A DNA stretch of 64,000 nucleotides. Source: a virus. The stretch covers positions 1-64,000 of IMG/VR virus record IMGVR_UViG_3300031251_000007, one strand, 5' to 3'. This document shows positions 1 through 64,000 of the stretch, one piece after another (positions within the stretch are counted from its first letter, which is position 1; every line of letters begins with the position of its first letter). The translations under genes were made by a program, and so were the position numbers. The notes under the pieces were generated by a model. It was not told the DNA's origin. It did not search any database and saw only the letters and a list, made by a program, of their open reading frames with translations.

Positions 1-533
1 AGCGCCTCCCGCGTCGGCTGGGGTGCGAGATTGTTTAGGGCAGCAACATAGATCGGTCGCGCGCTCGTTCCTGCGCTAACTTCCTTCGCCTCGGCGGTGG
101 GCTGGGCGGCGAGGGCTCGCTGGCCTTGTTCGAGAAGCGCATTCAGCGCCTCTCCGTCTCTATCGTCTTCATGCCTGAAGACCGAGAAATCGAACTCGAC
201 CAGCGCTTGCAGCGCTCCCCGCAGCGCCAATGCTTCGGTACGGTCTTCTTGCAGGTCGGCGACCGCATCGCGCAGCTTGTCGACGAGCGACCGCGCCGCG
301 TGCTCGTCTGACTCGCACCAGTCGTTGACCGGCGCGAAGGCTTCCCGCAGCGCCTCCGCTTCCGCCTGGTGCTGCGCGGCGGCGTGACGGTATCCAGCAA
401 CGAACAGCGACCACAGCGCGCCCTCCCGATGCTCCTCGCGCGCAACCCACTTGAGGTCGTTTGCATATTCGTCAGTGGCCTTGTGCTTGTTCCACGCGAC
501 CATCATCGGGTGATCCGCAGGTAACGGAGACAT
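1..533 (-). CDS. Hypothetical phage protein, 3' end beyond window
   Basis: An open frame starts at an ATG (531-533, minus strand) and stays open to the window edge, so the C-terminus is missing. It begins MSPLPADHPMMVAWNKHK and then has an alternating Trp/Ala/Glu-rich helical sequence with a likely coiled coil. The N-terminal pattern resembles small hypothetical proteins common in phage early operons; no function is known to me. It starts 5 bases after the stop of the upstream gene, so it belongs to the same minus-strand operon. Confidence 0.75.
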   Translation of the reverse strand, partial: MSPLPADHPMMVAWNKHKATDEYANDLKWVAREEHREGALWSLFVAGYRHAAAQHQAEAEALREAFAPVNDWCESDEHAARSLVDKLRDAVADLQEDRTEALALRGALQALVEFDFSVFRHEDDRDGEALNALLEQGQRALAAQPTAEAKEVSAGTSARPIYVAALNNLAPQPTREA

Positions 534-538
534 GACGG

Positions 539-856
539 TCATAGTTCGGCCCCCTGCTGTTGCGAGGCGCGCGCCGCCTCAACTACTTCGGCAACCTCAG
601 CGCAGAGGCCGTCTTCAGCGCAGCCACTACACAGCGCCACGTGGCAAAGTGCCTCGCGGTATTGCTCCGCGCGCTGCCGCTCGGCCTGGAGGGCGATCTT
701 GCCGTCAGCGATCCCCAACCACAGGTGCAATTCCCGTAATGCGCGTTCTCGTACGTCGCCGGTTTCTGCTGCGTAGCCCTCCAGCACCCTGACGCGGACG
801 CGCTCAAGGTCCGTCAACACCGCCAGCTGCTCTGGGGTCAGCATGGGGAGGCTCAC
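539..856 (-). CDS. Small helical hypothetical protein
   Basis: 105 residues from a GTG whose bases overlap the stop of the upstream gene as GTGA; an internal ATG four codons in is the alternative start. The sequence is mostly charged helix (LTPEQLAVLTDLERVRVRVLEGYAA) with three Cys in the middle (CHVALCSGCAEDGLC), which could bind a metal. No family is recognised. Coupled to its neighbours on both sides in the leftward accessory operon. Confidence 0.7.
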   Translation of the reverse strand: MSLPMLTPEQLAVLTDLERVRVRVLEGYAAETGDVRERALRELHLWLGIADGKIALQAERQRAEQYREALCHVALCSGCAEDGLCAEVAEVVEAARASQQQGAEL

Positions 857-1005
857 GACGCACCTCCGATCAGCAGGCAGCCGAACAGCACGCCGAGTCC
901 GGCTACCAGGCTGCATCCGAAGCGTGTCGGCATCGTAGGCGCTGCGAACGACATCAAGGCCGCAACCGCTGCGACGGCGAATTCAAAGGCTGATCCTGTG
1001 TTCAC
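853..1005 (-). CDS. Small membrane protein
   Basis: 50 residues, GTG start overlapping the previous stop as GTGA at 1002-1005, and its own stop overlaps the next gene's GTG in the same way. Nearly the whole protein is hydrophobic in two stretches (FAVAAVAALMSFAA and LVAGLGVLFGCLLIG) joined by a short loop, so two membrane segments are likely. The double translational coupling is the main evidence that it is real. Function unknown. Confidence 0.6.
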   Translation of the reverse strand: MNTGSAFEFAVAAVAALMSFAAPTMPTRFGCSLVAGLGVLFGCLLIGGAS

Positions 1006-1193
1006 GACGCACCTCGCACGATGGCGCGCGCGGCGTTCAGGCAAGAGAGCGCTCGCTGAAACAGTGGCTCAGCCTTCGCGAACCGCCGAAGCCGGCAGAG
1101 ATATGCGCCCATGAACGCGTTTGGGTCGGCGCTCTCGATGAGGCTGTGCACCTCCGCGCACTCCGCCTCGGTGAGAAACGGGCGGGGCGTCAT
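1002..1193 (-). CDS. Small hypothetical protein
   Basis: 63 residues starting MTPRPFLTEAECAEVHSLIE. The ATG overlaps the upstream stop as ATGA (1190-1193). It is a short helical protein with a basic second half. I do not recognise a family. It is placed by coupling on both sides in the minus-strand operon. Confidence 0.65.
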   Translation of the reverse strand: MTPRPFLTEAECAEVHSLIESADPNAFMGAYLCRLRRFAKAEPLFQRALSCLNAARAIVRGAS

Positions 1194-1702
1194 CGGGAAG
1201 ACTCCTGCGCGGCGACAACTTCCCGCCGGCACTCCCACAGGCAGCGCTCGACGCCGCCGTTGCCGACCTCGTCGCGCAAATGTTTCAGCTTGACGCTCGA
1301 CTCGGCCCAACCTGCTCGCGGCGGGATGACGCGCACCAGCACAAACCCAGCTGCGCGAAGCGACGCGCCAGACTCGCCCTTCTGCGTATAGGTGATGACT
1401 CGCTCGTAGCCCATCGCGAAGGCCGCACGGCGGGCAGCGCCGTACAGCATCGAGTTCGCGTTGCGTGCGCCGTCGGTGCACGTGCGGTTGATCTCCAGCG
1501 TTGCGCCATCGTCGAGCGCGCGGGCGATCGGCCGACCCGACATCGCGACGCCGACGAGCCGCCCATGCGCCAGGACGCCGACCGAAAACTTGTGCCCGCG
1601 CGGTGGCTTGTTGTGGCGGTGTAGCTCCCTCACGAACGCGCATGCCGCCTTGAACGTCACCGGCACGATGCGCAGGCCCGGCGTGACTATCCGAGTGCTC
1701 AT
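1190..1702 (-). CDS. XF1762-like phage acetyltransferase-fold protein
   Basis: 170 residues from the ATG at 1700-1702; a longer upstream frame exists but this ATG overlaps the previous stop as ATGA. The order of motifs (VPVTFKAACAFVRELHRHNKPPRGHKF at the N-terminus, then VGVAMSGRPIAR, LEINRTCTDGARNANSMLYGAA and VITYTQKGESGASLRAAGF) matches the XF1762/GNAT-like proteins found in many phages, with the central acceptor-binding strand and the characteristic CTDG-x-NA segment. The fold suggests an N-acetyltransferase, but the substrate is unknown. It lies between small metal-binding and hypothetical genes in the accessory operon. Confidence 0.85.
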   Translation of the reverse strand: MSTRIVTPGLRIVPVTFKAACAFVRELHRHNKPPRGHKFSVGVLAHGRLVGVAMSGRPIARALDDGATLEINRTCTDGARNANSMLYGAARRAAFAMGYERVITYTQKGESGASLRAAGFVLVRVIPPRAGWAESSVKLKHLRDEVGNGGVERCLWECRREVVAAQESSR

Positions 1703-2040
1703 CGCAACTCCTCCCTCGCCACGAAGGCGTCGCACTCGTCGGAGGGGCCGAGGGGCGGCTGTGGCCACCGGGTGACGAACTCCCAGGTCGCGCCATGGCC
1801 AAGCCGGTCAACGAAGTCGTTGACAAACTGCGGCGCATTGCGCCGGCACTCGCCCGTGGCGGCGCGGTAGGCTCGACACAGCCCGCACCGCCGCTTGACA
1901 CCTTGCTCCACCACCGCTTCCTGCATCACCTCAGCCACGACCGCCTCCAACCGCCTCTGACCCCACCCACCTAGGGTGGTTTCTATTTTTCGCTCCAAAT
2001 GGAGCATTGGTCTTGCGAGCGCCCAGCGCTCGTGATTCAA
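1699..2040 (-). CDS. Small Cys-rich (metal-binding) phage protein
   Basis: 113 residues. The centre has a CGLCRAYRAATGECRRNAP segment, the three-Cys motif of small phage proteins that probably bind zinc or iron, followed by a Trp-Pro segment and a DECDAF tail with a fourth Cys. It overlaps the acetyltransferase-fold gene by 4 bases. Upstream, 2041-2171 is a 131-base gap that could hold a promoter, although I do not see clear -35/-10 boxes. Confidence 0.75.
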   Translation of the reverse strand: MNHERWALARPMLHLERKIETTLGGWGQRRLEAVVAEVMQEAVVEQGVKRRCGLCRAYRAATGECRRNAPQFVNDFVDRLGHGATWEFVTRWPQPPLGPSDECDAFVAREELR

Positions 2041-2171
2041 TAGTTCTCATCTGGTTCTTTCTGCTGCGTTGACGCGCAGCGGTTCTGCACTCGAAGGCCG
2101 GGGTTGGCGCCCTGGCCTTTCGTGCGAAAAGAGGGCGCGCTACACGGCGCCCGACCTCCGCGACCTCATCG

Positions 2172-2909
2172 TTAGAACCGCTGGTCGCGTTCCATGCGAC
2201 GCAGACATTCTTCCGGCGTCTCGTCAGGCCACAGATCCTGACCGCAGCCGGTGCAGCCGCCTTTCCAGCTGCCCGTTTTCTCGCCGACCTCAGCGTTGAA
2301 TCTCACCTCGATCGATGTGCAGATCCGCCGCAGGAACGGCAGGCATTTGCGGCGCCAGATGCGGCGCTCGACGTGCACGGTCGCCTGCCGCTCTTGCACC
2401 TCGCCGCTGCGCAGCACGTAGCGATAGGGAAACGTCTTCGAGACAGCAGCGACCCGCGTTTGGTGCCTCTCCCAACTGCCCTTCTCGCCGATCCGGTAGA
2501 AGCGCTCGCCGTCGGCGCGCTCAACGGCGACGACGTTGCGGTCGAAGTCGAGTAGCTCGGTCGATCGCCAGTCGAAGTTCCACGGATACCACCAGACCCA
2601 ACTGCGACGCTCGGCGCGCGTGCCCTCCGTGGGGCCCCAGTGTAAGTGGAGCGCGTCTTCGTGAAACGAGAAGCCGTAGTCGAGCCACTCATCTCCCCAG
2701 TTGAGGCGACGGAGCGGAACGAACACCTTGACGAACACCGCGAAGATATAGAGGCATGGCCGGTCGCCGTACGCATGCACGCCGAGCCCGAAGCCAGGAG
2801 AAAGAGCGACCTCGCCCCAGCTGAAGCGCAGTGACTCCACCTTGCCACGTCGATAGTCGACCCACTGGAACCGCGACCACGACTTGATCGCAGCAACCAC
2901 GGTACTCAC
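2172..2909 (-). CDS. Hypothetical phage protein, aromatic-rich
   Basis: 245 residues from a GTG that overlaps the upstream stop as GTGA (2906-2909). The first half is rich in Trp, Tyr, Phe and His (for example WVWWYPWNFDW) with alternating beta pattern; the last 40 residues carry CTGCGQDLWPDETPEEC, a possible zinc site. I know similar aromatic-rich hypothetical proteins from phages but no function. Probably cytoplasmic, as no signal or membrane segment is visible. Confidence 0.75.
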   Translation of the reverse strand: MSTVVAAIKSWSRFQWVDYRRGKVESLRFSWGEVALSPGFGLGVHAYGDRPCLYIFAVFVKVFVPLRRLNWGDEWLDYGFSFHEDALHLHWGPTEGTRAERRSWVWWYPWNFDWRSTELLDFDRNVVAVERADGERFYRIGEKGSWERHQTRVAAVSKTFPYRYVLRSGEVQERQATVHVERRIWRRKCLPFLRRICTSIEVRFNAEVGEKTGSWKGGCTGCGQDLWPDETPEECLRRMERDQRF

Positions 2910-3103
2910 CGCCGCCCCCTGCGCGTGGCCGTGCGGGGCTCAACCGCTGCGGTGGCATGAGCGACCTCGACGCCACCGATTGTGCGCAGGTAGCCCAGCT
3001 CGCTCGTGGTGCTGAGGTCGGCAAACCGCGTAGCCGTCAAGCGATGCAGCGGCTCAACGCAATCCCGCAACTCCAAAGTTAGCAAAACGGTGCGGGGCTT
3101 CAT
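2906..3103 (-). CDS. Small hypothetical protein
   Basis: 65 residues starting MKPRTVLLTLELRDCVEPLH; the ATG overlaps the stop of the RyR-domain gene as ATGA. The first 50 residues look like a compact beta-alpha domain, the tail is Arg-rich. No family recognised. Confidence 0.6.
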   Translation of the reverse strand: MKPRTVLLTLELRDCVEPLHRLTATRFADLSTTSELGYLRTIGGVEVAHATAAVEPRTATRRGRR

Positions 3104-3453
3104 CGTTCCACCAGCCCCGCCAATGCATGCACGACGCCGCGGAACAGCACGTCCTTCGCCTGCTGCTCGGCCGGCAAGTGATCGAACGGCACGATGCACG
3201 GATGCTGCTTCAGCGCCTCGTCTTTGATCCGGCCGTAGATCCAACCCATGCGCGCCTTCTCTTCCAGCCAGTTGTCATGGCTGGACGATGCGGTCGCGTC
3301 GGGATTGTTGAGGTGGAACACGACGCCGCTGATGGCGCTGTCGCGCTGCCAGGTTGGCGCGTCGTCCCACGGCTTCTGTGACGTGTCGCCCAGCCCCAAG
3401 CACAGCGCTCGGTTGGCTTCATGGGCGACACGGGCCACGTCGATAATCAGCAT
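3100..3453 (-). CDS. RyR domain protein
   Basis: 117 residues. The sequence matches the phage RyR domain: an N-terminal ARVAHEANRALCLGLGD helix, W..AP.WQRDSAISGVVFHL, then HDNWLEEKARMGWIYGRIKDEALKQHPCIVPFDHLPAEQQAKD, which is the diagnostic block. RyR domains occur in eukaryotic ryanodine receptors and in stand-alone form in phages, where they are thought to bind nucleotide-like or other small ligands; the phage role is unknown. Length fits a single domain. It sits just downstream of the radical SAM gene. Confidence 0.9.
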   Translation of the reverse strand: MLIIDVARVAHEANRALCLGLGDTSQKPWDDAPTWQRDSAISGVVFHLNNPDATASSSHDNWLEEKARMGWIYGRIKDEALKQHPCIVPFDHLPAEQQAKDVLFRGVVHALAGLVER

Positions 3454-3463
3454 CCTCTCCTCC

Positions 3464-4456
3464 TCATCCTGCGGCGCTCACGGGCGCCGGGTCGTTGGGC
3501 GGCAGCACCAACCCTTCAGGCCGGTAGCCGTTGCGCACCCACGCGTCCCACGGCACACGCTTGTCGTAGGCGCCCGTGATCCAGCGCTGAAAGCCGACGA
3601 GTTCGCGCGTCCGCTCGAATGGCATCGGATACGGAACGGCGCCGAAATCACGCAGGCGCCGCCGCCGATATTCTCGGTCGACCGCAGTCTCGCCCGGCCA
3701 GTAGCCGACGAGCACGTAGACCATGATGTTGCGCGGGCTCACGCCGTGCGCGACGAGCCGTTCAAGGCCAGCGAATAGCCGCGCTTCGTCCTTGCGATTG
3801 TCCCACGCTGCATAGATCCGGCGCTCGCGCATCGACAGGCTGCGGTAGTCGACCGACGCAATCGCCGCCGCTTCCTCGTCGCCGATCGCGCGAACGTTAA
3901 TGCCTTGGCAGAAGCTGACGCGGAATTTGCCGGCGCGCAGCTCGTCGATGCGATCGCGCCATCGCGGCTGCCCGAAGAAATCGTTATCGAGCAGCACGAT
4001 GTCGCGCGGCCACGGATCGCCGCGCCAAATCTCGGCAATGGTCGCGGCTTCGCTGACAGCGCCCTCTTTGCGCGGCACCACGCAGAACGGACACTTTTGC
4101 CGGCAACCGCGCTGCGTGAATCCGATCGACGAGGTGAAGGCTGGAAAATCCGCGTAGTCGACCGCCCAACCGTCAACGCCGATCTGCTCCAGTGTCGTTT
4201 CGTTCCCACTCCCAGTGCCCCCGACGATGGCGCCGGGAAACTGGTGGCGTACCGCGTCGACGAGATTGCGGCTCTTGGCGAAGATCGCCGACGCGTAGAC
4301 GCGGTCCGGGCGGAACATCAGCTCCGGCGAAATGTCGCGCGCATGCGCCCAACGCCGCAGCTCGACATGATCGCCAAGCGCACGATGGTGCGCGGCGATC
4401 CGCATAAGCGCGAAGTTCGGCAGCGCGCCGTCGAGTTGGGCGAGGAGAATGTTCAC
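3464..4456 (-). CDS. Radical SAM protein with degenerate B12-binding-like N-terminus
   Basis: 330 residues. A CxxxCxxC cluster (Cys118, Cys122, Cys125, in GCRQKCPFC) marks a radical S-adenosylmethionine enzyme; the following VLLDNDFFG and GINVRAI strands fit the rest of the TIM-like barrel. The first 100 residues (NILLAQLDG to VGGTGSGN) resemble a B12-binding Rossmann domain, but I do not see the usual His ligand motif, so cobalamin binding is doubtful. Related proteins occur in phages without a known substrate. It overlaps the PD-(D/E)XK gene by 4 bases and is in the same operon as a DNA methylase and helicase, which makes nucleic acid modification one possibility (inference). Confidence 0.85.
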   Translation of the reverse strand: MNILLAQLDGALPNFALMRIAAHHRALGDHVELRRWAHARDISPELMFRPDRVYASAIFAKSRNLVDAVRHQFPGAIVGGTGSGNETTLEQIGVDGWAVDYADFPAFTSSIGFTQRGCRQKCPFCVVPRKEGAVSEAATIAEIWRGDPWPRDIVLLDNDFFGQPRWRDRIDELRAGKFRVSFCQGINVRAIGDEEAAAIASVDYRSLSMRERRIYAAWDNRKDEARLFAGLERLVAHGVSPRNIMVYVLVGYWPGETAVDREYRRRRLRDFGAVPYPMPFERTRELVGFQRWITGAYDKRVPWDAWVRNGYRPEGLVLPPNDPAPVSAAG

Positions 4457-5148
4457 GCACTCCTCCGCTCATCCACAGCATCATCGTCGCAGTAGAATCT
4501 GGCTCTGACGCCATCATGCTTCGCCACGATCGGTCCGAGCTTTCCCTTGCGCGCCAAGCCCACCAACGCCCGCGCGCTCTCGACCGTGCGGTAGTGCGTC
4601 ACCTGCGCAGCAAGGATCTCTTCGAGCGTGCAGCGGGGATGCTCACGCACGTACGCAATCAGCTGCTGCACGTCGCTGCGGAACACGGTGAAGTAGCTGC
4701 TGTCTGCATTCCCCGGCAGCGCCCAGAATTTGTGCTCTTCGCGGAGATGCTGCCCGAGCTCGCCCAGCTCCGTGCGCAAGAGTGGTGCCGGCACGGGCTC
4801 GGCGATGCCGCTCCTGCCGACGACGATCCACCCGAGCTTCAAACCTTCCAGTATCTCGCGCTTGATCGCTTCGTCCTCGCTGCGGCCGAGCGGCGGTGTG
4901 GCAACAGCGACCCAGTTCGCGTACGGGCGCCACTTCGCTGCCTGCAGCATCACGTCTAAGCCGAGGTGCATCTTGCACTCGACGACGAGGATGGATTGCG
5001 CGAGTTCCGGCGTGGCGACGATGTCGGGGCGCTTGCCGCCCTGCTCCATCTGGACCTCGCCGTAGACCTCGTATTTCTGGCGTCGCAGGTGTTGGGCGAC
5101 TTCAGAGGCGAGGGATTGTTCGTGGGCGGAGCGAACGCGGCGGGTCAT
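4453..5148 (-). CDS. PD-(D/E)XK nuclease-fold protein
   Basis: 231 residues. The N-terminal third has the core of the nuclease superfamily: RPDIVA (Asp42) followed after a strand by VVECKM (Glu57, Lys59). The C-terminal part (SDVQQLIAYVREHPRCTLEEILA, then a wing-like segment) looks like a winged helix. Together these suggest a DNA-binding protein with restriction-endonuclease-like active site. It overlaps the methylase stop by 4 bases, downstream of methylase and helicase, so the three may work together on DNA. Confidence 0.75.
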   Translation of the reverse strand: MTRRVRSAHEQSLASEVAQHLRRQKYEVYGEVQMEQGGKRPDIVATPELAQSILVVECKMHLGLDVMLQAAKWRPYANWVAVATPPLGRSEDEAIKREILEGLKLGWIVVGRSGIAEPVPAPLLRTELGELGQHLREEHKFWALPGNADSSYFTVFRSDVQQLIAYVREHPRCTLEEILAAQVTHYRTVESARALVGLARKGKLGPIVAKHDGVRARFYCDDDAVDERRSA

Positions 5149-6203
5149 GCGGTGGCCTCCGCGACCAACGGCGGGTCATTGCGCAGCATCTCCAGCTGCC
5201 GCAGTGACCCGCGGCCGTTGGCGATCGCGTCCTCAATGTTGCGCAGCGCCTGGCTGTAGTACGACGGCTTCAACTCCACGCCGATCGCGCGCCGGTCGTT
5301 GCACAGCGCCGCCCAGACCTCAGAGCCCACGCCCATGAACGGCGTCAGCATAGTCTCGCCCGGATTCGACCACAGGGTCAGGAGGCGCTCGACGACATCG
5401 AGCTGTAGGGGGTGCAGGTGCTTCTCGTCCTCCGGATCGCGCGCCACCTTGTACTTCAGCACCCGATCGATACGGACATCGTCCCAGAAGGCGGATGCGT
5501 ACTGCCGCCAGATCCAGTGCGAATAGCGATTCTCGATCTGGTTGCCCTCAAAGCCGCGGTAGCGGAGCAGCTCGGCCGGGATCTGCCGCGCGCCGGCGTA
5601 TTCGAGTAGGCCATGCGGATGCGCGATCGGAATCGGGTTCTTGCCGTGCCGACGGAAGACCAGCACCTGATCGGCGGCCGCGTTGCTGCAGCGCGATGAG
5701 TCATCGACGATGGTCCGGTGCGCGAGGTTCTTCGCCATCGTCCGGTTGCGTACGCCGAGCGGCTCCTTCCAAACGTGGTACCGCGCGACGAGTTCGAACC
5801 AGCCGTGCCCACACTCGCCGTTGGCACGCTTGAGCGGCGCCGCCTTGCAGCTCGACTTGCGGCAGTGCGCGTGCAGCTTGATCACATCGCCGGGGAAGTC
5901 GATCAGGTGATCGGTGCCGGTGTTGCCCGACGGCACGTCCATGCAGTGCACGGCGGTCATCCGCCCCGGGATGGTGACGCGCTCCACCTCGCGCACGATG
6001 TGGTCGTAGTGTTCGAAGAATTTGTCGTAGGACGGCGCGTTCGACAGGTCGCGGTCCGATGACGAGTAGTGGAACAGGCCGACAAACGGCGGCGAGTAGA
6101 TCGACAGATGTATCGACTCGTCGTGCAGCGCCGAGAGGACCTCGCAGGAATCGCCGAGGTACACGGCGAAACGGTCGCTGATCTCTTGCGCGCCTACGCC
6201 CAT
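5145..6203 (-). CDS. DNA methylase, beta class (N4-cytosine or N6-adenine)
   Basis: 352 residues. Motif IV near the N-terminus reads SIYSPPF (about residue 36) and motif I near the C-terminus reads LTPFMGVGSEVWAAL, so the order is that of the beta class of amino-methyltransferases. The SPPF form of motif IV is more usual for N4-cytosine than for N6-adenine enzymes, but this is not decisive. A Cys/His-rich insert (HCRKSSCKAAPL to CGHGW) lies between. The start ATG is inside the helicase gene (10-base overlap). Likely protects phage DNA from restriction, or acts with the adjoining helicase and nuclease. Confidence 0.9.
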   Translation of the reverse strand: MGVGAQEISDRFAVYLGDSCEVLSALHDESIHLSIYSPPFVGLFHYSSSDRDLSNAPSYDKFFEHYDHIVREVERVTIPGRMTAVHCMDVPSGNTGTDHLIDFPGDVIKLHAHCRKSSCKAAPLKRANGECGHGWFELVARYHVWKEPLGVRNRTMAKNLAHRTIVDDSSRCSNAAADQVLVFRRHGKNPIPIAHPHGLLEYAGARQIPAELLRYRGFEGNQIENRYSHWIWRQYASAFWDDVRIDRVLKYKVARDPEDEKHLHPLQLDVVERLLTLWSNPGETMLTPFMGVGSEVWAALCNDRRAIGVELKPSYYSQALRNIEDAIANGRGSLRQLEMLRNDPPLVAEATA

Positions 6204-7564
6204 GCCGGCACCTGTTCGACTTCAGGAAAGCTGCGTCGGTGATCGATGGCCGCGGCGCCACGCATGTGGCGCACCAGAGCGGCGAACATCTCGTCTGCGG
6301 CCGCCGCTTTGCGCCGCAGGTTCGCCATCACATTGCGGTCGCCTTCGGTACCAATGAGGTCGACCGTGACCGGGCGCGTCTGTCCGAAGCGCCAGCAGCG
6401 CCGGACTGCCTGATAGTACCGTTCGTAACTGTGGTCGGGGAAATAGGTGAGGTGCGCGCAGTGCTGCCAGTTGAGCCCGAAGCACCCGATCGGTGGCTTG
6501 GTGATCAGGCGGTCTATCTGCCCTCGCGCAAACGCGCTGAAGGCCTCTTCCTTCTCCTCATCGCTGTCGGTGCCGCTCACCTGCTTCGCGCCCGGAATGA
6601 GCTTCTCGAGCAGATCGGCCTCGGCGTTGAGGTGGCACCAGATGACCGAGCTGTCGTGGCCAGCCAGGCGCTCGGCCACCGCTTCGCAACGCTCGCGCAG
6701 CGTGCGCCGGCGCTCCTCACGTTGCTCCTGCAGGCCGACGGCCGCCATCGGGAAGAGCTGACCTGGCGCAAGCGTGCGCGATTCGATCAGCACTTCGTTC
6801 TCGATCAGTGCCGGCAGCGCAAAGCGCGCGTCGTCGAAGCCGAGGTCGGACGGTCGCCGCGCGGCGCGCGCCCACGAGGCGACCCAGCGCCAGAATGGCT
6901 CCTGCGCATGGCCCTTGAAACGGAACTTCTCGCCAGGCGCCGACCGTGCGAATTTCACGCCGTCCTGCGTCGGCCGGAAGAAGCGCGAGAGCATGTCGGT
7001 ATGGCCTAGGTAGCCGAGGGCCTCCGAGGACGTGCCGAGCTCCACGTAGTCGTTCGGCGCCGCCGTGGCGGTCGCGAGCAGCCGGAATGGGATCGTGCGC
7101 GCGAACTCCGTCACGGTCGCGCGGCGCTTGCCCTCGAAGTGCTTGATGGCGCTCGACTCGTCGCCGACGAACCCGCCGTAATCCCTCGGATCGAAGAGGT
7201 GCAGCCGCTCGTAATTGGTGACCGTGATGTTGGGACGCGGCTTGCCGTCGGAGGAGCGGTGCGCCTCGATGCCGAACTTCTCTGCCTCGGCGACGATCTG
7301 CGGACTGACCGCGAGCGCCGTGGCCAGCAGCACCGGCTTGTTGGTCTCACGTACGACGTTGTCGGCCCAGACAAGCTCGATCGGCGTCTTGCCCATGCCG
7401 CAGTCGGCGAAGATGCCGGCGCGACCGCGCGCGGCGCCGAATTCGAGCAGTGCGGACTGGAAATCGAACAGGAAGTCCGGCCGCCAGCGGAGCGGAAAGC
7501 CGGTGCAGTCGGCGTTCTGCGCTTTCGCCGCCAGGAACGCGCGATATTCTTCGAGCCGCGTCAC
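6194..7564 (-). CDS. SNF2/DEAD-like helicase
   Basis: 456 residues from a GTG with a GAGGTGG ribosome site upstream. Helicase motifs: Walker A GMGKT (56-60), motif II DESS (135-138), motif III TATAAP, and a C-terminal RecA-like domain ending in the motif VI segment QAVRRCWRFGQTRP. The order and the QxxRR form place it in superfamily 2, SNF2-like. The protein is short compared with chromatin remodelers, as is usual in phages. It is translated just before the methylase with a 10-base overlap; helicase-methylase pairs of this kind are common in phage genomes. Confidence 0.9.
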   Translation of the reverse strand: MTRLEEYRAFLAAKAQNADCTGFPLRWRPDFLFDFQSALLEFGAARGRAGIFADCGMGKTPIELVWADNVVRETNKPVLLATALAVSPQIVAEAEKFGIEAHRSSDGKPRPNITVTNYERLHLFDPRDYGGFVGDESSAIKHFEGKRRATVTEFARTIPFRLLATATAAPNDYVELGTSSEALGYLGHTDMLSRFFRPTQDGVKFARSAPGEKFRFKGHAQEPFWRWVASWARAARRPSDLGFDDARFALPALIENEVLIESRTLAPGQLFPMAAVGLQEQREERRRTLRERCEAVAERLAGHDSSVIWCHLNAEADLLEKLIPGAKQVSGTDSDEEKEEAFSAFARGQIDRLITKPPIGCFGLNWQHCAHLTYFPDHSYERYYQAVRRCWRFGQTRPVTVDLIGTEGDRNVMANLRRKAAAADEMFAALVRHMRGAAAIDHRRSFPEVEQVPAWA

Positions 7565-7686
7565 TTCCCACCTCGCCCCGCACCCGAGCGCCGACCCGAA
7601 AGCCGACGCCCGGCCGTGCGAAAGGAGGTGAGATCCCGAGCTACTTCATGGTGCGCCTCCTGTGCTGTGGACTGCTCGAATAGGGA

Positions 7687-7720
7687 GACAGCCGAGCGTC
7701 CGTGGAGACGCCCGGCTGTC
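7687..7720 (-). terminator. Strong hairpin, possible terminator or attenuator
   Basis: An 8-bp arm (GACAGCCG/CGGCTGTC) continues into a 5-bp inner arm (GCGTC/GACGC) around a 6-base loop. It lies between the stop of the small gene at 7773 and the helicase start at 7564. On the minus strand the hairpin is followed by TCTCCCTATT, only weakly T-rich, so partial termination is more likely than full. Confidence 0.45.
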
Positions 7721-7772
7721 GTGGAACGGCTACGCGGGGGGGAGCCGGCAGCCGTCAGAGAACGTCCGGCGC

Positions 7773-7994
7773 TCAGCTCTCGGCGGGCGTGAAGTCGAGG
7801 TAGTACGACTTGCCCGGCTGCAAGAATCCTTGCGCCGCGGGATTGCTGATCGTGATCGTCAGCTCGCCGTTCGGCGACGCCTTGTTGAAGCGCTGGTTTT
7901 CCTCCAGCTCGTCGGCCATCACAGCGCGCAGCTTGGCCTGCTCCTGGCCGCCTTCCCAGGTGGTGATCGACTCGACCTTGAACTTCGCTCGCAT
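7773..7994 (-). CDS. Small conserved phage protein
   Basis: 73 residues, starting MRAKFKVESITTWEGGQEQAKLRAV with a conserved ending GELTITISNPAAQGFLQPGKSYYLDFTPAE. I recognise this as a common small beta-rich phage protein, often near recombination or replication genes; its function is not known. The ATG has a GGAG sequence just upstream on the minus strand. A longer overlapping frame on the same strand is a low-quality shadow. Confidence 0.85.
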   Translation of the reverse strand: MRAKFKVESITTWEGGQEQAKLRAVMADELEENQRFNKASPNGELTITISNPAAQGFLQPGKSYYLDFTPAES

Positions 7995-8039
7995 GGTGCT
8001 CCTCCAGTGTGGCGGCGAGATTGCCGCAGAGTGCCGTGC

Positions 8040-8342
8040 TCATGAGTCGCTCCGCTCGCGACCGCGCCAGTCGTCACCGCCCCAGGCCTCGTGCTTGGCG
8101 CGCGCCGATCGAGACTGCGGATGCGTCCGCTGAACGGTGACCTCTCGCACCTCAAGCTTCTTCTTCAGGCCGTCGAGCGTGGCGCCAGTCTTGTAGGCAA
8201 CGATCCGACTGTCGACGCGTTGCCCGTCGCGGAAGATTCCCTTGCGCCAGCCGAGCGCGCCGCACGCGCAGGAGTAACGCAGGCTCTCCGAGTCGGAGAT
8301 TTCCGGCTCGTGAGTCCAGGTGTGCTGGCGACCGTGCGTCAT
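8040..8342 (-). CDS. Small hypothetical protein with Cys pair
   Basis: 100 residues. HTWTHEPEISDSESLRYSCACGALGWR at the start looks like a zinc-ribbon half (CxC) followed by a beta strand; the C-terminus is basic and charged. The start overlaps the upstream stop by 4 bases. No family assigned. Confidence 0.65.
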   Translation of the reverse strand: MTHGRQHTWTHEPEISDSESLRYSCACGALGWRKGIFRDGQRVDSRIVAYKTGATLDGLKKKLEVREVTVQRTHPQSRSARAKHEAWGGDDWRGRERSDS

Positions 8343-8665
8343 GCGGCCTCCGACGCACCGGCAACGAACGTTCCGTCAGCGCAGTGCAGGTGAGAATGCC
8401 GAGGATCTGGGCAGGCGAGAACTTCCGGAGGAATCTGCTTCAGGCGCCAGCCCGTACGCTCGAGTGTCAGGCGCCCGTCGGTGAGCGTGTAGCTGGTGAA
8501 GGGGCAAGGATCGGTCCAGCTGCCGTGCAGCTTCAGCATGGTGATGGAGAACGTGCCGCCGTACTTGGCCCGAGAGGACGCGTGCAACACGACGCGCAGC
8601 ACGCCGCTGTTGCGCATGCGGACGACGTCGCCGGTGCGCAGCGAGAGGAACTCCGCGTGCGTCAC
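8339..8665 (-). CDS. Small hypothetical protein
   Basis: 108 residues from a GTG (MTHAEFLSLRTGDVVRMRNSG). The first half is beta-rich and resembles an SH3-like barrel (TGDVVRMRN...RVVLHASS). It is the first gene of the leftward accessory operon after the 8666-9092 gap, so the promoter of this operon probably lies in that gap. Confidence 0.65.
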   Translation of the reverse strand: MTHAEFLSLRTGDVVRMRNSGVLRVVLHASSRAKYGGTFSITMLKLHGSWTDPCPFTSYTLTDGRLTLERTGWRLKQIPPEVLACPDPRHSHLHCADGTFVAGASEAA

Positions 8666-8781
8666 GCCACACCTCGATCAAGAGAGGGGGCGGCGACGGA
8701 TCGGTGTTGAGCTTGGGCAGCCCGACCCGCCGCCGGAATGCCGCCGGGGGATCGCCGGACGGCAAGGATGATGGATTCAGA

Positions 8782-8814
8782 CGGCGCGCCAGCCGCAGAA
8801 ATGCTGGCGCGCCG
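8782..8814. other. Perfect 12-bp hairpin
   Basis: CGGCGCGCCAGC and GCTGGCGCGCCG face each other around a 9-base loop. There is no following T run on either strand, so it is not a classical terminator. It may be an RNA structure in the leader of the operon below, or a DNA site. Confidence 0.5.
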
Positions 8815-9020
8815 CCGTACCGCCCTCGAGCAAGCAAGCTGCACCTGCTCCTGCCGCCACCGGCGGCGTCGCGTATGCCCTCCGACCTGGTCGCGGGTAC
8901 TGGTACGCGCGGCGACCAGACCGTGCTCGCGTACCCCATGCCTTGTCGGGCTGACCGAAGTCAGCGAAGGGCTCTGTGGATTCTGGATAACTTCCGCTAC
9001 TGGTCCCGGAACCACTTTCG

Positions 9021-9041
9021 CCACCCGATTTAGGGTGGTTT
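9021..9041. promoter_or_regulatory. Inverted repeat CCACCC-N-GGGTGG followed by TTT
   Basis: CCACCC, a 5-base spacer ending in A, and GGGTGG, then TTT. It could be a short terminator on the plus strand facing the att site or an operator. The near-copy at 1963-1982 (CCACCCACCTAGGGTGGTTT) lies inside a gene, which argues against a simple promoter operator. Confidence 0.3.
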
Positions 9042-9092
9042 GCCCCCGATTCGCACTCGGGCTATAGGACGCAAGCCCTCGTAAACCCTTGC

Positions 9093-9136
9093 GCGCCCGT
9101 AGCTCAGTTGGACTAGAGCGTCTGGCTTCGAACCAG
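9093..9136 (+). tRNA. 5' half of tRNA-Arg(TCG): candidate attachment site
   Basis: The sequence reads as tRNA positions 1 to about 42: acceptor strand GCGCCCG, D stem GCTC/GAGC, anticodon stem TCTGG, loop CTTCGAA with anticodon TCG (Arg), then CCAG. Identity stops there; no variable loop, T arm or 3' acceptor follows. The integrase gene ends 14 bases downstream, pointing toward it. This is the classical setting of a tRNA anticodon-loop attachment site. Because phage genes lie on both sides, it is best read as attP rather than a prophage end. It is not a functional tRNA gene. Confidence 0.75.
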
Positions 9137-9149
9137 TAGTGAGCGTTAT

Positions 9150-10400
9150 TCACGGCGTTTCCCCCGATGTCCGCCGGACCAAAACCGGACCGTTTTCGCT
9201 GCCAATTTTTTCGAGCGCCTCGTTCAGCCGCATGAGCTGCGCTTCATCGGCGTGCGGCAGGTACCGGGCGTAGTGTTTCTCCAGCGTCGCCACCGAAGCG
9301 CCGACCTGGCGCGAGATCCAAAACAGGTCGACACCGCCAGAGACCGCCAGCGAAATGAACGTGCACCGCGTGTCGTAGAGGCGCCGTGGCCGCACCTCCG
9401 CAGAAGACAGTGCGGCGCGCCAGTGCGTCTTGGCGAAGCGGTCCTGGTTGATTGGGCAGCGGCTGGGCGTCGTGAATACGGGCAGCGCCTCGCCGGGATG
9501 AAGCGGGCGCAGCTCGCGCAGCAGATCGGTTGCATGCTGCGACAAGCGCACTGTGCGTCGGCTTGCGCGTGTCTTCGTTGAGCCGACGATGCCGCTCACC
9601 CGCGAGCGCCGAATAAACACGCGGCGCGCCGACAGGTCCACATCGCCCCAGGTGAGCCCGGTAGCTTCGGATGGCCGCATCCCTGTCGCGAACAGAAACG
9701 CAATCAGACCGTGCGACCAACGCCGGACGGTGCCCTTCTTCCGCGCGCTGAGCGGGGCCTCGCGCAGCTTCGCCAAGATCTTGTCGCGCTCCTCGGCGGT
9801 GAACGGATCCGGGTCCTCGATCTCCTTCGCCGGCCAGCGCAGCTTGAGGCATGGATTCACCTTGACGACGTGGTCGACGTCGAGTGCGGTGGCGAAGAGG
9901 CCGCTCAACGACCCCTGCAGGTAGTTGCGCGCCGATTTCATCTTGAGCCCGGCGCCGACCCACTGGCCGCGTGCTGCTTCCAGCACCGCAGGCGTGATCG
10001 CCCTTAGGCGCATGGCGCCGATCCGCACACCGTCGAGCTGCGTGGCAGCGAGTTTCTTGATCGCGGTATTGAGCTCCTTGTACCGCTTCGCCTTGACCGA
10101 CTGGCGCGCGAGCCATTCCGTCGCGTACCGATCGAAGGTCGGCTGCGCCGTCTCCTGCACCTCGATGCCGAGTGCGGCCTGCATCTCGGCGGCGCGCAGG
10201 CCGTGCGGGAAGAAGTGCAGATAGCGCGCCGGCCCGAAGTCGCCCGCCTTGATGGCCTCGGAGACGCGCGCGGCATAGCGCTCCGCCTTGGCGCGGTTCT
10301 CCGGCGTGTCGGGCCACGTCGTGCGCTCAGGCCAGCGTCGCCCCTGATGCCACAGGCGCAGCACGAGCTTGCCGTCGCGCGATTGCACCGCCGCGCCCAT
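9150..10400 (-). CDS. int: Tyrosine integrase
   Basis: 416 residues. N-terminal arm-binding domain (residues 1-65), core-binding helices, then the catalytic domain with Arg in GMRPSEATGL (about 241), the second Arg in YDTRCTFIS (345) and the nucleophile Tyr377 in KHYARYLP. The His of the usual HxxR box is Tyr here and the HTF His is Cys; such variants are known in phage integrases. It catalyses site-specific integration, most likely at a tRNA-Arg(TCG) gene given the adjoining fragment. The start ATG overlaps the stop of the upstream HTH gene by one base. Confidence 0.95.
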   Translation of the reverse strand: MGAAVQSRDGKLVLRLWHQGRRWPERTTWPDTPENRAKAERYAARVSEAIKAGDFGPARYLHFFPHGLRAAEMQAALGIEVQETAQPTFDRYATEWLARQSVKAKRYKELNTAIKKLAATQLDGVRIGAMRLRAITPAVLEAARGQWVGAGLKMKSARNYLQGSLSGLFATALDVDHVVKVNPCLKLRWPAKEIEDPDPFTAEERDKILAKLREAPLSARKKGTVRRWSHGLIAFLFATGMRPSEATGLTWGDVDLSARRVFIRRSRVSGIVGSTKTRASRRTVRLSQHATDLLRELRPLHPGEALPVFTTPSRCPINQDRFAKTHWRAALSSAEVRPRRLYDTRCTFISLAVSGGVDLFWISRQVGASVATLEKHYARYLPHADEAQLMRLNEALEKIGSENGPVLVRRTSGETP

Positions 10401-10735
10401 CAGTCGATCAGCTCCTCGTTCAGCGGGCAGCCGCGGTGCGGTTGCGCAACGCCAGGGATCGGTTGCGGTGCGCCTTCGCGAACCCAGGTCTCGAGCGCTT
10501 TGCGGCTATAGAGCGGCGCCGAGCCCTTCGGCTTGAACCAATGCACGCCGCGCCGCCAGCGCTTGGATTTGCGCAGCGCGTCGATGGTCGCGGGCGCCTT
10601 GCGCAAGAGCGCTGCCGCTTCGTCGCGGGACAGAAAGTCGCCGAGCGGCGGCACAAGATCGCCACGCCCACGCTTTTGTTTGCCCGCCTCTACCACCTGC
10701 TCCGCCACGATCCCTATCCCACCTCGCTGTCCCAC
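10400..10735 (-). CDS. HTH excisionase-like protein
   Basis: Up to 111 residues from a GTG; an inner GTG (VAEQVVEAGKQK) may be the true start. The core FLSRDEAAALLRKAPATIDALRKSKRWRRGVHWFKPKGSAPLYSRKALETWV is a MerR/excisionase type winged helix. It lies directly upstream of the integrase with a one-base overlap, the usual place for a recombination directionality factor. It probably bends DNA at the attachment site and steers the integrase toward excision. Confidence 0.8.
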   Translation of the reverse strand: MGQRGGIGIVAEQVVEAGKQKRGRGDLVPPLGDFLSRDEAAALLRKAPATIDALRKSKRWRRGVHWFKPKGSAPLYSRKALETWVREGAPQPIPGVAQPHRGCPLNEELID

Positions 10736-10777
10736 CCAGAACAGCGAGCCCCTTGCGGCACATGGCCGCGTTGAAAC

Positions 10778-10984
10778 CTAGACTGCTCTCAGCGTCCTGA
10801 CTTTCTTCTCGCGCCCGTCGCCATGTAGCGCGACGATGCGATAGGCCGCGCCGTCGACGTCCATGACGACACCGCGCTCGGCGTACCACCGCACTTCGCG
10901 CCGGCCCTTCTGCACGCCGGCGGCGCTGCCGACGAGATGGCCGATGAGGATGCCGAACAGCACGAGCCCGATGGCGAGCATCAC
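10778..10984 (-). CDS. Small membrane-anchored protein
   Basis: 67 or 68 residues, with ATG at 10979-10981 or the preceding GTG. Residues 2-25 (MLAIGLVLFGILIGHLVGSAAG) form a single membrane segment, followed by a basic, beta-rich cytoplasmic tail (VVMDVDGAAYRIVALHGDG). Function unknown. It is in the integrase operon. Confidence 0.65.
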   Translation of the reverse strand: MMLAIGLVLFGILIGHLVGSAAGVQKGRREVRWYAERGVVMDVDGAAYRIVALHGDGREKKVRTLRAV

Positions 10985-11382
10985 CGACGCGCCTCCGCGC
11001 GTGGCGCCCCTACGACTGCAGCCACCCAGGCCGCGGACTCGAAACCGCGCGCGGCGAGATTTGGAGTCTCACCTGTGCCCTGCACGCCTGGATGATAGGT
11101 AAGGGTGGCGAATTGTAGATCGCTATCTACCGGCCCTACCCTACCGCAATCGCTCGCGCTGCCCGCAGCGGATCCGCCAACAGCCGCAACGACATCGGCG
11201 ATTGCGCCAGGCGTCTGGCGTGTGTTAGCGTCCAGATTGTAGCTGTCAATTTGCGCTACCCCGTCGCTGCCCTGACGCGATATTACCTGGCGGCAGCCTG
11301 GCGATGTTATATCAACCGCGATCTTTCCCGTACGCGGATCGGCGAATGTCCCATCTGGCCTAAGCCGGTTGGCATCAGGCAT
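10981..11382 (-). CDS. Possible hypothetical protein
   Basis: 133 residues from an ATG at 11380-11382 (MPDANRLRPDGTFADPRTGKIAVDI). The composition is more protein-like than that of the longer frame it belongs to, with a reasonable mixture of residues, and its stop overlaps the next small gene. No family is recognised. A perfect inverted repeat GTAGAT-CGCT-ATCTAC at 11115-11130 lies inside it, which could mean the region is regulatory instead. Uncertain. Confidence 0.4.
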   Translation of the reverse strand: MPDANRLRPDGTFADPRTGKIAVDITSPGCRQVISRQGSDGVAQIDSYNLDANTRQTPGAIADVVAAVGGSAAGSASDCGRVGPVDSDLQFATLTYHPGVQGTGETPNLAARGFESAAWVAAVVGAPRAEARR

Positions 11383-12055
11383 CTCACTGACACCGCGCAC
11401 CTGTGGGGACCTGACGCGCGGGAAGGAAGAATGCCCGGAGCTTCGCCGACGGTTGGGACGACCGGCGGAGAGCCTTCGGTGGGATCGCGCATCGGGCGCA
11501 AGACGGGACTGGTGCGGGAAGAAGGAGCGCGATGGATCCGAGAGGCGCGATGGCGTGCGCAAGTGCGCGCATTCGTGTGGTGATCGCGTGCACGACGGCT
11601 CAGCCGCGTCAGGGCGCCGCAGCATTGCAAGCGTTCGCCGCTGAGCTGCGGCGCACGGAGCGAGGCGCCGGGCCGACGCCGATACAGGGAGGGCATCGGC
11701 ACGCTCGATGCTCAGCGCGTTCGCGTGCGCAATGTGAATGAACGTTCGCCGAATGCCTGCGTCAACGAAGGGCGCGGTCGCCACCGGGTGGCGGGGGCCG
11801 CGCGTATAGTTCCAGAGTAGCAGCCGGGATTGACCGGCGGGGGTAGCGATGGGAGCGAATGGAAGCGAGACACAAGCCCTTGTGTTCACAAAGCCTAAAA
11901 CAGTCGTATTGCGCGCGGGCGAAAATTCGGCGAATCTACGTCCGCGTCGTATGGCTTCCGCCCTGCGACATCCAACACTCAATTCGCGTGATCGGTCCAA
12001 CGCACGGTGCGTTCGGGTATCGCCGCGTGCTGACGAAGCCTGACTTGGGGGACAG
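11383..12055. other. Regulatory gap between leftward and rightward modules
   Basis: About 670 bases in which no frame looks like a real protein; candidates are Arg/Ser-rich and change quality along their length. A plus-strand frame from 11849 (MGANGSETQALVF) reads well for about 30 residues only. The region becomes locally more AT-rich near 11880-11950 and holds a perfect inverted repeat at 11870-11885. I interpret it as part of the lysogeny switch. Confidence 0.4.
11870..11885. promoter_or_regulatory. Palindrome ACACAAG-CC-CTTGTGT, possible operator
   Basis: A perfect 7-bp inverted repeat with a 2-base spacer in the switch region. Another half-like TTCACAAAG follows at once. Size and symmetry fit a dimeric repressor site; no cognate regulator is identified. 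Confidence 0.4.
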
Positions 12056-12331
12056 ATGGACCGATCGTCGCGGCGTGATAGGGGACGTGGCGTGGCGGAG
12101 GCGGATGTGGAAACGAACAATCGGCGCGTCGCATGCACAGCGGCGCTCCTCGACATCGCTTGCGGCTCGCGTCGAGGGCCACGAATCGAACTCTCCGACG
12201 AGGAGCGCTCAATCGGCGACGCACTCGCATCGGGCGAGACGGCGGCGGCGCTGAGTTCGCGACTCGGCATGGCGCCCGAGCGCTTGGCATACGCCTGCGT
12301 GCGCATCATCCACGCCTCGCCTACTGATTGA
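12056..12331 (+). CDS. Possible small HTH-like protein
   Basis: 91 residues. The C-terminal half (IELSDEERSIGDALASGETAAALSSRLGMAPERLAYACVRIIHAS) has the pattern of a helix-turn-helix with a Ser/Ala recognition helix; the N-terminal half is Arg-rich and may not be translated. Its end overlaps the convergent gene at 12321 by 11 bases. If real, it would be a small regulator in the switch region. Confidence 0.4.
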   Translation: MDRSSRRDRGRGVAEADVETNNRRVACTAALLDIACGSRRGPRIELSDEERSIGDALASGETAAALSSRLGMAPERLAYACVRIIHASPTD

Positions 12332-12524
12332 CCGCGGCCGCCTGGGCGGGCTCGTCGAGCCCGAGATCTTGTCGAGCCCGCCCGACGGCTGCATCGCGGA
12401 TGTACTCCGCTCGCGAGAACTTCCGCGGCCCGGCCTTGCGCGCCTTGTCGACCAATCTCTTTTCGGGTGCGCTCAGGGTGATGCCGCCGATTCTCTCTCT
12501 GCCGCCTTTAACTGGGTCAGACAT
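12321..12524 (-). CDS. Small DNA-binding candidate, paralogue of the next gene
   Basis: 67 residues starting MSDPVKGGRERIGGITLSAPEKRLVDKARKAG. It aligns over its first 45 residues with the protein at 12614-12904 (KGGRxRxGGxTLxxxEKxxxDKAxK, then a FSRAEYIRDAAV versus WSRAELLRNGAL helix). A short strand followed by two helices suggests a ribbon-helix-helix or similar dimeric DNA-binding fold. A 19-bp site repeated at three promoters in this region lies just upstream, between plausible -35 (TTTACA) and -10 boxes. Probably one of a pair of autoregulated repressors. Confidence 0.65.
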   Translation of the reverse strand: MSDPVKGGRERIGGITLSAPEKRLVDKARKAGPRKFSRAEYIRDAAVGRARQDLGLDEPAQAAAVNQ

Positions 12525-12538
12525 AGGTGGGGCCTGAC

Positions 12539-12557
12539 TAGCATCAGTATGGTACCA
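12539..12557 (-). promoter_or_regulatory. Operator O1 with promoter of the 12321-12524 gene
   Basis: TAGCATCAGTATGGTACCA on the plus strand. Two 8-bp half sites (TAGCATCA and the palindrome TGGTACCA) are 11 bases apart. On the minus strand it lies between TTTACA (12559-12564) and a weak -10 TAGTCA. The same 19-bp arrangement occurs inverted at 13006-13024 with 17 of 19 matches. Confidence 0.6.
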
Positions 12558-12613
12558 CTGTAAAGCCGAATCCCGCCCAGTGAGAAAATTTTTCGAGGGG
12601 ACCACTTCGGTCC

Positions 12614-12904
12614 CTAATTGATAGCGCTGGGCTTTTTGACCGGGCGCTGGAGCTGCTGCAGCTGGGTCCGGGCCTTCAGGTAGAACTGCCACATAGCGGG
12701 ATCGGTCTGCGCCTCTTCGGGTGCGACTAGCTCGGCGCCAGTCTCCTGCTCGATCTGCGCAGCAAGGACTAAGGCTCCATTGCGCAGAAGCTCCGCTCGC
12801 GACCAGCCCTTCAACTTGGCGGCCCGATCGAGGATCTCGCGTTCGCCGTCGGCGAGGGTCAGTCCCCCGACCCGCTTACGCCCGCCCTCGATCTGATCCG
12901 CCAT
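12614..12904 (-). CDS. Ribbon-helix-helix-like regulator candidate
   Basis: 96 residues. The N-terminal half parallels its neighbour: GGRKRVGGLTLADGEREILDRAAKLKGWSRAELLRNGALVLAA, which fits a strand plus two helices of a ribbon-helix-helix protein; the C-terminal half is a helical extension with Gln/Leu repeats. It is divergent from the rightward early operon that starts at 13036, so it is well placed as the repressor of that operon. The promoter has an operator between -35 and -10. Overall the role is inferred from position, paralogy and sites. Confidence 0.7.
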   Translation of the reverse strand: MADQIEGGRKRVGGLTLADGEREILDRAAKLKGWSRAELLRNGALVLAAQIEQETGAELVAPEEAQTDPAMWQFYLKARTQLQQLQRPVKKPSAIN

Positions 12905-12913
12905 CGTCGGCGG

Positions 12914-12941
12914 TGCCTACCAGCATGGCGCTAGGCGTCAA
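12914..12941 (-). promoter_or_regulatory. Promoter of the 12614-12904 gene with operator O2
   Basis: Read on the minus strand: -35 TTGACG (12936-12941), 16-base spacer, -10-like TAGGCA (12914-12919). The spacer holds a degenerate operator (12915-12933, minus strand TAGCGCCATGCTGGTAGGC) with the same half-site spacing as O1 and O3. Confidence 0.5.
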
Positions 12942-12983
12942 GAACCATCCGGATTTCATGGTTAAGAGACAAAAATCTCACTC

Positions 12984-13024
12984 TGGTACCAGATTTCACT
13001 TCCAATGGTACCAGACTGGTGCTA
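12984..13024 (+). promoter_or_regulatory. Operator O3 cluster upstream of early operon
   Basis: Three phased sites: TGGTACCA at 12984-12991 and 13006-13013, and TGGTGCTA at 13017-13024. Starts are 22 and 11 bases apart, i.e. on the same helix face. The last two form an inverted copy of O1. The first early gene starts at 13036, so bound repressor would block the rightward promoter; exact -35/-10 boxes are not clear. Confidence 0.6.
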
Positions 13025-13035
13025 CAAGTACGGGC

Positions 13036-13299
13036 ATGCAAAAGGTCGCTGCTCCGATAGCCACCCCGGTCCCTACCGCAACTCGGCCGGCCCCCTTCTC
13101 CATCCTCTCCGTCACCGTCTGGGGCGCGACCTACCGCTGCGAACACTGCGGCGGCGAGTGTGAAGTCGACCTTCAATTCGACGACCTCGACGCCTCCGAC
13201 CCCTGCTGCCCCGAGCCGCCGACGCCCGAGCAGGAGCAGGCGATCATCCAAGCGATCACGGAGGAGCGGGAGCCGTTCAACGCTTCCGCTTACGTATGA
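13036..13299 (+). CDS. First early gene, small zinc-binding candidate
   Basis: 87 residues starting MQKVAAPIATPVPTATRPAP. After a Pro/Thr-rich leader there is a YRCEHCGGECEVDL motif and a later CC pair (DPCCPEPP), probably one zinc site. It is the first gene of the plus-strand early operon, immediately downstream of the operator cluster. The next gene overlaps by 4 bases. No specific family. Confidence 0.65.
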   Translation: MQKVAAPIATPVPTATRPAPFSILSVTVWGATYRCEHCGGECEVDLQFDDLDASDPCCPEPPTPEQEQAIIQAITEEREPFNASAYV

Positions 13300-13559
13300 G
13301 CCGCGCCGCTCAATACGACCGCGACCGCCGCGCGGCGCAGGCTGAGCTTGCGCGACATATCTGCGCGACCTGCGACGGGTGCGGTCGGTGCACCGATCTC
13401 TGTGGACGGCATTTTGGCGACGAGAAGTGCGGCTGCATCACGGTGTGCACCGGCTGCACCAGCACGGTAATTCGCGACGACTGTCCGGTCGGCGATCATC
13501 GGCTGCTAGCGGCGATGATATTGGCGCCGCGCCCGCGGATCTTTCGGAGGGCTGCGTGA
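13296..13559 (+). CDS. Small Cys-rich protein
   Basis: 87 residues with ten Cys in the middle (CATCDGCGRCTDLCGRHFGD, then CGCITVCTGC). The spacing suggests one or two zinc or iron-sulfur sites. Coupled by ATGA upstream and by a one-base overlap downstream. Function unknown. Confidence 0.65.
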   Translation: MSRAAQYDRDRRAAQAELARHICATCDGCGRCTDLCGRHFGDEKCGCITVCTGCTSTVIRDDCPVGDHRLLAAMILAPRPRIFRRAA

Positions 13560-13723
13560 TGGAGCCGCTATCCATCGTCGTTGCCGGCTCGAAGGGTGAC
13601 TACGTCGTGACGCGCAGCGCCGCCGGCAACTGGCACTGCAGCTGCCCAGCATTCGCTCGCCGTCCCACTCAGCTCTGCAAGCACATCTCGAGCATGCACA
13701 CGCCACGTGCGGAGGCCGCATGA
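13559..13723 (+). CDS. SWIM zinc-finger protein
   Basis: 54 residues. WHCSCPAFARRPTQLCKHI is a SWIM zinc finger (CxC...CxH) preceded by two short strands (LSIVVAGSKGDYVVTRS). SWIM domains bind DNA or proteins and occur as stand-alone small proteins in phages. The gene overlaps both neighbours by 1-4 bases. Confidence 0.8.
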   Translation: MEPLSIVVAGSKGDYVVTRSAAGNWHCSCPAFARRPTQLCKHISSMHTPRAEAA

Positions 13724-14259
13724 AGACGCCACTCCCTTTGCAGCTGCCCTTCGACGATCAGGAGTTGTGGAAGCTCGCGACCGCCGCCAATGACGCGTGC
13801 GCCAGTGACTTCGCCATCACGCCGAGCGCGCTACTCGACTCGCTCAGCCGGCACGCGAGCGCCATCGACGACCGGATCATCTCCGCAGCGCACAATGAAA
13901 CGCTGCGCGCGGAACGTGACGAGCACCGGCGCCGAGCAGACCAGACACATGCGGCCTATGTCGGCGTCGATGGGCTCTATCGAGCGTCCCGCGAACGCGA
14001 GCACACCACCGAGGGGCATCGACAGGAGGCTTTTCGCTCGCTGGAGCACGAGCGAAAGCAAGTCGATCGGTGGCTCCGGGTCGCCCTGCTGTTAGCGAAA
14101 GGTGACGTCCCGCAGCTTGTCGACGCGGTTCGCGCCTTCGAGGCGCAACGCGATCGCGTCATCGCTGATCCGAACGCGGAGGCGCTCGCCGAATACAGGC
14201 GGGCGGGTAGTGCGATCCTGGAACTGATCGGGCACGCGCCCGGGGAATCAGCCGCATGA
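13720..14259 (+). CDS. Hypothetical coiled-coil protein
   Basis: 179 residues, almost entirely helical, with a long charged coiled coil in the middle (ETLRAERDEHRRRADQTHAAY, SLEHERKQVDRWL). No catalytic motif seen. Embedded in the early operon by 4-base overlaps at both ends. Confidence 0.7.
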   Translation: MKTPLPLQLPFDDQELWKLATAANDACASDFAITPSALLDSLSRHASAIDDRIISAAHNETLRAERDEHRRRADQTHAAYVGVDGLYRASREREHTTEGHRQEAFRSLEHERKQVDRWLRVALLLAKGDVPQLVDAVRAFEAQRDRVIADPNAEALAEYRRAGSAILELIGHAPGESAA

Positions 14260-14498
14260 CCGACCGCGACCTGATCGAGCGTGTCGTCCGTATCGGCGTC
14301 GGCGCTGTCACCGCGCTCGAACTCTCTGGCCTCTTTCAACGCGGCTACATCGAGACGAGCAACGGCTTTCGGCTGACCGAGCGCGGGCAAGCGTTGCTCG
14401 ATGCAGAGCCGCCGCACTGTCCCGAGAGCGGCGAGAGTGTCGCGGACTGCGATCACTTGGTCGATCTCAGCGAGGTCGAGTTGGGCGGTGAGGGATGA
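14256..14498 (+). CDS. Small protein with winged-helix-like segment
   Basis: 80 residues. ALELSGLFQRGYIETSNGFRLTERGQALLD is the pattern of the last helix and wing of a winged-helix protein, so it may bind DNA or be an adaptor. The C-terminus is acidic. Overlaps both neighbours by 4 bases. Confidence 0.6.
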   Translation: MTDRDLIERVVRIGVGAVTALELSGLFQRGYIETSNGFRLTERGQALLDAEPPHCPESGESVADCDHLVDLSEVELGGEG

Positions 14499-14692
14499 TG
14501 AAACTCGGTTGGTTCCTGCTCGCGGCAAACGCGGTCGCGGTGCTCATGAACCTCGCCTGCGTCGTGGGCAATTCGATCGCCGGCAACACCGGCTGGGCGT
14601 TCGTCAATGGTGCGGGGGCGATCGTATCGCTGCTGGCCACGTGGCTATGCGTCGCGGGAATTCGCCGACGCCATCACCGAGCGGAGGCATAG
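14495..14692 (+). CDS. Small membrane protein
   Basis: 65 residues with two hydrophobic spans (LGWFLLAANAVAVLMNLACVV and FVNGAGAIVSLLATWLCVAGI) and a basic C-terminus, giving a two-segment membrane hairpin. No family known to me. Coupled to the previous gene. Confidence 0.65.
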   Translation: MMKLGWFLLAANAVAVLMNLACVVGNSIAGNTGWAFVNGAGAIVSLLATWLCVAGIRRRHHRAEA

Positions 14693-14785
14693 ATGCAACT
14701 GCGCGATCTGTTCATCCCGGCGTTCATCTTCGCCGCCGCATACGCCTGCTTCTGGATACCGGCGCTGCTCCCCATCGGAGGTTGA
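14693..14785 (+). CDS. 30-residue membrane peptide
   Basis: Directly after the previous stop: MQLRDLFIPAFIFAAAYACF followed by a short hydrophobic end. One membrane span. The next gene starts one base after its stop. It could be a real microprotein of the operon; evidence is position and hydrophobicity only. Confidence 0.45.
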   Translation: MQLRDLFIPAFIFAAAYACFWIPALLPIGG

Positions 14786-14786
14786 G

Positions 14787-14972
14787 ATGGTCACCGTCCA
14801 CATCGGCAAGGTTAGTCCGCTCCCACCACGCCATTACCGCGACGACGACATCGAAGTCGTTCTCGTCCCCAACGGCTGCGTGTGGATGAAGGCGAAGAAT
14901 CTATTGCCCGGCGATCTGATCCAAAGTCGGGGCATCGTCACGCGCGTCGAGGCGATCAAGGAGGCGGCCTAG
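14787..14972 (+). CDS. Small hypothetical protein
   Basis: 61 residues, beta-rich (IEVVLVPNGCVWMKAKNLLPGDLIQSRGIVTRV), resembling a small Hint-like or SH3-like fold segment. The frame reads cleanly and the start has a GGAGGTTGAG ribosome site. No function assigned. Confidence 0.6.
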   Translation: MVTVHIGKVSPLPPRHYRDDDIEVVLVPNGCVWMKAKNLLPGDLIQSRGIVTRVEAIKEAA

Positions 14973-14974
14973 TC

Positions 14975-15208
14975 ATGCCCGACCGCTCCGCAAACGACAT
15001 CGTCCTCGGCGCGCGCGCTGAGCTGGAAACAAAGGATCAAGCGCGCCGACTCGATCATTTCGCCGCTGCCGCACTGACCGGTCTCTTGTCGGTATCGCCA
15101 CCCGATCGCGACTGCTTGACGCCCGAGGCGCTCGTGGCGACCGCTTGGCACTACGCACACCTGATGCTCGGCGAGTCTGAGAAGTGGAAGGCGGAGGTGA
15201 AGTCGTGA
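14975..15208 (+). CDS. Small hypothetical protein
   Basis: 77 residues (MPDRSANDIVLGARAELETKD), helical. GARAELETKDQARRLDHFAAAALTGLL resembles small phage proteins of unknown role. Its stop overlaps the next GTG as GTGA. Confidence 0.6.
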   Translation: MPDRSANDIVLGARAELETKDQARRLDHFAAAALTGLLSVSPPDRDCLTPEALVATAWHYAHLMLGESEKWKAEVKS

Positions 15209-15294
15209 GCCGCGCCTTTCTGCTCGTCCTCGCCGTCATCGCAATCGAAGGCGCCGTGGTCTGGCACCTCGTCGCGCCGGTGTTCTCGCGATGA
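15205..15294 (+). CDS. 29-residue membrane peptide
   Basis: GTG start overlapping the previous stop; a single span FLLVLAVIAIEGAVVWHLV. Its stop overlaps the next ATG as ATGA. Coupling on both sides supports translation. Confidence 0.45.
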   Translation: MSRAFLLVLAVIAIEGAVVWHLVAPVFSR

Positions 15295-15584
15295 CGTGCT
15301 GGAGCATTCTGGTTGTGCTGCACGGCTACGTCGTCACCCGGCTCGGCGGTCGCGGCGAGCCGCTGCGCGAGTTGCTCAACAGTGCAGCCGTCGCCGACAC
15401 GCCAGCCGCCGTGCTCGCGCATCTGATTCTTGAAGACGCCGAGATGCCGAGCGGCGCCCGGGAATGCGACGTGCTGGTGCGGCTCCATCTTGCACCGCAG
15501 CTGGAGAAGAAAGGCCAAGCGCACGTCACACGCACACAGCTTGAGCGCTGCGTGGCCGAAGCTGAGCGCGGAGCGGCGGCGTGA
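15291..15584 (+). CDS. Hypothetical protein
   Basis: 97 residues starting MTCWSILVVLHGYVVTRLGG. Mostly helical with an amphipathic C-terminal helix. No family recognised. It is coupled by 4-base overlaps to the peptide upstream and the nuclease downstream. Confidence 0.6.
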   Translation: MTCWSILVVLHGYVVTRLGGRGEPLRELLNSAAVADTPAAVLAHLILEDAEMPSGARECDVLVRLHLAPQLEKKGQAHVTRTQLERCVAEAERGAAA

Positions 15585-16402
15585 GCGACAAGCCCTACAT
15601 CTCGACGTCGCAGATCACGACGTTCGACGGCTGCGGCGAGCAGTATCGCCGGAAGTACATCGAACGTGAATTTCTGCCGTCAGGGGTCGCGGGCCTGCGC
15701 GGCTCAGCGGTGCATGGCGCCTCCGAAGTGAACCTGCGCCAGAAGATCGCGAGCGGCGTCGATCTGCCGCTGTCTGACCTGGTGGATGCTGCGGCGACGG
15801 CCTTCGAACGGCGCAAGGACGAGGGCTACATGCTGACGCCGGAAGAGAAGGCGATCGGCGCCTCGATCGTGCTGGGGCAAGCGAAAGACCGGGCGGTAAA
15901 GTTGACCGGGCTCTATGCCGATCGCGTGGCGCCGCACATCCAGCCGAAGAAGGTCGAGACGCGCCAGCGCATCGCATTGCCCGGTGAGTACGATTTGCTG
16001 GGCATCCTCGACGTCACCACCACCGACGACCGAATCAAGGATCTGAAGACCGGCAAGGCGCTCGCGCAAGAGACCGTCGACCAGTCGCTGCAGTTCTCGA
16101 TGTATGCGCTCACGTTCCGCGCAGTTGAGGGCGTAGACCCGACCGGTATCGACGTCGAGAATCTCGTCGACACGCGCGTGCCCAAGCATGTTCGCCTGAC
16201 CACGACGCGCGGGCGGCGCGACTACGAAGTGCTGGTGAATCGCCTGAACGCCCTGCTCGCCGCGCGCGAGGCAGGCGTCTTTGCGCCAGCGGCGATCGGC
16301 GATTGGAGGTGCTCCGCGAGGTGGTGCAGTTTTTTCACCACCTGCCGGTTCGCGAATTCCGAGCGTCGCGCTGCTGCCGACCAAGTCGACGTCGAGCAGT
16401 GA
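15581..16402 (+). CDS. RecB-family PD-(D/E)XK exonuclease
   Basis: 273 residues. Pfam-type PDDEXK_1 architecture: STSQITTFDGCGEQYRRKYI at the start, RGSAVHGASE with His45, LLGILDVTT with Asp144 and RIKDLKTGK with Asp154 and Lys156, then the QSLQFSMYAL helix. A C-terminal Cys group (WRCSARWCSFFTTC) together with an early Cys18 resembles the iron-sulfur site of Cas4/AddB-like nucleases. Likely the end-processing nuclease of the phage recombination module, acting with the Gp3-like gene downstream. Confidence 0.9.
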   Translation: MSDKPYISTSQITTFDGCGEQYRRKYIEREFLPSGVAGLRGSAVHGASEVNLRQKIASGVDLPLSDLVDAAATAFERRKDEGYMLTPEEKAIGASIVLGQAKDRAVKLTGLYADRVAPHIQPKKVETRQRIALPGEYDLLGILDVTTTDDRIKDLKTGKALAQETVDQSLQFSMYALTFRAVEGVDPTGIDVENLVDTRVPKHVRLTTTRGRRDYEVLVNRLNALLAAREAGVFAPAAIGDWRCSARWCSFFTTCRFANSERRAAADQVDVEQ

Positions 16403-16419
16403 CCCTCACGGAGGAAGAC

Positions 16420-17643
16420 ATGATCAAAGGCATTGTCCCCGCGCTCGCTGAAGGCGGAAAATTGAAGCTCGGCGGCCTCGGCGAGACGCGGAAATCGCGC
16501 AAGGGCGAAGACTACCGCATGCCGGTGAAGCTCGATCACTTCATCGTGACGACCACCGAGCGCGACGCGTCGACTGGCGACCTCATCATCGACGACGAGA
16601 TGATGGCCGCGCTGCCAAAGGATGAAGACGGGCACTGTCGGCAAATCCCGATCGTACTGCACGACGACGACATCGAGCGCGTCTTCCCGACTACCTATGC
16701 GCTCTACCAAGGGCGCACGCTCGTCTGTCGCGGGGATGGCGAGAGCGCCACGCGGTTCGAGGTGAAGAACGGGGAGAAGACGGGCGCATTCAAGGACGTC
16801 GACTGCACCTGTGCATTTCTCGATGCAGACAGCGGACCGATCTGTAAACCGCACGGCACGCTGCACTGCTCGATTCGCATTCCGGGCCACGCAGTTGCCG
16901 GGTCGGTGCACAAGTGGCGCACGACCTCGATCATCTCGATTCGGCAGATGATCGGCAGCCTACAGCAGATTCGCGACGTCTGCGGCGCGCTCACCGGGAT
17001 TCCGCTCTGGCTGGTCGTGAAGCCGATCAAGGTGACGCCGGTCGGCTCGACCCCGACCACCGTCTACTGCTGCCACGTCGAGCTGCGCGCCACCGACGTG
17101 CAGGCCGTGCAGCGTGACGCGATCGCCGCGGCCGAGATGCGGCGTCGGGTGCGGCAGTCGATCGGGTACCGCGCTTTCACGCCGCCGGCGGTGGACGAGA
17201 CGCCCGAGGAAGAGGCGGACGTCCAACAAGAGTTCCACCCGGACGTCGATCCGAACGCCCCGCCGGTGAACGGCAACGGTAACGGCACAGCGAAGACGGT
17301 CACGCTTGACGACGTGATGAGGGGCGCCGGCGCCACCAAAGACCCGGCTCCGCCTACGCAGCCAGTCGTGTACCTCGGCGACTACATCCAGGCCGTCAAC
17401 GAGCTGGTGCAGGAAATCGAAGCGCGCAAGGCCGGCCAGGGCAAGAACGCGCTCATCATGGCGGTCGGCAAAGACGATCTCGACGGGCTCACCAAACAGC
17501 AGCTCGAAGAGGCCGCCGAGTTCCTGCGCTCGATTCTCCCCAGCTTCAAGGCGGCACCGGCGGAGCCGGAACCGACGACCGATCTGCCGCCCCCGAAGAC
17601 GCAACCGACGCCCGACGCCAACGGCCAGCGCCGCCTCATGTAG
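16420..17643 (+). CDS. Gp3-like (recombination directionality factor-like) protein
   Basis: 407 residues from an ATG with GGAGGAAGAC upstream. The N-terminal 270 residues (GGKLKLGGLGETRKSRKGEDYRMPVKLDHFIV, a Cys-containing DCTCAFLDADSGPICKPHGTLH block and KWRTTSIISIRQMIGSL) match the family of proteins related to phiC31 Gp3. In most phages of this type the protein sits beside a RecB-like nuclease and may act in DNA pairing or ssDNA binding rather than in integration. The tail is Pro/Asn-rich. This phage has a tyrosine integrase, so a role with a serine integrase is unlikely. Confidence 0.8.
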   Translation: MIKGIVPALAEGGKLKLGGLGETRKSRKGEDYRMPVKLDHFIVTTTERDASTGDLIIDDEMMAALPKDEDGHCRQIPIVLHDDDIERVFPTTYALYQGRTLVCRGDGESATRFEVKNGEKTGAFKDVDCTCAFLDADSGPICKPHGTLHCSIRIPGHAVAGSVHKWRTTSIISIRQMIGSLQQIRDVCGALTGIPLWLVVKPIKVTPVGSTPTTVYCCHVELRATDVQAVQRDAIAAAEMRRRVRQSIGYRAFTPPAVDETPEEEADVQQEFHPDVDPNAPPVNGNGNGTAKTVTLDDVMRGAGATKDPAPPTQPVVYLGDYIQAVNELVQEIEARKAGQGKNALIMAVGKDDLDGLTKQQLEEAAEFLRSILPSFKAAPAEPEPTTDLPPPKTQPTPDANGQRRLM

Positions 17644-17671
17644 GCCGCGCGCCACCCCGGAGAACCCGACC

Positions 17672-20026
17672 ATGCGTATTGTCACCTCAGGGCTGAAATC
17701 TCACCCGCTCAGCATCGAGCTGCCGAAGTTGGCGTTGATCACCGCCGGAAATGGCGGCCACAAGACTGCCATCATCGACGCGATCAATTTTGCCGTCCTT
17801 GGTTACGTTCCCAGACTCGGCAAAGAGCCTGCGCGCACCGCCAAGATCATGAGCGCCAGCGCCCGCGAAATGCGCGTGCAGCTGACGCGCGACAACGGGA
17901 CGCAGATCACCCGCACGCTCACCCGCAAAGCGGACGGCGGGTTTTCGCGAGAGGTGCGTGCGTCGTGGGTGACGAGCAAGAGCGAGGACGAGCATCAGGC
18001 GGCGATCTTCGAGCTGTTCGGCGGGTCGGCTGTGGAAGCCGAAGAGGCGCTCAACATCACGGGCTTGATCCGCCTGCCCGAGAACCAACGACAGGCCCGG
18101 CTGCAAAGCCTAATCGAACGCGGGCAGGACACCGACGCCATCTCGGTGGCGGTCGCGAAACGGTGGACGCAGATCCTCGCCGACGTCGAGGACGCGCGCG
18201 TTCCGCCCGACTTCGACGACCCCGCTGGCGGCTCGCAGAAGATCCCCGGCTACATCCGGCTGCGCCCGCTGATCAACGGCTACAGCGATAACGAAGCGCT
18301 CAAGCCGCACACCGGCCAGTACGCATGCGCGGTCTACATGGCGGACGAGCTGTGGCCGAAGATCAAGCACGGCGGCATCGCGGGTGCGCTCACTTGGGCC
18401 AACGAAGAGAAGAAGAACGCGAGCGCGAGCCTCACCAAGAAGAAGCAGGCCCGCAAGGAGCTGTCCGAAAGTCTCGAGGCGATGCCCGCACCGGACGCGG
18501 GAGAGATCGACCGACTGGCCAAACGTGTCGCCGAGCTCGACCAGCAGATCGGCGCCGCAGAGGAGCGCGCGCAAGCGACCGCCCGCGCCGCCAAGCTGCT
18601 CAGCGATGCGAAGCTGCATCAGGGCGCGGCCGGGCAGGTGCTCTTCTGGGCGATAGTGGATCGCGTCATCTTCGAAGACGAACAGGCCCAGTTGCCAACC
18701 TGGCGCGCGCAGCTGCCGGAGATCATCGCGGCGCTCGACGCGTTGACCGCCCCCACCCTGCCCGACTTCAGCGAGGCTGAACGCTCAGAGCGTCAGGCGA
18801 CAGATGCGGATGAAGCTGCAGCCGCGGTCATCATCCCGGACGCGCTCGATCTGGCGCCGCTCAGCCAAGCGGTGCTGCGCGCGAGCGGTGCCCTGTTGCT
18901 GGCGAAGCAGTCCCCATGGGCACGCGCCGCAGAGATCGCCGCCGCCTTGAACCTCGAAGCGGTCGCTCTCGGCAAGAATAAGAACCTCGTCGTGAAAACG
19001 GCGAGCGCGCACATCGTCGAGTACGCGACCGAGCTGTCGACACTGGCCAGCACGCACGGCGCGGCCGATGTCGAGGCGTGCACCGCGGATCTGAAGCGGG
19101 CGGATGCGGCACTCGCGAACGCGGAGCGCGATGCGAACGTGTCGTCGACCGCGCGCACGGCCGCACTCGCTCGGCGCACTGCCCTGCAGGATGAAGGCAC
19201 CAAGGCGCGAGGCGCGGCCAAGGATCTGCGCGCCAAGCTGACCGAAACGTACGAGCAGGAGCGCGCGCTCTACCAGCAGCGCCAGGCCGAGTTGACCACG
19301 GAACGCGACCGGCTCCGCCCGCTCGTCGATGGTGCCACCACACGGGAGCAGTCGACGGCCGAGGCGGTGCGCGACGCCGCGCAGATCCTGATCGCCGCGC
19401 AGCAGCGCGTCGCCGATCTGCTCTCAACGCCGATGCCGAGCGGCACAGCATCACTGGTCGCCGATCTCACCACTGAGCGCACGGCGGCAGCGACGCGCCT
19501 CTCGACCCTGAATGCCACCCAAGCCACGCGCGACAAGTTCGAAGAGCTGGTGCGCGAGATCGACGCGCTCATGGCGGCCGAAGTGGTCTGCAAGGCGTTG
19601 GAGAAAGCGCTCCAGCGCGTGCGCAGCGAGGAGATCACCCAAGGCGCGGAGCCGCTGCTCTCGATTGTGCGCGACTACCTGAAGGGAGCGGGACGATCCG
19701 AATCGCCACGTCTCCTCGGATGGGAACGGGCTGGTGAACCGATCGACATCGAAGCGTTCTCCGGCGGCGAGTTTGCGCTCTTTGCCTTGGGCTTTGTCGC
19801 CGCGGTCGACATTCGGCGCGGGATCTCCCTGCGGCTGCTGCTGAGTGAAGCGGCCGAAGCCGACGCCGAGACGCTGGCGCAGATCATGATGGGCATCAGT
19901 GCAATCGGCGATCGCTTGACGGGGGCGATCATCGCCTCGCCGCATGAGCCGGCGCGCATTCCTCCGAACTGGGTTCAGATGACGCCGACGGGGGAGCGCA
20001 TCGAGCGCGGGAGGAAAGCGGCATGA
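17672..20026 (+). CDS. SMC/SbcC-like ATPase with altered Walker motifs
   Basis: 784 residues. Head domain at both ends: Walker A position AGNGGHKT (25-32), Q-loop region LRLPENQRQARL, long coiled coil in the middle (about 240-640), then the signature EAFSGGEFAL, a Walker B position LRLLLSEAAEAD and an H-loop SPHEP. Relative to the family the last Gly of Walker A is His and the Walker B Asp is Ser, while the following Glu is kept. This may mean weak ATP hydrolysis. Probably a DNA end-processing or recombination partner of the RecB-like nuclease and of the next gene, which it overlaps by 4 bases. Confidence 0.85.
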   Translation: MRIVTSGLKSHPLSIELPKLALITAGNGGHKTAIIDAINFAVLGYVPRLGKEPARTAKIMSASAREMRVQLTRDNGTQITRTLTRKADGGFSREVRASWVTSKSEDEHQAAIFELFGGSAVEAEEALNITGLIRLPENQRQARLQSLIERGQDTDAISVAVAKRWTQILADVEDARVPPDFDDPAGGSQKIPGYIRLRPLINGYSDNEALKPHTGQYACAVYMADELWPKIKHGGIAGALTWANEEKKNASASLTKKKQARKELSESLEAMPAPDAGEIDRLAKRVAELDQQIGAAEERAQATARAAKLLSDAKLHQGAAGQVLFWAIVDRVIFEDEQAQLPTWRAQLPEIIAALDALTAPTLPDFSEAERSERQATDADEAAAAVIIPDALDLAPLSQAVLRASGALLLAKQSPWARAAEIAAALNLEAVALGKNKNLVVKTASAHIVEYATELSTLASTHGAADVEACTADLKRADAALANAERDANVSSTARTAALARRTALQDEGTKARGAAKDLRAKLTETYEQERALYQQRQAELTTERDRLRPLVDGATTREQSTAEAVRDAAQILIAAQQRVADLLSTPMPSGTASLVADLTTERTAAATRLSTLNATQATRDKFEELVREIDALMAAEVVCKALEKALQRVRSEEITQGAEPLLSIVRDYLKGAGRSESPRLLGWERAGEPIDIEAFSGGEFALFALGFVAAVDIRRGISLRLLLSEAAEADAETLAQIMMGISAIGDRLTGAIIASPHEPARIPPNWVQMTPTGERIERGRKAA

Positions 20027-20670
20027 CGCGCGAACAGCTGGACGAGTTTCGCTCCATTCTCGGACGTTCGTTTCTAGGCGATCAGTACCCGCTGTGCTCG
20101 TTTCTCGGATGGACCGTGGCATTCGGACCGCATTCGCTCTTCGCGATTCAAGACACCGACGGCGAAGAGCTTCCGGAGTTGCACGAGGAGCTGCAGCGAT
20201 ATTTCCGGCTGAACGTGATCGGGCGCGTAGACTCGGCGTATTTGCGTGAGGTCGTCGGGACGCTCGAACAGATGACCGTGCAGTGCCCGAAGTGCGCCGA
20301 CGGCAAGCTGCCGCCCTGCGACGAGTGTACGGGCGGCGGCGAAGAGACGCACCAGTGCAATGAGTGCGACGAAAGCCACACGGCGGTCTGCAACGCCTGC
20401 GACGGCGCAGGGACGCAGGCCTGCGAGTGCATCGACGGCAAAGCTCGGACACCGCAAGAGCAGTGCCTCATCCTGATCGGTGACAAGATCTTCGACCGCT
20501 ACCGCCTCGCGCCACTGGTGGAACGACTGGAAGGCGCAACGATCGATGTATCGCTCATCGACGACGTGGTGTTGCTCTCCACGGATCAGACGCGCGCGCT
20601 CGTCATACGGATGCGCGATACCGACGCCGCATCGGCGCGACGACTCGAACTGGAGGCACTGCCCGCATGA
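20023..20670 (+). CDS. DnaJ-like zinc-finger protein
   Basis: 215 residues. The middle has four CxxC-type pairs (CPKCADGKLPPCDEC, CNECDESHTAVCNAC, CEC), the pattern of a DnaJ central zinc domain without a J domain. The C-terminal segment (TIDVSLIDDVVLLSTDQTRALVIRMRDT) resembles the end of phage beta-clamp-like domains. Translation is coupled to the SMC-like gene, suggesting a functional pair. Confidence 0.75.
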   Translation: MTREQLDEFRSILGRSFLGDQYPLCSFLGWTVAFGPHSLFAIQDTDGEELPELHEELQRYFRLNVIGRVDSAYLREVVGTLEQMTVQCPKCADGKLPPCDECTGGGEETHQCNECDESHTAVCNACDGAGTQACECIDGKARTPQEQCLILIGDKIFDRYRLAPLVERLEGATIDVSLIDDVVLLSTDQTRALVIRMRDTDAASARRLELEALPA

Positions 20671-20996
20671 GCGCCGAGCGTCGCAATTCTTCCGTGGTGG
20701 TGGAGTCGCTCGTCAACGATGACCAAGAGCCTCTCGTTCAGGTCACATTCACGCGTGAAGGCGTTGGCACCGTAGTCCAGCTGACCGTCGCCGAGGCGAA
20801 GCGCACCGGCATGGACTTCCTTGAGGTGGCGATCGCCGCCGAGTCCGACGCGGCGGTGCTGCAGACGCTCTTTCACGACGCGCGCGGCGTGACCGAGGAG
20901 CAGGCCATGCACGTGCTGCGCGGGATTCGCCGCCGCCGCAATACCCCGATCGCCTTGGCGGTCGACAACAAGCCGAAATGCGGAGTGCCGTCGTGA
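20667..20996 (+). CDS. Hypothetical protein
   Basis: 109 residues; a beta-rich first half (VVVESLVNDDQEPLVQVTFTREGVGTVVQLTVAEAK) and a helical second half. No family. Coupled to both neighbours by 4-base overlaps. Confidence 0.65.
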   Translation: MSAERRNSSVVVESLVNDDQEPLVQVTFTREGVGTVVQLTVAEAKRTGMDFLEVAIAAESDAAVLQTLFHDARGVTEEQAMHVLRGIRRRRNTPIALAVDNKPKCGVPS

Positions 20997-21181
20997 ACGA
21001 ATCGCATGCATCAGCGCGGAGGGCGCGGGGCGTACAGATGGCGAGGCCCCGGCGCCGTCTCAGTGGGGGCGTACGTAACAGGATGTATCCGGCTCATCGC
21101 TCTGGGTGTCTTCGGATCTCATGTGCCGAGGGGAATCCGGGATGCTGGCAAACCGGTCGCACCCTCCGCGGTGATGCATGA
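20993..21181 (+). CDS. Possible small basic protein
   Basis: 62 residues from a GTG that overlaps the previous stop as GTGA, ending in overlap with the next ATG. It is Arg-rich with three Cys (CLRISCAEGNPGCW). The coupling is in its favour; composition is close to what a shadow frame gives, so it is uncertain. Confidence 0.45.
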   Translation: MNESHASARRARGVQMARPRRRLSGGVRNRMYPAHRSGCLRISCAEGNPGCWQTGRTLRGDA

Positions 21182-21870
21182 GCAAGCGCCCGCAGAACGA
21201 AGAAGCAACCGGCTCGTTCATAGACGATCTCGACCCGGGCATCCGCGATACGGTCATGCTGCTGCGCGACCGAGGCTTCGAGACCACCGATTCGGGCGAC
21301 GGCCAGAGCAAGGACGGCTGCGGCGTCGCTGACGATAACGGCGTCGTGCATCACCTCGCCTTTCCGCACGTCGCGGCGAAGACGACCTGTCCGCATCTGT
21401 TCGAAGACGCCAAGCGGATGCAGGCGCTGCTGCGTGAGCACGGGCCCGACGGGCTCTCCGACTGGAGTGTCGAAGGAACATTCAGCCCGGACGGTGGTTG
21501 CACACTGTTCGCGCGAGCCAACCCGCCGGACATGTGGAACGCAATGCGCACCGCCATCTGGCGCGCAATCAAGCTCTATGCGGTCGCCAACGCCGAACCG
21601 CTTCGATCCACTTGCGCCGAAGAGGTGGACCGACTGCTGACGTGGCTTGTCATCGACATCGCGCTCCAGACGATAGAGGACGTCCGGTTTCAGATCGCTG
21701 CGCACGTTGAGAAGTTCCGCGATCGGCACCATCCGGACGACGGACCAGCGCGCAACGCGCTCACCGAACTCGCCCTAGAGATCGAAGACGGAGCAGACTT
21801 CCGCGAGACTCGAGTGCTTGATCGAAACGGCTTCGACGTCAATGCGATCCGCCGAGAGGGGCGGCGATGA
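21178..21870 (+). CDS. Conserved phage protein of unknown function
   Basis: 230 residues. The first part LDPGIRDTVMLLRDRGFETTDSGDGQSK is a recurrent signature in phage early genes (a small domain with a conserved TDSGDG loop). An alpha-helical region follows. The function is unknown to me. Overlaps the Dcm-type methylase by 4 bases. Confidence 0.8.
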   Translation: MSKRPQNEEATGSFIDDLDPGIRDTVMLLRDRGFETTDSGDGQSKDGCGVADDNGVVHHLAFPHVAAKTTCPHLFEDAKRMQALLREHGPDGLSDWSVEGTFSPDGGCTLFARANPPDMWNAMRTAIWRAIKLYAVANAEPLRSTCAEEVDRLLTWLVIDIALQTIEDVRFQIAAHVEKFRDRHHPDDGPARNALTELALEIEDGADFRETRVLDRNGFDVNAIRREGRR

Positions 21871-23906
21871 GCGATCGTCAGCCCACAGCACTCCATCTCT
21901 TCTGCGGCGTCGGCGGCGCCGCGCTCGGCTATCAGCGCGCAGGCTTCACTTCGGTCGGCGCCTTCGACATCGACGCGCTCGCCTGCAAGGCGTTTGACTA
22001 CCTGACGGGTGAGAAGGCGACGCAGGCCGACCTCTTCGCGATGTCGCCAGCCGATCTCCGCAACGCGTGCACCGGCCGCCCCGACGTCGTCTTCACCTCG
22101 CCGCCGTGCAAGCCGCATAGCCGCTGCCTGCCGCAAGCGAAGTCCGAAGAGCCCGAGTACGTCGCCATGGCCGCGGTCGCGCTGCACTCTATCTGGCTGG
22201 TGCTCGAAGCCTGGGAGACACCGCCGCCGCTGATCCTGCTGGAGAACGTGCCCGGCATGCTCTCGCGCGGCAAAGACTGGATGCGCCACATCAAGGCGCT
22301 GCTGCGCTCCTACGGCTACGCGATCAAGGACGACCCGCACGACTGCGGCCAGCTAGGCGGCCTCGCGCAGCGCCGCAAGCGCGTGCTGCTCGCCGCGCGC
22401 CACATGGAGCAGGTGAAGGCGCATCTGCGTTTGCCGCCGCTTCAGCGCCTGCGCGGCGTCGGTGAAGTACTCGGCCAGCTGCCGGTGCCGCTGCCCGGCT
22501 CGAAAGAGGGCGGCCGCATGCACCGCCTGCCGCGAATGAGCGCCATGAACTGGGTGCGCCTGGCGCTCATTCCGGCCGGCGGTGACTGGCGCGACCTGCC
22601 GCCAGCTGTCGCGATCAACGGCGGTCCCGATCGCCACCATGGCGGGTACGGCGTCAACGACTGGGACGAGCCGAGCAAGACGGTCGTCGGCGCCGCCGAG
22701 CCGCGCAACAAGCCGGTGTCGATCGCCGACCCGCGTCTCGGCGATCGCGCCGGCCGGCAGAACGGCGGCTTCGGGGTCAATGAGTGGCCCGAGCCGAGTC
22801 ACGCCGTGTTGGCCGAGGGCACGGTGCGCAACACCTGGGCGAGCGTCGAAGATCCGCGGGTCAACGCGAGCCCTGATCGGCACACGAGCGGCCTCGGTAT
22901 CAACGAGTGGAAAGAGCCGGCGCGCACGGTGGTCGCGAAGGGACGCGTGCGCAGCGCGCGCTACTCGGTCCAAGATCCTCGTCTCTCCGACAAGGCGCGA
23001 CACAACTCGCAGTATGGCCTCGGCGATTGGGGCGAGCCGGCGCAGACGATCACGGCGAGCGCGCGCTTCGGCGGCGGCTGGTCGGCGATCGCTGATCCGC
23101 GCCTGGCGTCGACGCCGCGCAGCGACAGTTACGGCGTGGGCGGCTGGGACGATCCGGCGCACACGGTGCTCGCATCGGAGAGCCACGACAACAGCCGCGC
23201 GTCGGTTGCTGATCCTCGCATTGAGAAGCAGCGCCGCGAGGGCGCCGTCGGCGTCACCGGATGGGAGGAGCCGTCCACGACCGTCATCGGGCGGGCCATG
23301 GTGCAGAACGGGCCGTGGCAGGTCGCTGACCCCCGCCTCGGTCATCAGCCGCGCTCGGGCATCTTCCACGTCCAGGCCGGCGACGAGCCTTCGAACACGG
23401 TCATCGCCAGCGCGGGCAGCAAGACCGCTGGCGGCACGTTCGGCCTTGCCGATCCGCGCATCGATTACACGCCTCGTCCGGGCACGTATGGTGTCGTCGG
23501 TTGGGCTGAGCCGTCGCATGTCGTGCGCGCCAACTTTGCGCCGAACCGCGCTCCGTCGAGCGTTGCCGATCCGCGTATGCCCGAGATCGTCGGTCCCTCG
23601 ATCGACACGCAGAACAAACGACCTTGCTACCTGATCATCCAGGCGGCCGACGGCACCTGGCATCGGCCGATGACCACGCTGGAACTCGCGGCGCTACAGG
23701 GCTTGCCGATGATGGTCGACGGCAAATGGCTCGATCTGCCTGGCAACCACGAGCAGATGCGGGAGTTGATCGGCAACGCCGTTCCAGTGCCAGCGGCCGA
23801 AGCGATCGCACGCGCCTGCGCCGCCGCACTGCGCGAGGCCGGCGTCTTCACGCTGTCGAATGACGAGATCTGGGTCGCGCCGCCCGTTGAGGCGTTGAGC
23901 GTCTGA
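21867..23906 (+). CDS. C5-cytosine DNA methylase with eight repeated modules
   Basis: 679 residues. Motif I LFCGVGGAALG, motif IV TSPPC with catalytic Cys81, motif VI ILLENVPGM, motif VIII QRRKRVLLAAR, then, after about residue 260, eight copies of a 35-45-residue unit, and finally the motif IX-like MTTLELAALQGLP and motif X IGNAVPVPAAEAIARA. The repeats occupy the place of the target-recognition domain. Each unit has the form YGV..W.EPS.TV......VADPR. A usual enzyme has a single target-recognition domain. It probably modifies phage DNA against restriction, possibly with more than one specificity (inference). Confidence 0.9.
   Translation: MSDRQPTALHLFCGVGGAALGYQRAGFTSVGAFDIDALACKAFDYLTGEKATQADLFAMSPADLRNACTGRPDVVFTSPPCKPHSRCLPQAKSEEPEYVAMAAVALHSIWLVLEAWETPPPLILLENVPGMLSRGKDWMRHIKALLRSYGYAIKDDPHDCGQLGGLAQRRKRVLLAARHMEQVKAHLRLPPLQRLRGVGEVLGQLPVPLPGSKEGGRMHRLPRMSAMNWVRLALIPAGGDWRDLPPAVAINGGPDRHHGGYGVNDWDEPSKTVVGAAEPRNKPVSIADPRLGDRAGRQNGGFGVNEWPEPSHAVLAEGTVRNTWASVEDPRVNASPDRHTSGLGINEWKEPARTVVAKGRVRSARYSVQDPRLSDKARHNSQYGLGDWGEPAQTITASARFGGGWSAIADPRLASTPRSDSYGVGGWDDPAHTVLASESHDNSRASVADPRIEKQRREGAVGVTGWEEPSTTVIGRAMVQNGPWQVADPRLGHQPRSGIFHVQAGDEPSNTVIASAGSKTAGGTFGLADPRIDYTPRPGTYGVVGWAEPSHVVRANFAPNRAPSSVADPRMPEIVGPSIDTQNKRPCYLIIQAADGTWHRPMTTLELAALQGLPMMVDGKWLDLPGNHEQMRELIGNAVPVPAAEAIARACAAALREAGVFTLSNDEIWVAPPVEALSV
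22647..23578 (+). repeat. Eight tandem protein-coding repeats in the methylase
   Basis: Units begin at a Y/F/L-G-V/I/L motif and end at ADPR (variants EDPR, QDPR). The linkers between ADPR and the next G-V differ most in sequence and length. Codons differ among units, so duplication is not recent. Confidence 0.85.
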
Positions 23907-23930
23907 TGCTGCTCGATCTTCAAAGGGAGC

Positions 23931-23960
23931 GCTGGCCGGGTGCTGATACACCCGACCAGC
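23931..23960 (+). terminator. Strong hairpin between methylase genes
   Basis: GCTGG-C-CGGGTG pairs with CACCCG-A-CCAGC around a 6-base loop, with one internal mismatch. It follows the Dcm-type stop by 25 bases and precedes the Dam-type start by 110 bases. ACCCTCC follows, no T run, so it is an attenuator or processing site more likely than a full terminator. Confidence 0.5.
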
Positions 23961-24070
23961 ACCCTCCGACCACAGTCGTAGCCTGTGACCCTCGGGCCCA
24001 AGGCTCCCCCGCCTCGTACGAAGCGCGCGGACCCTATCGGCCCTCACTCCACGCGACAACAGGAGGGTCA

Positions 24071-24841
24071 ATGCGCAGTCCGATTCCATGGATGGGGAGC
24101 AAGCGGCGGTTGGCGGGGATGATCTTGGAACGACTGCCCGAGCATCGGTGCTTCGTGGAGGTCTTCGCCGGCAGTGCCGCGTTACTGTTCGCGCGCGACG
24201 AGGCCGCCGACGTTGAGGTGCTGAACGACATCGACGGGGACCTGGTGAACTTCTTTCGAGTGCTGAAGCATCACCTCGAAGAGTTCTGCCGCCAATTCAA
24301 ATACGCCATCGTCAGTCGGCAGATCTGGGAGTGGACCAAGGCCACTCCACCGGAGACGCTGACCGACATTCAGCGGGCGGCGCGGTTCTTCTACCTGCAG
24401 AAGCTCGGCTTTGGCGGGAAGCCCACCGGGCGCACGTTCGGCTACAGCCCGACGGCGCCGCCGAAACTCAACCTCGTGCGCCTCGAAGAGGATTGCTCGG
24501 CCGTGCACCTGCGCTTGTCGCGGGTCCTGATCGAACAACTCTCGTGGGAGAGCTGCCTCGATCGGTACGACCGGCCAACGACACTTTTCTTTCTCGATCC
24601 GCCATACTTCGAGACGGCCGGTTACGGCGGCGCGCGGTGGACGCGCGAGCAGTATGAGGCGATCGCCGTCGCGCTCCGAGCGATAGCCGGCAAGGCGCTA
24701 CTCACCGTCAACGACCATCCGGTGATGCGCCAGGTGTTCGCAGCATTCCCGCTCGAGCGCGTCGCGCTGAAGTACACGGTGGCTCGGGCCAGGGGTGACC
24801 GACCCAGCAGCGGTGAGTTGCTGATTCGGACGTGGAAGTGA
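24071..24841 (+). CDS. N6-adenine DNA methylase, Dam (D12) class
   Basis: 256 residues from an ATG preceded by AGGAGGG; a longer frame upstream includes non-coding sequence. N-terminal PIPWMGSKRRL (S-adenosylmethionine site), motif I FVEVFAGSAALLF and motif IV FFLDPPYFET (DPPY). This is the D12 class of N6-adenine methylases, orphan here since no cognate endonuclease is adjacent. Likely protects phage DNA from host restriction or marks it for other phage processes. Confidence 0.93.
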   Translation: MRSPIPWMGSKRRLAGMILERLPEHRCFVEVFAGSAALLFARDEAADVEVLNDIDGDLVNFFRVLKHHLEEFCRQFKYAIVSRQIWEWTKATPPETLTDIQRAARFFYLQKLGFGGKPTGRTFGYSPTAPPKLNLVRLEEDCSAVHLRLSRVLIEQLSWESCLDRYDRPTTLFFLDPPYFETAGYGGARWTREQYEAIAVALRAIAGKALLTVNDHPVMRQVFAAFPLERVALKYTVARARGDRPSSGELLIRTWK

Positions 24842-24851
24842 GGAGGAGTAC

Positions 24852-25466
24852 GTGAGCGACGAATCTGCCTCACGCGCCATCACCATCGTCACCGGCCTCG
24901 GCCGCTGCGGCAGCTCACTCGTCATGCGCATGCTGCACCGCGGCGGCATGCCGGTCGTTGCCGACGACTTCGCCTCCTACGAAGATCTCCGCGTCACGCT
25001 TCTTCCGGCGCATGCCGAGTGGCTGCCTGAATGCGTAGGCAAGGCACTGAAGATCCTCGATCCGCACGAGCACCTGTTGCCCTCGGCAATCTACGCCTAT
25101 CGCTTCCTGTGGTTGACTCGCGATCTTCGAGAGCAGGCGCGCTCACAAGTGAAGTTCATCCGCGCCAACGGCTTCCGCATCGAGTCGCAGGCCTGGCGCT
25201 GGACGGAGCGTGGGCTCGCCAAAGACGTCAAGCGGAGCATCGACGTCCTGCAATCGCGGTATCAGTCGTCCACGCTGCTGCCGATCCGCTTCGAGCATCT
25301 GCTTGCCCAGCCTGGGGCCGAGGCGCGCCGCATCGCTGAGTTCTGCGGCCTAGCGCCTGAGCGCGCGCCGATCATGGCCGCCTGCGTGAAACAGCGCACG
25401 CCGAAGTGCCTGCCGTACCTCATGGAGTACGAGATCGTGGCCGAAGAGGAAGCCGCTCGTGGGTAA
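24852..25466 (+). CDS. Sulfotransferase-like P-loop protein
   Basis: 204 residues from a GTG with GAGGAGG upstream. The start ITIVTGLGRCGSSLVMRMLHRGGMPV is the 5'-PSB loop of sulfotransferases (binding the PAPS phosphate), followed by YAYRFLWLTRDLREQARSQVKFI with the 3'-phosphate loop pattern. The protein is shorter than most family members. Phages carry such genes; the acceptor is unknown. A decoration of host surface or phage DNA precursors has been suggested for other phages, but I have no evidence here. Confidence 0.8.
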   Translation: MSDESASRAITIVTGLGRCGSSLVMRMLHRGGMPVVADDFASYEDLRVTLLPAHAEWLPECVGKALKILDPHEHLLPSAIYAYRFLWLTRDLREQARSQVKFIRANGFRIESQAWRWTERGLAKDVKRSIDVLQSRYQSSTLLPIRFEHLLAQPGAEARRIAEFCGLAPERAPIMAACVKQRTPKCLPYLMEYEIVAEEEAARG

Positions 25467-26013
25467 GGCGAGCCGCAGAAAGCGGGAACGCGAGCGCGCA
25501 AAGATGGACTTCGCCGTGTCGCGCTTCAACCTCGCGATGGACGCGCTCGCTGCCGATCCCTGCGAGACGTGCGCGTTTCGCGATCCGGAGGCGTGGATTG
25601 CCGATCCCGCCATCCCGCAAAAGCTCGCCGATGCGATGGCGCGCCACCAGCCGTTCTACTGTCACCAAGGGCTGGAGACGATCGACAACGTGTACCAGCC
25701 GGCGCCCGACCCCAGCACGATGAAGATGTGCGCGGGCTTCGCGCGGCTCTACCGGCGATTGGGCAGTCGGTCGGCGATAGAACAGTTGGCGGCGATTCGC
25801 GCGCTGCAGAGTGGTCTCTTGAAGCGGTACCTCACCACCGACGACGAGACGCCGAATCGTCTGCGCGGGCCTGGTGGTGTCGAAGCACTGGCCCAGGCGC
25901 TCGACGTCATGGCGGACCTACGCCGGCGGGGCATCGATCCTGAGACGCTAGACGAGCCGGACATCATCGCCGAGCTCGCGGCGGCAGAAAGTCGTGCGGG
26001 GGCTGTCCAATGA
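25459..26013 (+). CDS. Cys-containing phage protein next to the sulfotransferase
   Basis: 184 residues from a GTG overlapping the previous stop by 8 bases. After a very basic N-terminus (GKASRRKRERERAK) there is CETCAFRDPEAWIADPAIPQKLADAM, a CxxCAFR motif typical of a small phage family, then FYCHQG and MCAGFARL, giving four Cys that could bind metal. Role unknown. A long acidic C-terminus follows. Confidence 0.75.
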   Translation: MGKASRRKRERERAKMDFAVSRFNLAMDALAADPCETCAFRDPEAWIADPAIPQKLADAMARHQPFYCHQGLETIDNVYQPAPDPSTMKMCAGFARLYRRLGSRSAIEQLAAIRALQSGLLKRYLTTDDETPNRLRGPGGVEALAQALDVMADLRRRGIDPETLDEPDIIAELAAAESRAGAVQ

Positions 26014-26711
26014 TCGAACGGCCGATCCTCTTCAGCGCGCCGATGGTCAAGGCGATCCTCGCCGGCACGAAGACGCAGACGCGGCGTGTGGTGAAGCCGC
26101 AGCCGGAGATGCTCAAGCCGCTCGGCCCGAACGGTACGCCGTGGCCCTACCGCGTCGGCCGGCCGATTGCCGATATGCCCTCGGCCCGTTTCCATGAGCC
26201 ATTTCGCTGCCCATACGGCGCGCCTGGCGATCACCTCTGGGTCCGCGAACACTATTTCGTCGCCGAGGTCACAGGCTGCGGGTCCGGTTATCCGTTCGTC
26301 GTGTTCGACGATGAATGGACGCAGGACGGGGGCGCGAAAGAGCCGTGCCCGACAAAGCTGCGCCCGATCACCGGCCAAAAGTGGGGCAGTCACGCCGGCT
26401 TTCATCTGCCACGCGCCGCGTCCCGCATCACGCTTGCCGTCGAATCGGTGCGCATCGAGCGCGTGCAGGACATCACCCTGGACGACGCCCGAGCCGAAGG
26501 TATTCCGCAGACCGCCGGCGAGGCTCAGGCACTAGGGCTGCATGATCTGACCAAGTCGCCAGGTCACGAGTGGGACAACCGAACGAGCGCCGAGAACTAT
26601 GCGCGCCTCTGGGATTCCATCAACGCCGCGCGGGGCTTCGGCTGGGATGCCAACCCCTGGGTTTGGGCGATCACGTTCCGTGTACTCGAGTCGAAGAGCG
26701 CAGCGGGCTGA
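26010..26711 (+). CDS. ASCH-domain-like protein
   Basis: 233 residues starting MIERPILFSAPMVKAILAGTKTQTRR. This is the recurrent phage ASCH-like signature (PILFSAPMV.A.L.GTKTQTRR), with GDHLWVREHYFV and the YARLWDSINA end block. ASCH domains are RNA-binding or nucleotide-modifying (EVE/PUA-like) folds. The precise phage role is unknown. Overlaps its neighbour by 4 bases. Confidence 0.85.
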   Translation: MIERPILFSAPMVKAILAGTKTQTRRVVKPQPEMLKPLGPNGTPWPYRVGRPIADMPSARFHEPFRCPYGAPGDHLWVREHYFVAEVTGCGSGYPFVVFDDEWTQDGGAKEPCPTKLRPITGQKWGSHAGFHLPRAASRITLAVESVRIERVQDITLDDARAEGIPQTAGEAQALGLHDLTKSPGHEWDNRTSAENYARLWDSINAARGFGWDANPWVWAITFRVLESKSAAG

Positions 26712-26732
26712 CCACCACTGAAGGAGACCGCC

Positions 26733-27227
26733 ATGCCATCGCCTCACATCGATCTGACGACAGTCCAGAGCAGCAACGTCGAAGCGGTCGGCTACGACGC
26801 CGCGACGCGGACGCTGCGCGTTCGCTTCAAAGGCGGCAAGGCGTACGACTATGCCGCCGTCCCTGCTGAGATCTATGCCGCACTGACGGGCGCCGCCTCG
26901 ATCGGCAGCTTTCTCGCCACGCAGATCAAAGGCACATACGTCGCCAGCCCGGTCGCCCCGGAGCCCGTGGCAGAGGCCGCCAAGCGATTCGTCAAGGCGT
27001 ACGTCGAGCACATCGAATCGGACGGCGCCGTGCGCCTGACGATAAACGCCGACATCGTGCGCGAGCTCGAGGCGCAGCCCGACGACTGCGAAGTGCACCT
27101 GCTGCTGGTGCAGCGTGACGGCAAGCCACTGGTCGACGTGCTCTATGACCGCGGCGCCGCGCCGTCCCTCAGCGTTGGCGGGTTGCAGTACCCCATGCCC
27201 AACCCCGATCCGCTCAGCCGCACATGA
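26733..27227 (+). CDS. KTSC-domain protein
   Basis: 164 residues, ATG after an AAGGAGACC site. The first 70 residues (VQSSNVEAVGYDAATRTLRVRFKGGKAYDYAAVPAEIYAALTGAASIGSFLATQIKG) match the KTSC domain, a small domain often fused to nucleic-acid-related proteins. The C-terminal 90 residues are beta-rich and unassigned. The first unit of the TIGR-like array lies across its stop codon. Confidence 0.85.
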   Translation: MPSPHIDLTTVQSSNVEAVGYDAATRTLRVRFKGGKAYDYAAVPAEIYAALTGAASIGSFLATQIKGTYVASPVAPEPVAEAAKRFVKAYVEHIESDGAVRLTINADIVRELEAQPDDCEVHLLLVQRDGKPLVDVLYDRGAAPSLSVGGLQYPMPNPDPLSRT

Positions 27228-27284
27228 TGGGCGCACCGTGAGACCGAAGCGAGCCGCATTTCAGGGAGTACCGAATCGAGGAGC
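27215..27284 (+). repeat. TIGR-like array, upstream part (two units)
   Basis: Two units of about 36 nt before the Nop-like gene. Unit 1: A-like CAGCCG (27215-27220), 10-nt variable, B-like GCGCACCG (27231-27238), 12-nt segment. Unit 2: A GAGCCG (27251-27256), 9-nt variable, B GAGTACCG (27266-27273), 11-nt segment that runs toward the ribosome site at 27304-27310. Spacing equals that of the downstream array. The first A overlaps the end of the KTSC gene. Confidence 0.75.
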
Positions 27285-27318
27285 GCCCAGAGTGCTGGGT
27301 GGTGAGGAGGACGCGGAG

Positions 27319-28158
27319 ATGGACGAGGCGCTGAGCGAAGACGAGCAACACGCGGTCGTGACACGGCTCCGGCGCGACGTCGCCGAAGCGGCGCGCACGA
27401 TGAACCAACGCGAGGGCGAGTATCTGGTGCGCGTCTATCACCAGCAACAGCGCCATCGCCTGGCGCTCGAAGCCCAGTTGCGCAGCCTCGGCGGCGCACC
27501 ATCGGCCACGCTCGGCTTTCTGGTGGAACAGGCGCGCACGCTTGAGGCGCAGGTGCGGCGATCGCTCGATCTCTGGACCCGCGATCATCCGCCCAGTCAG
27601 TGGGCGAGAGGGATTGTCGGAGTCGGCCCGGTCGTCACCGCCGAGCTCCGCGCGTACACGCACATCGAGCACTGCCCAACGGTCGGCCATCTCTGGGCGT
27701 TCGCCGGACTCGATCCGACCAAGACGTGGGAGAAGGGCCAGCGCCGGCCGTGGAATCCCGATTTCAAGCGCCTCGCGTTCATCTTGGGCGACAGCTTCAC
27801 CAAGGTGCGCGGCAAGCCGGGCGACATCTACGGCCAGGTCTATTTCGATCGGCGCGCCTACGAAGAGGCGAAGAATCTCGCCGGTGATTACGCCGAGCAG
27901 GCCGCGGCGAGTCTCGGGCGCGTCGGCAAAGAGACCGGCGCGCACAAGCATTACGCGGAGGGCCGCTTGCCGCCGGGGCGCATCTTCCTGCGCGCCAAAC
28001 GCTACGCGGTGAAATTGTTTCTCGCGCACTATCACCACGTCACCTACGTGCACGTGCACGGGACGGAGCCACCGCTGCCCTACCCCGTCGTGCATCTGGG
28101 CCATGCACACGTCTTCGCGCCGCCGGCGTTCAAGAAAACGGGCACCGAAGACGTGTGA
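27319..28158 (+). CDS. tas: Tas-like Nop-domain protein (IS110 C-terminal-like, no nuclease domain)
   Basis: 279 residues, ATG with GAGGAGG upstream. Residues 1-90 are helical and charged (coiled-coil-like; RLALEAQLRSLGG). From residue 96 it has GVGPVVTAELRAYTHIEHCPTVGHLWAFAGLDP, the helix-hairpin-helix block found in IS110 transposases and Tas proteins, followed by KTWEKGQRRPWNPDFKRLAFILGDSF and a helical end with RYAVKLFLAHYHHVTYVHVH. There is no DEDD/RuvC N-terminus of IS110 and no HNH. With the array on both sides, the best identification is a TasA-like protein of a TIGR-Tas system, which would bind about 36-nt guide RNAs and DNA without cutting. Family-level databases may label it as an IS110 transposase fragment. 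Confidence 0.85.
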   Translation: MDEALSEDEQHAVVTRLRRDVAEAARTMNQREGEYLVRVYHQQQRHRLALEAQLRSLGGAPSATLGFLVEQARTLEAQVRRSLDLWTRDHPPSQWARGIVGVGPVVTAELRAYTHIEHCPTVGHLWAFAGLDPTKTWEKGQRRPWNPDFKRLAFILGDSFTKVRGKPGDIYGQVYFDRRAYEEAKNLAGDYAEQAAASLGRVGKETGAHKHYAEGRLPPGRIFLRAKRYAVKLFLAHYHHVTYVHVHGTEPPLPYPVVHLGHAHVFAPPAFKKTGTEDV

Positions 28159-28168
28159 CGTTTCACCT

Positions 28169-28428
28169 GAGCCGCATCAGCCGAGAGCACCGTGGTGTTG
28201 GAGCGATCCACACAGACAGGCAGTGAGCCGACATTCCGGGAGTACCGAGGTGTGGGAGCGAGCCGTCAACTGCGAGAGCACCGAGGAGGTTCAAGCGAGC
28301 CGATTACCCGAGGAGTACCGAAAGGAGGAGGCGAGCCGAATTGGATCTGGGAGCACCGTGGAGGTGGAGCGAGCCGATCGTTCTGGGAGCACCGTGGAGA
28401 GCGGGCGCACCGATCGCTGTGAGTACCG
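28169..28428 (+). repeat. TIGR-like array, downstream part (seven units)
   Basis: Repeated pair A = (GC)GAGCCG and B = GAGYACCG, read on the plus strand. A starts: 28169, 28225, 28260, 28297, 28333, 28371, 28407 (degenerate GCACCG). B starts: 28185, 28240, 28276, 28313, 28351, 28387, 28421. A to B: 14-18 nt with an 8-12-nt variable segment. B to A: 20-21 nt with a 12-13-nt partly purine-rich variable segment. Unit period 35-38, mean about 36. Between the first B and second A an extra degenerate A (GAGCGA, 28201) disturbs spacing. The design (two alternating short repeats, two short spacers, 36 nt) is that of TIGR arrays. Likely transcribed with the early operon and processed into guide RNAs. 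Confidence 0.85.
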
Positions 28429-28443
28429 AAGAGGGGATTCTGC

Positions 28444-28905
28444 ATGGGTAAGCGTCGGGGCAAAACCGATCACGTTCTATTCGGCGGCGCGATCGGTGAG
28501 GTGGCGCATTGCACGCGCTGCGGCGAGGGCTTGCGCATGGGCATGCCCGTATTGGTCGACGTGCTCGTGGCAGCAGGCAACGCGTTCGCGAAGGCGCACA
28601 AGAACTGCCCGGATACCGGCCGCGTCGAACCGGCACCAACGACACCTGGGGAGTGGATCGCCAGCCGCGATGTCGGCGTTAGTTCTGCAACGATCTGGTC
28701 GGTGATGACCGGCAAGCCGTCGCCGCTGGAGCGGTACAACACGCCGATGGACGAAGCCGACTTCGGCCGCTGCGATCGGCTGCTGGCGTTGTTTCCGGAA
28801 TGGCGTACGCGGCTGCACGAGGTCGCAGAGAAGTTTCCGGCGTGGCGATCCGTCGTTACGCGCTGGGAGGAACGCACCCCGCAAGCGGCCGGAGCGGACC
28901 GCTAG
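28444..28905 (+). CDS. Hypothetical phage protein with zinc-like Cys pair
   Basis: 153 residues, ATG 16 bases after the last B repeat. GEVAHCTRCGEGLRMGMP gives a CxxC site, possibly completed by a later Cys or His (AHKNC). Then GEWIASRDVGVSSATIWSVMTG and a helical C-terminus. Similar proteins are known in phages; the gene is next to the array, so a link to the guide system is conceivable but not shown. Confidence 0.75.
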   Translation: MGKRRGKTDHVLFGGAIGEVAHCTRCGEGLRMGMPVLVDVLVAAGNAFAKAHKNCPDTGRVEPAPTTPGEWIASRDVGVSSATIWSVMTGKPSPLERYNTPMDEADFGRCDRLLALFPEWRTRLHEVAEKFPAWRSVVTRWEERTPQAAGADR

Positions 28906-28907
28906 CA

Positions 28908-29084
28908 ATGGCCGGCCGCTCTCAGTCTACCCAAGATCTGCGCAACGCGCTCGTTCGCGCCGACGAGCTGTTCTCGCTGCTCCGAGACTACTGGAACAAC
29001 GAGGACGACATCGGCGAGCTGATGCCGCGCATTCGAGAGTTTCAGGAAGAGGCACGAGCGATCCTCCGGAGGGAAACGACATGA
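28908..29084 (+). CDS. Small helical protein
   Basis: 58 residues (MAGRSQSTQDLRNALVRADELFSLLRDYWNNEDDIGELMPRIREF), all helical and acidic. Coupled to the next gene by 4 bases. No family. Confidence 0.6.
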   Translation: MAGRSQSTQDLRNALVRADELFSLLRDYWNNEDDIGELMPRIREFQEEARAILRRETT

Positions 29085-29665
29085 ACATCGAATCGATCAC
29101 TATGGCTAAGCCCGACGCGCGCGCCGCCTTCGTCGAGTACCGCGACGCCTTGAAGGCCCGACACACGGCCGAAGACGAAGCGCTGATGCGCGGCTACAAG
29201 GCGCTCGCCAAGGGACAGCAGGTCATCGACCTGCACAACGTGATGCGCGCGGCTGGGCTCGACGAGGAAGGACGGCCGCGGCTGGCGATCTGTCGCGCAG
29301 ACATCGGATGGGTGCGCTTCCGTCGCTATGACAGGCGCTTTGAATTCAGCGACGCACCCGACACGTTCTGGGGCATCCAGAATCGCCATCGACGACTCTA
29401 CGTCGATCTACCGAAAGAGACGTGGCCCGACGACAAGCTTACGCGCCGCGACTGCCGCGCGATCGTCCCGCCGATCCCGCCGCGCTTCCGTCCCCAAGGA
29501 TCACTCAGCCGCTACCACATCCTGTGGGAAGCCGAGTGGCAGGACGTGCCGACCGATCCGCTGCTGCTCAGACACCTCGGCGGCGCGCTGTATGCGGTGC
29601 TGGCGCAATGGGACCTCTCCGCATTGGAAAGGGCCGTGCTGCGCGGCCGGCTCGGGGCGCGATGA
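29081..29665 (+). CDS. Hypothetical protein
   Basis: 194 residues: N-terminal helices (ARAAFVEYRDALKARHTAEDEALMRGYKALAKGQQVIDL), then a beta-rich domain with conserved-looking Trp, Tyr and Pro (YVDLPKETWPD, IVPPIPPRFRPQG, YHILWEAEW), and a short helical end. The pattern suggests a phage hypothetical family whose name I cannot give. Overlaps its neighbours by 4 bases. Confidence 0.7.
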   Translation: MNIESITMAKPDARAAFVEYRDALKARHTAEDEALMRGYKALAKGQQVIDLHNVMRAAGLDEEGRPRLAICRADIGWVRFRRYDRRFEFSDAPDTFWGIQNRHRRLYVDLPKETWPDDKLTRRDCRAIVPPIPPRFRPQGSLSRYHILWEAEWQDVPTDPLLLRHLGGALYAVLAQWDLSALERAVLRGRLGAR

Positions 29666-29970
29666 ACGAGAGGCCAAAACGGGGCGCGGGGCCTAGGACA
29701 TCTCGCAGGGGGCCGCTGCTCGATCGGTTCTCGCAGCGAAGGCTCAAGGCGCTGGCCGATCGCTTCCATCAGGAGCGCATCGCCCTGGAGCATGCCCAAA
29801 CGCTGGCGCGCGCCGGATTCCTTTGCGGGTTCTCCGATCACGATCTCAGCATCCTATGGCGCGCCGGGTTCTTGTCGCTGCACGACCTCTTCATCTTGAA
29901 GCGCTCGTTCCGCAATGATCCGCGCACGACCATCCAGAGTGGCGCCAACCGGCGCAAGGCGCACCGATGA
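29662..29970 (+). CDS. Small hypothetical protein
   Basis: 102 residues starting MNERPKRGAGPRTSRRGPLL, coupled to the previous stop as ATGA. Basic N-terminus, then helices; residues in LCGFSDHDLSILWRAGFLSLHDLFILKRSF could form a compact domain. No function. Confidence 0.6.
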   Translation: MNERPKRGAGPRTSRRGPLLDRFSQRRLKALADRFHQERIALEHAQTLARAGFLCGFSDHDLSILWRAGFLSLHDLFILKRSFRNDPRTTIQSGANRRKAHR

Positions 29971-30179
29971 AACGGCGCACCGATCGCCAGCTCGTGGACA
30001 CCGCCAATGCGCTCGCGCGGCGCTTCTACGCGCGCATGGGCTATCAGGTACCCGAAGGGTATCGCTTCGATGAGGCGACCCATCCGCACGAGGTGATGTG
30101 CTGGGAGAACGCCGTCGACGCCTTCACCATCATCGCCGACGTGTCGGTCTACGACGCGCTGGCCAACATTGAGGACTAG
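29967..30179 (+). CDS. Small hypothetical protein
   Basis: 70 residues (MKRRTDRQLVDTANALARRFYARMGYQVPEGYRF), coupled to the previous gene by ATGA. A typical small phage protein with a YxFxEATHPHE segment. Function unknown. Confidence 0.65.
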   Translation: MKRRTDRQLVDTANALARRFYARMGYQVPEGYRFDEATHPHEVMCWENAVDAFTIIADVSVYDALANIED

Positions 30180-30287
30180 GCTCGGCGCCCCGCGTTTCGC
30201 TGGTTTTCGCGGTGGCGTTTGGCGCGCCCGGCGCTGGTGGGGGCCTCGTAGGGAGGCTCCCCGCCGGGCGGAGAAATGGAGGAGACA

Positions 30288-30542
30288 ATGCGAGGCGATT
30301 TGCGACTGACCGATTTGGGACCGCGCCGGACAGAGAGCAAGCTGATGAACACGAAGGTGCCTGAGAATGTGCTGCAGGCGATCGGGGCCGCGGCCGCCGA
30401 GCTCGGGTGCTCGAAGACGGATGTCATTGTGGCGCTGTTCAACGAAGGGCTGGATGTGTTCGAGGCCAAGCGGGCGGAGTTTGAGACGATTGGGGCGCCG
30501 AGGGTACGGCGGGGGCGGCCGCCGGTGGCGCGCGCGGAGTAG
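30288..30542 (+). CDS. Ribbon-helix-helix regulator candidate
   Basis: 84 residues from the ATG after GGAGGAGAC; another ATG 12 bases upstream is possible. MNTKVPENVLQAIGAAAAELGCSKTDVIVALFNEGLDVF gives one strand and two helices with a GCSKTDV turn, the pattern of ribbon-helix-helix proteins. The C-terminus is Arg/Pro-rich. It follows a small gap with a GC hairpin (30238-30262), so it may start a new transcript. A possible regulator of the downstream nuclease/helicase genes. Confidence 0.65.
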   Translation: MRGDLRLTDLGPRRTESKLMNTKVPENVLQAIGAAAAELGCSKTDVIVALFNEGLDVFEAKRAEFETIGAPRVRRGRPPVARAE

Positions 30543-30554
30543 TGGCGCTCACGA

Positions 30555-30698
30555 TCAACGCCCAGCGTAGAACAGGCCGACGAACGTGACGGCGGCGATT
30601 GCCCAGATCAGCGGCGCGACAAGCTCGACGGCGCGGTCCTGGTCAAGGGTGACGGCGAGCTGGCGCAGCCGGCGGATGATCAACAACAGGTCTCGCAT
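30555..30698 (-). CDS. Small membrane protein, minus strand
   Basis: 47 residues (MRDLLLIIRRLRQLAVTLDQDRAVELV) with a C-terminal membrane span PLIWAIAAVTFVGLFYAGR. It sits alone on the minus strand between two plus-strand genes. Orientation change and size make it uncertain. Confidence 0.45.
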   Translation of the reverse strand: MRDLLLIIRRLRQLAVTLDQDRAVELVAPLIWAIAAVTFVGLFYAGR

Positions 30699-30777
30699 GC
30701 CAACCTTATGGGCGGCGCGCTTTTGATCGGTACGCCGTTGGTACATCGGCTCGATTTTCTTTGCGGCGGAGGTGGAG

Positions 30778-31134
30778 ATGGCGGCGGCAGATGTGGCGGC
30801 GATCGCTGAGCAGATCCGCGCGCACGCCTATGCGTTCACCGACGAACGCGAGCTGCAGGACGGGCTTGCCATCGTCCTGGCCGACGTCGCCGGCCTGCAC
30901 CGCGAGCACAGTTTCAGCCCGCAGGACCGCATCGACTTCCTGCTTCCGGACGGCGTCGGCATCGAGGTGAAGATCGACGGCAGCCTGTCCGACCTGGCCC
31001 GCCAGGTGCACCGCTACGCGCAGCGCGAGGAGATCACGGCGCTGATCGTCGTCACCAACCGGCTGCGCCTGGCGGAGCTGCCTGAGACGATCAACGGCAA
31101 ACCGGTTGTGGTGGTGAAGGTAGGTGGATTGTGA
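30778..31134 (+). CDS. PD-(D/E)XK nuclease-fold protein
   Basis: 118 residues from an ATG after GGAGG; an in-frame GTG two codons upstream is the alternative. The core DRIDFLLPDGVGIEVKIDG has Asp53, Glu63 and Lys65, the DxxxxExK signature, followed by the QVHRYAQREEITALIVVTNR helix-strand. Only the nuclease core is present. It overlaps the helicase start by 4 bases, as in similar nuclease-helicase pairs of phages. Confidence 0.85.
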   Translation: MAAADVAAIAEQIRAHAYAFTDERELQDGLAIVLADVAGLHREHSFSPQDRIDFLLPDGVGIEVKIDGSLSDLARQVHRYAQREEITALIVVTNRLRLAELPETINGKPVVVVKVGGL

Positions 31135-32873
31135 GGACGTTCGGCACCGCAGAGCTGAAGGGCACAGAATGGGAGATCCGGTGCGAGCCGCACGTCGCCA
31201 TTCGGCTGAAGCGCATGTTCGGGAAGGCGCAGCGCGCCGGCGGCAAGGTGCGGCTCAGTGACACGATCGAAACGGCGCGCGACCTGCAATGGTTCTGCGA
31301 GCGCTTCCCGCTGGCGATCACGCCGCAGGAGCATCTGAACCGACGCGCCGCCGCGCACCGCGAGCGCGAGGCGACGGTCTCGGCGCTCCTGTCAGGTGAT
31401 TACGTCGCCCGCCCTTTCGAGCTGGCGATCCCAGCCCGCGACTACCAGAAGCTCGCAGCGGAGATGACGCTGCAGGTCCGCGGCCTGCTGCTCGCCGACG
31501 ACGTCGGCATTGGAAAGACCGCGTCGGCGATCTGCATGCTCACTGAGCCGGCGACCCGTCCGGCCCTCGTCGTCACGCTCACCCATCTGCCGCGGCAGTG
31601 GCAGGACGAGCTGCGCCGCTTCGCCCCTACCCTGCGCGTGCACATCGTGAAGACGGGCAAGCCCTACGATCTGGTCGGCGCACAGCGTGGGCTCTTTGGC
31701 GAGTTCCCCGACGTGATCGTGATCAACTACCACAAGCTTGCCGGCTGGGCCGACACGCTGGCGCCGCACATTCGCTCGATCGTCTTCGACGAGGTGCAGG
31801 AGTTGCGGCACCGCAAGACCGGCAACAAGCCCTCGCGGAAATACGAGGCGGCAAAGCATCTGGCGGAGAGCTGCACCTATCGACTCGGCCTCTCAGCCAC
31901 ACCGATTCACAACCTCGGCGGCGAGATGTGGTCGGTGCTCGATGTGCTGAACGAAGGCGCACTCGGCTCGTGGCCAGAGTTCTTGCGCGAATGGTGCGGC
32001 GACGGCGTCGACGACAAGGGGCGCGCGAAGATCAGCAATCCCAAAGCGTTCGGTTCCAGCCTGCGCGAGCAGGGCCTGATGCTCCGCCGCACGAGAGCGG
32101 ACGTCGGCCGTGAGCTGCCCGACTTGACCAAGATCGAGCACTACGTCGACGCCGACACGCGCGCGATCGATGCCGGCGAGTCAGCCGCAATGGAGCTGGC
32201 GCGCATCATCCTCGATCAGAACCCGCTCGCAAAAGGTGACAAGTGGAAGGCGTCTCACGAGTTGAACAGCATGCTGCGCCAGGTGACCGGCCTCGCGAAG
32301 GCGCCGTACGTCGCGGACTTCGTTCGGCTCTTAGTCGAGAACGGCGAGCGGGTCGTGCTCTACGGCTGGCACCGCGAGGTCTACAAGATCTGGATGGAGC
32401 GGCTGCGCGACTTGCAGCCGGCGATGTACACCGGATCGGAATCGCCGACGCAGAAGCTCGAGGCCAAGCGGCGGTTCGTCGACGGCGAGACGGACGTGCT
32501 GATCATGTCGCTACGTGCCGGCGCCGGGCTTGATGGCTTGCAGGGCTGCTGCCGCACCGTGGCGTTCGGCGAGCTCGACTGGTCGCCAGCCGTGCACGAG
32601 CAGGCGATCGGGCGCGTGCATCGCGACGGGCAAGGCGATCCGGTGGCAGCCTACTTCCTGATCGCCGACAGCAAGATCGACAAGGTGATAGCCGACACGC
32701 TGCAGGTGAAGAAGATCCAGATTCACGGGATACGTGATCCGGATGCAGCGTTGGTGGAGAGGCTGCAGGTGTCGCCGGATAACGTTAAACGGCTCGCGCG
32801 CTCGCTCTTAGAGCGCCGAGCTACGACATCGTCAGGGTCCGGATCCGTAGCTCTAGCGAACGATCGATGCTAG
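31131..32873 (+). CDS. SNF2-like helicase
   Basis: 580 residues from a GTG. DVGIGKT (124-130) is Walker A, FDEVQ (about 219) the Walker B/DExx motif, SATPIH motif III, and QAIGRVHRDGQGDPV motif VI. The order and spacing fit superfamily 2 SNF2-like enzymes. The N-terminal 90 residues may be a small accessory domain. It is paired with the nuclease-fold gene before it. Possibly a replication or recombination helicase. Confidence 0.93.
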   Translation: MRTFGTAELKGTEWEIRCEPHVAIRLKRMFGKAQRAGGKVRLSDTIETARDLQWFCERFPLAITPQEHLNRRAAAHREREATVSALLSGDYVARPFELAIPARDYQKLAAEMTLQVRGLLLADDVGIGKTASAICMLTEPATRPALVVTLTHLPRQWQDELRRFAPTLRVHIVKTGKPYDLVGAQRGLFGEFPDVIVINYHKLAGWADTLAPHIRSIVFDEVQELRHRKTGNKPSRKYEAAKHLAESCTYRLGLSATPIHNLGGEMWSVLDVLNEGALGSWPEFLREWCGDGVDDKGRAKISNPKAFGSSLREQGLMLRRTRADVGRELPDLTKIEHYVDADTRAIDAGESAAMELARIILDQNPLAKGDKWKASHELNSMLRQVTGLAKAPYVADFVRLLVENGERVVLYGWHREVYKIWMERLRDLQPAMYTGSESPTQKLEAKRRFVDGETDVLIMSLRAGAGLDGLQGCCRTVAFGELDWSPAVHEQAIGRVHRDGQGDPVAAYFLIADSKIDKVIADTLQVKKIQIHGIRDPDAALVERLQVSPDNVKRLARSLLERRATTSSGSGSVALANDRC

Positions 32874-32882
32874 GATGGCCGA

Positions 32883-33314
32883 ATGAGTAAAACACTTGAG
32901 GACGGGATTGCCGCGTTGTTCGCCGATCTAGAAGCCGGTGACGAGCAGCGGCAGAAGGCCGCGCTTGAGGAAGAGAAGCTGCGCGAGGGCCGCGATCAGC
33001 TCTGCCGCACCGTGCTGTATCCGGTGCTACAGGCTGCCGCTCTCCTGGTCAGCAAGCGATTCCCGCAGGCGACCGTATCGTACGACTATTCGGCTAGCCG
33101 CGACCCTCGGATGACCCTGACATTGGATGCCACGCGATCGCTCCAGTACACACCAGGGGTGAAGCCGCAGCGTCGGCTCATTGTCTCAGGAACGGAACCG
33201 ACGAACATGCTCGATGCAGTGATAGCACTGCCGGACGATGCGGTAGGATTCGAAAAGCAGGTCGTTGCGGATCTCCGAGATCTTACAGAAGCGAAAAGAA
33301 AGGAACTGCCGTAG
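32883..33314 (+). CDS. Hypothetical protein
   Basis: 143 residues, AGGATGG ribosome site 4 bases upstream. Coiled N-terminus (QRQKAALEEEKLREGRDQ), then a beta-rich domain (VSYDYSASRDPRMTLTLD, QRRLIVSGTEP). The base composition is lower in GC than neighbours and Arg-poor in its first half, which may mean recent transfer. No family known. Confidence 0.65.
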   Translation: MSKTLEDGIAALFADLEAGDEQRQKAALEEEKLREGRDQLCRTVLYPVLQAAALLVSKRFPQATVSYDYSASRDPRMTLTLDATRSLQYTPGVKPQRRLIVSGTEPTNMLDAVIALPDDAVGFEKQVVADLRDLTEAKRKELP

Positions 33315-33382
33315 ATTTCGCAGGTCACGGGGGGCCGTGCACTTGAACCAGAGACGGCAGCCCTAACCGCCTCAGGCATCGC

Positions 33383-33556
33383 TCAGGGCAAGCCCTTCTC
33401 CATCGGCAGCACGTCGCTCTGCTCAACCCACCGGTGATCACAGTGCGAGCACCGCCGGTGGTAGTGCCCGTCGCCGCCGTACGCGTCCGCGCAGCGCCAG
33501 CAGAAGCCGACCGACGCCGGCGGTCCGCCTCCGCACTTCGGACAGCGGACGCGCAT
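33383..33556 (-). CDS. Zinc-ribbon protein, minus strand
   Basis: 57 residues from an ATG (MRVRCPKCGGGPPASVGF); a longer start upstream is possible. CPKC...CWRC...CSHCDHRW gives at least two CxxC pairs with His, probably two zinc sites. It is isolated on the minus strand in the early region. A small metal-binding protein, role unknown. Confidence 0.6.
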   Translation of the reverse strand: MRVRCPKCGGGPPASVGFCWRCADAYGGDGHYHRRCSHCDHRWVEQSDVLPMEKGLP

Positions 33557-33663
33557 GTTCGAGAATGGCGGGAGCTTGGAGACATGGACGGAGCCGGGCA
33601 TGGGCCGGCGCTCTAGCACATCTTGCTGGCGAGCGGTCTCGGCCGTCGCTACCGTAAGCCGGC

Positions 33664-34269
33664 GTGCCGCTCCCCCGCTTCATTCCGATCGCGCCCCGCA
33701 AGATCGCCGGCCCAGTTGATCACCCCGGCATGAGCTGGGAGCTGAAGCACGATGGATTCAGGGCGCTCCTCTATCTCGACCGCGGCCGCGCGCAATTCGC
33801 TTCGCGCCGCGACATCGTGCTCGCGCGGTTCCAGCCGCTGGCCGACCGGTTGGCAGAACACCTCGGGGCGATCTCGCTCGTCTTGGACGGCGAGCTGTGC
33901 GTGCTCGACGACGCCGGCCGCTCGCACTTTCGGGACCTGCTGCGGCGCGACGCGGTGCCCGTCTTCTACTGCTTCGACATCCTAATGCACGGCGAGGACG
34001 ACGTCCGCCGTGAACCGTTGACCGCGCGGCGTCGGCGTCTGGAAGATCTGCGCGGCCGCGCCCGCGAGTTAGTTATCGGCTCACACATTGTCGGTGACGG
34101 CATTGCCCTGTTCGGTGAAGTCTGCCGCGCCAACTGCGAGGGCATCGTCGGCAAGCCGCTCGAGTCGCCGTACGAGGCTGTTGGCGGCAAGAGTCCCTGG
34201 GTGAAGGTGTTGAATCCCGACTACACGCAAAAGCGCGGGCGGGCGGAGGCATTCAATCGGCGGCGGTGA
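33664..34269 (+). CDS. ATP-dependent DNA ligase, nucleotidyltransferase domain
   Basis: 201 residues from a GTG. Motif I ELKHDGFRA has Lys28 (the adenylated residue), motif III LVLDGELC, motif IIIa FYCFDIL, motif IV CEGIVGKPL and motif V WVKVLN. All are in order. The C-terminal OB domain with motif VI is missing, so the protein is shorter than most ligases; minimal phage and viral ligases of similar size exist but are usually longer. It may be truncated or need a partner. Confidence 0.88.
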   Translation: MPLPRFIPIAPRKIAGPVDHPGMSWELKHDGFRALLYLDRGRAQFASRRDIVLARFQPLADRLAEHLGAISLVLDGELCVLDDAGRSHFRDLLRRDAVPVFYCFDILMHGEDDVRREPLTARRRRLEDLRGRARELVIGSHIVGDGIALFGEVCRANCEGIVGKPLESPYEAVGGKSPWVKVLNPDYTQKRGRAEAFNRRR

Positions 34270-34318
34270 GTTCACGAACGCGGCTGGCGCGCCGCCGTCT
34301 ACGCGCTACGCTGGCTCT

Positions 34319-34441
34319 GTGCCGAAGCGAGACGACCCAACCGACCGCGAGATTGCCGCCCTGCTCCGGGGTCCTCGCAAGCCATCGATCCGCAAGGAGC
34401 CGCGGCGGAATATGAAACGCGACGGCGACGGGCAGCGGTAG
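34319..34441 (+). CDS. Possible small basic protein
   Basis: 40 residues from a GTG (VPKRDDPTDREIAALLRG), Lys/Arg-rich at the end. Frame is clean and upstream of the toxin-antitoxin promoter, but there is no other support. Confidence 0.3.
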   Translation: MPKRDDPTDREIAALLRGPRKPSIRKEPRRNMKRDGDGQR

Positions 34442-34459
34442 CGGCTCAGATTATAGCGC

Positions 34460-34487
34460 TTGACTTATATAGCGCACGCGCTATACT
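34460..34487 (+). promoter_or_regulatory. Sigma70-type promoter with palindromic operator, leaderless HigB-type toxin
   Basis: -35 TTGACT (34460-34465), 16-base spacer, -10 TATACT (34482-34487). The start codon of the toxin is at 34494, 6 bases after the -10, so the transcript probably begins at or next to the ATG (leaderless). A perfect inverted repeat TATAGCGC-AC-GCGCTATA (34468-34485) covers the spacer and -10; a half site TTATAGCGCT is at 34451-34460. Both fit autoregulation by the antitoxin. Confidence 0.75.
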
Positions 34488-34493
34488 GCTCGC

Positions 34494-34859
34494 ATGGTTG
34501 AGGTGATCGTCACCCGCGAGTTCAAGGCCTGGTATCGCGGCATCACCGACACGGTCATTGACCAAGCGATCGACCGCGCCATCCTGTGGTTGGAGCGGTT
34601 CGGCGTCGCGCTCGGTCATCCTCAATCAAGCCAGGTGCTCGGCAGTCGCTATGCGATGCGTGAATTGCGCGTCAGCGCGAAGGGCCAGGCCATTCGCATT
34701 TTCTACATCTTCGATCCGCGCCGCCGCGCCGTGCTGCTGGTCGGCGCCATCAAGACCGGCGGCGCGCGCCGGTTCTACCGTGAGCACATCGCCCTGGCTG
34801 AGCAGAGCTACGAGACGTACTTGAAGGAGATCGATGATGGCGACGAAGAAGAAGACTAG
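34494..34859 (+). CDS. RelE/HigB-type toxin (Gp49-like)
   Basis: 121 residues. VIVTREFKAWYRGITD at the start, then MRELRVSAKGQAIRIFYIFDPRRRAVLLVGAIKTGGARRFY with the conserved Arg-Arg-FY block, and an ending AEQSYETYL; this is the phage-derived Gp49-like (HigB) toxin family, an mRNA interferase of the RelE fold. It is followed by an overlapping XRE antitoxin gene, giving the toxin-first order usual in HigBA. The overlap is 26 bases. Confidence 0.88.
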   Translation: MVEVIVTREFKAWYRGITDTVIDQAIDRAILWLERFGVALGHPQSSQVLGSRYAMRELRVSAKGQAIRIFYIFDPRRRAVLLVGAIKTGGARRFYREHIALAEQSYETYLKEIDDGDEEED

Positions 34860-35262
34860 CCAACCGTGGCGCGAGCTGCGCGCCGAGAAGTTCAGCGCGG
34901 CCGAGCGCGCGGCGATGGATGCTGCTTTCGAGCAGGAGCTGCTCGATATGGACCTGCGCCAGATCCGCGAGATGACCGGCGCCACGCAGGTCGGGCTCGC
35001 CAAGGCGGCGAAGATGACACAGCCGGAAGTGTCGCGCCTCGAGCGCAACACCGGGACGGCGCATCTCGCGACACTGCGGCGGGTAGTGAAAGCGCTCGGC
35101 GGGGAGCTGGAGATCGTCGCGAGCTTCGGCGACAAGCGCGTGCGACTGCGGGCTGCGGATGATCTGCTCGGGCATTCGGTCAAGTGGCGCAAGCGCGATG
35201 AGGCTGTCGGTATGTTGATTCCGCCGGCGGCGAAAGCGGTCGCCAAGCGCAAGCGAGCATAA
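34834..35262 (+). CDS. XRE-family antitoxin (HigA-like)
   Basis: 142 residues; ATG or the next ATG in ATGATGGCG. The middle has a Cro/CI helix-turn-helix (MTGATQVGLAKAAKMTQPEVSRLERNTG) and a following ALGGELEIVASFG strand pair, typical of HigA-type antitoxins. It should neutralise the toxin and repress the promoter at the palindrome upstream. A basic tail ends the protein. Confidence 0.88.
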   Translation: MMATKKKTSQPWRELRAEKFSAAERAAMDAAFEQELLDMDLRQIREMTGATQVGLAKAAKMTQPEVSRLERNTGTAHLATLRRVVKALGGELEIVASFGDKRVRLRAADDLLGHSVKWRKRDEAVGMLIPPAAKAVAKRKRA

Positions 35263-35287
35263 AGTAACTGCGAAGCTGAGAAGCCCC

Positions 35288-35968
35288 ATGCGACCGACAC
35301 CCCTTGATCACATGCGCGAATACGACCGCTCGATCCGAGAGTGTGCCGAGTGCGGCCTGACGTACGCACCGGGCAACCCCGACGACCAACGTGAACATCG
35401 CAGGCGTCATCGACGCCTATCGCTTCGCTGGCGGTCGGCCCCGGGCGAGCAGATTGCTGGCGTCGACGGCGACCTTCGTGTGCTCGTCGTCAACTGCGCC
35501 TCGAAAGCGTGGCTGCGCCGGCGCGCAGATGGCATCGGGCGCCGCGCCAACTTGGAGATGCACTACGACTTCGGCGTCTACGACGGTGACGCGGTCAATG
35601 AGTTCCGCGAACACGCGTTCATTGGCATTGCCGCCGATCAGGTCGCCAGCTTCGTCGTCGTCGACTGCCGGACATCCTTCATGCGCGTGCCGTGGGAGCA
35701 GATCCACCGCAATCCTGTCGGCGATACCTGGCGCATGTACACGCACGGACGAGCGTTCGAGCGGCGTCGCGGATGGACGGTGAGCTTTGTCTGGACCCCC
35801 CAGGCAATCAGGCGGGCCGGCTTCGCGAGGCGAACGATTGCGATCGTCGCGAAGACCCTGCAGCTGCCTGTCGCCGACCTAGCATGGCACGATCCGTTTA
35901 CGGACGCGGGACGAGATTTCGTGCGCTCGCTGTCACCCGAGACGGTGCTGATCGGGTGGTCGGACTGA
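35288..35968 (+). CDS. Zinc-finger protein of unknown function
   Basis: 226 residues. IRECAECGLTYAPGNPDDQREHRRRH has the C2H2 finger form found in ESCO-type acetyltransferases (zf-C2H2_3). The rest (VLVVNCASKAWLRRRADG, FIGIAADQVASFVVVDCRTSFMRVPWE, FARRTIAIVAKTL) has the beta-strand pattern of an acetyltransferase-like fold, but no clear CoA-binding loop. Last gene of the rightward early operon. Confidence 0.7.
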   Translation: MRPTPLDHMREYDRSIRECAECGLTYAPGNPDDQREHRRRHRRLSLRWRSAPGEQIAGVDGDLRVLVVNCASKAWLRRRADGIGRRANLEMHYDFGVYDGDAVNEFREHAFIGIAADQVASFVVVDCRTSFMRVPWEQIHRNPVGDTWRMYTHGRAFERRRGWTVSFVWTPQAIRRAGFARRTIAIVAKTLQLPVADLAWHDPFTDAGRDFVRSLSPETVLIGWSD

Positions 35969-35969
35969 C

Positions 35970-35995
35970 GCGCGGCGAGCCGTAACCCGCCGCGC
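35970..35995. terminator. Hairpin between convergent operons
   Basis: GCGCGGCG pairs with CGCCGCGC (8 bp) with a 10-base loop. It lies between the stops of the rightward early operon (35968) and the leftward late operon (36004). No T run on either side, so it could be a bidirectional block to transcription. Confidence 0.55.
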
Positions 35996-36003
35996 CAGCG
36001 CTT

Positions 36004-36270
36004 CTAGTTGACCGGCACCAACCCCGCGTTGATGCCGTCGATGCACGCCTCGGTCGCACCAGCTACCGTCGACAGATATTGCGCCGTTGTCTTCGCGGCG
36101 TCCGGCTGATCCTTCGCGAACTGCTCGCACTGCTTCTGCGAGGCGACGTCGATCTGCCCCTGCACCGCCGGGTTCTGCTGTGCGTTGCCGACGTCGGTGA
36201 ACACCTTGCCTACCGTCGAGCATCCCGCCAGCGCGATGAGCGCCAGCCCTGCGATGATCCGTGTTCCCAT
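36004..36270 (-). CDS. Small lipoprotein
   Basis: 88 residues. The N-terminus MGTRIIAGLALIALAGCSTV has a lipobox (LAGC) and a short hydrophobic core. The mature part is polar with a helix and two Cys (KQCEQ and EACIDG). Lysis regions of phages often hold a small lipoprotein (Rz1-type spanin), so this is a candidate, though Pro-richness of Rz1 is missing. Last gene of the late operon. Confidence 0.75.
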   Translation of the reverse strand: MGTRIIAGLALIALAGCSTVGKVFTDVGNAQQNPAVQGQIDVASQKQCEQFAKDQPDAAKTTAQYLSTVAGATEACIDGINAGLVPVN

Positions 36271-36305
36271 CTTCCACCTCCGTTGTGGGCCTTGCGGCCG
36301 TTGAT

Positions 36306-36680
36306 TCACTTCGTCGGGTCCTTTGGCGGAAACGGCCCGGTCCATCCGGCGCCGATGAGCGCCACCGTCGCGAGCGCGTTGACGCTCGTCGGCAAGTCGG
36401 CCGACCAGTCGACCTCGGAATTCAGGACCAAGATGCGCACCGCTTCGACCACCTCGTCGCAGACCCACTGCGGGTTCGCCGTCGGGTTCTGCGCGATCAC
36501 GCCGGCAGCGACCTGCAGCGCGAGTGGAGCGCCCTGCGGCTTGAGCGTCGATGACTTGATCGCCGCGACGAGCTGCCCGAAGCCCCACGTCAGGAGATCG
36601 GCGGCGTCTTGCTCGAGATCCGGCGACGCCTTGGCGAGCACATCGAGCGCGAACGTACCGAGTAGTGCCGCTGCTCCCAT
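36306..36680 (-). CDS. Hypothetical protein
   Basis: 124 residues, helical first part (LGTFALDVLAKASPDLEQDAADLLTWGFGQLVAAI) with a hydrophobic moment, then a beta-rich end with Pro. May be soluble; no signal. Its role in the lysis region is unknown. Confidence 0.65.
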   Translation of the reverse strand: MGAAALLGTFALDVLAKASPDLEQDAADLLTWGFGQLVAAIKSSTLKPQGAPLALQVAAGVIAQNPTANPQWVCDEVVEAVRILVLNSEVDWSADLPTSVNALATVALIGAGWTGPFPPKDPTK

Positions 36681-36905
36681 CTATCCTCCGCTCCGAATCT
36701 TCTGCGCGACGACCGTGGCGCCGCAGCTCTCACAGCGCTCGGCGAGCTGGCCGGCGCTCTCGCGAACGTGACCACAGGCGCACTCGAAGCGCCGCCGAAA
36801 CGAGCGCCGCGCGATCAGGCCCTGCGCCGCCTGACAGAGTTCCGCTGTCTCGTCGGCGGTCAGCTGGGTTGCGAGCTCCAGCAGCTCGTTCAGGCGCGCG
36901 CTCAT
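36681..36905 (-). CDS. Small zinc-ribbon protein
   Basis: 74 residues. After a helical N-terminus (SARLNELLELATQLTADETAELCQAAQ) there is FECACGHVRES...CESCGATV, two CxC/CxxC groups of a zinc ribbon. The start overlaps the stop of the endolysin candidate by 4 bases. No role assigned. Confidence 0.7.
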   Translation of the reverse strand: MSARLNELLELATQLTADETAELCQAAQGLIARRSFRRRFECACGHVRESAGQLAERCESCGATVVAQKIRSGG

Positions 36906-37480
36906 ACCGTAACCTCCACCACGCCCTGCTCCACCAACCGCCTGAGCATCGTCGCCGCGCCGCACTGCTTCGACACTGCCGTAGCCGACCACTGGTGATC
37001 AGCCACGAACTTCCCCGCCGTGTAGTGATTCGAGAAGCTCCACAGATACGGCGTCAGCACCTCCGGGTGCTGCGTGCGGTATCCGAAGCCGTTCCAGCCT
37101 TCGATTTCGTAGAGCAGCCCCGCGGCGCTCCAGTCGTTCCACGCCGGCAGGTTCCGGATGCGCAGCGCGTCGGCGGCGGACTCTTCCCAGGTAAACGGTG
37201 GATCGCCCGGCGGTCGGCTGGTCGGGTAGTGCACCGTTCTGGCCGTCAGCGGATCGCCGTTGTGCAGGTGGCAGTCGAAGCGCCCGCTTGATTCCATCTG
37301 GTGGATGACGGCGACGACGACCCAAGGCACCTCTATCGAGGCTTCGACGGCTTCATAGCGACCCTGGTGGGCGAGGATGCGCGTGGCGACCTGGTCGACT
37401 TCGGCGGCGTGCGCAGGACGGATTTCGCAGGTGCGCCAGAGGTCTTGGTACTCGGCGCGGAGGTTGGCGGTGAGGATCAT
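36902..37480 (-). CDS. Endolysin-like muramidase candidate
   Basis: 192 residues. VPWVVVAVIHQMESSGRFDCHLHNGDPLTARTVHYPTSRPPGDPPFTWEESAADAL is the signature of a phage lysozyme-type family with Glu63 in the M-E-S-S motif as likely catalytic acid, and the end (EVLTPYLWSFSNHYTAGKFVADHQW) is characteristic too. No signal peptide or membrane span, so it would need a holin to reach the peptidoglycan; the two membrane protein genes upstream fit. Length fits the family. Confidence 0.85.
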   Translation of the reverse strand: MILTANLRAEYQDLWRTCEIRPAHAAEVDQVATRILAHQGRYEAVEASIEVPWVVVAVIHQMESSGRFDCHLHNGDPLTARTVHYPTSRPPGDPPFTWEESAADALRIRNLPAWNDWSAAGLLYEIEGWNGFGYRTQHPEVLTPYLWSFSNHYTAGKFVADHQWSATAVSKQCGAATMLRRLVEQGVVEVTV

Positions 37481-37812
37481 CGGCCGCGCCCCTTCAGCGC
37501 GTCGTCGATCCGCTCGAGGTGGCGCTCGTGGTCCCTGAGTTTGTCGGTGTGGCCGTCGACGCGCTCAGTGATCGTCGCCATATGCTCGCGCATGAGGCCC
37601 CAGTTCACGACAAACGCCCCGACGCCCGCGACAAGGCCGGTAAGCGCGCAGCCGACTACCAGCTGCGCCCACGACGTTCCTCCGCCGCCCTCGCGCGACA
37701 GGGCCAGCGCGCGTGCGTCGGCCAGCGCCTGCGCGGCCTGCTGCAGAGTCGCCGCGGCCGCCTCTTGCCGCGCAACCAGGCGCTCGTACTTGTCTGCGTC
37801 ATCCGCCGCCAT
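37477..37812 (-). CDS. Single-span membrane protein, lysis region
   Basis: 111 residues from ATG 37810-37812; a GTG two codons upstream is the alternative. N-terminal coiled coil, one membrane span (WAQLVVGCALTGLVAGVGAFVVNWGL) and a C-terminal coiled coil with HTDKLRDHERHLERID. The layout resembles XhlA-type or inner-membrane spanin proteins. It overlaps the endolysin start by 4 bases, so a role in lysis is likely. Confidence 0.7.
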   Translation of the reverse strand: MAADDADKYERLVARQEAAAATLQQAAQALADARALALSREGGGGTSWAQLVVGCALTGLVAGVGAFVVNWGLMREHMATITERVDGHTDKLRDHERHLERIDDALKGRGR

Positions 37813-38275
37813 CCCCACCCCCGGCGCGGCGCTCGCGGCGGCGCACCTCTTTTTGTAGCTGGCGCGTCGCCGCCTGCGATGCGGCGATCGCTTTGCCGAA
37901 CGTGTCGAAGGCCGCGTCGACCGATGGGTGTTCCGGCAGTTTCCAGGTCACGCCGCCGGCGCGCTTCTCGCGCAGCGATTGCACGATGGTGATCCAGCCC
38001 AGCGCGGCGGTGAGGATGGAGATCGCGCCGCCGACCGCCGAGGAGACCGGTCGCGAGGTCACGGCTCCGACCAGGAAGGGGATGCTCAGACACGAGAGAA
38101 AGGCGCCGTACCAGATGTAGAGCCGCAGCGTGCCGTCGCCGGCCGCGATACGCATCCGGCTGCCGTGCCGGCGATAGTCGTCCATCATCCCGACGCCGAG
38201 CACCAGGCACGCAACGAACGTGGCCAGGTTGGCCGGGCCTTGCAGCGAACGAAGGATCGCAAAAGAGGCGTCCAT
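37799..38275 (-). CDS. Membrane protein, holin candidate
   Basis: 158 residues from an ATG (MDASFAILRSLQGPANLATF). Three likely membrane spans (ANLATFVACLVLGVGMM, LYIWYGAFLSCLSIPFLVGAV, AVGGAISILTAALGWITIV) and a long basic tail with coiled character (AATRQLQKEVRRRERR). Position in the lysis cassette and topology make it a holin candidate; no sequence family is recognised. Confidence 0.65.
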   Translation of the reverse strand: MDASFAILRSLQGPANLATFVACLVLGVGMMDDYRRHGSRMRIAAGDGTLRLYIWYGAFLSCLSIPFLVGAVTSRPVSSAVGGAISILTAALGWITIVQSLREKRAGGVTWKLPEHPSVDAAFDTFGKAIAASQAATRQLQKEVRRRERRAGGGDGGG

Positions 38276-38285
38276 CGTTTCGCCC

Positions 38286-38675
38286 TCAGCCCGCGGCAGC
38301 CGCCGGCGCTTTCTGTGCAAGCTCGACGATCTGTTGCGGCGTGAGCTGCGCGAGCGCGTTCACATGGTCGGGCGTTAGGTTACCGAACGCTGGTGCGAGA
38401 TCTTTCAAGGACTGCGGCGTGACGTCGCCGCCCTTCACCAGCACCGTGAGCAGCAGCATGATGCCGCTGCCGACATAGCCCGTTGAGCCGAGCCACTGCG
38501 TGATCGGCGCGAAGGGCCCAAAGCCGGACAGAATGCCGAGCGCCGCGACCAGCAGCATGCCGCGGATCTTGCCGGCGTTCGCGGCGATGTACGCCTTCAA
38601 CCTGCCCGACGGTCCGTTGACCGCGGCGCGAAACGTTGCCTCATCGGTCAGGAGCTTCCACAGCCAACCCAGCAT
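38286..38675 (-). CDS. Membrane protein, holin candidate
   Basis: 129 residues. Two membrane spans (IRGMLLVAALGILSGFGPF and TGYVGSGIMLLLTVLVKGG) after an amphipathic N-terminal helix (FRAAVNGPSGRLKAYIAANAG) and a helical C-terminus. It is the second holin candidate of the cassette. Upstream, 38676-38807 holds a short hairpin. Confidence 0.65.
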   Translation of the reverse strand: MLGWLWKLLTDEATFRAAVNGPSGRLKAYIAANAGKIRGMLLVAALGILSGFGPFAPITQWLGSTGYVGSGIMLLLTVLVKGGDVTPQSLKDLAPAFGNLTPDHVNALAQLTPQQIVELAQKAPAAAAG

Positions 38676-38762
38676 CTCCGCCTCCGTCCGATGACGACGG
38701 TGCGGGCGCTGGTCTGTACCAACCTGCTGCTTCTCCCACCGTCGAACGCCATCGCTCCTCAG

Positions 38763-38781
38763 CCCGCGGGAGTGCCGCGGG
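38763..38781 (-). terminator. Short GC hairpin upstream of lysis cassette
   Basis: CCCGCGG and CCGCGGG (7 bp) with a 5-base loop in the 132-base gap between the Gly-rich virion protein and the lysis genes. No T run. Possible partial terminator. Confidence 0.4.
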
Positions 38782-38807
38782 AAGTCAGGTGGGGGCCCTA
38801 ATCGCTC

Positions 38808-39590
38808 CTATGCCACAACGGCCGCGCGTTGCGAAGAGGTGTTGGAATAGGTCCGGCCGGCATTGACCGTGCCCGCCACTGACAGCCGGCCGGCCAGCGC
38901 AAACTCCTTCACCGTGCCCCCGTCGGCGGTCAGCGTCGCGCCGCCGAGCGTGCCGATCTGAGCGCCGCTGGCCACCTGCAGGCCGAACGGTCCGTCACAG
39001 TGAAGTACGATGCCACCGCCCGCGCCGTTGCCGGCCGAGGCCTCGCCTTCCGGCGCGCCGTGCGCGAAGACAGCCGCTGTCGCCGCGATGTGCAGCGCTG
39101 CCCTGGCGAAGAGACGGATCAGTCCGCCGCCGGCGCCGCCCGGCTGTGTGGTGCCCCCGCCGCCGCCGGATCCCTTCACGGCTGAGGTATCGGTGGTGCT
39201 GTCGCCCTGCCCTGCGCCGGCCAGATAGCCGCCGTCAACGCCGGCCGCGCCGCCGAATGGCCCCTCACCCGCAGCCGTCGCGGCGCCGCCGCGGTAGCCG
39301 AACGTCGATGAGACGAGCGCGCCCTCGAGGTCGATCGAGTGCGCATGCACTTCGAGCTCACCGAAGCTCGAGCCGTCGTAGGCCGCGACGTTGACCAGCA
39401 CACCCGGAGCGATCCAAAGCCGGCCGACGTTGCGGTGCACGCCCGCGATGACCGTGTCGGCATCGACCAGCCAGTCGTCGCCGCCGTGGTTGCCGCCGGC
39501 GGTTTCGGTCCAGCCGACGGGATCGCCGGTGGTCGCATCGGCGGTGATGCCGTATTTGGCCGCCGAGTATTTGAAAGACCCGTATTTCAT
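38808..39590 (-). CDS. Gly-rich putative tail or surface protein
   Basis: 260 residues from ATG (MKYGSFKYSAAKYG). An aromatic N-terminus followed by repeated Gly/Ala-rich beta segments (LVDADTVIAGVHRNVGRLWIAPGVLVNVAAYDGSSF, GGGGGTTQPGGAGGGL). This style fits trimeric tail fibres or a surface protein. There is no signal peptide, unlike several genes upstream. No specific family. Confidence 0.6.
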   Translation of the reverse strand: MKYGSFKYSAAKYGITADATTGDPVGWTETAGGNHGGDDWLVDADTVIAGVHRNVGRLWIAPGVLVNVAAYDGSSFGELEVHAHSIDLEGALVSSTFGYRGGAATAAGEGPFGGAAGVDGGYLAGAGQGDSTTDTSAVKGSGGGGGTTQPGGAGGGLIRLFARAALHIAATAAVFAHGAPEGEASAGNGAGGGIVLHCDGPFGLQVASGAQIGTLGGATLTADGGTVKEFALAGRLSVAGTVNAGRTYSNTSSQRAAVVA

Positions 39591-39591
39591 C

Positions 39592-40158
39592 CTACGGCAG
39601 CGGCACAAACCGCAGGTTCTGGACCGGCACGTCCACGTGAAACGTGTATTGCTGTCCCGTGCCGGGCTGACAGACGCCGGTCAGCACGTGCGGCTGCGTC
39701 ACCTCGTCGCTGCTGCGGCTGCAGGTTCCCGGCGCGCATTCGGCGTTGCTAGTGCACGGCTGATCCTTCTTCGGCGGCGGCGCGACGCACTTTCCAACAT
39801 AGCCGCCCGTCGCCGGCGGCAGGCGGACGGTGGCGCAGCCGGCCTGCAGCGCACAGAGCCCGGAAGTCCCGGGCGGGCAACCGGCGTCGTCGATGCAATA
39901 GTCGCCGGTGTTGGTCCCGCCGGTGCACTTCCGCGGGCATGGCTTGCTGCCCGGCGATGCTTCGGTCGTCTTGGCGAGCAGCACCTTGCCGCTGTTCACG
40001 TCGTTCACCTGATAGTCGAACGTCGGACACAGAGCGGGCTGGTGCGCCGAGTCGGTGAAGCTGAGATCGACGTCGCAGTAGCTGTCTTCGCGGCAGGCAT
40101 CGTCGGCGCGCGCCGCGATCGGCAGCGCCAGGCAGAGGCTCAGAATCAGTCGGCGCAT
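39592..40158 (-). CDS. Exported Cys-rich protein
   Basis: 188 residues. A signal peptide is clear (MRRLILSLCLALPIAARADD), then about 16 Cys in a CTGGTNTGDYCIDDAGCP-type repeat pattern and CTSNAECAPGTC. Such repeats occur in extracellular proteins of delta-proteobacteria and related phyla. The tail end beta strands (QQYTFHVDVPVQNLRFVPL) suggest a structural role. Part of a block of exported proteins (see findings). Confidence 0.75.
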   Translation of the reverse strand: MRRLILSLCLALPIAARADDACREDSYCDVDLSFTDSAHQPALCPTFDYQVNDVNSGKVLLAKTTEASPGSKPCPRKCTGGTNTGDYCIDDAGCPPGTSGLCALQAGCATVRLPPATGGYVGKCVAPPPKKDQPCTSNAECAPGTCSRSSDEVTQPHVLTGVCQPGTGQQYTFHVDVPVQNLRFVPLP

Positions 40159-40168
40159 CGGTCCCTCC

Positions 40169-40774
40169 TCAGCGGATGACGGCCTGCACAGCGGGCGCGC
40201 GCGGCCCGGCCGAGACGTTGGGTTCGCGCACCACGATGGCCGCCCCCGGTCCGCGGATCACGGCGCCCTTCAGGAGGTAGCCGCTGCCGGGTGTTGGCGT
40301 GATCGTCGCGGTCCCCGTCGCCGTGCGCGTGTCGGTGCGCGTCGGCGTTGCCGTGACAGTCCCTGTTGGTGTCGCGGTCCGGGTGGCCGTACTCGACGGC
40401 GTCGGCGTGAACGTGTCGGTGGCGCTCGGCGTTGGCGTTGCCGTCGGCGTCGCCGTGCGCGTCACGGTGGCTGTCCCGGTCGGCGTGTCGGTTGCAGTGA
40501 GCGTGCTGCTCGGCGTCAACGTCGCCGTGCGTGTGCTGGTGCGCGTCGGCGTGTCGGTCGGCGTGGCGGTCATGCTTGGCGTCAACGTCACCGTCGGCGT
40601 GTCGGTCGGCGTCGAGCCCGGCAGCGGCGTATCGGTCGCCGTCGGCGTCATGGTGGGGGTCGGCGGCGGACCGAACAGCGGCACGAGGCCGTGCGCCGGG
40701 CGCGGATACACCGCGGCGATCGCCGCCATCAGCAGCAGCGCCAGCAGTGCGATGATGTCCGGCCAGCGCCACAC
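40169..40774 (-). CDS. Thr/Pro-rich membrane-anchored protein
   Basis: 201 residues. One hydrophobic segment near the N-terminus ([19 protein letters not shown]), then about 120 residues of T-P/T-A/T-D low-complexity sequence ([19 protein letters not shown]), then a globular end ([20 protein letters not shown]). The DNA of the centre is a run of short G/C-T-C repeats, prone to length change. Probably an anchored extended linker or surface protein. Confidence 0.7.
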
Positions 40775-40846
40775 TCAGAGGCCCCGCGCACCGACGATCG
40801 CAGGCGTTGCGGACGCATTTGCGGGTATGCTCTGATCTACCCACAC

Positions 40847-41245
40847 ATGGGGTCGTCTCGCCTGCCCGCGCTGGGGATTCTGCTTGTCGGTATCGTACTG
40901 ATCGCCCGCGTAGCGGTGCGCCCCGGCGATGTCGACGCGCGTCTCGGGCACATCGCCGCCGAGCTGACCTGCGATCGAGAGCTGTCGGGCGGCAAGCGCA
41001 TCCAGCTTGTCGGAACGCAGACGGCGGCGCTCAGCGGCCCCACCAATGAGCACACGTGCGGCGATCTGCGCGTGTCGCTCGATCACGGATGCGGCGCCGA
41101 CATCGCGATCCTGCTCAACGGCGAGCTGACCGCGCTCACGTGCCATGTCGCATCGGGCGCCACGGATGCGTGCCGGAGCGGTCGGATCGTGTTGCCCGAC
41201 GGCATCCTGTCGTTGCGCGCGGTCGCCACAGACTGCCCGGCGTAG
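40847..41245 (+). CDS. Exported small protein (moron candidate), plus strand
   Basis: 132 residues, divergent from the Thr/Pro-rich gene. N-terminal anchor or signal (SSRLPALGILLVGIVLIARVAV), then a small Cys-containing domain with four Cys (TCDRELSGG, HTCGDLRVSLDHGCGADI, TCHVAS). It is the only plus-strand gene in a 5-kb minus-strand stretch. That placement, and the export signal, fit a moron expressed in lysogeny. No family is recognised. Confidence 0.65.
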   Translation: MGSSRLPALGILLVGIVLIARVAVRPGDVDARLGHIAAELTCDRELSGGKRIQLVGTQTAALSGPTNEHTCGDLRVSLDHGCGADIAILLNGELTALTCHVASGATDACRSGRIVLPDGILSLRAVATDCPA

Positions 41246-41259
41246 GGTTCGTGGGCAGC

Positions 41260-43833
41260 TCATAGGTTCCCGCACGACGCGTAGGTGTCGCTGGTGCCCG
41301 TCAGGCAGTGGGTCATGAGATCGGCAAGCACCTGATTGCCCGTCGTCTGCATCGGGTTCGGGCAGCCCTGGCTACTACTGAACAAGCCGTAGGTCGGGTC
41401 GACCGAGAGATGTAGCGCGTCGCGCTCACAGCATGCGACGCGATGATTGTCGCAGCGGTTCTGCATCGCGCCGTCTGGGTCGATGGTCATCCAGCTGCGG
41501 CGCGCCGCCTCATGCTCCCAGTAGCCGCGGCTCGCCCGCAGATCGTCGCGGACGTTGGTGAACCGACACGTGAAGGTCGCCGTATCTGCCGCGTTGGTCT
41601 CCCACGTGCGCCACGGCAGGATGGCGATGAACTTCGTGCCGTGCGCCACGCCGTACGCGTCCATCGCGTCGAGGATCTTGCCGAGATAGTCCTGAAAAGT
41701 TGATTCGGTGGTGCGCTGCGCGCAGAGCCCTTGTGGGCAACCGTTCGCATTTTTCGCCGCCGGGACGCAGATGGTCGCGCCGGCACCGGTCAAGTTGCAT
41801 TGCGCCGTGCCGCCCGCGATCGGCGTTCCGCATGCCGTCGCCGGATTGGCGCCGAGCCCGCAGAAGACGCCGAAGAAGCCGGGATTGTTGCAGTAGGACG
41901 TGAAGCTGGCGAGGTCGACGGCGCCGGCCGGAATCGAGCAGGTCGAGCCCTGGATCGTGTCAGGCGTCGGCGTCGCGGGTCCGCCCGGTGTCGGCGTCGG
42001 CGCTCCCGGCGTCGGTGTAGCCGGCGCAAAACAGTATCCATCGGTCGGCGCACTGGGCGCGGTGCCGTAGTCGTTCGCGCCGTCCCACAGAAAAAAGACA
42101 TAGTCGCAGATCGCGCCGGTGGTGCCCTTGTAAACCTGCTGTTTCCAGCAGGTCGGATTGCCGCCCGCGAGCGCGCTGTTCACGCACGAGGCCGAGCCCG
42201 GCCAGAGCATGCCGAGCTTCGTGCCCTCGTTGCCGTAGTCGTAGATGTTGTCGGCGCCGTCGAGCTGCGCGGCGAGCGCCGTATACAGTGCCTGATCGTT
42301 CACCAGGCTCGTGCCGAACACGCACACGGTGTTCTTGGTGTCGCCGGTGGGGTCGGTCATCACCACGGTGGCCGGCGTCGGCGTCGGCCGGGTGACTTCC
42401 ACCTCCGCCCAGGCGTCTGTGACACGCACACGAAAGCCGGAGCTGTTGGTCGACTGTGCGTCGAGCGCGAAATCCAGCGCGTTGATGTCGGTCAGGTTCC
42501 ACGACGCGCTGCTCCAGTCAGAAGAGAACAGCGATGTCGGAGAACTCCAGTAACTCGTGCCATATCCGTTCGGGTCGAACGTCGAAGCGTAGCGCGTGGT
42601 GGTTCCGTTGCTGACACCGAAGCGGATCGGCTTGGAATTGCCATTAGCCGCCGTCTCGCGCAGGGAGGCGTTGAACCCCACCATCGCGTCCGGGCGGATT
42701 GATTCGCCGGTTCCGAGCGTCACATCTTGTAGCTGGAACAGATCAAGGTCGGTGCCCTGGATCTGCACATAGTTCGTCTCGTTGGTGTGGCCGCTCGTGC
42801 CGCTGATCGTGTCCTGCACGCATTGGTAGTCATTCGCCGGCGAGGTCCCGGTGCAGCCCTGGTTGTCGGAGGCGCCGTCTCCGCCGCTGGGCGAGCCGTT
42901 GGGGTGCAGATCCGCGAGCCGGAAAAATAGCCCAGTGTTGACGCTGCCTTCGTGCGCCAGGTTGTCGATCGAGTAGTCGATCGCGCCGGTGTTCGTATCG
43001 GTCACGCCCCAGCGAATCTCGCTCGTGTTACCGAGTGTCGTGACCGAGCACGTGCCCGCTGCGTCGCCTTCGGTGGTCTGCGAGCAATCTGTCGACTTCG
43101 CGCACGCCTCGCCGGGATGGAGCCCGCCCGTGCACACACCCTGCGCGCGTGTCTGGTTGCCTTGCAGCTTGCCGTTGACGAGCAGCCCGCACTGCACGTT
43201 GCCGGGATCGGTCAACGTGGTGTCGGTGGTAACCGCGACCTCGGAGCACGTGCCGACCTGCAAGACGGTCGAGCTTTGCGCAAAGTTGGCGGGCGCGCAC
43301 GACGCGGCGCCCGGATTCACCTCACGACACACGGTGGTATCGGTGCAGTTGGTGCCGTTATCCAACGAGCCGACGCACTCCAAGCCCGTGTCGTGAAAAT
43401 AGACGCGCAGACGCACGCCGGGGCTCTCGGCTTCCGCCATGAGGAAGCACTGCTTGGACGAGGTGGTCGCCGAGTAGAACGACACGACCTCGCGGTTGGT
43501 GCCGGTCGCCGGCGCTGCGCGCAGGCAGAACTCAAGATGCACCGTGCCGTCGGCTGTCGCGGTGACCGACGTCACCACATATTCGGTGCCACCGCTGGCT
43601 GGATTGATTCGGAGGCTGAAGTCGTCGCCGCTGTCGAGCCCACTGAGCCCGGTATTGGCCTCGATCGTGGGCGAGCCGACTACGCTGGAGAACGCTTTCG
43701 ACATGGTCGACAACGTCCACGGCGTCGCGCCGCTATCGCCGCCGCCCTCGAAACCCTCCAGCACGTCACGAGCGGCGAAGCTGGTCGAAGCAACCAGCAC
43801 GAGGGCGGCAGCGGCAATCAGTTCGCGCTGCAT
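41260..43833 (-). CDS. Large exported protein with SGNH-type hydrolase domain
   Basis: 857 residues. Signal peptide MQRELIAAAALVLVASTSFA. An N-terminal beta domain, Cys-rich repeats (CVGSLDNGTNCTDTTVC), a central concanavalin-like region, then a domain with SGNH blocks: FGTSLVND (about 508; Ser nucleophile position), GANDYG (about 585; Asn), and DALHLS (about 805; Asp and His). It is likely a hydrolase acting on an extracellular polysaccharide or ester. Overlaps the next gene by 16 bases. Confidence 0.75.
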   Translation of the reverse strand: MQRELIAAAALVLVASTSFAARDVLEGFEGGGDSGATPWTLSTMSKAFSSVVGSPTIEANTGLSGLDSGDDFSLRINPASGGTEYVVTSVTATADGTVHLEFCLRAAPATGTNREVVSFYSATTSSKQCFLMAEAESPGVRLRVYFHDTGLECVGSLDNGTNCTDTTVCREVNPGAASCAPANFAQSSTVLQVGTCSEVAVTTDTTLTDPGNVQCGLLVNGKLQGNQTRAQGVCTGGLHPGEACAKSTDCSQTTEGDAAGTCSVTTLGNTSEIRWGVTDTNTGAIDYSIDNLAHEGSVNTGLFFRLADLHPNGSPSGGDGASDNQGCTGTSPANDYQCVQDTISGTSGHTNETNYVQIQGTDLDLFQLQDVTLGTGESIRPDAMVGFNASLRETAANGNSKPIRFGVSNGTTTRYASTFDPNGYGTSYWSSPTSLFSSDWSSASWNLTDINALDFALDAQSTNSSGFRVRVTDAWAEVEVTRPTPTPATVVMTDPTGDTKNTVCVFGTSLVNDQALYTALAAQLDGADNIYDYGNEGTKLGMLWPGSASCVNSALAGGNPTCWKQQVYKGTTGAICDYVFFLWDGANDYGTAPSAPTDGYCFAPATPTPGAPTPTPGGPATPTPDTIQGSTCSIPAGAVDLASFTSYCNNPGFFGVFCGLGANPATACGTPIAGGTAQCNLTGAGATICVPAAKNANGCPQGLCAQRTTESTFQDYLGKILDAMDAYGVAHGTKFIAILPWRTWETNAADTATFTCRFTNVRDDLRASRGYWEHEAARRSWMTIDPDGAMQNRCDNHRVACCERDALHLSVDPTYGLFSSSQGCPNPMQTTGNQVLADLMTHCLTGTSDTYASCGNL

Positions 43834-45314
43834 AGGAACGTGCCGTAGGGATACAGCGCGGTGGTGTTGTCAGTGCACGTCCCGCTGCACACCGCGTAGA
43901 AATGCACGCGGTCGCCTTGCGTGAACGTGTTCGTGGTGGTGTCGGTACAGGTGCCCGCAGCCGCGGTGACTGCACAGCTCGCGAGGGAAGTGGCACTTTC
44001 GTTCTTGGTGTAGCCAATGGTGATTGTGGCGCCGGTGGGCCACGTCCCGAAGGCATTGACCCTCGCCGAGAACGTGCCGGTGGTGCAGCTCTCCGGCAAG
44101 ATGTCGAATTCGTAGACGGTCAGTAGCGCGTTCGAAGTGTTGTCCTTGATGTACTTCCGGGACGAAAGGGTCGACGCTGTCACCTGAGCGACGCCGCGCA
44201 TAGCGAACGAGAGCCTCGCTGAGACATTGGCCTTGGTCGCAACGTCGGCGCTGTTGGAGTAGCTGCCGGCGTAGCGACACGACGTTGACGAGGTGTTGCC
44301 GCAGTCGATGACGCTGGTCACCACCAGCTTCGTCATCGTCTGCAGATTTGCGCCGAAGCTGTTCGCTTCGTCCTCATAGGCGATCGCTGTCGGGAGATCC
44401 GCCTTATCGATCGCCCCGTCCTGCGTGATCTGCGAGCCGGGTGCGACGTTGATCTTCGACGGGTCACTCGAATCGACCGACACGTCGAACAACGAGCTGA
44501 AGTTCAGGGTGAAGCCAGAGCCGATGAGTGTGCTGTTGTTCTCGACGCGCATCGGCGTCCGATCGACCGTCCACACGCCGGCCTCGCTGTAGAACATGCG
44601 CATCGACTGGCCGGCGGCGATATAGACCGGGCTGCCGGGTGTGTTCAGCACGTTGGTCACATCGGCAAATTTCACCCGCCCGGCCGATGCTTTGACGTTG
44701 AAGATCGTAACGACCTGGCCGGCGCGCGCGCTCGTCTCCTGCATCGTGCCGTCACAGCCGCCGCTGGTGTCGCTGCACGTGATCTCGACGTAGGACTTCG
44801 ACGGATCGAGGTTGAACGTCGCGGCTGAGCTGTTGCCCGAGTCGGCGACGCTGACGGCCTGCGTGTCGAGGTCGAGCACCTTCAGATCGGCGCGGCCGGT
44901 CGAGGCGTCGGAGATGCGCAGCACGCCGGCGGCGTCGCGCGCCAGGCCGACGTCGCTCCACGGCACCTGCTGGCTGTTGCCGAGCGCGCCGCTCATCAGC
45001 GCCCAGTTCTGCACGCGGGTCCAGCCCGACGCGTTGCAGCTCGAGCCGGGGCACGAGTACATCACCCCGAGATCGTCGATGATGACCTCGCCGTTCAGGC
45101 CGTCGGTCTGCGCGGTCGGTGTGTCGGCGCGACGTAGCTGCAGCGTCGGCGAGTTGGCGGCGCGACTGGTGCCGCTCGACGAATCGCCGGGGTCGATCTT
45201 GATGACGTCGACGGCGCCGTTCTTCAGGCTGACCGAGCCAGACGCGCCCGGCTGCAGAGCGAGCGACGGCGCCGCGAGCAGCAGCGCGCCAAATGCCAGA
45301 AGTACCCGGCGCAT
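43818..45314 (-). CDS. Exported beta-rich structural protein
   Basis: 498 residues from an ATG with signal peptide RRVLLAFGALLLAAPSLA. The mature part is a long run of beta segments (SVSLKNGAVDVIKIDPGD, VVTIFNVKASAGRVKFADVTNVLNTPGSPVYIAAGQSMRMFYSEAGVW) and Thr/Ser-rich Cys-containing strands near the end, consistent with a fibre-like or surface-layer protein. No catalytic motif. Confidence 0.65.
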   Translation of the reverse strand: MRRVLLAFGALLLAAPSLALQPGASGSVSLKNGAVDVIKIDPGDSSSGTSRAANSPTLQLRRADTPTAQTDGLNGEVIIDDLGVMYSCPGSSCNASGWTRVQNWALMSGALGNSQQVPWSDVGLARDAAGVLRISDASTGRADLKVLDLDTQAVSVADSGNSSAATFNLDPSKSYVEITCSDTSGGCDGTMQETSARAGQVVTIFNVKASAGRVKFADVTNVLNTPGSPVYIAAGQSMRMFYSEAGVWTVDRTPMRVENNSTLIGSGFTLNFSSLFDVSVDSSDPSKINVAPGSQITQDGAIDKADLPTAIAYEDEANSFGANLQTMTKLVVTSVIDCGNTSSTSCRYAGSYSNSADVATKANVSARLSFAMRGVAQVTASTLSSRKYIKDNTSNALLTVYEFDILPESCTTGTFSARVNAFGTWPTGATITIGYTKNESATSLASCAVTAAAGTCTDTTTNTFTQGDRVHFYAVCSGTCTDNTTALYPYGTFLCSAN

Positions 45315-46186
45315 CACGACAGCCTTTCGAGGCTCCAGGTGACGTACTGACTGTTTGAGAGCGTGGCAGGTGTGGCGATTTTCAACGTGGCACATTGTCC
45401 CGCCGTCGTGGTGGTGACGTGCGTGGAGTCGCTGCAACTCGCCGCCGACGCACCGCCCGTGATGGAGCAGGTCGTCGTCGCGTCAGACATGGTGCCGTTG
45501 CAGGTTCCCGTGCGCAGCGTGCAGCTGACCGTGTTGCTAGCGCCCGCGGCCGTCGTCTCCATGCAGCGCAGGTTGCTGAAAGTGCCTGCGCCGACCGGGA
45601 TCTCGGCGCGCGCCTCGGTCGTATCGGCTGTTCCGCCACCAGAGTAGACCGTTTGGTTGGTAGTCAGGTCTGTGACCGACGTGCCCCAGAGGATCGGCTG
45701 CGGGATCGCCGAGCACGTGCAGGTCGTTCCGCCACAGGTTAGCCGCTCATTGCTTGCGCAGGTCGGCTGCGTGGCGCCCAAGCCGCCGCGGCTACCGGCG
45801 AGCGTTGCCTCGCTCGACAGGTTGCCGCTGCCGTCGTTGATGACGACGTGGTTTGCGGTGCCAGCGGCAATCTTGCTTCGCGCAATCGCCGCGGCCGCAT
45901 CGATCATCGCGTTGACGACGGGCGCGAACGCCGGCGCACCAGATACGAAGGCGAACACCGTGTTCGCGCTGCCGGCCGAGGTGCATGTCATCGCCGAGCT
46001 GCCCTGTCCGTACGGCACGCCGTTGGTCGCACACGACGTCAGCGCCGGCGGTCCGGTGACCGAGATCGTGCCGTTCTGCATGCTGATGTTCGTGCCGCCG
46101 ACCAGCGCCCAAGCTATGCCCGCCAGAAGCCACACGCTGACGAGCGCCACCGCACCGACAAAGAACCGTTCGCGAATCCGCTTCAT
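45314..46186 (-). CDS. Exported tail-fibre-like protein
   Basis: 290 residues from ATG (MKRIRERFFVGAVALVSVWLLAGIAWA), a clear N-terminal signal or anchor. HVVINDGSGNLSSEATLAGSRGGLGAT is the recurrent segment of phage tail fibres. Several Cys (CASNERLTCGGTTCTCSA). One-base overlap with the following gene. Combination of fibre motif and signal peptide is unusual. Confidence 0.7.
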   Translation of the reverse strand: MKRIRERFFVGAVALVSVWLLAGIAWALVGGTNISMQNGTISVTGPPALTSCATNGVPYGQGSSAMTCTSAGSANTVFAFVSGAPAFAPVVNAMIDAAAAIARSKIAAGTANHVVINDGSGNLSSEATLAGSRGGLGATQPTCASNERLTCGGTTCTCSAIPQPILWGTSVTDLTTNQTVYSGGGTADTTEARAEIPVGAGTFSNLRCMETTAAGASNTVSCTLRTGTCNGTMSDATTTCSITGGASAASCSDSTHVTTTTAGQCATLKIATPATLSNSQYVTWSLERLS

Positions 46187-46196
46187 CTTCCACCCC

Positions 46197-46661
46197 TCAA
46201 AATGCTGCGACATGAGCGTGCGGCGCGCTGGCGGCCGCTCCTGCCGAATACGTAGCTTTCCAGACGGCACAGTTGCCGTCGGGAACTGTGATCGAGTGCG
46301 TGAGATCATCGGCGGTCGTGCTGGTGCCGCTGACCGTGACCACCAGCGTGCTATCGGCGAGGGCCGTGCCGCAGGTGCCTGTCTGCGCGGTGAGCGTCAC
46401 CGTCTCGCCGGCGCCAGGTGCGGTCGGTAGCGTCACGCGCGCGCGCCGAAGCACCGTTGCGTTGAGTCGCTGCGCAACTTTCGATTGCGTCGTGCTTAGG
46501 TCGGCACCGTCGATCGACAGATAGACCGTCGAGCCCGGCGTGATGTCGGTGACCGGCGTACTGCTGAACGCGTGCGGTCGCACCACCGCCGGCGACCCCG
46601 GCAGCTGCGCTGCGGCGCTCGAAGCGGCCAGCAGCGCGGCGAAGATGAGGCCGGCCCGCAT
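46197..46661 (-). CDS. Exported small beta protein
   Basis: 154 residues. Signal peptide MRAGLIFAALLAASSAAAQ. The mature protein is Thr/Ser-rich beta (STVYLSIDGADLSTTQSKVAQRLNATVL, ETVTLTAQTGTCGTALADSTLVV). It shares style with the next gene and the two before. No family. Confidence 0.65.
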   Translation of the reverse strand: MRAGLIFAALLAASSAAAQLPGSPAVVRPHAFSSTPVTDITPGSTVYLSIDGADLSTTQSKVAQRLNATVLRRARVTLPTAPGAGETVTLTAQTGTCGTALADSTLVVTVSGTSTTADDLTHSITVPDGNCAVWKATYSAGAAASAPHAHVAAF

Positions 46662-47215
46662 CACGGCGTGATGACCTCCAACTGCTGGCCGCTGGTACAC
46701 AGAAACTCGATCGTGCCGCAGTCGTCATCGGCCGCCGGTGCGATCGTAAAGTCGTAGGTGCCGGGCTCTAGGCGCCGACTGTTCGATGTCGTCACACCCG
46801 GGTAGCCGACGTGCGCGATGTCGTTGCCGAGCGGGTTGGTGATGCGCAGCTGTACGCACGGGCGCCAGCCGCTGCCGAGCGTAACGGCAGTGCCGGTACC
46901 GGCGCAGTTGATGCGGCCGTTCTTCCGCACAGCGCTGCTCGGAAGGCGGCTGACGATGTCTTGTGCCGGCGCCTGTGCGCAGCGCCCGACGACCGCGCTC
47001 CCGGGACAATCGGAGTCGAGGTTGCAGCCGGCGTCGTTGGCGTCGCCGGCATTACAGCGATTGCGGACGTCGAGCCCGACGACGGTGCCAGTGCTGTCCT
47101 CGTACGGATTGATGACGCCGAACTGCGCGCGCGCCATACCGCCGAGTAAGAGCACAGCACCGAACGCAGCGGCCCGCGCCACCGCGCCACCCATCCACCG
47201 CCACGTTCGGTGCAT
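46661..47215 (-). CDS. Exported Cys-containing protein
   Basis: 184 residues from ATG with GAGGAGCGG upstream. Signal segment MGGAVARAAAFGAVLLLGGMARA, then CNAGDANDAGCNLDSDCPGSAVVGRC, a repeat type like those in the exported proteins downstream, then beta strands (RPCVQLRITNPLGND). Function unknown. Confidence 0.65.
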   Translation of the reverse strand: MHRTWRWMGGAVARAAAFGAVLLLGGMARAQFGVINPYEDSTGTVVGLDVRNRCNAGDANDAGCNLDSDCPGSAVVGRCAQAPAQDIVSRLPSSAVRKNGRINCAGTGTAVTLGSGWRPCVQLRITNPLGNDIAHVGYPGVTTSNSRRLEPGTYDFTIAPAADDDCGTIEFLCTSGQQLEVITP

Positions 47216-47246
47216 CCGCTCCTCCTCCACCCAACCGTTGAGGTGC

Positions 47247-47618
47247 TTAGCTCTGCGCGGCCGACTGATCGGCCGGCGGCGCGCTCGGCACCGGGTTCTC
47301 CGGGTCGGCGCCGATGGCGCGCAGCGCGTCCAGGTGCGCGTTGATCTCCGTCTGGATCTGCGCCGCCTGCTCGTCGGTGAGGCCGCCGGCTTGCTGCTGC
47401 GCAACGAGGGCGGCCAGCTTGTCGGCGATGCGCGTGGTCTCGCTGTCGACCGCGCTCAGCGCGCTCTGAATGTCATCGAATCGGGGCATGAGTTCCTCCT
47501 TCGTGGCGATCCGCGCCACACGGGCATTGGTGCGCAGCGTGGCGCACAAGTTGACGACGCCGAGCGCGGCCAGTCCGCAGACCGCCGCGCCGGCGCCAAT
47601 GAGAAGAGCCGTCGTCAC
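47247..47618 (-). CDS. Membrane-anchored coiled-coil protein
   Basis: 123 residues; N-terminal span TALLIGAGAAVCGLAALGVVNL, then a coiled coil (ELMPRFDDIQSALSAVDSETTRIADKLAALVAQQ) and a Pro/Ala-rich tail. Could be a phage membrane scaffold or a spanin-like protein. No family match seen. Confidence 0.65.
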   Translation of the reverse strand: MTTALLIGAGAAVCGLAALGVVNLCATLRTNARVARIATKEELMPRFDDIQSALSAVDSETTRIADKLAALVAQQQAGGLTDEQAAQIQTEINAHLDALRAIGADPENPVPSAPPADQSAAQS

Positions 47619-48172
47619 GGCGTTAGGAATTCGGACCCGGATCGACGACCTGCTCGATGTTCCACTGCACCGCCGCGATCGGGTTGAAGTTGATCAGCGG
47701 CAGGTACGTCTGCGCGGCGATCGACGAGAGCGGCGTCAGCACGTTGGCCACCGCCTTCAGGTCGTTCAGCGCATCCGCCAGATTCACCTTCGAGCTGACC
47801 GGCACGACCAGCGGGGCCGGCGGCGTCTTGCCGGCCGGCACGCCGAAGACGATCCGCACCGACACGTTCCAGTGCGACGTCTGGGCCTGCGCCTGCGGGG
47901 CGCCGAGGGCGGCGAGGCCGACCAAGGCGCAGATGAACAGGAACTTGCGAAGCATGTGCGACTCCTTCTGCCGCCTCAGGGGCGGCGGTTTCGGTTTCCC
48001 AGCCCAGGTACCCGCGCCCCGGCTTGAGGCGCGGCGTCCGTGGGACGTTGGCGGCGAGTAGAAACGCGTCCGGCAGTGCCCAGCCGAGCGCGACGTAGGC
48101 GCGGCGCACCTCGGCCTGGAGCTCGGCCGCGATGTGCAGCCGAAAGGCAGCGACCTGACGCGACTTGGCCAT
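47615..48172 (-). CDS. Possible hypothetical protein, overlaps the exported protein
   Basis: The first 80 residues (MAKSRQVAAFRLHIAAELQAEVRRAYVALGWALPD, then PRLKPGRGYLGWETETAAPEAAEG) look like a real small protein that starts right after the lipoprotein stop. The frame continues through the signal-peptide gene in another frame with Arg-rich shadow composition. Either only the N-terminal part is used, or a frameshift or sequence error has joined the frames. Reported as uncertain. Confidence 0.35.
   Translation of the reverse strand: MAKSRQVAAFRLHIAAELQAEVRRAYVALGWALPDAFLLAANVPRTPRLKPGRGYLGWETETAAPEAAEGVAHASQVPVHLRLGRPRRPRRPAGAGPDVALERVGADRLRRAGRQDAAGPAGRAGQLEGESGGCAERPEGGGQRADAALVDRRADVPAADQLQPDRGGAVEHRAGRRSGSEFLTP
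47623..47955 (-). CDS. Exported small protein
   Basis: 110 residues with signal peptide MLRKFLFICALVGLAALGAP ending AQAQ. The mature part has one beta strand pair and a helix (VNLADALNDLKAVANVLTPLSSIAAQTYLPLINFNP). No Cys-rich repeats. It lies inside a longer overlapping frame (47615-48172) that is less convincing over this part. Confidence 0.65.
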   Translation of the reverse strand: MLRKFLFICALVGLAALGAPQAQAQTSHWNVSVRIVFGVPAGKTPPAPLVVPVSSKVNLADALNDLKAVANVLTPLSSIAAQTYLPLINFNPIAAVQWNIEQVVDPGPNS

Positions 48173-48523
48173 TTAGGCGCACGCGCATCCCTCCGGGGTC
48201 GGCGCCCAGTACGGGCCGCTGGCGCGCTTGCCCGGTGCGCAGACCCGCGGACAGGCGCAGATGTGCGGCTCACAGGTGGGCGCCGAAGCGAAGCAGCCAG
48301 CCGGCACCTGTGGACAGGCGGCGGCGCGCGCCGTGACGGCCGAGGCGATCGCCGTCTGCCAGGCGCTCGACGGCGTCGGCTCGGCGGCCGGCGCCAGCTG
48401 CACCAACGCGGCGCGCTGTGCCGCGAACCCCGACGAGACCGGCGTCGGGCTACAGGCAGCGATGCACAGCGCGATCAGGACCGCGCCGAGTAGCGTCTTG
48501 CCTTGTTCCTCTGCGACACCCAT
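48173..48523 (-). CDS. Cys-rich lipoprotein
   Basis: 116 residues. Lipobox after a hydrophobic core (LLGAVLIALCIAACS). The mature part ends with a Cys-rich segment (ACPQVPAGCFASAPTCEPHICACPRVCAPGKR), about nine Cys. A surface lipoprotein in a late operon; could be a superinfection-exclusion factor or a spanin partner, but no evidence beyond export. Confidence 0.7.
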   Translation of the reverse strand: MGVAEEQGKTLLGAVLIALCIAACSPTPVSSGFAAQRAALVQLAPAAEPTPSSAWQTAIASAVTARAAACPQVPAGCFASAPTCEPHICACPRVCAPGKRASGPYWAPTPEGCACA

Positions 48524-48626
48524 GCACCAACCTCCACGGCGGTGAAGCCGTGCGTGATTGCAGGGGCGTCGGGCGGGGCGGGCACGCGGTGGAACGCGCG
48601 GGCACCCCAGACGGGCCTGTATGTTC

Positions 48627-48836
48627 TTAGCGGCGCTCTACCACATTGCCGCGGGCTTGAGAATTCTCCTCGCTGAGTAGGTCCATAATCGCCCGCAAGC
48701 GCTGGTTGTACTCGCGAAAGTCGCGGGCGCGGTGCGCCTCACGGGCGGCGCGCGCATGCCGACGTACGTTGACGTCGAAGGGGTCGGGCGCCGGCGTGCT
48801 GCCAGCCCCCGACCGGATGTGGGGAGTTCGATTCAC
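48627..48836 (-). CDS. Small basic protein
   Basis: 69 residues (MNRTPHIRSGAGSTPAPDPFDVNVRRHARAAREAHRARDFREYNQRLRAIMDLLSEE), mostly helical and Arg-rich. Coupled to the previous gene by 4 bases. No family. Confidence 0.55.
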   Translation of the reverse strand: MNRTPHIRSGAGSTPAPDPFDVNVRRHARAAREAHRARDFREYNQRLRAIMDLLSEENSQARGNVVERR

Positions 48837-49102
48837 GCGACCCTGAATATTGGATAGACGACAGGAACTTCCGCGCCGGCGGCCATTGGATCGAAGGAGT
48901 CATGCGCGAAGACGAGCCGAAATACGTCCTCGGCACCGACGTAGCCTGATCGGACAAGCTCTGCAGTCTCCGGGATCACCACCGGCTCAGTGGGGGCCGA
49001 ACCTGGCGCGCCGCGCCGTATCAGCGACGCAACGACTTCAGGCGCCACATGGACTTCTCGAAAGCGACCTTCCGCAATTGCCTTGAGCTGCTTCTCCACC
49101 AC
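48833..49102 (-). CDS. Small hypothetical protein
   Basis: 89 residues. A helix (VEKQLKAIAEGRFREVHVAPEVVASLIRRG) followed by beta strands (EDVFRLVFAHDSFDP, AEVPVVYPIFRV). Probably a virion or assembly protein of the tail region. No family recognised. Confidence 0.6.
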   Translation of the reverse strand: MVEKQLKAIAEGRFREVHVAPEVVASLIRRGAPGSAPTEPVVIPETAELVRSGYVGAEDVFRLVFAHDSFDPMAAGAEVPVVYPIFRVA

Positions 49103-49131
49103 ACACCTCCGCCAGTTGACCGCCGGGCGCC

Positions 49132-49686
49132 TTACGCGGCGTCTTCCGCCTCGAAGCCCGCCTGCGCCGCCGCATCGGTGAACAGCGGCGTCAGGATCAT
49201 CAGCGCCAATGTAGAGAGCTTCTTCGCGGGAATCAGCTTGTAGCCAAAACGCTGCACCTTGACCTCGACTTCCTGCTTCATGAAGTCGTCGAAGCCCTGC
49301 CGGCGCTGCTCCTCCGCGTTGATCGCCGCCATGTGCGTCTCGCGCAGCTCGGCGAACTTCTGATCGAACTCGGCCTCGCGTGCCTTCTCCATGACGTACC
49401 GGCTGCCGCCCTCGGGCAGCGCCAGCACCTTCGCCTCGCCGCCCTCGCCCTTCTCGGCATACTCCTGCGCAAGCGCGCTGCGCGCCTGCTCAAACGCCAG
49501 GAACGCCTTGCCGGGCTTCTGCGCCTCGCGCACCGCATCGACCTCGCTGCGCAGGCTGTCGCGTGAGAGCTTCAGCGCATAGGCGAGCTTGTAATCGGGG
49601 CCGTCCATCGCGCCGGCGACGTGATCGATGGTGCCGGCGAGCTCCAGCACGTCGCGGCGCTGCATCTTGATCGTATCGAGGGCCAT
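49132..49686 (-). CDS. Coiled-coil protein of the tail region
   Basis: 184 residues from ATG with GAAGGAGACC upstream. Mostly long helices (LKLSRDSLRSEVDAVREAQKPGKAFLAFEQARSALAQEYAEKG, KAREAEFDQKFAELRETHMAAINAEEQRRQGF). It could be a chaperone or a structural helix bundle. Located between the fibre gene and small proteins. Confidence 0.6.
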   Translation of the reverse strand: MALDTIKMQRRDVLELAGTIDHVAGAMDGPDYKLAYALKLSRDSLRSEVDAVREAQKPGKAFLAFEQARSALAQEYAEKGEGGEAKVLALPEGGSRYVMEKAREAEFDQKFAELRETHMAAINAEEQRRQGFDDFMKQEVEVKVQRFGYKLIPAKKLSTLALMILTPLFTDAAAQAGFEAEDAA

Positions 49687-49717
49687 CGGGGGTCTCCTTC
49701 TGCGTTGGGGGTTGGGG

Positions 49718-52700
49718 TCACGCAATGTTGGAAAAGTACGGGACGTAAACGATGTTGCCGGCGTTATCGTGCACCTGCAGATAGCCGGTGTTGTCGCGAC
49801 TCGTGCCGGCGGTGAGCTTTAGCGATCCGACGCCGGTTGACAGGGAGGTGTTCACCGCCTGGACGCCCAGCACGCAGCGCTCGGTGCCGTCCTCGGCGCG
49901 GAAGAACACCCAGGACTTTCCGGCCGCCGCGTCCTTCGCGTAGATCTGCACGGAATCGGCCGGCGACGATGTCGGCGCCGTCGCGTTGGTAATGCCGATC
50001 ACGTTCTTTGCCGACGTGCCCACCGACGTGCTGCCCAGCTTCAGGTTCACGCCATCGCTGAACATGCTGAAGCCGCCGAGCGTGGTGCCACTGGTGTCGC
50101 GCAGCGAGACGAACGAGGAGCAGATGAGCGCGCCGTCGGCGTTGACGGCGAACATGACCGTCGTCCCGTTGTTCGCGAAGCCGGTGATCAGGTTTGCCGA
50201 CTGGCTCGACGTCCGCCGGATGGTGATCGCCGTCATGTCGCTCGGGATCTCGAACACCATCTGCGCGGTCAGCGTGGAGGTGCTGGAGCCGATGACCAGC
50301 TTGTCGGTCGCGGTGACCAGGCGGATGGTCGTGCCGTCGTCACTCCAGCCGCCACCACCGCCGCCGGACGTCAGGTCGAGCCACGTCGAGCCGTTGTAGA
50401 AGTAGAGCTTGCTGTCGCTGCTCTTGGTGTAGAGCGCGCCCAGCTCGGTCGGCGGCGCGCCGCTCTGCGGGTAGAGGATCATCCCGCCGGCGGCGTAGAA
50501 GCCGAAGCGTACGTTCAGATCGTTGGTCGCGGATCCCGTGTCGATGCCGCACAGGATGAACTTGTCCTTGCGGTAGCTCGACGAGGTGCCGATGCCGTCC
50601 CAGTACGACGCGACAATCATCGCCGCCGGAATCGGGTACGACGTGTCGGCCATGTTCAGCAGGCTGGCGTTGGTCAATACGGCGCCGTTCAGCGGCGCGT
50701 AGTCGAACCCCCAGAGCGAGCGCGGCCCGTGCGACGTCAGCCCTGCGTGACCTTCGACGCTGATGGGCCGGTACTGCCGGTTCATCTTCTCGGCGCCGGC
50801 GGTGGCGAATCCGGCCGTAACGGCGAGCGGGTTGATGTGCAGCCCGCGGATCGTCCACGAGGTGTTCGTGATGTTGTGCGTGATGCTCTGGCCGAGCGTA
50901 ATGCCGGTGTTGCCGCGGAAGTAGAAGCCGATCAGGTTGTGATAGGTCGACGTCGACGACTCGAGTTGCGTGTGGCCCGCCATGAAGCAGGCTTCCGGCG
51001 AGGTGCCGCCGGCCGCACCGACGTCCGCGCCGTTGTAGTTGAGCTCGCCGCCGACGCCGACGATCAGATTCCACTGGCCAATGCCGGCGCCGAGCTCGCA
51101 CGTCGCGTCGACGCCGTACAGGTTGTAGCTCGCGAACGTGCCGGCATAGTCCGCGCCACCAGAGCCCTTGGCGAACTGGCAGTGCATGCCGCAGTACACG
51201 GCCGACTGCGCGTTCGTCGTGCCGGCGAACATATTGAGCGCGATTGCGTTTGACGGGATCATCAAACGCATTTCGTTCGTGTAGATCGCGCAGAACCGCC
51301 GCGTGGCGCTGTTGGTCGAGACGCCGTCGATCTCGTAGCGCAGGTCGCCGACCAAGCTGATGCCGGCCTGGTAGACGCTGTCGCCACCCTTCGGGATGGC
51401 GCGCGCGCCCGGGCCGATGGTCAGGTAGCGCGTTTTCATGACCGTGCGGCCGCCCTCGAGCCATGCCGCCTGGCCAGAGATGGCGTCAGCGTGGAACGTC
51501 CGCAGCGGATACGCCGTCGACGTCGTCAGCGCCTTGGCGTAGAGCACGTTGCCGCCGGCGGAGGCCGCGACCGACTCGCCGAGCGTCAGGCCGGCCACAT
51601 CGCCGGCGCCGAGCGCCCAATTCCACACCTGCGCGTTGGCGCCGTTGGCAATCGTGTTGCCGCCCGCGGCGGCTGTTAGGCTGCTGAGCGCGGCCGTGCC
51701 GGCGACGCCGCTGACCCAACTGAGTACGCCGGTGCCGTCGGTCGCGAGCACCTGGCCTGCGCTGCCGTCGTCGGGCGGCAGCGTGTACGTGATCGTGCCG
51801 CCGGACGCCGGTGCCTTGATCAGCGTCGCGCCACTCGTCGCGCCGGTGAGCGTGATGCCGAAGCCGGCTTGCGTGGTGAGCGCGCGCGTCGACAGCGCAC
51901 CGGCGCTGCTGACGCTGACGTAGGTGCTGGCGCCCGAGTTGTCTTGAACTTCGAGAATGTTCGCCGACTGCGACGCCGCGCCGCGGATGCGCGTGGCAAC
52001 CTTGGTCGCCAGCGACGACACGACGCCGAGCTGCGCGGCGATGTCAGCCGTTGCCGCCGCTGAATCACCGAACAAGGCGTTCAGGCTCGGGCCGAAGATC
52101 TTGAGCGCCAGATGCGCGGCGGAGAACAGATTCGCTTCGGTGTCGATGTTGACGCCGAAGAAGTGGCCGGTGCTGTTGGTGGCCCCGAGGATCGCGCCGG
52201 CGGCGCCGAGCAGGCCCGCGGCCGCCGTCGCCGTCGTCTTCGAGAAGAATCCGCCCGCTGCGGTCACACTCGCGATCGGCGTGCCACCGCTGCTTCGCCA
52301 TTCGGTGAACGCGCCCGTCGGCGTCGCCGCATGTTTGATGACCAGCGGAATGTCAGATGCCGACCCGGCCTCGACGTACAGCCGCGAGTTCGCCGCCGCG
52401 GTGGTTGCGCCGACCGCCACCTGGTCGCTGACCGTCGACAGACGCACGACCGTACCATCGTCCTGCCATCCGCCACCGCCGCCGCCGGATACGGTTGCCC
52501 ACGCGCACACGCCACCGGAGCCGACCTGTAGGAACTGGCCGGCGGTGAACGTCGACGGCAGCGTATAGGTGACCGTGCCGGCGCCCGAGGTTGCGGCGAT
52601 CGATACCGCCTCGCTGCCGGCGCCGCCGAGCTTGATACCCTGCTTGAACGCGGGGACAGTCCCGTTGAACGTCCAGGCGCCGATGATCGTCTCGTTGCCC

Positions 52701-53047
52701 GCATTGCGCGCGAGGATCGCGCCGTCGACGATGTCCGCCTCGACGATCGCGCGGAAGCCGCAGGCGGTTGCCGAAGAGGCGAACAGCGCATGCCCGACCG
52801 TCAGACCTGAGAGCGAAAGCGCGCCGAGCGTGTGCTTGTGGCCGGGGTCGATCGAGGCCGCGTTCTTGATCAGCCACTCGTGCGAGGTGGTGACCGCGGA
52901 GCTATCGATCCCGACTTTGGCCTCAAGCGCTAAGATTGCCGCGGCTCGGTCGTTCTGATGCGCCGCCAGCACATCGTCGACGCCGTCGGTCAGGACGGGG
53001 AACGTCGTGCCGGTGGTGTCGAGCGCCGCAGGATAGTTGATTGCCAT
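49718..53047 (-). CDS. Tail fibre protein
   Basis: 1109 residues. N-terminus (MAINYPAALDTTGTTFPVLTDGVDDVLAAHQNDRAAAILALEAKVG) is the usual shaft-attachment segment, followed by repeats of GGGGGWQDDGTVVRLSTVSDQVAVG and GGGGGWSDDGTTIRLVTATDKLVIG, and long Ser/Thr/Ala-rich beta segments typical of trimeric fibres. No chaperone domain seen at the C-terminus (ends HDNAGNIVYVPYFSNIA). It probably recognises the host surface. Confidence 0.85.
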   Translation of the reverse strand: MAINYPAALDTTGTTFPVLTDGVDDVLAAHQNDRAAAILALEAKVGIDSSAVTTSHEWLIKNAASIDPGHKHTLGALSLSGLTVGHALFASSATACGFRAIVEADIVDGAILARNAGNETIIGAWTFNGTVPAFKQGIKLGGAGSEAVSIAATSGAGTVTYTLPSTFTAGQFLQVGSGGVCAWATVSGGGGGGWQDDGTVVRLSTVSDQVAVGATTAAANSRLYVEAGSASDIPLVIKHAATPTGAFTEWRSSGGTPIASVTAAGGFFSKTTATAAAGLLGAAGAILGATNSTGHFFGVNIDTEANLFSAAHLALKIFGPSLNALFGDSAAATADIAAQLGVVSSLATKVATRIRGAASQSANILEVQDNSGASTYVSVSSAGALSTRALTTQAGFGITLTGATSGATLIKAPASGGTITYTLPPDDGSAGQVLATDGTGVLSWVSGVAGTAALSSLTAAAGGNTIANGANAQVWNWALGAGDVAGLTLGESVAASAGGNVLYAKALTTSTAYPLRTFHADAISGQAAWLEGGRTVMKTRYLTIGPGARAIPKGGDSVYQAGISLVGDLRYEIDGVSTNSATRRFCAIYTNEMRLMIPSNAIALNMFAGTTNAQSAVYCGMHCQFAKGSGGADYAGTFASYNLYGVDATCELGAGIGQWNLIVGVGGELNYNGADVGAAGGTSPEACFMAGHTQLESSTSTYHNLIGFYFRGNTGITLGQSITHNITNTSWTIRGLHINPLAVTAGFATAGAEKMNRQYRPISVEGHAGLTSHGPRSLWGFDYAPLNGAVLTNASLLNMADTSYPIPAAMIVASYWDGIGTSSSYRKDKFILCGIDTGSATNDLNVRFGFYAAGGMILYPQSGAPPTELGALYTKSSDSKLYFYNGSTWLDLTSGGGGGGWSDDGTTIRLVTATDKLVIGSSTSTLTAQMVFEIPSDMTAITIRRTSSQSANLITGFANNGTTVMFAVNADGALICSSFVSLRDTSGTTLGGFSMFSDGVNLKLGSTSVGTSAKNVIGITNATAPTSSPADSVQIYAKDAAAGKSWVFFRAEDGTERCVLGVQAVNTSLSTGVGSLKLTAGTSRDNTGYLQVHDNAGNIVYVPYFSNIA

Positions 53048-53059
53048 CGCCTACCTACC

Positions 53060-53797
53060 TCACGGGGGGGCAAGGGTTCCGGTGACGAGCAGAGCGTTGC
53101 CGCCCGGTGTGGTGGAGCCGACCGAGGTGATGCCGAGTTGCACCCGGTCGCCGGCGAGCAGCGCCATCGGCGAGCCGACGACACTGTGAATCGCGTTGGT
53201 GCCGGTGGCGATCGTCGCGCTACGCGAATCGTCAGCGACCGACACGCGCTTGCGCGTCAGTGTTACTGTCAGCCCAGCGCCGACGGGTGCCGTCTCGCCG
53301 TACATCCAGATGTCGGTGAGCTTGCAGTCTTGCTCGACGAGGGCCTGCGCGATCTTGCTCGCGACCGAGGCGTTGCCTTGCACGAGGAAACGCAGCGGCG
53401 CAGGTCGGCTGGTGGCATCGACGTACGTCTTGGTCGCCGCGTGCAGCCCCGTCGTCGGCGCGCCGGCGAGCACGAGCGGTCCCAACATCGTGCCGCCGGC
53501 CAACGGCAGCATGGCGTTGATCAGCGCCAAGATCGCCGGGCCCGGCGTGCCGTCGAGCTTCAGCAACGTCACCCACGACGTGTTGGCGGCGTCGCGCACC
53601 TTCAACTCGTCCGGCGTCGGCGTCGTGTCCCACCAGAGGAATCCGGGTTGGACGTTGAAGGTCGCCGGCTGCGTGGCCGGATCGATGGGGCCGAACTCGC
53701 ACGACTGCGCCGCGGCGATCGCCGCGTTCAGGAGTCCAATTGTCGTCGCGCCGTCCGCGAGCGCCGCCGAGGGAAGTATGGTTGCGTCTTGTGCCAT
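53060..53797 (-). CDS. Tail-fibre or collar-like protein
   Basis: 245 residues. Beta-rich, with GFLWWDTTPTPDELKVRDAANTSWVTLLKLDG, then LPLAGGTMLGPLVLAGAPTTGLHAATKTYVDA, the GGTMxGxLxL...ATKxYVDA motif of phage fibre proteins. The last half (KLTDIWMYGETAPVGAGLTVTLTRKRV) is a beta domain. It lies between the hub and the main fibre. Confidence 0.8.
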   Translation of the reverse strand: MAQDATILPSAALADGATTIGLLNAAIAAAQSCEFGPIDPATQPATFNVQPGFLWWDTTPTPDELKVRDAANTSWVTLLKLDGTPGPAILALINAMLPLAGGTMLGPLVLAGAPTTGLHAATKTYVDATSRPAPLRFLVQGNASVASKIAQALVEQDCKLTDIWMYGETAPVGAGLTVTLTRKRVSVADDSRSATIATGTNAIHSVVGSPMALLAGDRVQLGITSVGSTTPGGNALLVTGTLAPP

Positions 53798-53798
53798 C

Positions 53799-56700
53799 TC
53801 AGAACCCCGCCGCCTGCCAGGTGAAGTCTCGCACTAGGCGCATCCCGCCCGTGGTGACGACGTCCAAATCGAATCCGGTCGTCGTCTCGTTGGTGACCCG
53901 CATCTGCTCGATCTGCGTCGGCACACCGGCTGCCCGGGGCGTCACCACCAGCCCTGGGTTGCCGCCGATCGGATAGAACGCCTTTGGATAGGTGACGTGC
54001 ACCACGCCCGACACCGACGTCGTGACGCGCCCGGTGAGCGTGTAGTCGGGCGCCTCGACCGTCCACGTGAGCGCGCGGAGCTCGGCCACGATCCCGTCGA
54101 CCTTGGATTCGAGAAACACGCGGAGCCGAACCCGTCCGACCAGGTAGCTCCCTGGCTTGTACGGCGCCCACTCGGGCCGTGTGTCGCCGCCGGTCCAGTC
54201 ATCGCCGCTCAGATCGTCGGAGATCGAGATCTCCGGCCGGGCGGTGATCAGGTTCGCCGCGTCGACGACGTTGACCTGTCCGATCGCGCCGAAGTCTGCC
54301 GCATCGCGAATCGAGGTCGCGTCGACGGCGACGGCATCCCAGCCGACGTTGATCCGCACCAGCATCCGCCGCGCGAGCGTCACGATGTGCGCGTCGGGGA
54401 TCTGATAGTAGCCCGACATCTTCGGCGTGGCGCGCAGGTAGCCGCTGCTCGTCACCTCCAGGTTAGTGATGTGCTGCCCGAACTGCGCGGCCATCGCGTG
54501 CGCGGCGATGCGGTCGATCGTGAGTCCGTGATTGTAGAGCGCGATCTCATCGACCACGCCGGCAAAACGCGAGAAGCCGGTGAGCGGCGCCTCGGCGCAG
54601 ATGAGCTGCGCGCCGGTGGCGATCGGCGCCCCGATGGTCGCGGGCGCCACGATCGGCGTGCCGCCATTGACCACCAGGACCAGCAGCCCAAAGGTGGCGT
54701 CGCAACCGGCCACCACGTGGAGGCGCTGGCCGGCGCTGTACGCGCCTGGCGGCGTCGCGACGACCTGATCGGTGGTGTCGAGCTTCGGGAAGTGCGCCTC
54801 GATCGACCCGTCGGCTTTGACCGCGATGAACGGACCGTTGGTGTAGATGCCCTGCACGTAGCCAGACGCAACGGCGTCGGGCTGGAACACGCATTCGAGC
54901 GCCACCTGCAACAGGTTCGCCCCGACCGGGAAGCCGACGCTTGCCGCGTTCGAGCCAGAGACGCCGGTGAAGTCGACCGCCTGATCGTCGTCGCCGTTCA
55001 GAAGGCCCGGCACGAACGAGGTCTCGGTCGATGCGATCAGCGGATGCGGCCCGCCCATCTGGTCGATGATGTGACGACTGGTCGGCGCTTCGTTGAACCG
55101 GCAGTAGGTGAGCGGCTTGGCCGCCATCACATACGAGCGGTAGACGCCTGGCCCGAACTCCCGTGCCGCGCGCCACCACGAGCGCAGCTGGTTGTGGTTC
55201 ATGTACTGCGGGATCAGCGCGTACTCGTCGAAGTACCCGTTGAAGCTGCCGCTGACCGGTGAACCCCGATCGCCGAAGTAGGTTGTGCCGGTGGTCACCG
55301 GGAAGGTCGCGCCGTTGATCGCGCCCTCCGGCAGCCCGTCCATCGTGAGCTCGAGGAGCCGCGTCTCCATCCCGTGCGCATCGAAGCGCCGGAACGAGAG
55401 CGCGATCATGTGCATCTGCCCGTCGCGGAAATTCGACCCGCCCAAGATCTGCGAGCCCGAGGTCTGCGCCAGCCAGCGGAGCACACCGGAAGCCTCGACG
55501 GTGATCCACGCCCCGGTGCCCTTCGAGTACAGATAGGCTTGCGAAGTCCCCAGGCCGCTCCACTGCGCCCAGAAGATCAGCGTGAATTCGTCACGGTTCA
55601 GGTCGTTGACCGACCGCGTCAGCGTAATCCGGTCGCCGCCGCCGGCGGTGTAGACGTACGCCGAATTGGGGAAGAGATCGTTCACCACTGCCCCACCCGG
55701 CTGGAACATCTGCGTGTCGGGAACAGTCAGCGTGTAGCTGCCGGCCGACGTGCCGGGCGTGACCTCGTCGAAGACTTTCAGCGTGCCGCCCGGATAGGGC
55801 GACATCCGCCAGTAGGCGAGCGGCGCGTCGGTGATCACCAGGCTCGCGAAATCGCTCCAGCCCATCGCAAGCTCATCGGCGCCGCCGACGATGTTGCTGG
55901 CAGTCTCCGCGCTTTCCTTCAGCGGGATGCCGTACGGTTCGCCGTAGACGAATTGCGGATCACCGCCCAGGGAGACCGCGACGCGAGCGGCCACCCAGTA
56001 GACGCCGTCGGACACGACTTCGAAGCGCGTCTCGCGCGTAGTGCCGAGCACCACCGCACGCGCCCAGCCTTGGCTGCCCTTGCGGATTTCGTACTCGACC
56101 ACGCCGCGGTAGTCGGCGACCGGATCCCAGGTGAGATAGAGCCGCGCGCCGCCAGTGACGTCGACGAACTGCGCCGCCAGATTGGTCGCCTGTGCGACCG
56201 GGCCCCAGAGATAGGTCCCGCGCACCACGTAGGTAAGCTCGGCGACGTCCTCGAGGGCCTGTTCGCCGCCGCCGTAGCGGTTGAAGGAGGTGAGCTTGAA
56301 TTTCAGCGGCACCCCCACCAGTCGCGCCGGCAGGGCCAGCTTGAAGATCGCCGGGTCATCGATCCGCACGACGTTGGCGCCAGCGCGGTGGAGCTGATCC
56401 GGCGTGCCGAACCCGCCGCGGCGCAAGCCGGAGAGCGTGTAGCGGTTCGGCGCGGTCAATGCGGGATCGATGTACGACAGCACCTCGTACGGCACGCGCA
56501 GGCTCGTATCGCCGCCGTCGATATAGAGCTGCGCTTTGAAGCGGATCGCATCGGCGATGGTCTGCACTTCCAGCTCGACGGTGCTGCCCGCTGGCGCGCG
56601 GAGCTGCACATCGAGGCTGGTGCTGGTGTCGGTCATAGCCGCCTGCAGCTTGCCCATGCGTGCGCGGTCGGTGATGCGCCCCTGCGCCTCGTAGGTCACG

Positions 56701-58424
56701 CCGCCGTCCTCGGACATCCAGACGGTGGCGCCGCCCCACTGTTCTTCTTGGCCGTCGGCGGCGATCCACAGCTCGAGGTCGCCGCCCGTGAGCTCGGCGG
56801 TCGGCTCGAAGAGCACGGGCTCGAATATCTTGCCGGGCTCGCCGCTGAAATCGGGATCCGCGCTGGACGTCAGCGACGCTTGGCGCGGATAGCGCACGAC
56901 AGTGTTGAGCCCGGTAATGACCTGATCCGCTTCGACATCGATCCGCTGTCCGGTGTCGTTCTCTTTCAGCGAGCTGATGCGTACGACGAAGTTGGAGAGC
57001 TTGCGGCGTGTATGCGTGAGCGCCAACAGGTCGCCCACTTCCAGACGGGAGTACCGGAAGTCGACGGTGAACTTGGCCGTCGGGCGTCCGGATACGGCGG
57101 CGCGCACGCGCGTCTCGCCGAGCTCCTGCGCCGAGTAGGAGTCGGTCAGGTAGTGCGCCTGGAATGTGCTCGCTTCATGCGCGCCGATTTCGTCGACCGA
57201 CGCTTGATCTTTCGCCTCAACGGACTTCGCCGTATAGTCGTCGCGTCGATCCAGATACTCGATCGTGTGGATGTTCTCGGCATCGGCCGGGTCGGGATAC
57301 TCCAGACTCAGATCGCCAATGAAGTCGTCGTCGGTGAGCGAGTAGCAGACCTGGATGCTGTAGCTGCCGTCAGCATTCTGCTGCAGAAACTTCGGCGTGT
57401 GCTTGACCTGATCTTGCGGCGCGGCCCACACGGGGCCCGTCGTGACGCTGTCCCACAGCGGCAGCACCTCGAGCGCGCCGTTGCTCATGCGCACGAGCGA
57501 ATTGCTCTGCTCCAAAATATCGCTAATCCACTCGCGTGCTGCGCGCTGACTGTCGCACGGCACGCCCATCAAAAAGCCGTGCGCCAGGCATGCGGTGCGG
57601 TAGTCGTCGAGCGCCTCGCTGCCCGGCCAGTCCATGCCGAACACCGGGTTGGTCAGGATCTGCTGAATGATGTCGGCCGGATTCGCCCCAACCTTCAGGA
57701 CCGGATGCTCACCGTCGCTGTCGGTGTAGGTCGCCTCGCTGCTCGCGTGCGGAACGAACGTCGGTTGCGGCGGCCCGTCTTCGATGCCTTCGGTCGGGAG
57801 ACTCCAGTCGCGCACGGACTGCTCGAGCGCGATGCAGAATCCCTCGAAGGTGAGGTTCGGCAGCTGCGCCTGCTGATAGAGCGGCCATTCGAGGCGACCG
57901 AGGCTTGCGAGGAACGGATACGCCAACTCGATCGAGTTGTCGGTGGACCCCACATGGCCGGGCGTCAGCGAGGTCCAGAGCTTGCGGCCCGAACCGAGCA
58001 GCCGGTCATACGAATCGCGCCACGCGGGCTGATGCTCGGAGCCCGGAAAGATCCGCCCGCCGAAGTTGGGCGGGCGAATGACCCCGTCGTCGCCGACGTG
58101 GTCGAAGTCCGCGAGCGTGATGAACGTGTCACGCTTGTAGAGCGTGCGAATGCCCTCGATTGGCCCCTCGCCGATCGCCCACTGCAGCGAGACGAAATAG
58201 ATGTATTGATCGTTGGTCGGATGCGCGGCGCCGAATCCTGACCCCGGTGTCTTGAACACGATTCCGGCCGCCGGCTGGTGCTGCAGCTTGCCCATCCAGA
58301 TGAGCCGCGGCGTGACCATACAGCGACCGAAGTTGACGGCAATGACCTCGCCGTAGGCCGTCGTCGATACATCGACGCCCTTGGCGGGCTTCGTGCCCTG
58401 CGACTTGGGGAGCTTCGCGCCCAT
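53799..58424 (-). CDS. Tail hub/tip protein with two LamG-like domains
   Basis: 1541 residues. The N-terminal 600 residues resemble the phage tail hub (gpJ-like), with YIYFVSLQWAIGEGPIEGIRTLYKRD at the start and SDILEQSNSLVRMSNGALEVLPLWD in the middle. Two concanavalin-like (LamG) domains begin near residues 865 (LAYWRMSPYPGG) and 1103 (LTYCRFNEAPTS) and probably bind carbohydrate. Beta-rich C-terminus. It is flanked by NlpC/P60 and fibre genes, as usual in siphovirus tail tips. Overlaps the NlpC/P60 gene by one base. Confidence 0.85.
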   Translation of the reverse strand: MGAKLPKSQGTKPAKGVDVSTTAYGEVIAVNFGRCMVTPRLIWMGKLQHQPAAGIVFKTPGSGFGAAHPTNDQYIYFVSLQWAIGEGPIEGIRTLYKRDTFITLADFDHVGDDGVIRPPNFGGRIFPGSEHQPAWRDSYDRLLGSGRKLWTSLTPGHVGSTDNSIELAYPFLASLGRLEWPLYQQAQLPNLTFEGFCIALEQSVRDWSLPTEGIEDGPPQPTFVPHASSEATYTDSDGEHPVLKVGANPADIIQQILTNPVFGMDWPGSEALDDYRTACLAHGFLMGVPCDSQRAAREWISDILEQSNSLVRMSNGALEVLPLWDSVTTGPVWAAPQDQVKHTPKFLQQNADGSYSIQVCYSLTDDDFIGDLSLEYPDPADAENIHTIEYLDRRDDYTAKSVEAKDQASVDEIGAHEASTFQAHYLTDSYSAQELGETRVRAAVSGRPTAKFTVDFRYSRLEVGDLLALTHTRRKLSNFVVRISSLKENDTGQRIDVEADQVITGLNTVVRYPRQASLTSSADPDFSGEPGKIFEPVLFEPTAELTGGDLELWIAADGQEEQWGGATVWMSEDGGVTYEAQGRITDRARMGKLQAAMTDTSTSLDVQLRAPAGSTVELEVQTIADAIRFKAQLYIDGGDTSLRVPYEVLSYIDPALTAPNRYTLSGLRRGGFGTPDQLHRAGANVVRIDDPAIFKLALPARLVGVPLKFKLTSFNRYGGGEQALEDVAELTYVVRGTYLWGPVAQATNLAAQFVDVTGGARLYLTWDPVADYRGVVEYEIRKGSQGWARAVVLGTTRETRFEVVSDGVYWVAARVAVSLGGDPQFVYGEPYGIPLKESAETASNIVGGADELAMGWSDFASLVITDAPLAYWRMSPYPGGTLKVFDEVTPGTSAGSYTLTVPDTQMFQPGGAVVNDLFPNSAYVYTAGGGDRITLTRSVNDLNRDEFTLIFWAQWSGLGTSQAYLYSKGTGAWITVEASGVLRWLAQTSGSQILGGSNFRDGQMHMIALSFRRFDAHGMETRLLELTMDGLPEGAINGATFPVTTGTTYFGDRGSPVSGSFNGYFDEYALIPQYMNHNQLRSWWRAAREFGPGVYRSYVMAAKPLTYCRFNEAPTSRHIIDQMGGPHPLIASTETSFVPGLLNGDDDQAVDFTGVSGSNAASVGFPVGANLLQVALECVFQPDAVASGYVQGIYTNGPFIAVKADGSIEAHFPKLDTTDQVVATPPGAYSAGQRLHVVAGCDATFGLLVLVVNGGTPIVAPATIGAPIATGAQLICAEAPLTGFSRFAGVVDEIALYNHGLTIDRIAAHAMAAQFGQHITNLEVTSSGYLRATPKMSGYYQIPDAHIVTLARRMLVRINVGWDAVAVDATSIRDAADFGAIGQVNVVDAANLITARPEISISDDLSGDDWTGGDTRPEWAPYKPGSYLVGRVRLRVFLESKVDGIVAELRALTWTVEAPDYTLTGRVTTSVSGVVHVTYPKAFYPIGGNPGLVVTPRAAGVPTQIEQMRVTNETTTGFDLDVVTTGGMRLVRDFTWQAAGF

Positions 58425-58906
58425 TAGGTCGCCGCCTCCCAGCAGTGCAGACTCCAGAGACTATCCGTGATGTCAGCGAGCGTGCGGTCCTGATCAAGGT
58501 TGGTGCGCACGACGCGACCCGCCGGCTGGTACGCATGGATGACCCATGGCCACGCTTCGACGATCGCGCCGTGCGTGACGCGCGCCACGACGCGCCGCCC
58601 CGTCGTCATCGGCACGCGAAAGAGCACGATGTCGCCGGGCAGCGCTGCGCGAATCACCTCGCGCGCAAAGCGGCCAATGACCTCGCGATACATCTGCTCG
58701 CCGGCGCGCAGGCGCGCGAGCGCGCCCTTGTACGGCTGCGGCTCAGGTTGCGAGATGAGGCAGCAGGCCGCGTAGACCCGCAAGAGAATCATCGCGCAAT
58801 CGACGCCGGCGCCCTTGCAGCCCTGGCTTGCGACGTACGGCGTATCGATCCAGCTTGCGGCCTCGATAGCCACCTGCGCGCGCTGTTCCATCTGCAACAC
58901 CGTCAT
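58424..58906 (-). CDS. NlpC/P60-type tail tip peptidase
   Basis: 160 residues. Catalytic Cys37 (GVDCAMIL), His112 (VTHGAIVEAW) and third polar residue around His124 (IHAY) give the triad of NlpC/P60 enzymes; GDIVLFRV precedes the His strand. In lambdoid-type tails a related protein assembles at the tip and cuts cell-wall peptides on injection. Length and position fit. Overlaps the hub by one base. Confidence 0.88.
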   Translation of the reverse strand: MTVLQMEQRAQVAIEAASWIDTPYVASQGCKGAGVDCAMILLRVYAACCLISQPEPQPYKGALARLRAGEQMYREVIGRFAREVIRAALPGDIVLFRVPMTTGRRVVARVTHGAIVEAWPWVIHAYQPAGRVVRTNLDQDRTLADITDSLWSLHCWEAAT

Positions 58907-59988
58907 GACTCGGGATCCGTCTCGGGAACCTTCACGACCACGTCGGTCAGATCCTTCATCTTGGTGCCGGTGATCGCTGCTTCCGGTGGGACGTTCGGGA
59001 AACCGCGATAGCGCGCCTGGTTCGAGAGTTTCGCGCAGCCGCCGCCGTACGTCTTGTCGCAGCCAGGCGAGAGCACGAACTGATCGCCCTGCGCCGGTGG
59101 ATATGGCAACGGCATCGTCAGCTCGAAATTTCCGTCGCCGGGATGCTGCTTGACGGTGCGCCGCACAAAGGAGTTGAGCCCCGTCGTGAAGCGGATGACA
59201 CCCTCATCGAAGTACCCCGGCGGCTTGTTGCGTGCGCCGACGGTTCGCACCGCATCGGCGCGGATCGATGACAGTGTCGAACCGATCGCCACCGCCCCCG
59301 GCAGTTCGAAATCTTCACGACGGAGACCGCAACCTGTACCGAACAGCGGCCATACGCAGCCCGGCCGATATACGTAGCGAGGGAAGTCGGCGGCGAGCAG
59401 ATTGAGTGCGGACTTGACCGTCAGCTCGATGCGCGTCTCGGTCGGCACCGTTACCTTACCGACGTAGCCGGTGAACCGCTCGAGCGCGCCCGTGGCGTTG
59501 AAGATCAGCACGCGCGACTGCGGCGATGCGTTCACATTATTCGGCAGCAGTGCATTCGGATCGGTGAACGTTGGGTCGAGGATCGGTCCCGGCATCGGCG
59601 CAAAGGCGCGCCACACGGTCACCGACGCTCCAGCTGAGAACAGGCCGTTTTGCGCGGCAATCAGCAACGGGGCCGGAAGCAATGGTTGCGCCACGGTGCC
59701 GGTAACACCGGGGTCCGTTCCGCCCGCGGTATCGATTGGTGCCAGCTTTATCGTCAGGTCATCGACCTGCAGCCCCGGCTTCTCGCTGACCGCGCCAATG
59801 GTGACCCGGGCGCCGTCATGACGGAACACGGCGGCGCCCTTTTCGGGGAACTGCAGGCTGACGTCGGCCTCGGTGTATCTCAGCGTGAAGCCGTAGCGGG
59901 TGACGATCTCAACGGCGCGCGTCGACCAGAAACGGCGCGCCCCAGACTGCTCCAAGAGCGCCACGAGAGCCGGCAGGGCGGTCTTCAT
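58903..59988 (-). CDS. DUF2163/BR0599 tail protein
   Basis: 361 residues from ATG (MKTALPALVALLEQSGARRFW). The N-terminal half is beta (FTLRYTEADVSLQFPEKGAAVF) and the C-terminal half has YVYRPGCVWPLFGTGCGLRREDFELPG and GCDKTYGGGCAKLSNQARYRGFPNVP, the DUF2163 and phage_BR0599 signature with its conserved Cys. It is a tail-tip component of the same set as DUF2460 and NlpC/P60. Overlaps both neighbours by 4 bases. Confidence 0.92.
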   Translation of the reverse strand: MKTALPALVALLEQSGARRFWSTRAVEIVTRYGFTLRYTEADVSLQFPEKGAAVFRHDGARVTIGAVSEKPGLQVDDLTIKLAPIDTAGGTDPGVTGTVAQPLLPAPLLIAAQNGLFSAGASVTVWRAFAPMPGPILDPTFTDPNALLPNNVNASPQSRVLIFNATGALERFTGYVGKVTVPTETRIELTVKSALNLLAADFPRYVYRPGCVWPLFGTGCGLRREDFELPGAVAIGSTLSSIRADAVRTVGARNKPPGYFDEGVIRFTTGLNSFVRRTVKQHPGDGNFELTMPLPYPPAQGDQFVLSPGCDKTYGGGCAKLSNQARYRGFPNVPPEAAITGTKMKDLTDVVVKVPETDPES

Positions 59989-60608
59989 CGCTTCACGCTC
60001 TTGATGTGCACCTCGCGCAATGCGTGCAGGAGGTAGGTGAAGTTTTCGAAGTCGATCGAGTCGTCGTCGAACTCGACGCGGAAGTAGAATTCGCAGCTCG
60101 CCTTGATCTGCGTGACCGTTCCCGGTGGCGCGACCGCGAACTGCACCAGTCCTTGCGACTCGGTCCAGCCAGTCAACGTGGTGCCGCTTTGGTTCTTCAC
60201 CACCAGCGTGCCAGCCTTGATCTCGTATATCGGCTCGACAAACCCGCCGTAGTTGCGAAGGATCTGGAAATTCTTCGTGACGCCATTCCCGGCACCGATG
60301 AATTGATTGGTGATGGCGAAGTCTTCCGGGTCCCGGAACAAGAACGTGTCGCCGCGGGCCCGGTGCGTCAGGAAATGGCCGACGATCGGCCGCAGCATGT
60401 CGCCGAGCTGCGGGTGCCCGGCTTGACCGATCGAACCGTAGGCGAGCTTCCAGTGCCAGCGCGGAAAGGCCCACGTCGCGGCGGCCGTATCGAGGCCGCT
60501 GGCGACCTCTTCAGTCAGCGTCTTGAACTCAGGACTGCGCGCGCTCGACCAGTCGAGCCGCCCGGTGCCGGTGCCCGTTGCGGCGGGGGGGAAGACGGCG
60601 TTGCTCAT
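59985..60608 (-). CDS. DUF2460 tail protein
   Basis: 207 residues from ATG (MSNAVFPPAATGTGT). WSSARSPEFKTLTEEVASG, FPRWHWKLAYGSIG and DTFLFRDPEDFAITNQFIGAGNGVTKNFQILRNYGG with VEPIYEIKAG are the DUF2460 signature. It is a distal-tail type protein that joins the tube to the hub. The order DUF2460, DUF2163, NlpC/P60, hub is standard for this tail type. Confidence 0.93.
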   Translation of the reverse strand: MSNAVFPPAATGTGTGRLDWSSARSPEFKTLTEEVASGLDTAAATWAFPRWHWKLAYGSIGQAGHPQLGDMLRPIVGHFLTHRARGDTFLFRDPEDFAITNQFIGAGNGVTKNFQILRNYGGFVEPIYEIKAGTLVVKNQSGTTLTGWTESQGLVQFAVAPPGTVTQIKASCEFYFRVEFDDDSIDFENFTYLLHALREVHIKSVKR

Positions 60609-60658
60609 GCAGCGACCCTTGACGGCGAATCCCGCTGCGGCGTAGGCAGCGCGTCCTG

Positions 60659-61207
60659 ATGACGACACAGACGGCCAGGCCGTTTCTCTGCGCCGCTTCG
60701 CTCCTCCTCCTCGCTGGGTGCTGGACCTACGGAACGAAATTCACCCAGGACCAAGTCCGCCAACTGAAGCCGGGCATGACCGTTGACGAAGTCGAGGCGA
60801 TCATGGGGCCACCGAACTCCATGATGGCCGGCACCGTTACGCGTGCGACATGGGTGTACGCCACGGCCCTCGGCGCGGTGAACTCGCTGAATCTCGTCTT
60901 CGGCGCCGACGGTCGGCTTACCGCCGTCCCGGGCTCCGCAACTCCCGCGCAGGCCCCCTCGCTGCTCGGCCATGCGGACCAACTGAAGGCCGGCATGACG
61001 ATGGAGCAGGTGACCGCCATCATCGGGCCACCCGATCAGGCGACTGCCGGAATCCCGGCGGTTGATCCGGCGACCGGCCAGACAACCGGTTCGCAGACCA
61101 TCGCGACATGGGTTGCGCCGCCCGGCACGCCAGGCCTTAAGGCGCTGACGCTGATGTTCGGTCCAGACGGACGCGTCACATCGATCCCACCCTTGCCGCA
61201 CAGCTGA
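60659..61207 (+). CDS. BamE/SmpA-like lipoprotein (two modules), plus strand
   Basis: 182 residues. Lipobox LLLLAGCW at residue 16-23, then two copies of the BamE/SmpA-type module (LKPGMTVDEVEAIMGPPNSM and LKAGMTMEQVTAIIGPPDQA), each followed by beta strands (LNLVFGADGRLTAV, LTLMFGPDGRVTSI). It is on the plus strand between two minus-strand tail genes, so it is probably expressed from its own promoter as a moron. Possible role: outer-membrane lipoprotein affecting the host surface. Host origin is likely because the fold is bacterial. Confidence 0.85.
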   Translation: MTTQTARPFLCAASLLLLAGCWTYGTKFTQDQVRQLKPGMTVDEVEAIMGPPNSMMAGTVTRATWVYATALGAVNSLNLVFGADGRLTAVPGSATPAQAPSLLGHADQLKAGMTMEQVTAIIGPPDQATAGIPAVDPATGQTTGSQTIATWVAPPGTPGLKALTLMFGPDGRVTSIPPLPHS

Positions 61208-61209
61208 CC

Positions 61210-64000
61210 TCACCGCAGCCTCCGGGCCATGTTCTGATCGAAGCCGCGGACGCGATCACCGAAGAAACGGCTGAATCGGTCGCCGTGCTCTTGGAGCACA
61301 CGATCGACGCCCGTCGCATCCATCGCCTGGATGACCGGCGCAAAGGTGAACTGGTTACCGGCCTGCGCCTTCGCGCCGGTGTCGTGGCTGCGTCGCTGCA
61401 CGCTGTCCGCGATCCGATCACCGAGCTGCGCATAGTGCGGCATGGTGAGCATCGGTGCGTTCACCCGCTTCACGCTCCGAACGAGATCGACCGCTCCCAC
61501 GACCGTCTCAGAGATCCGTCGCGGCAGCACGAGTTCCTTCGCGTGCGCCTGCAGCATCATGTCGCTTTGTAGGTAGGCGCCGCCGGCCGCCGAGCCGCTG
61601 GCGGTGACGGTGGCCTGGCCACTGGCAATCATCGCGGCGGTGATCACTGCCGTCGGGCCCGCGGCGAAGCCGCCGATGTACGGGATCATCGCGACGGACT
61701 CAGCGGACAGCGCGATCGCAGCAACCGCGGCGCCGACCGCCACTTCGTGCATCGCTGAGGCGAGCGCGCCGGCCTCGATAGCGATCAGCGGCTGCAGGAT
61801 CGCCATCACGATCATGCTCGCCGCCGCGACGGCGAACGCCGCAGCAAGCTCGATCGTCTGGGCCACGAGCTGAATGGTCCCCGCCAGAGAGACGGCGATG
61901 GTCGCGGCAGATGCGGCCAGCTTCAGCGCCTCGCCGGCCACCCATGCAGAGACCTCGCCGATCTTTGCACCGATCGACGTCGCGATCTCGCCAAGCGTCA
62001 ATCCGGTGCGGCTGCCGGAGTTGACGGCCGTCGCCGTCGTCTTCGCCGTTTCCGCTACGCCGTGCGCCAGGGCTTCGCCATCTTTGGCGGCGATGCTCTG
62101 ATAGGCCTCTGCCCACGCCATTCCCGTACGGGCGTTGCTGCCCGCTTCTGTCGCACCGATAATGCCCGCCTGCGCCGCCCAAGCGACGACGACATTCTTC
62201 GCCTGGCCCGCCGCCCATTCGGCGGAGCCCTTCACCGCCGCATCGCTCAGCGAGAGCAACATCGACTGCCCCGCGGCACGTGCCGCCTGCCCGAGCGTGG
62301 TCGTGCCCTGGATGATGCCCTGCACTGACGTCGAGAACGCGCTGGAGATGCTATCCGCGACGGTGGTGAACGTGTCCCCGATGAGGTTTGCGACCTTGAG
62401 CGCCTGCTCGTAGCCCTTCACTTCGATTGCGACGGTCTGAATCTCCTCTTGTCGCCCCTGCTCTTCTTCGGGGTTGGCCTTCTCGGCACCTGGTGCCGTG
62501 AGGGTATCGAGCCGCGACCGCCCGGCGCTGATCTTCTGCTGCAGCGCCCCGGTGACATCGTCGCTGCCCTGGAGGCCGAACGCCCTGAAGATGGCGGCCT
62601 TCTGTCCGATGGCGACCAGCTGCTTGTCGTAGTCTTCGAGCGCGGCGCGCTGCGCCTGCAGGCCCTTGGCATTGGCCAACTGCTCGTTCAGGTCGCGGTA
62701 TTGCCGGCCGAGTGCATCGACATCGGCGGTCAGCTTGACGACCGATGGATCGGTTGCGCCGAGGGCCTTCTGCTGCTGCGCAAGCAGCGTGATCTGCTGA
62801 TCCAACTCCGTCTTGGTCGCGCTGACCTGCCCTTCAAGTGCCAGCTGGCTGTCGCCGTAGACACGTGCACGGATCGATGCCGCGTCGAATTGCGATGCGA
62901 GCCCCGACGTGTCGCCGGCAAGCGCGCTGACGCGCTGCTGCAGCGCCGTAATGATGGCGCCATTCGCCCCCGGCAGCGAGGCGATTTCCTGTATCGCACC
63001 GCGTAGAAAGTCAATTGAGCGCGCGGACACGTCGAACGACGGCCCAACCGCCGCCGCTTGCCGCCCGATCTTGGCCAGCTCGTTCTCAACAGGCGGCCCG
63101 ACCTTCTGCAAGTCCATCAGCTGCGCGCGAAGCGACGCGGCGGCGCCGGAATTTCCTTGCGATTCGAATTCAGCAATCTTGCTCTGCAGCGCGGAGACTT
63201 GCTGCTGCCAGGCGCCGAACGCATCGCCGGTGAGCCCGGCTTGCGCGCGGATGGCCACCATCTGCTGATCGAATTGGAAGGTGCTGCTTTGCGCGGCGGC
63301 GAGCTCGCTCGCGTATTTCTTCGCGGCATCGGATGCCGGATTCAACCCCGCATCGCCCGCCTTCTTCAGTGCGGCCTCGATCGCATTGGCGCGCTCCGCA
63401 GCAATATCGAAATTCGGCCCCAGGAACTTCGCCGAGACGTTGATACCCTGGAGCTGTAGCTCCAGGTCCCTGAAGATATTCTTGACCTCGTTCGTATCGG
63501 CGCCCATCGACTGCGTCGACGTGCTCATGCTGGCGGCGGACGCCGCGGCTTGCTGCGCTGCTTGCGCAACCGCTTGCGCGCTCTGCTCGCGATCGCCCTC
63601 GGCGCGCGTATCAATCTCCGATTGGCGCAACGTCACCGGTGCTGATGGCGGGGTAGGCGTTGCGAACGTTGGCACTGCGGGCCGGAACGCTGGCGGCGTC
63701 GGGGTCGGTGTTTCCGCACCGCCTTGAACAAACGGTGGCGTATAGGCCCCACCGTAGGCCGGCATCGAGATCGCCGTCGGCGGCGGCACATAAGGCGCCT
63801 GCGGTGCACCCGTGCCCACCCTATTCGCTGACTCGTTCAGCAGATCGATCGTACCCTTTGCTTCGGCCGCCCTCTTGCCGACATCTTCGATCCGCTCACC
63901 CATCGTCTGAAGCGGCGCACCGGCGGCCGTGGCAGAGCCGCTGAGTCCATTGACCGCGTAGCCCGCTCCGGTCGCGGCGACGCTGAGCGCAACGGCGCCG
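61210..64000 (-). CDS. Tape measure protein, N-terminus beyond window
   Basis: The frame stays open to the right edge; at least 929 residues are visible. Long helical regions with coiled-coil character (EKANPEEEQGRQEEIQTVAIEVKGYEQALKVANLIGD), Ala/Gln-rich segments and a hydrophobic block near the C-terminal third (ATIAVSLAGTIQLVAQTIELAAAFAVAAASMIVMAILQPLIAIEAGALA), typical of tape measures that determine tail length and form a channel on injection. It ends just before the lipoprotein gene. Upstream genes (tail tube, connectors, head) are not in the window. Confidence 0.9.
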   Translation of the reverse strand, partial: GAVALSVAATGAGYAVNGLSGSATAAGAPLQTMGERIEDVGKRAAEAKGTIDLLNESANRVGTGAPQAPYVPPPTAISMPAYGGAYTPPFVQGGAETPTPTPPAFRPAVPTFATPTPPSAPVTLRQSEIDTRAEGDREQSAQAVAQAAQQAAASAASMSTSTQSMGADTNEVKNIFRDLELQLQGINVSAKFLGPNFDIAAERANAIEAALKKAGDAGLNPASDAAKKYASELAAAQSSTFQFDQQMVAIRAQAGLTGDAFGAWQQQVSALQSKIAEFESQGNSGAAASLRAQLMDLQKVGPPVENELAKIGRQAAAVGPSFDVSARSIDFLRGAIQEIASLPGANGAIITALQQRVSALAGDTSGLASQFDAASIRARVYGDSQLALEGQVSATKTELDQQITLLAQQQKALGATDPSVVKLTADVDALGRQYRDLNEQLANAKGLQAQRAALEDYDKQLVAIGQKAAIFRAFGLQGSDDVTGALQQKISAGRSRLDTLTAPGAEKANPEEEQGRQEEIQTVAIEVKGYEQALKVANLIGDTFTTVADSISSAFSTSVQGIIQGTTTLGQAARAAGQSMLLSLSDAAVKGSAEWAAGQAKNVVVAWAAQAGIIGATEAGSNARTGMAWAEAYQSIAAKDGEALAHGVAETAKTTATAVNSGSRTGLTLGEIATSIGAKIGEVSAWVAGEALKLAASAATIAVSLAGTIQLVAQTIELAAAFAVAAASMIVMAILQPLIAIEAGALASAMHEVAVGAAVAAIALSAESVAMIPYIGGFAAGPTAVITAAMIASGQATVTASGSAAGGAYLQSDMMLQAHAKELVLPRRISETVVGAVDLVRSVKRVNAPMLTMPHYAQLGDRIADSVQRRSHDTGAKAQAGNQFTFAPVIQAMDATGVDRVLQEHGDRFSRFFGDRVRGFDQNMARRLR

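What the first reader, a model, noticed from the sequence alone, without database searches (positions are those of the whole stretch)
9093..9136. 5' half of tRNA-Arg(TCG) beside the integrase
Most attachment sites keep the 3' part of the tRNA; here the fragment covers positions 1 to about 42 and stops just after the anticodon stem-loop. Insertion would then replace the 5' half of the host tRNA and leave it with a phage-borne upstream region. The orientation and this sublocation make the host target specific and testable.
Basis: partly seen in the sequence, partly recalled or inferred. Interest (0 to 1): 0.5.

Follow-up and report, generated by a model that had tools for sequence, protein, structure and literature searches.

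The report
Phage attachment site: tRNA-Arg 5' half
A bacterial virus carries, beside its integrase gene, the first half of an arginine tRNA gene, so that insertion into a host would rebuild the tRNA with the virus's own DNA in front of it; most known insertions rebuild the other end, so this is an uncommon but already recognised arrangement.

Summary
9093-9136 is positions 1-42 of a tRNA-Arg(TCG) gene, from nucleotide 1 to the end of the anticodon stem. It lies 13 bp past the end of a tyrosine integrase gene, with phage genes on both sides, in an 87.8-kb virus record. It is best read as attP. Integration would leave host promoter + 5' half beside int, and an intact tRNA at the far junction behind phage DNA. 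In silico, phage 5' half + bacterial 3' half is called tRNA-Arg(TCG) at 11 of 11 loci tested; the reciprocal junction at none. The host is probably an acidobacterium (tRNA match; related prophage with 43% identical terminase). The exact 44 bases were not found in the genome collection: the phage has one extra C in the D-loop. No integrated copy was found. The best-scoring viral integrase relative and the related acidobacterial prophage carry a tRNA 3' half, so the 5' half is the exception among cases seen. It is not a new kind: Islander counted 159 of 3919 islands with a 5' fragment, and archaeal pTN3-like elements do the same. Where in the block strands are exchanged, and whether a phage promoter drives the tRNA, remain open.

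The parts
9093..9136 (+). 5' half (positions 1-42) of tRNA-Arg(TCG), the shared block of attP
   Evidence: sequence; RF00005 27.2 bits at 9093-9147, below gathering 29; one-gap match to acidobacterial tRNA-Arg(TCG) genes
9121..9136 (+). anticodon arm, stem TCTGG/CCAG and 7-base loop CTTCGAA; candidate core with 7-bp overlap region (inferred)
   Evidence: sequence; the shared block of the related prophage in G378 also takes in the anticodon loop
9106..9115 (+). D-loop AGTTGGACTA, one base (C) longer than in the 42 rows (41 places) of tRNA-Arg aligned; the same D-arm occurs in an intact viral tRNA-Arg(TCT), L082
9150..10400 (-). tyrosine integrase, 416 aa, Arg242, Arg345 and Tyr377 in place; its 3' end faces the tRNA fragment
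   Evidence: PF00589 1e-11 and PF12167 arm-binding domain 1.9e-10; phrog_1 4.9e-51; invariant columns
9174..9191 (-). pair of GGTCCGG, period 11, inside the last integrase codons: candidate int-proximal arm-type binding sites
   Evidence: same place and period in phages JBD44 and MD8 and in L181, not in ACPWH
8666..9092 (+). phage intergenic DNA that would lie upstream of the regenerated tRNA; one weak promoter-like site TTGCCC-17-TATAGG at 9040-9068, not above chance
   Evidence: ORFs here lack the strong third-position GC of the neighbours; promoter scans
9004..9025 (-). possible int-distal arm pair (period 12), not distinguishable from background
10400..10735 (-). 111-aa ORF directly upstream of int, no family match

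Best explanation
The segment is the shared block of attP of a temperate phage whose integrase targets the tRNA-Arg(TCG) gene of its host, probably an acidobacterium. The phage carries tRNA positions 1-42 instead of the usual 3' half. Recombination anywhere inside the block gives two junctions: beside int, host promoter + tRNA 5' half running into phage DNA (a dead fragment); at the other end, phage intergenic DNA + 5' half + host 3' half, an intact tRNA gene now behind phage-borne sequence. Shown: the half tRNA, its place, the integrase, a repeat pair at the proximal-arm position, and that the hybrid is called tRNA-Arg(TCG). Inferred: integration at this gene, strand exchange in the anticodon arm, expression from a phage promoter, host phylum.
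For: Half tRNA with both edges at functional boundaries, nucleotide 1 and the end of the anticodon stem. Integrase with arm-binding and catalytic domains 13 bp away. Phage genes on both sides and overlapping record ends, so this is not a host-phage junction. A period-11 repeat pair inside the last int codons, as in JBD44, MD8 and L181. Hybrid called tRNA-Arg(tcg) at 11 of 11 loci, reciprocal at 0 of 11 (11 of 42 rows at hand). Host: 9 of 12 pattern matches have titles of Acidobacteria groups; prophage in G378 with terminase 43% over 563 aa, portal 34%, head protein 31%, helicase 32%, against 22-25% in the 12 rows listed of 200 phage records for the terminase; G378 rpoB 64-65% identical to those of G004 (titled Paludibaculum), G008 and G009 (Bryobacterales).
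Against: The exact 44-mer is in no genome contig and its last 43 bases in no other viral contig; all 42 tRNA-Arg rows aligned lack the extra D-loop C. No integrated copy found: 12 of 396 sampled genomes hold integrase homologues at E <= 1e-12, none shown to sit at tRNA-Arg(TCG); in L029 and L034 an intact tRNA-Arg(TCG) is in the same tRNA cluster, but tRNA-Lys(CTT) is the one next to int. The related prophage and the best-scoring viral integrase relative are of the 3' kind. No convincing promoter. Arm evidence is partial: ACPWH has no such pair, only 1 of 43 loci with enough DNA past int (JBD44 itself) shows both GGT pairs, and a GGT-GGT pair of period 11 alone turns up in 14% of shuffles. Measured from the proximal pair, exchange in relatives lies near +92 to +97, here tRNA position 2-7, not the anticodon (+61 to +63).
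Confidence: 0.77

Rival explanations
1. Same attP, but strand exchange takes place at the 5' edge of the block (acceptor strand, tRNA positions about 1-9) rather than in the anticodon arm. The products are the same, but then nearly the whole regenerated tRNA is host DNA and the phage exchanges only the upstream region.
For: In 25 of 33 loci with the JBD44 arm sequence, record and phage part at +97 from the proximal arm; in L181 the putative anticodon end of the tRNA 3' half, read by eye, is at about +92; +92 to +97 here is 9099-9094. The block (+55 to +98) begins about as far from the arm as the tRNA half of L181 (from +52).
Against: It does not explain why tRNA likeness runs on to the end of the anticodon stem and stops there, nor why positions 8-42 stay tRNA-like. 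The distal arm, which would fix the midpoint, scores 10 of 16 here, as does background, against 14-15 of 16 in three controls.
Confidence: 0.25
2. Remnant of a complete phage tRNA-Arg gene that lost its 3' half; its position beside int is coincidence.
For: The D-arm with the extra C also occurs in an intact viral tRNA-Arg(TCT) in L082, on a 91.6-kb viral contig.
Against: No tRNA 3' remnant downstream; edges at nucleotide 1 and the anticodon stem end; 13 bp from the integrase stop and next to an arm-type pair.
Confidence: 0.08
3. tRNA-dependent lysogeny: integration destroys the host tRNA and the phage replaces it with its own.
For: Phage and tRNA gene are associated; such phages are known (PMC10865867, abstract and passages).
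Against: That mode has a core of about 10 bp and a phage tRNA of the same isotype. Here the shared block is 44 bp and ARAGORN finds no tRNA-Arg in the record.
Confidence: 0.02
4. The half tRNA acts as RNA, for example as a decoy or tRNA-like leader, and not in integration.
For: It is the strand that would fold into D- and anticodon arms.
Against: Nothing seen points to its transcription in the phage; no viral locus searched carries it elsewhere.
Confidence: 0.02

Closest known systems
Genomic islands and prophages with a 5' tDNA fragment (Islander, PMC4383910, Table 1, passages read)
   Same: tyrosine integrase; tRNA 5' fragment carried by the element
   Different: those 159 (of 3919) were mapped as integrated islands with both ends; here only the phage form is seen
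pTN3-like archaeal integrases, Thermococcales (PMC8371274 and PMC5495485, passages)
   Same: 41 bp shared between attP and the tRNA-Leu 5' half; tRNA rebuilt but separated from its own promoter; minimal site Leu2-44 compares with positions 1-42 here
   Different: the pTN3 integrase gene is disrupted by integration; here the site is outside the gene and int stays whole
Ordinary 3'-half attachment sites: prophage in G378 at tRNA-Thr(CGT), and L181
   Same: related phage (G378) or related integrase with a similar repeat layout (L181); tRNA sense strand points towards int in each
   Different: they carry a tRNA 3' half; the tRNA is rebuilt beside int with its own promoter (G378 mapped; L181 read by eye)
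tRNA-dependent lysogeny of actinobacteriophages (PMC10865867, abstract and passages)
   Same: tyrosine integrase aiming at a tRNA gene
   Different: about 10-bp core, tRNA not rebuilt, phage tRNA required; none of this here

Membership tests
tRNA-targeting tyrosine-integrase attP | tyrosine integrase gene next to the site | tested here: met
   PF00589, PF12167, phrog_1; 13 bp between stop and block
tRNA-targeting tyrosine-integrase attP | fragment of a tRNA gene that includes one end of the gene | tested here: met
   positions 1-42
tRNA-targeting tyrosine-integrase attP | identity to the host gene long enough to rebuild it | tested here: inconclusive
   one-gap match to tRNA-Arg(TCG); exact 44-mer absent from the genome collection; hybrids called as tRNA at 11 of 11 loci
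tRNA-targeting tyrosine-integrase attP | arm-type integrase sites on both sides of the core | tested here: inconclusive
   proximal pair present; distal pair not above background
5'-fragment integration (Islander 5' class) | 5' rather than 3' tDNA fragment in the element | tested here: met
5'-fragment integration (Islander 5' class) | integrated form with the 5' fragment upstream of a regenerated tRNA | tested here: inconclusive
   no integrated copy found; junctions only modelled
pTN3-like integrases | integration disrupts the integrase gene (site inside it) | tested here: not met
   block 9093-9136 lies outside the integrase ORF 9150-10400
tRNA-dependent lysogeny | short core of about 10 bp, tRNA not rebuilt | tested here: not met
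   44-base block, hybrid tRNA called
tRNA-dependent lysogeny | phage tRNA of the same isotype | tested here: not met
   no tRNA-Arg in the record by ARAGORN

The most novel reading that the evidence does not exclude
On lysogeny the phage takes over expression of the host's tRNA-Arg(TCG): the regenerated gene has a phage promoter and a phage-specific D-loop (one extra base), so CGA decoding in the lysogen comes under phage control, and within one integrase subfamily the tRNA half carried has switched from 3' to 5' in the same attP slot.
Probability: 0.2. Interest if true: 0.55.

Novelty: new member of a known kind. Interest (0 to 1): 0.32.

Why it matters
It gives a concrete target (tRNA-Arg TCG, positions 1-42) and a probable host phylum, and a case in which related integrases with a similar attP layout carry opposite tRNA halves. 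It could be used to ask why nearly all elements rebuild the tRNA 3' end, and what it costs an element to supply the tRNA's promoter.

Tried and rejected
Integrase, portal and terminase as single queries in viral contigs gave no relative. The integrase alignment A4 gave 80 loci (best 80 of 277); by BLAST none had the tRNA-Arg 5' half; L181, L251, L253, L257 and L260 had a clear T-arm past int. L181's tRNA 3' half is read by eye; Rfam did not report it at E <= 1. Searches for a tRNA-Arg(TCG) with a 10-base D-loop: 0 of 372 genomes of the phylum of G003 and 0 of 376 of the phylum of G008. The second sample carries the same handles as that of G001, so the 'Acidimicrobiia' title of G008 is taken as a misnomer (rpoB 80% to G004 and G009), and no Actinomycetota control exists. 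In one search the comparisons with L083 (G003) picked a wrong frame and were dropped. Promoter: one 8-of-12 site, expected 0.28, seen in 24% of shuffles, so not claimed. I first read the window's distal GGT pair (period 12) as the second arm (both pairs together in 2.6% of shuffles); a scan with controls did not separate it from background, so I dropped it as evidence. ARAGORN's tRNA-Trp at 11023-11093 was not supported by Rfam at E <= 1. One search scored at most two candidates a genome, so tRNA fragments at prophage ends could have been missed there.

Full report
What is there. The window is bases 1-64,000 of an 87,781-base virus record, 66% GC. The start and end of the record share two blocks (1-126 at 97.6% identity, 344-469 with the last 126 bases at 100%), so it probably closes into a circle with two variants of a short stretch. 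At 9093-9136 lie the first 42 positions of tRNA-Arg(TCG): acceptor 5' strand, D-arm, anticodon arm. Rfam sees a tRNA with most of its 3' part missing, 27.2 bits against a gathering score of 29. The next best 44-base stretch of the record shares 25 bases. The fragment starts at nucleotide 1 and stops at the end of the anticodon stem; 9137 differs from the bacterial genes, 9138-9139 agree with some of them, so the downstream edge is 9136 to 9139.

Surroundings. Thirteen bases past 9136 is the stop codon of a 416-aa tyrosine integrase read from the other strand (9150-10400; PF00589, PF12167, phrog_1), with Arg242, Arg345 and Tyr377 conserved. Left of the fragment are 427 bases (8666-9092) whose ORFs lack the third-position GC of 0.81-0.85 seen in four of the neighbouring genes (the best, 8704-9033, has 0.75), then phage genes: helicase, DNA methyltransferase, a radical-SAM protein. 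Structural genes follow further round. The site is therefore inside the phage genome and is not a host junction.

Arms. The last codons of int contain GGTCCGG twice with period 11 (9191-9174, minus strand). Phages JBD44 and MD8, whose integrases align with ours over 94-97% of its length at 28-29% identity, have TGGTAC-type pairs with period 11 in the last codons of int and a second pair with period 12 some 182-195 bases on. L181, the best-scoring of the 80 viral integrase loci kept (31%), has a GYCCACG pair with period 11 at the same place and one with period 12 at +171. Acidovorax phage ACPWH has no GGT pair, and of 43 loci with enough DNA past int only JBD44 itself (L209) has both GGT pairs; many of the others are integrated forms or may use other letters, which that test cannot see. 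In shuffles a bare GGT-GGT pair of period 11 occurs in 14% and both periods together in 2.6%; the seven-base repeat was not tested separately. In the window the second pair is not clear: the best candidate scores 10 of 16, like background, where the three controls score 14-15. So one arm is supported and the other is not.

Host. The exact 44-mer occurs in no contig of the genome collection, and its last 43 bases in no other viral contig. With zero or one base allowed at one place in the D-loop, and without the first four bases, 12 loci match; all lack the phage's extra C, all are tRNA-Arg(TCG) by ARAGORN, and 9 of 12 have titles of Acidobacteria groups. In a sample of 396 genomes of the phylum of G001 (titled Acidobacteria), 346 have a match at E <= 0.001. 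Aligning the 30 loci fetched there with the 12 above (42 rows, 41 places) shows tRNA-Arg with TCG or ACG anticodon each time, never with the longer D-loop. The same sample has 12 genomes with an integrase homologue at E <= 1e-12 and 10 with a portal homologue at E <= 1e-5. One of the latter, G378, holds a related prophage: terminase 43% over 563 aa, portal 34%, head protein 31%, helicase 32%, methyltransferase 26%; the 12 terminase rows listed (of 200 phage records) are at 22-25%, though one viral contig, L177, reaches 51%. G378's rpoB is 64-65% identical to those of G004, G008 and G009. An acidobacterial host is likely; the species is unknown. I had samples of the phyla of G001 and G003 only, and the G003 sample was searched for the tRNA pattern alone, so the phylum is not established by exclusion.

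What integration would do. Phage 5' half plus bacterial 3' half is called tRNA-Arg(tcg) at 11 of 11 loci tested (of 42 rows at hand), and bacterial 5' half plus phage downstream at 0 of 11. The extra C is compatible with a tRNA: an intact viral tRNA-Arg(TCT) with the identical D-arm exists in L082. Wherever inside the block the strands are exchanged, the products are: beside int, host promoter and a dead 5' half; at the far end, an intact tRNA behind phage DNA. The phage would have to supply the promoter. One weak site lies 24 bases before the tRNA, within chance; a stricter scan found none.

Where strands are exchanged. The edges of the block (nucleotide 1 and the end of the anticodon stem) are what an exchange in the anticodon arm would leave. 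Against this, of 33 other loci that carry the JBD44 arm sequence, 25 part from the phage at +97, 2 more end there, 4 show an earlier difference and 2 end at +39. In L181 the putative anticodon, read by eye, lies near +92. Here +92 to +97 is tRNA position 2-7, while the anticodon is at +61 to +63. I leave this open. The extra D-loop C will decide it in any lysogen.

Comparison. The prophage in G378 is bounded by a 50-base direct repeat, from the second base of the anticodon stem of tRNA-Thr(CGT) to one base past CCA: the ordinary 3' mode. Three other integrase homologues from the sample, L029, L034 and L037, end at or within about 90 bases of intact tRNA-Lys(CTT) genes; their far ends were not mapped. 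In L029 and L034 an intact tRNA-Arg(TCG) stands further off in the same cluster. L181 carries a tRNA 3' half between its repeat pairs, read by eye (not reported by Rfam). So the window's phage is the exception among the cases seen. In print, Islander lists 3760 islands with a 3' and 159 with a 5' fragment among 3919 (PMC4383910, passages). The review of archaeal recombinases says that pTN3-like elements use the tRNA 5' half, that the rebuilt tRNA is expressed from the integrase promoter, and that this is seldom met in bacteria (PMC8371274, passages). The pTN3 paper gives 41 shared bases and a minimal site Leu2-44 (PMC5495485, passages). Williams 2002, which defines the sublocations, was not held and is used only as these papers cite it. 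In six literature searches the listings showed no acidobacterial phage with such a site; only listings, abstracts and the passages named were read.

Verdict.

Noticed in passing
L096+L093+L094+L095 (G378 C35, 315000-394999): A prophage of about 51 kb in an acidobacterial genome related to the window's phage (terminase, portal, head protein, helicase), bounded by a 50-bp repeat of the tRNA-Thr(CGT) 3' half.
   Followed up: partly
window 5145-6203 and 6194-7564, minus strand: Helicase and DNA methyltransferase are two overlapping ORFs here, while the G378 prophage has matches to both in one 843-aa ORF (L094 14421-16952).
   Followed up: no
window 11023-11093, minus strand: ARAGORN calls a tRNA-Trp(CCA) with an odd D-arm; Rfam reports no tRNA there at E <= 1. 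The ORF around it (10981-12309) has no codon bias.
   Followed up: partly
record ends, bases 1-469 and 87418-87781 of G000: The ends overlap in two nearly identical blocks separated by a stretch that differs between the two copies: circular genome with a variable patch, or mixed assembly.
   Followed up: partly
L178 (Acidovorax phage ACPWH) 1898-1988: A whole tRNA gene (56 bits) lies about 160 bases past the related integrase in a named phage record; it may be a junction rather than attP.
   Followed up: no
L199-L252 against L209: JBD44-like viral records (hosts not told): comparison with the JBD44-length record L209 places an att boundary 97 bases from the first int-proximal repeat; the DNA beyond looks protein-coding by eye.
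   Followed up: partly
L016 (G008) and L012 (G005): Record titles Acidimicrobiia and Arcobacter sit on tRNA-Arg genes like those of Acidobacteria-titled records; for G008 rpoB and the shared phylum sample also point to Acidobacteriota, so the title seems wrong.
   Followed up: partly
L177 (IMGVR_UViG_3300020118_000164): A 93-kb viral record whose terminase is 51% identical to that of the window's phage, without a detectable integrase.
   Followed up: partly
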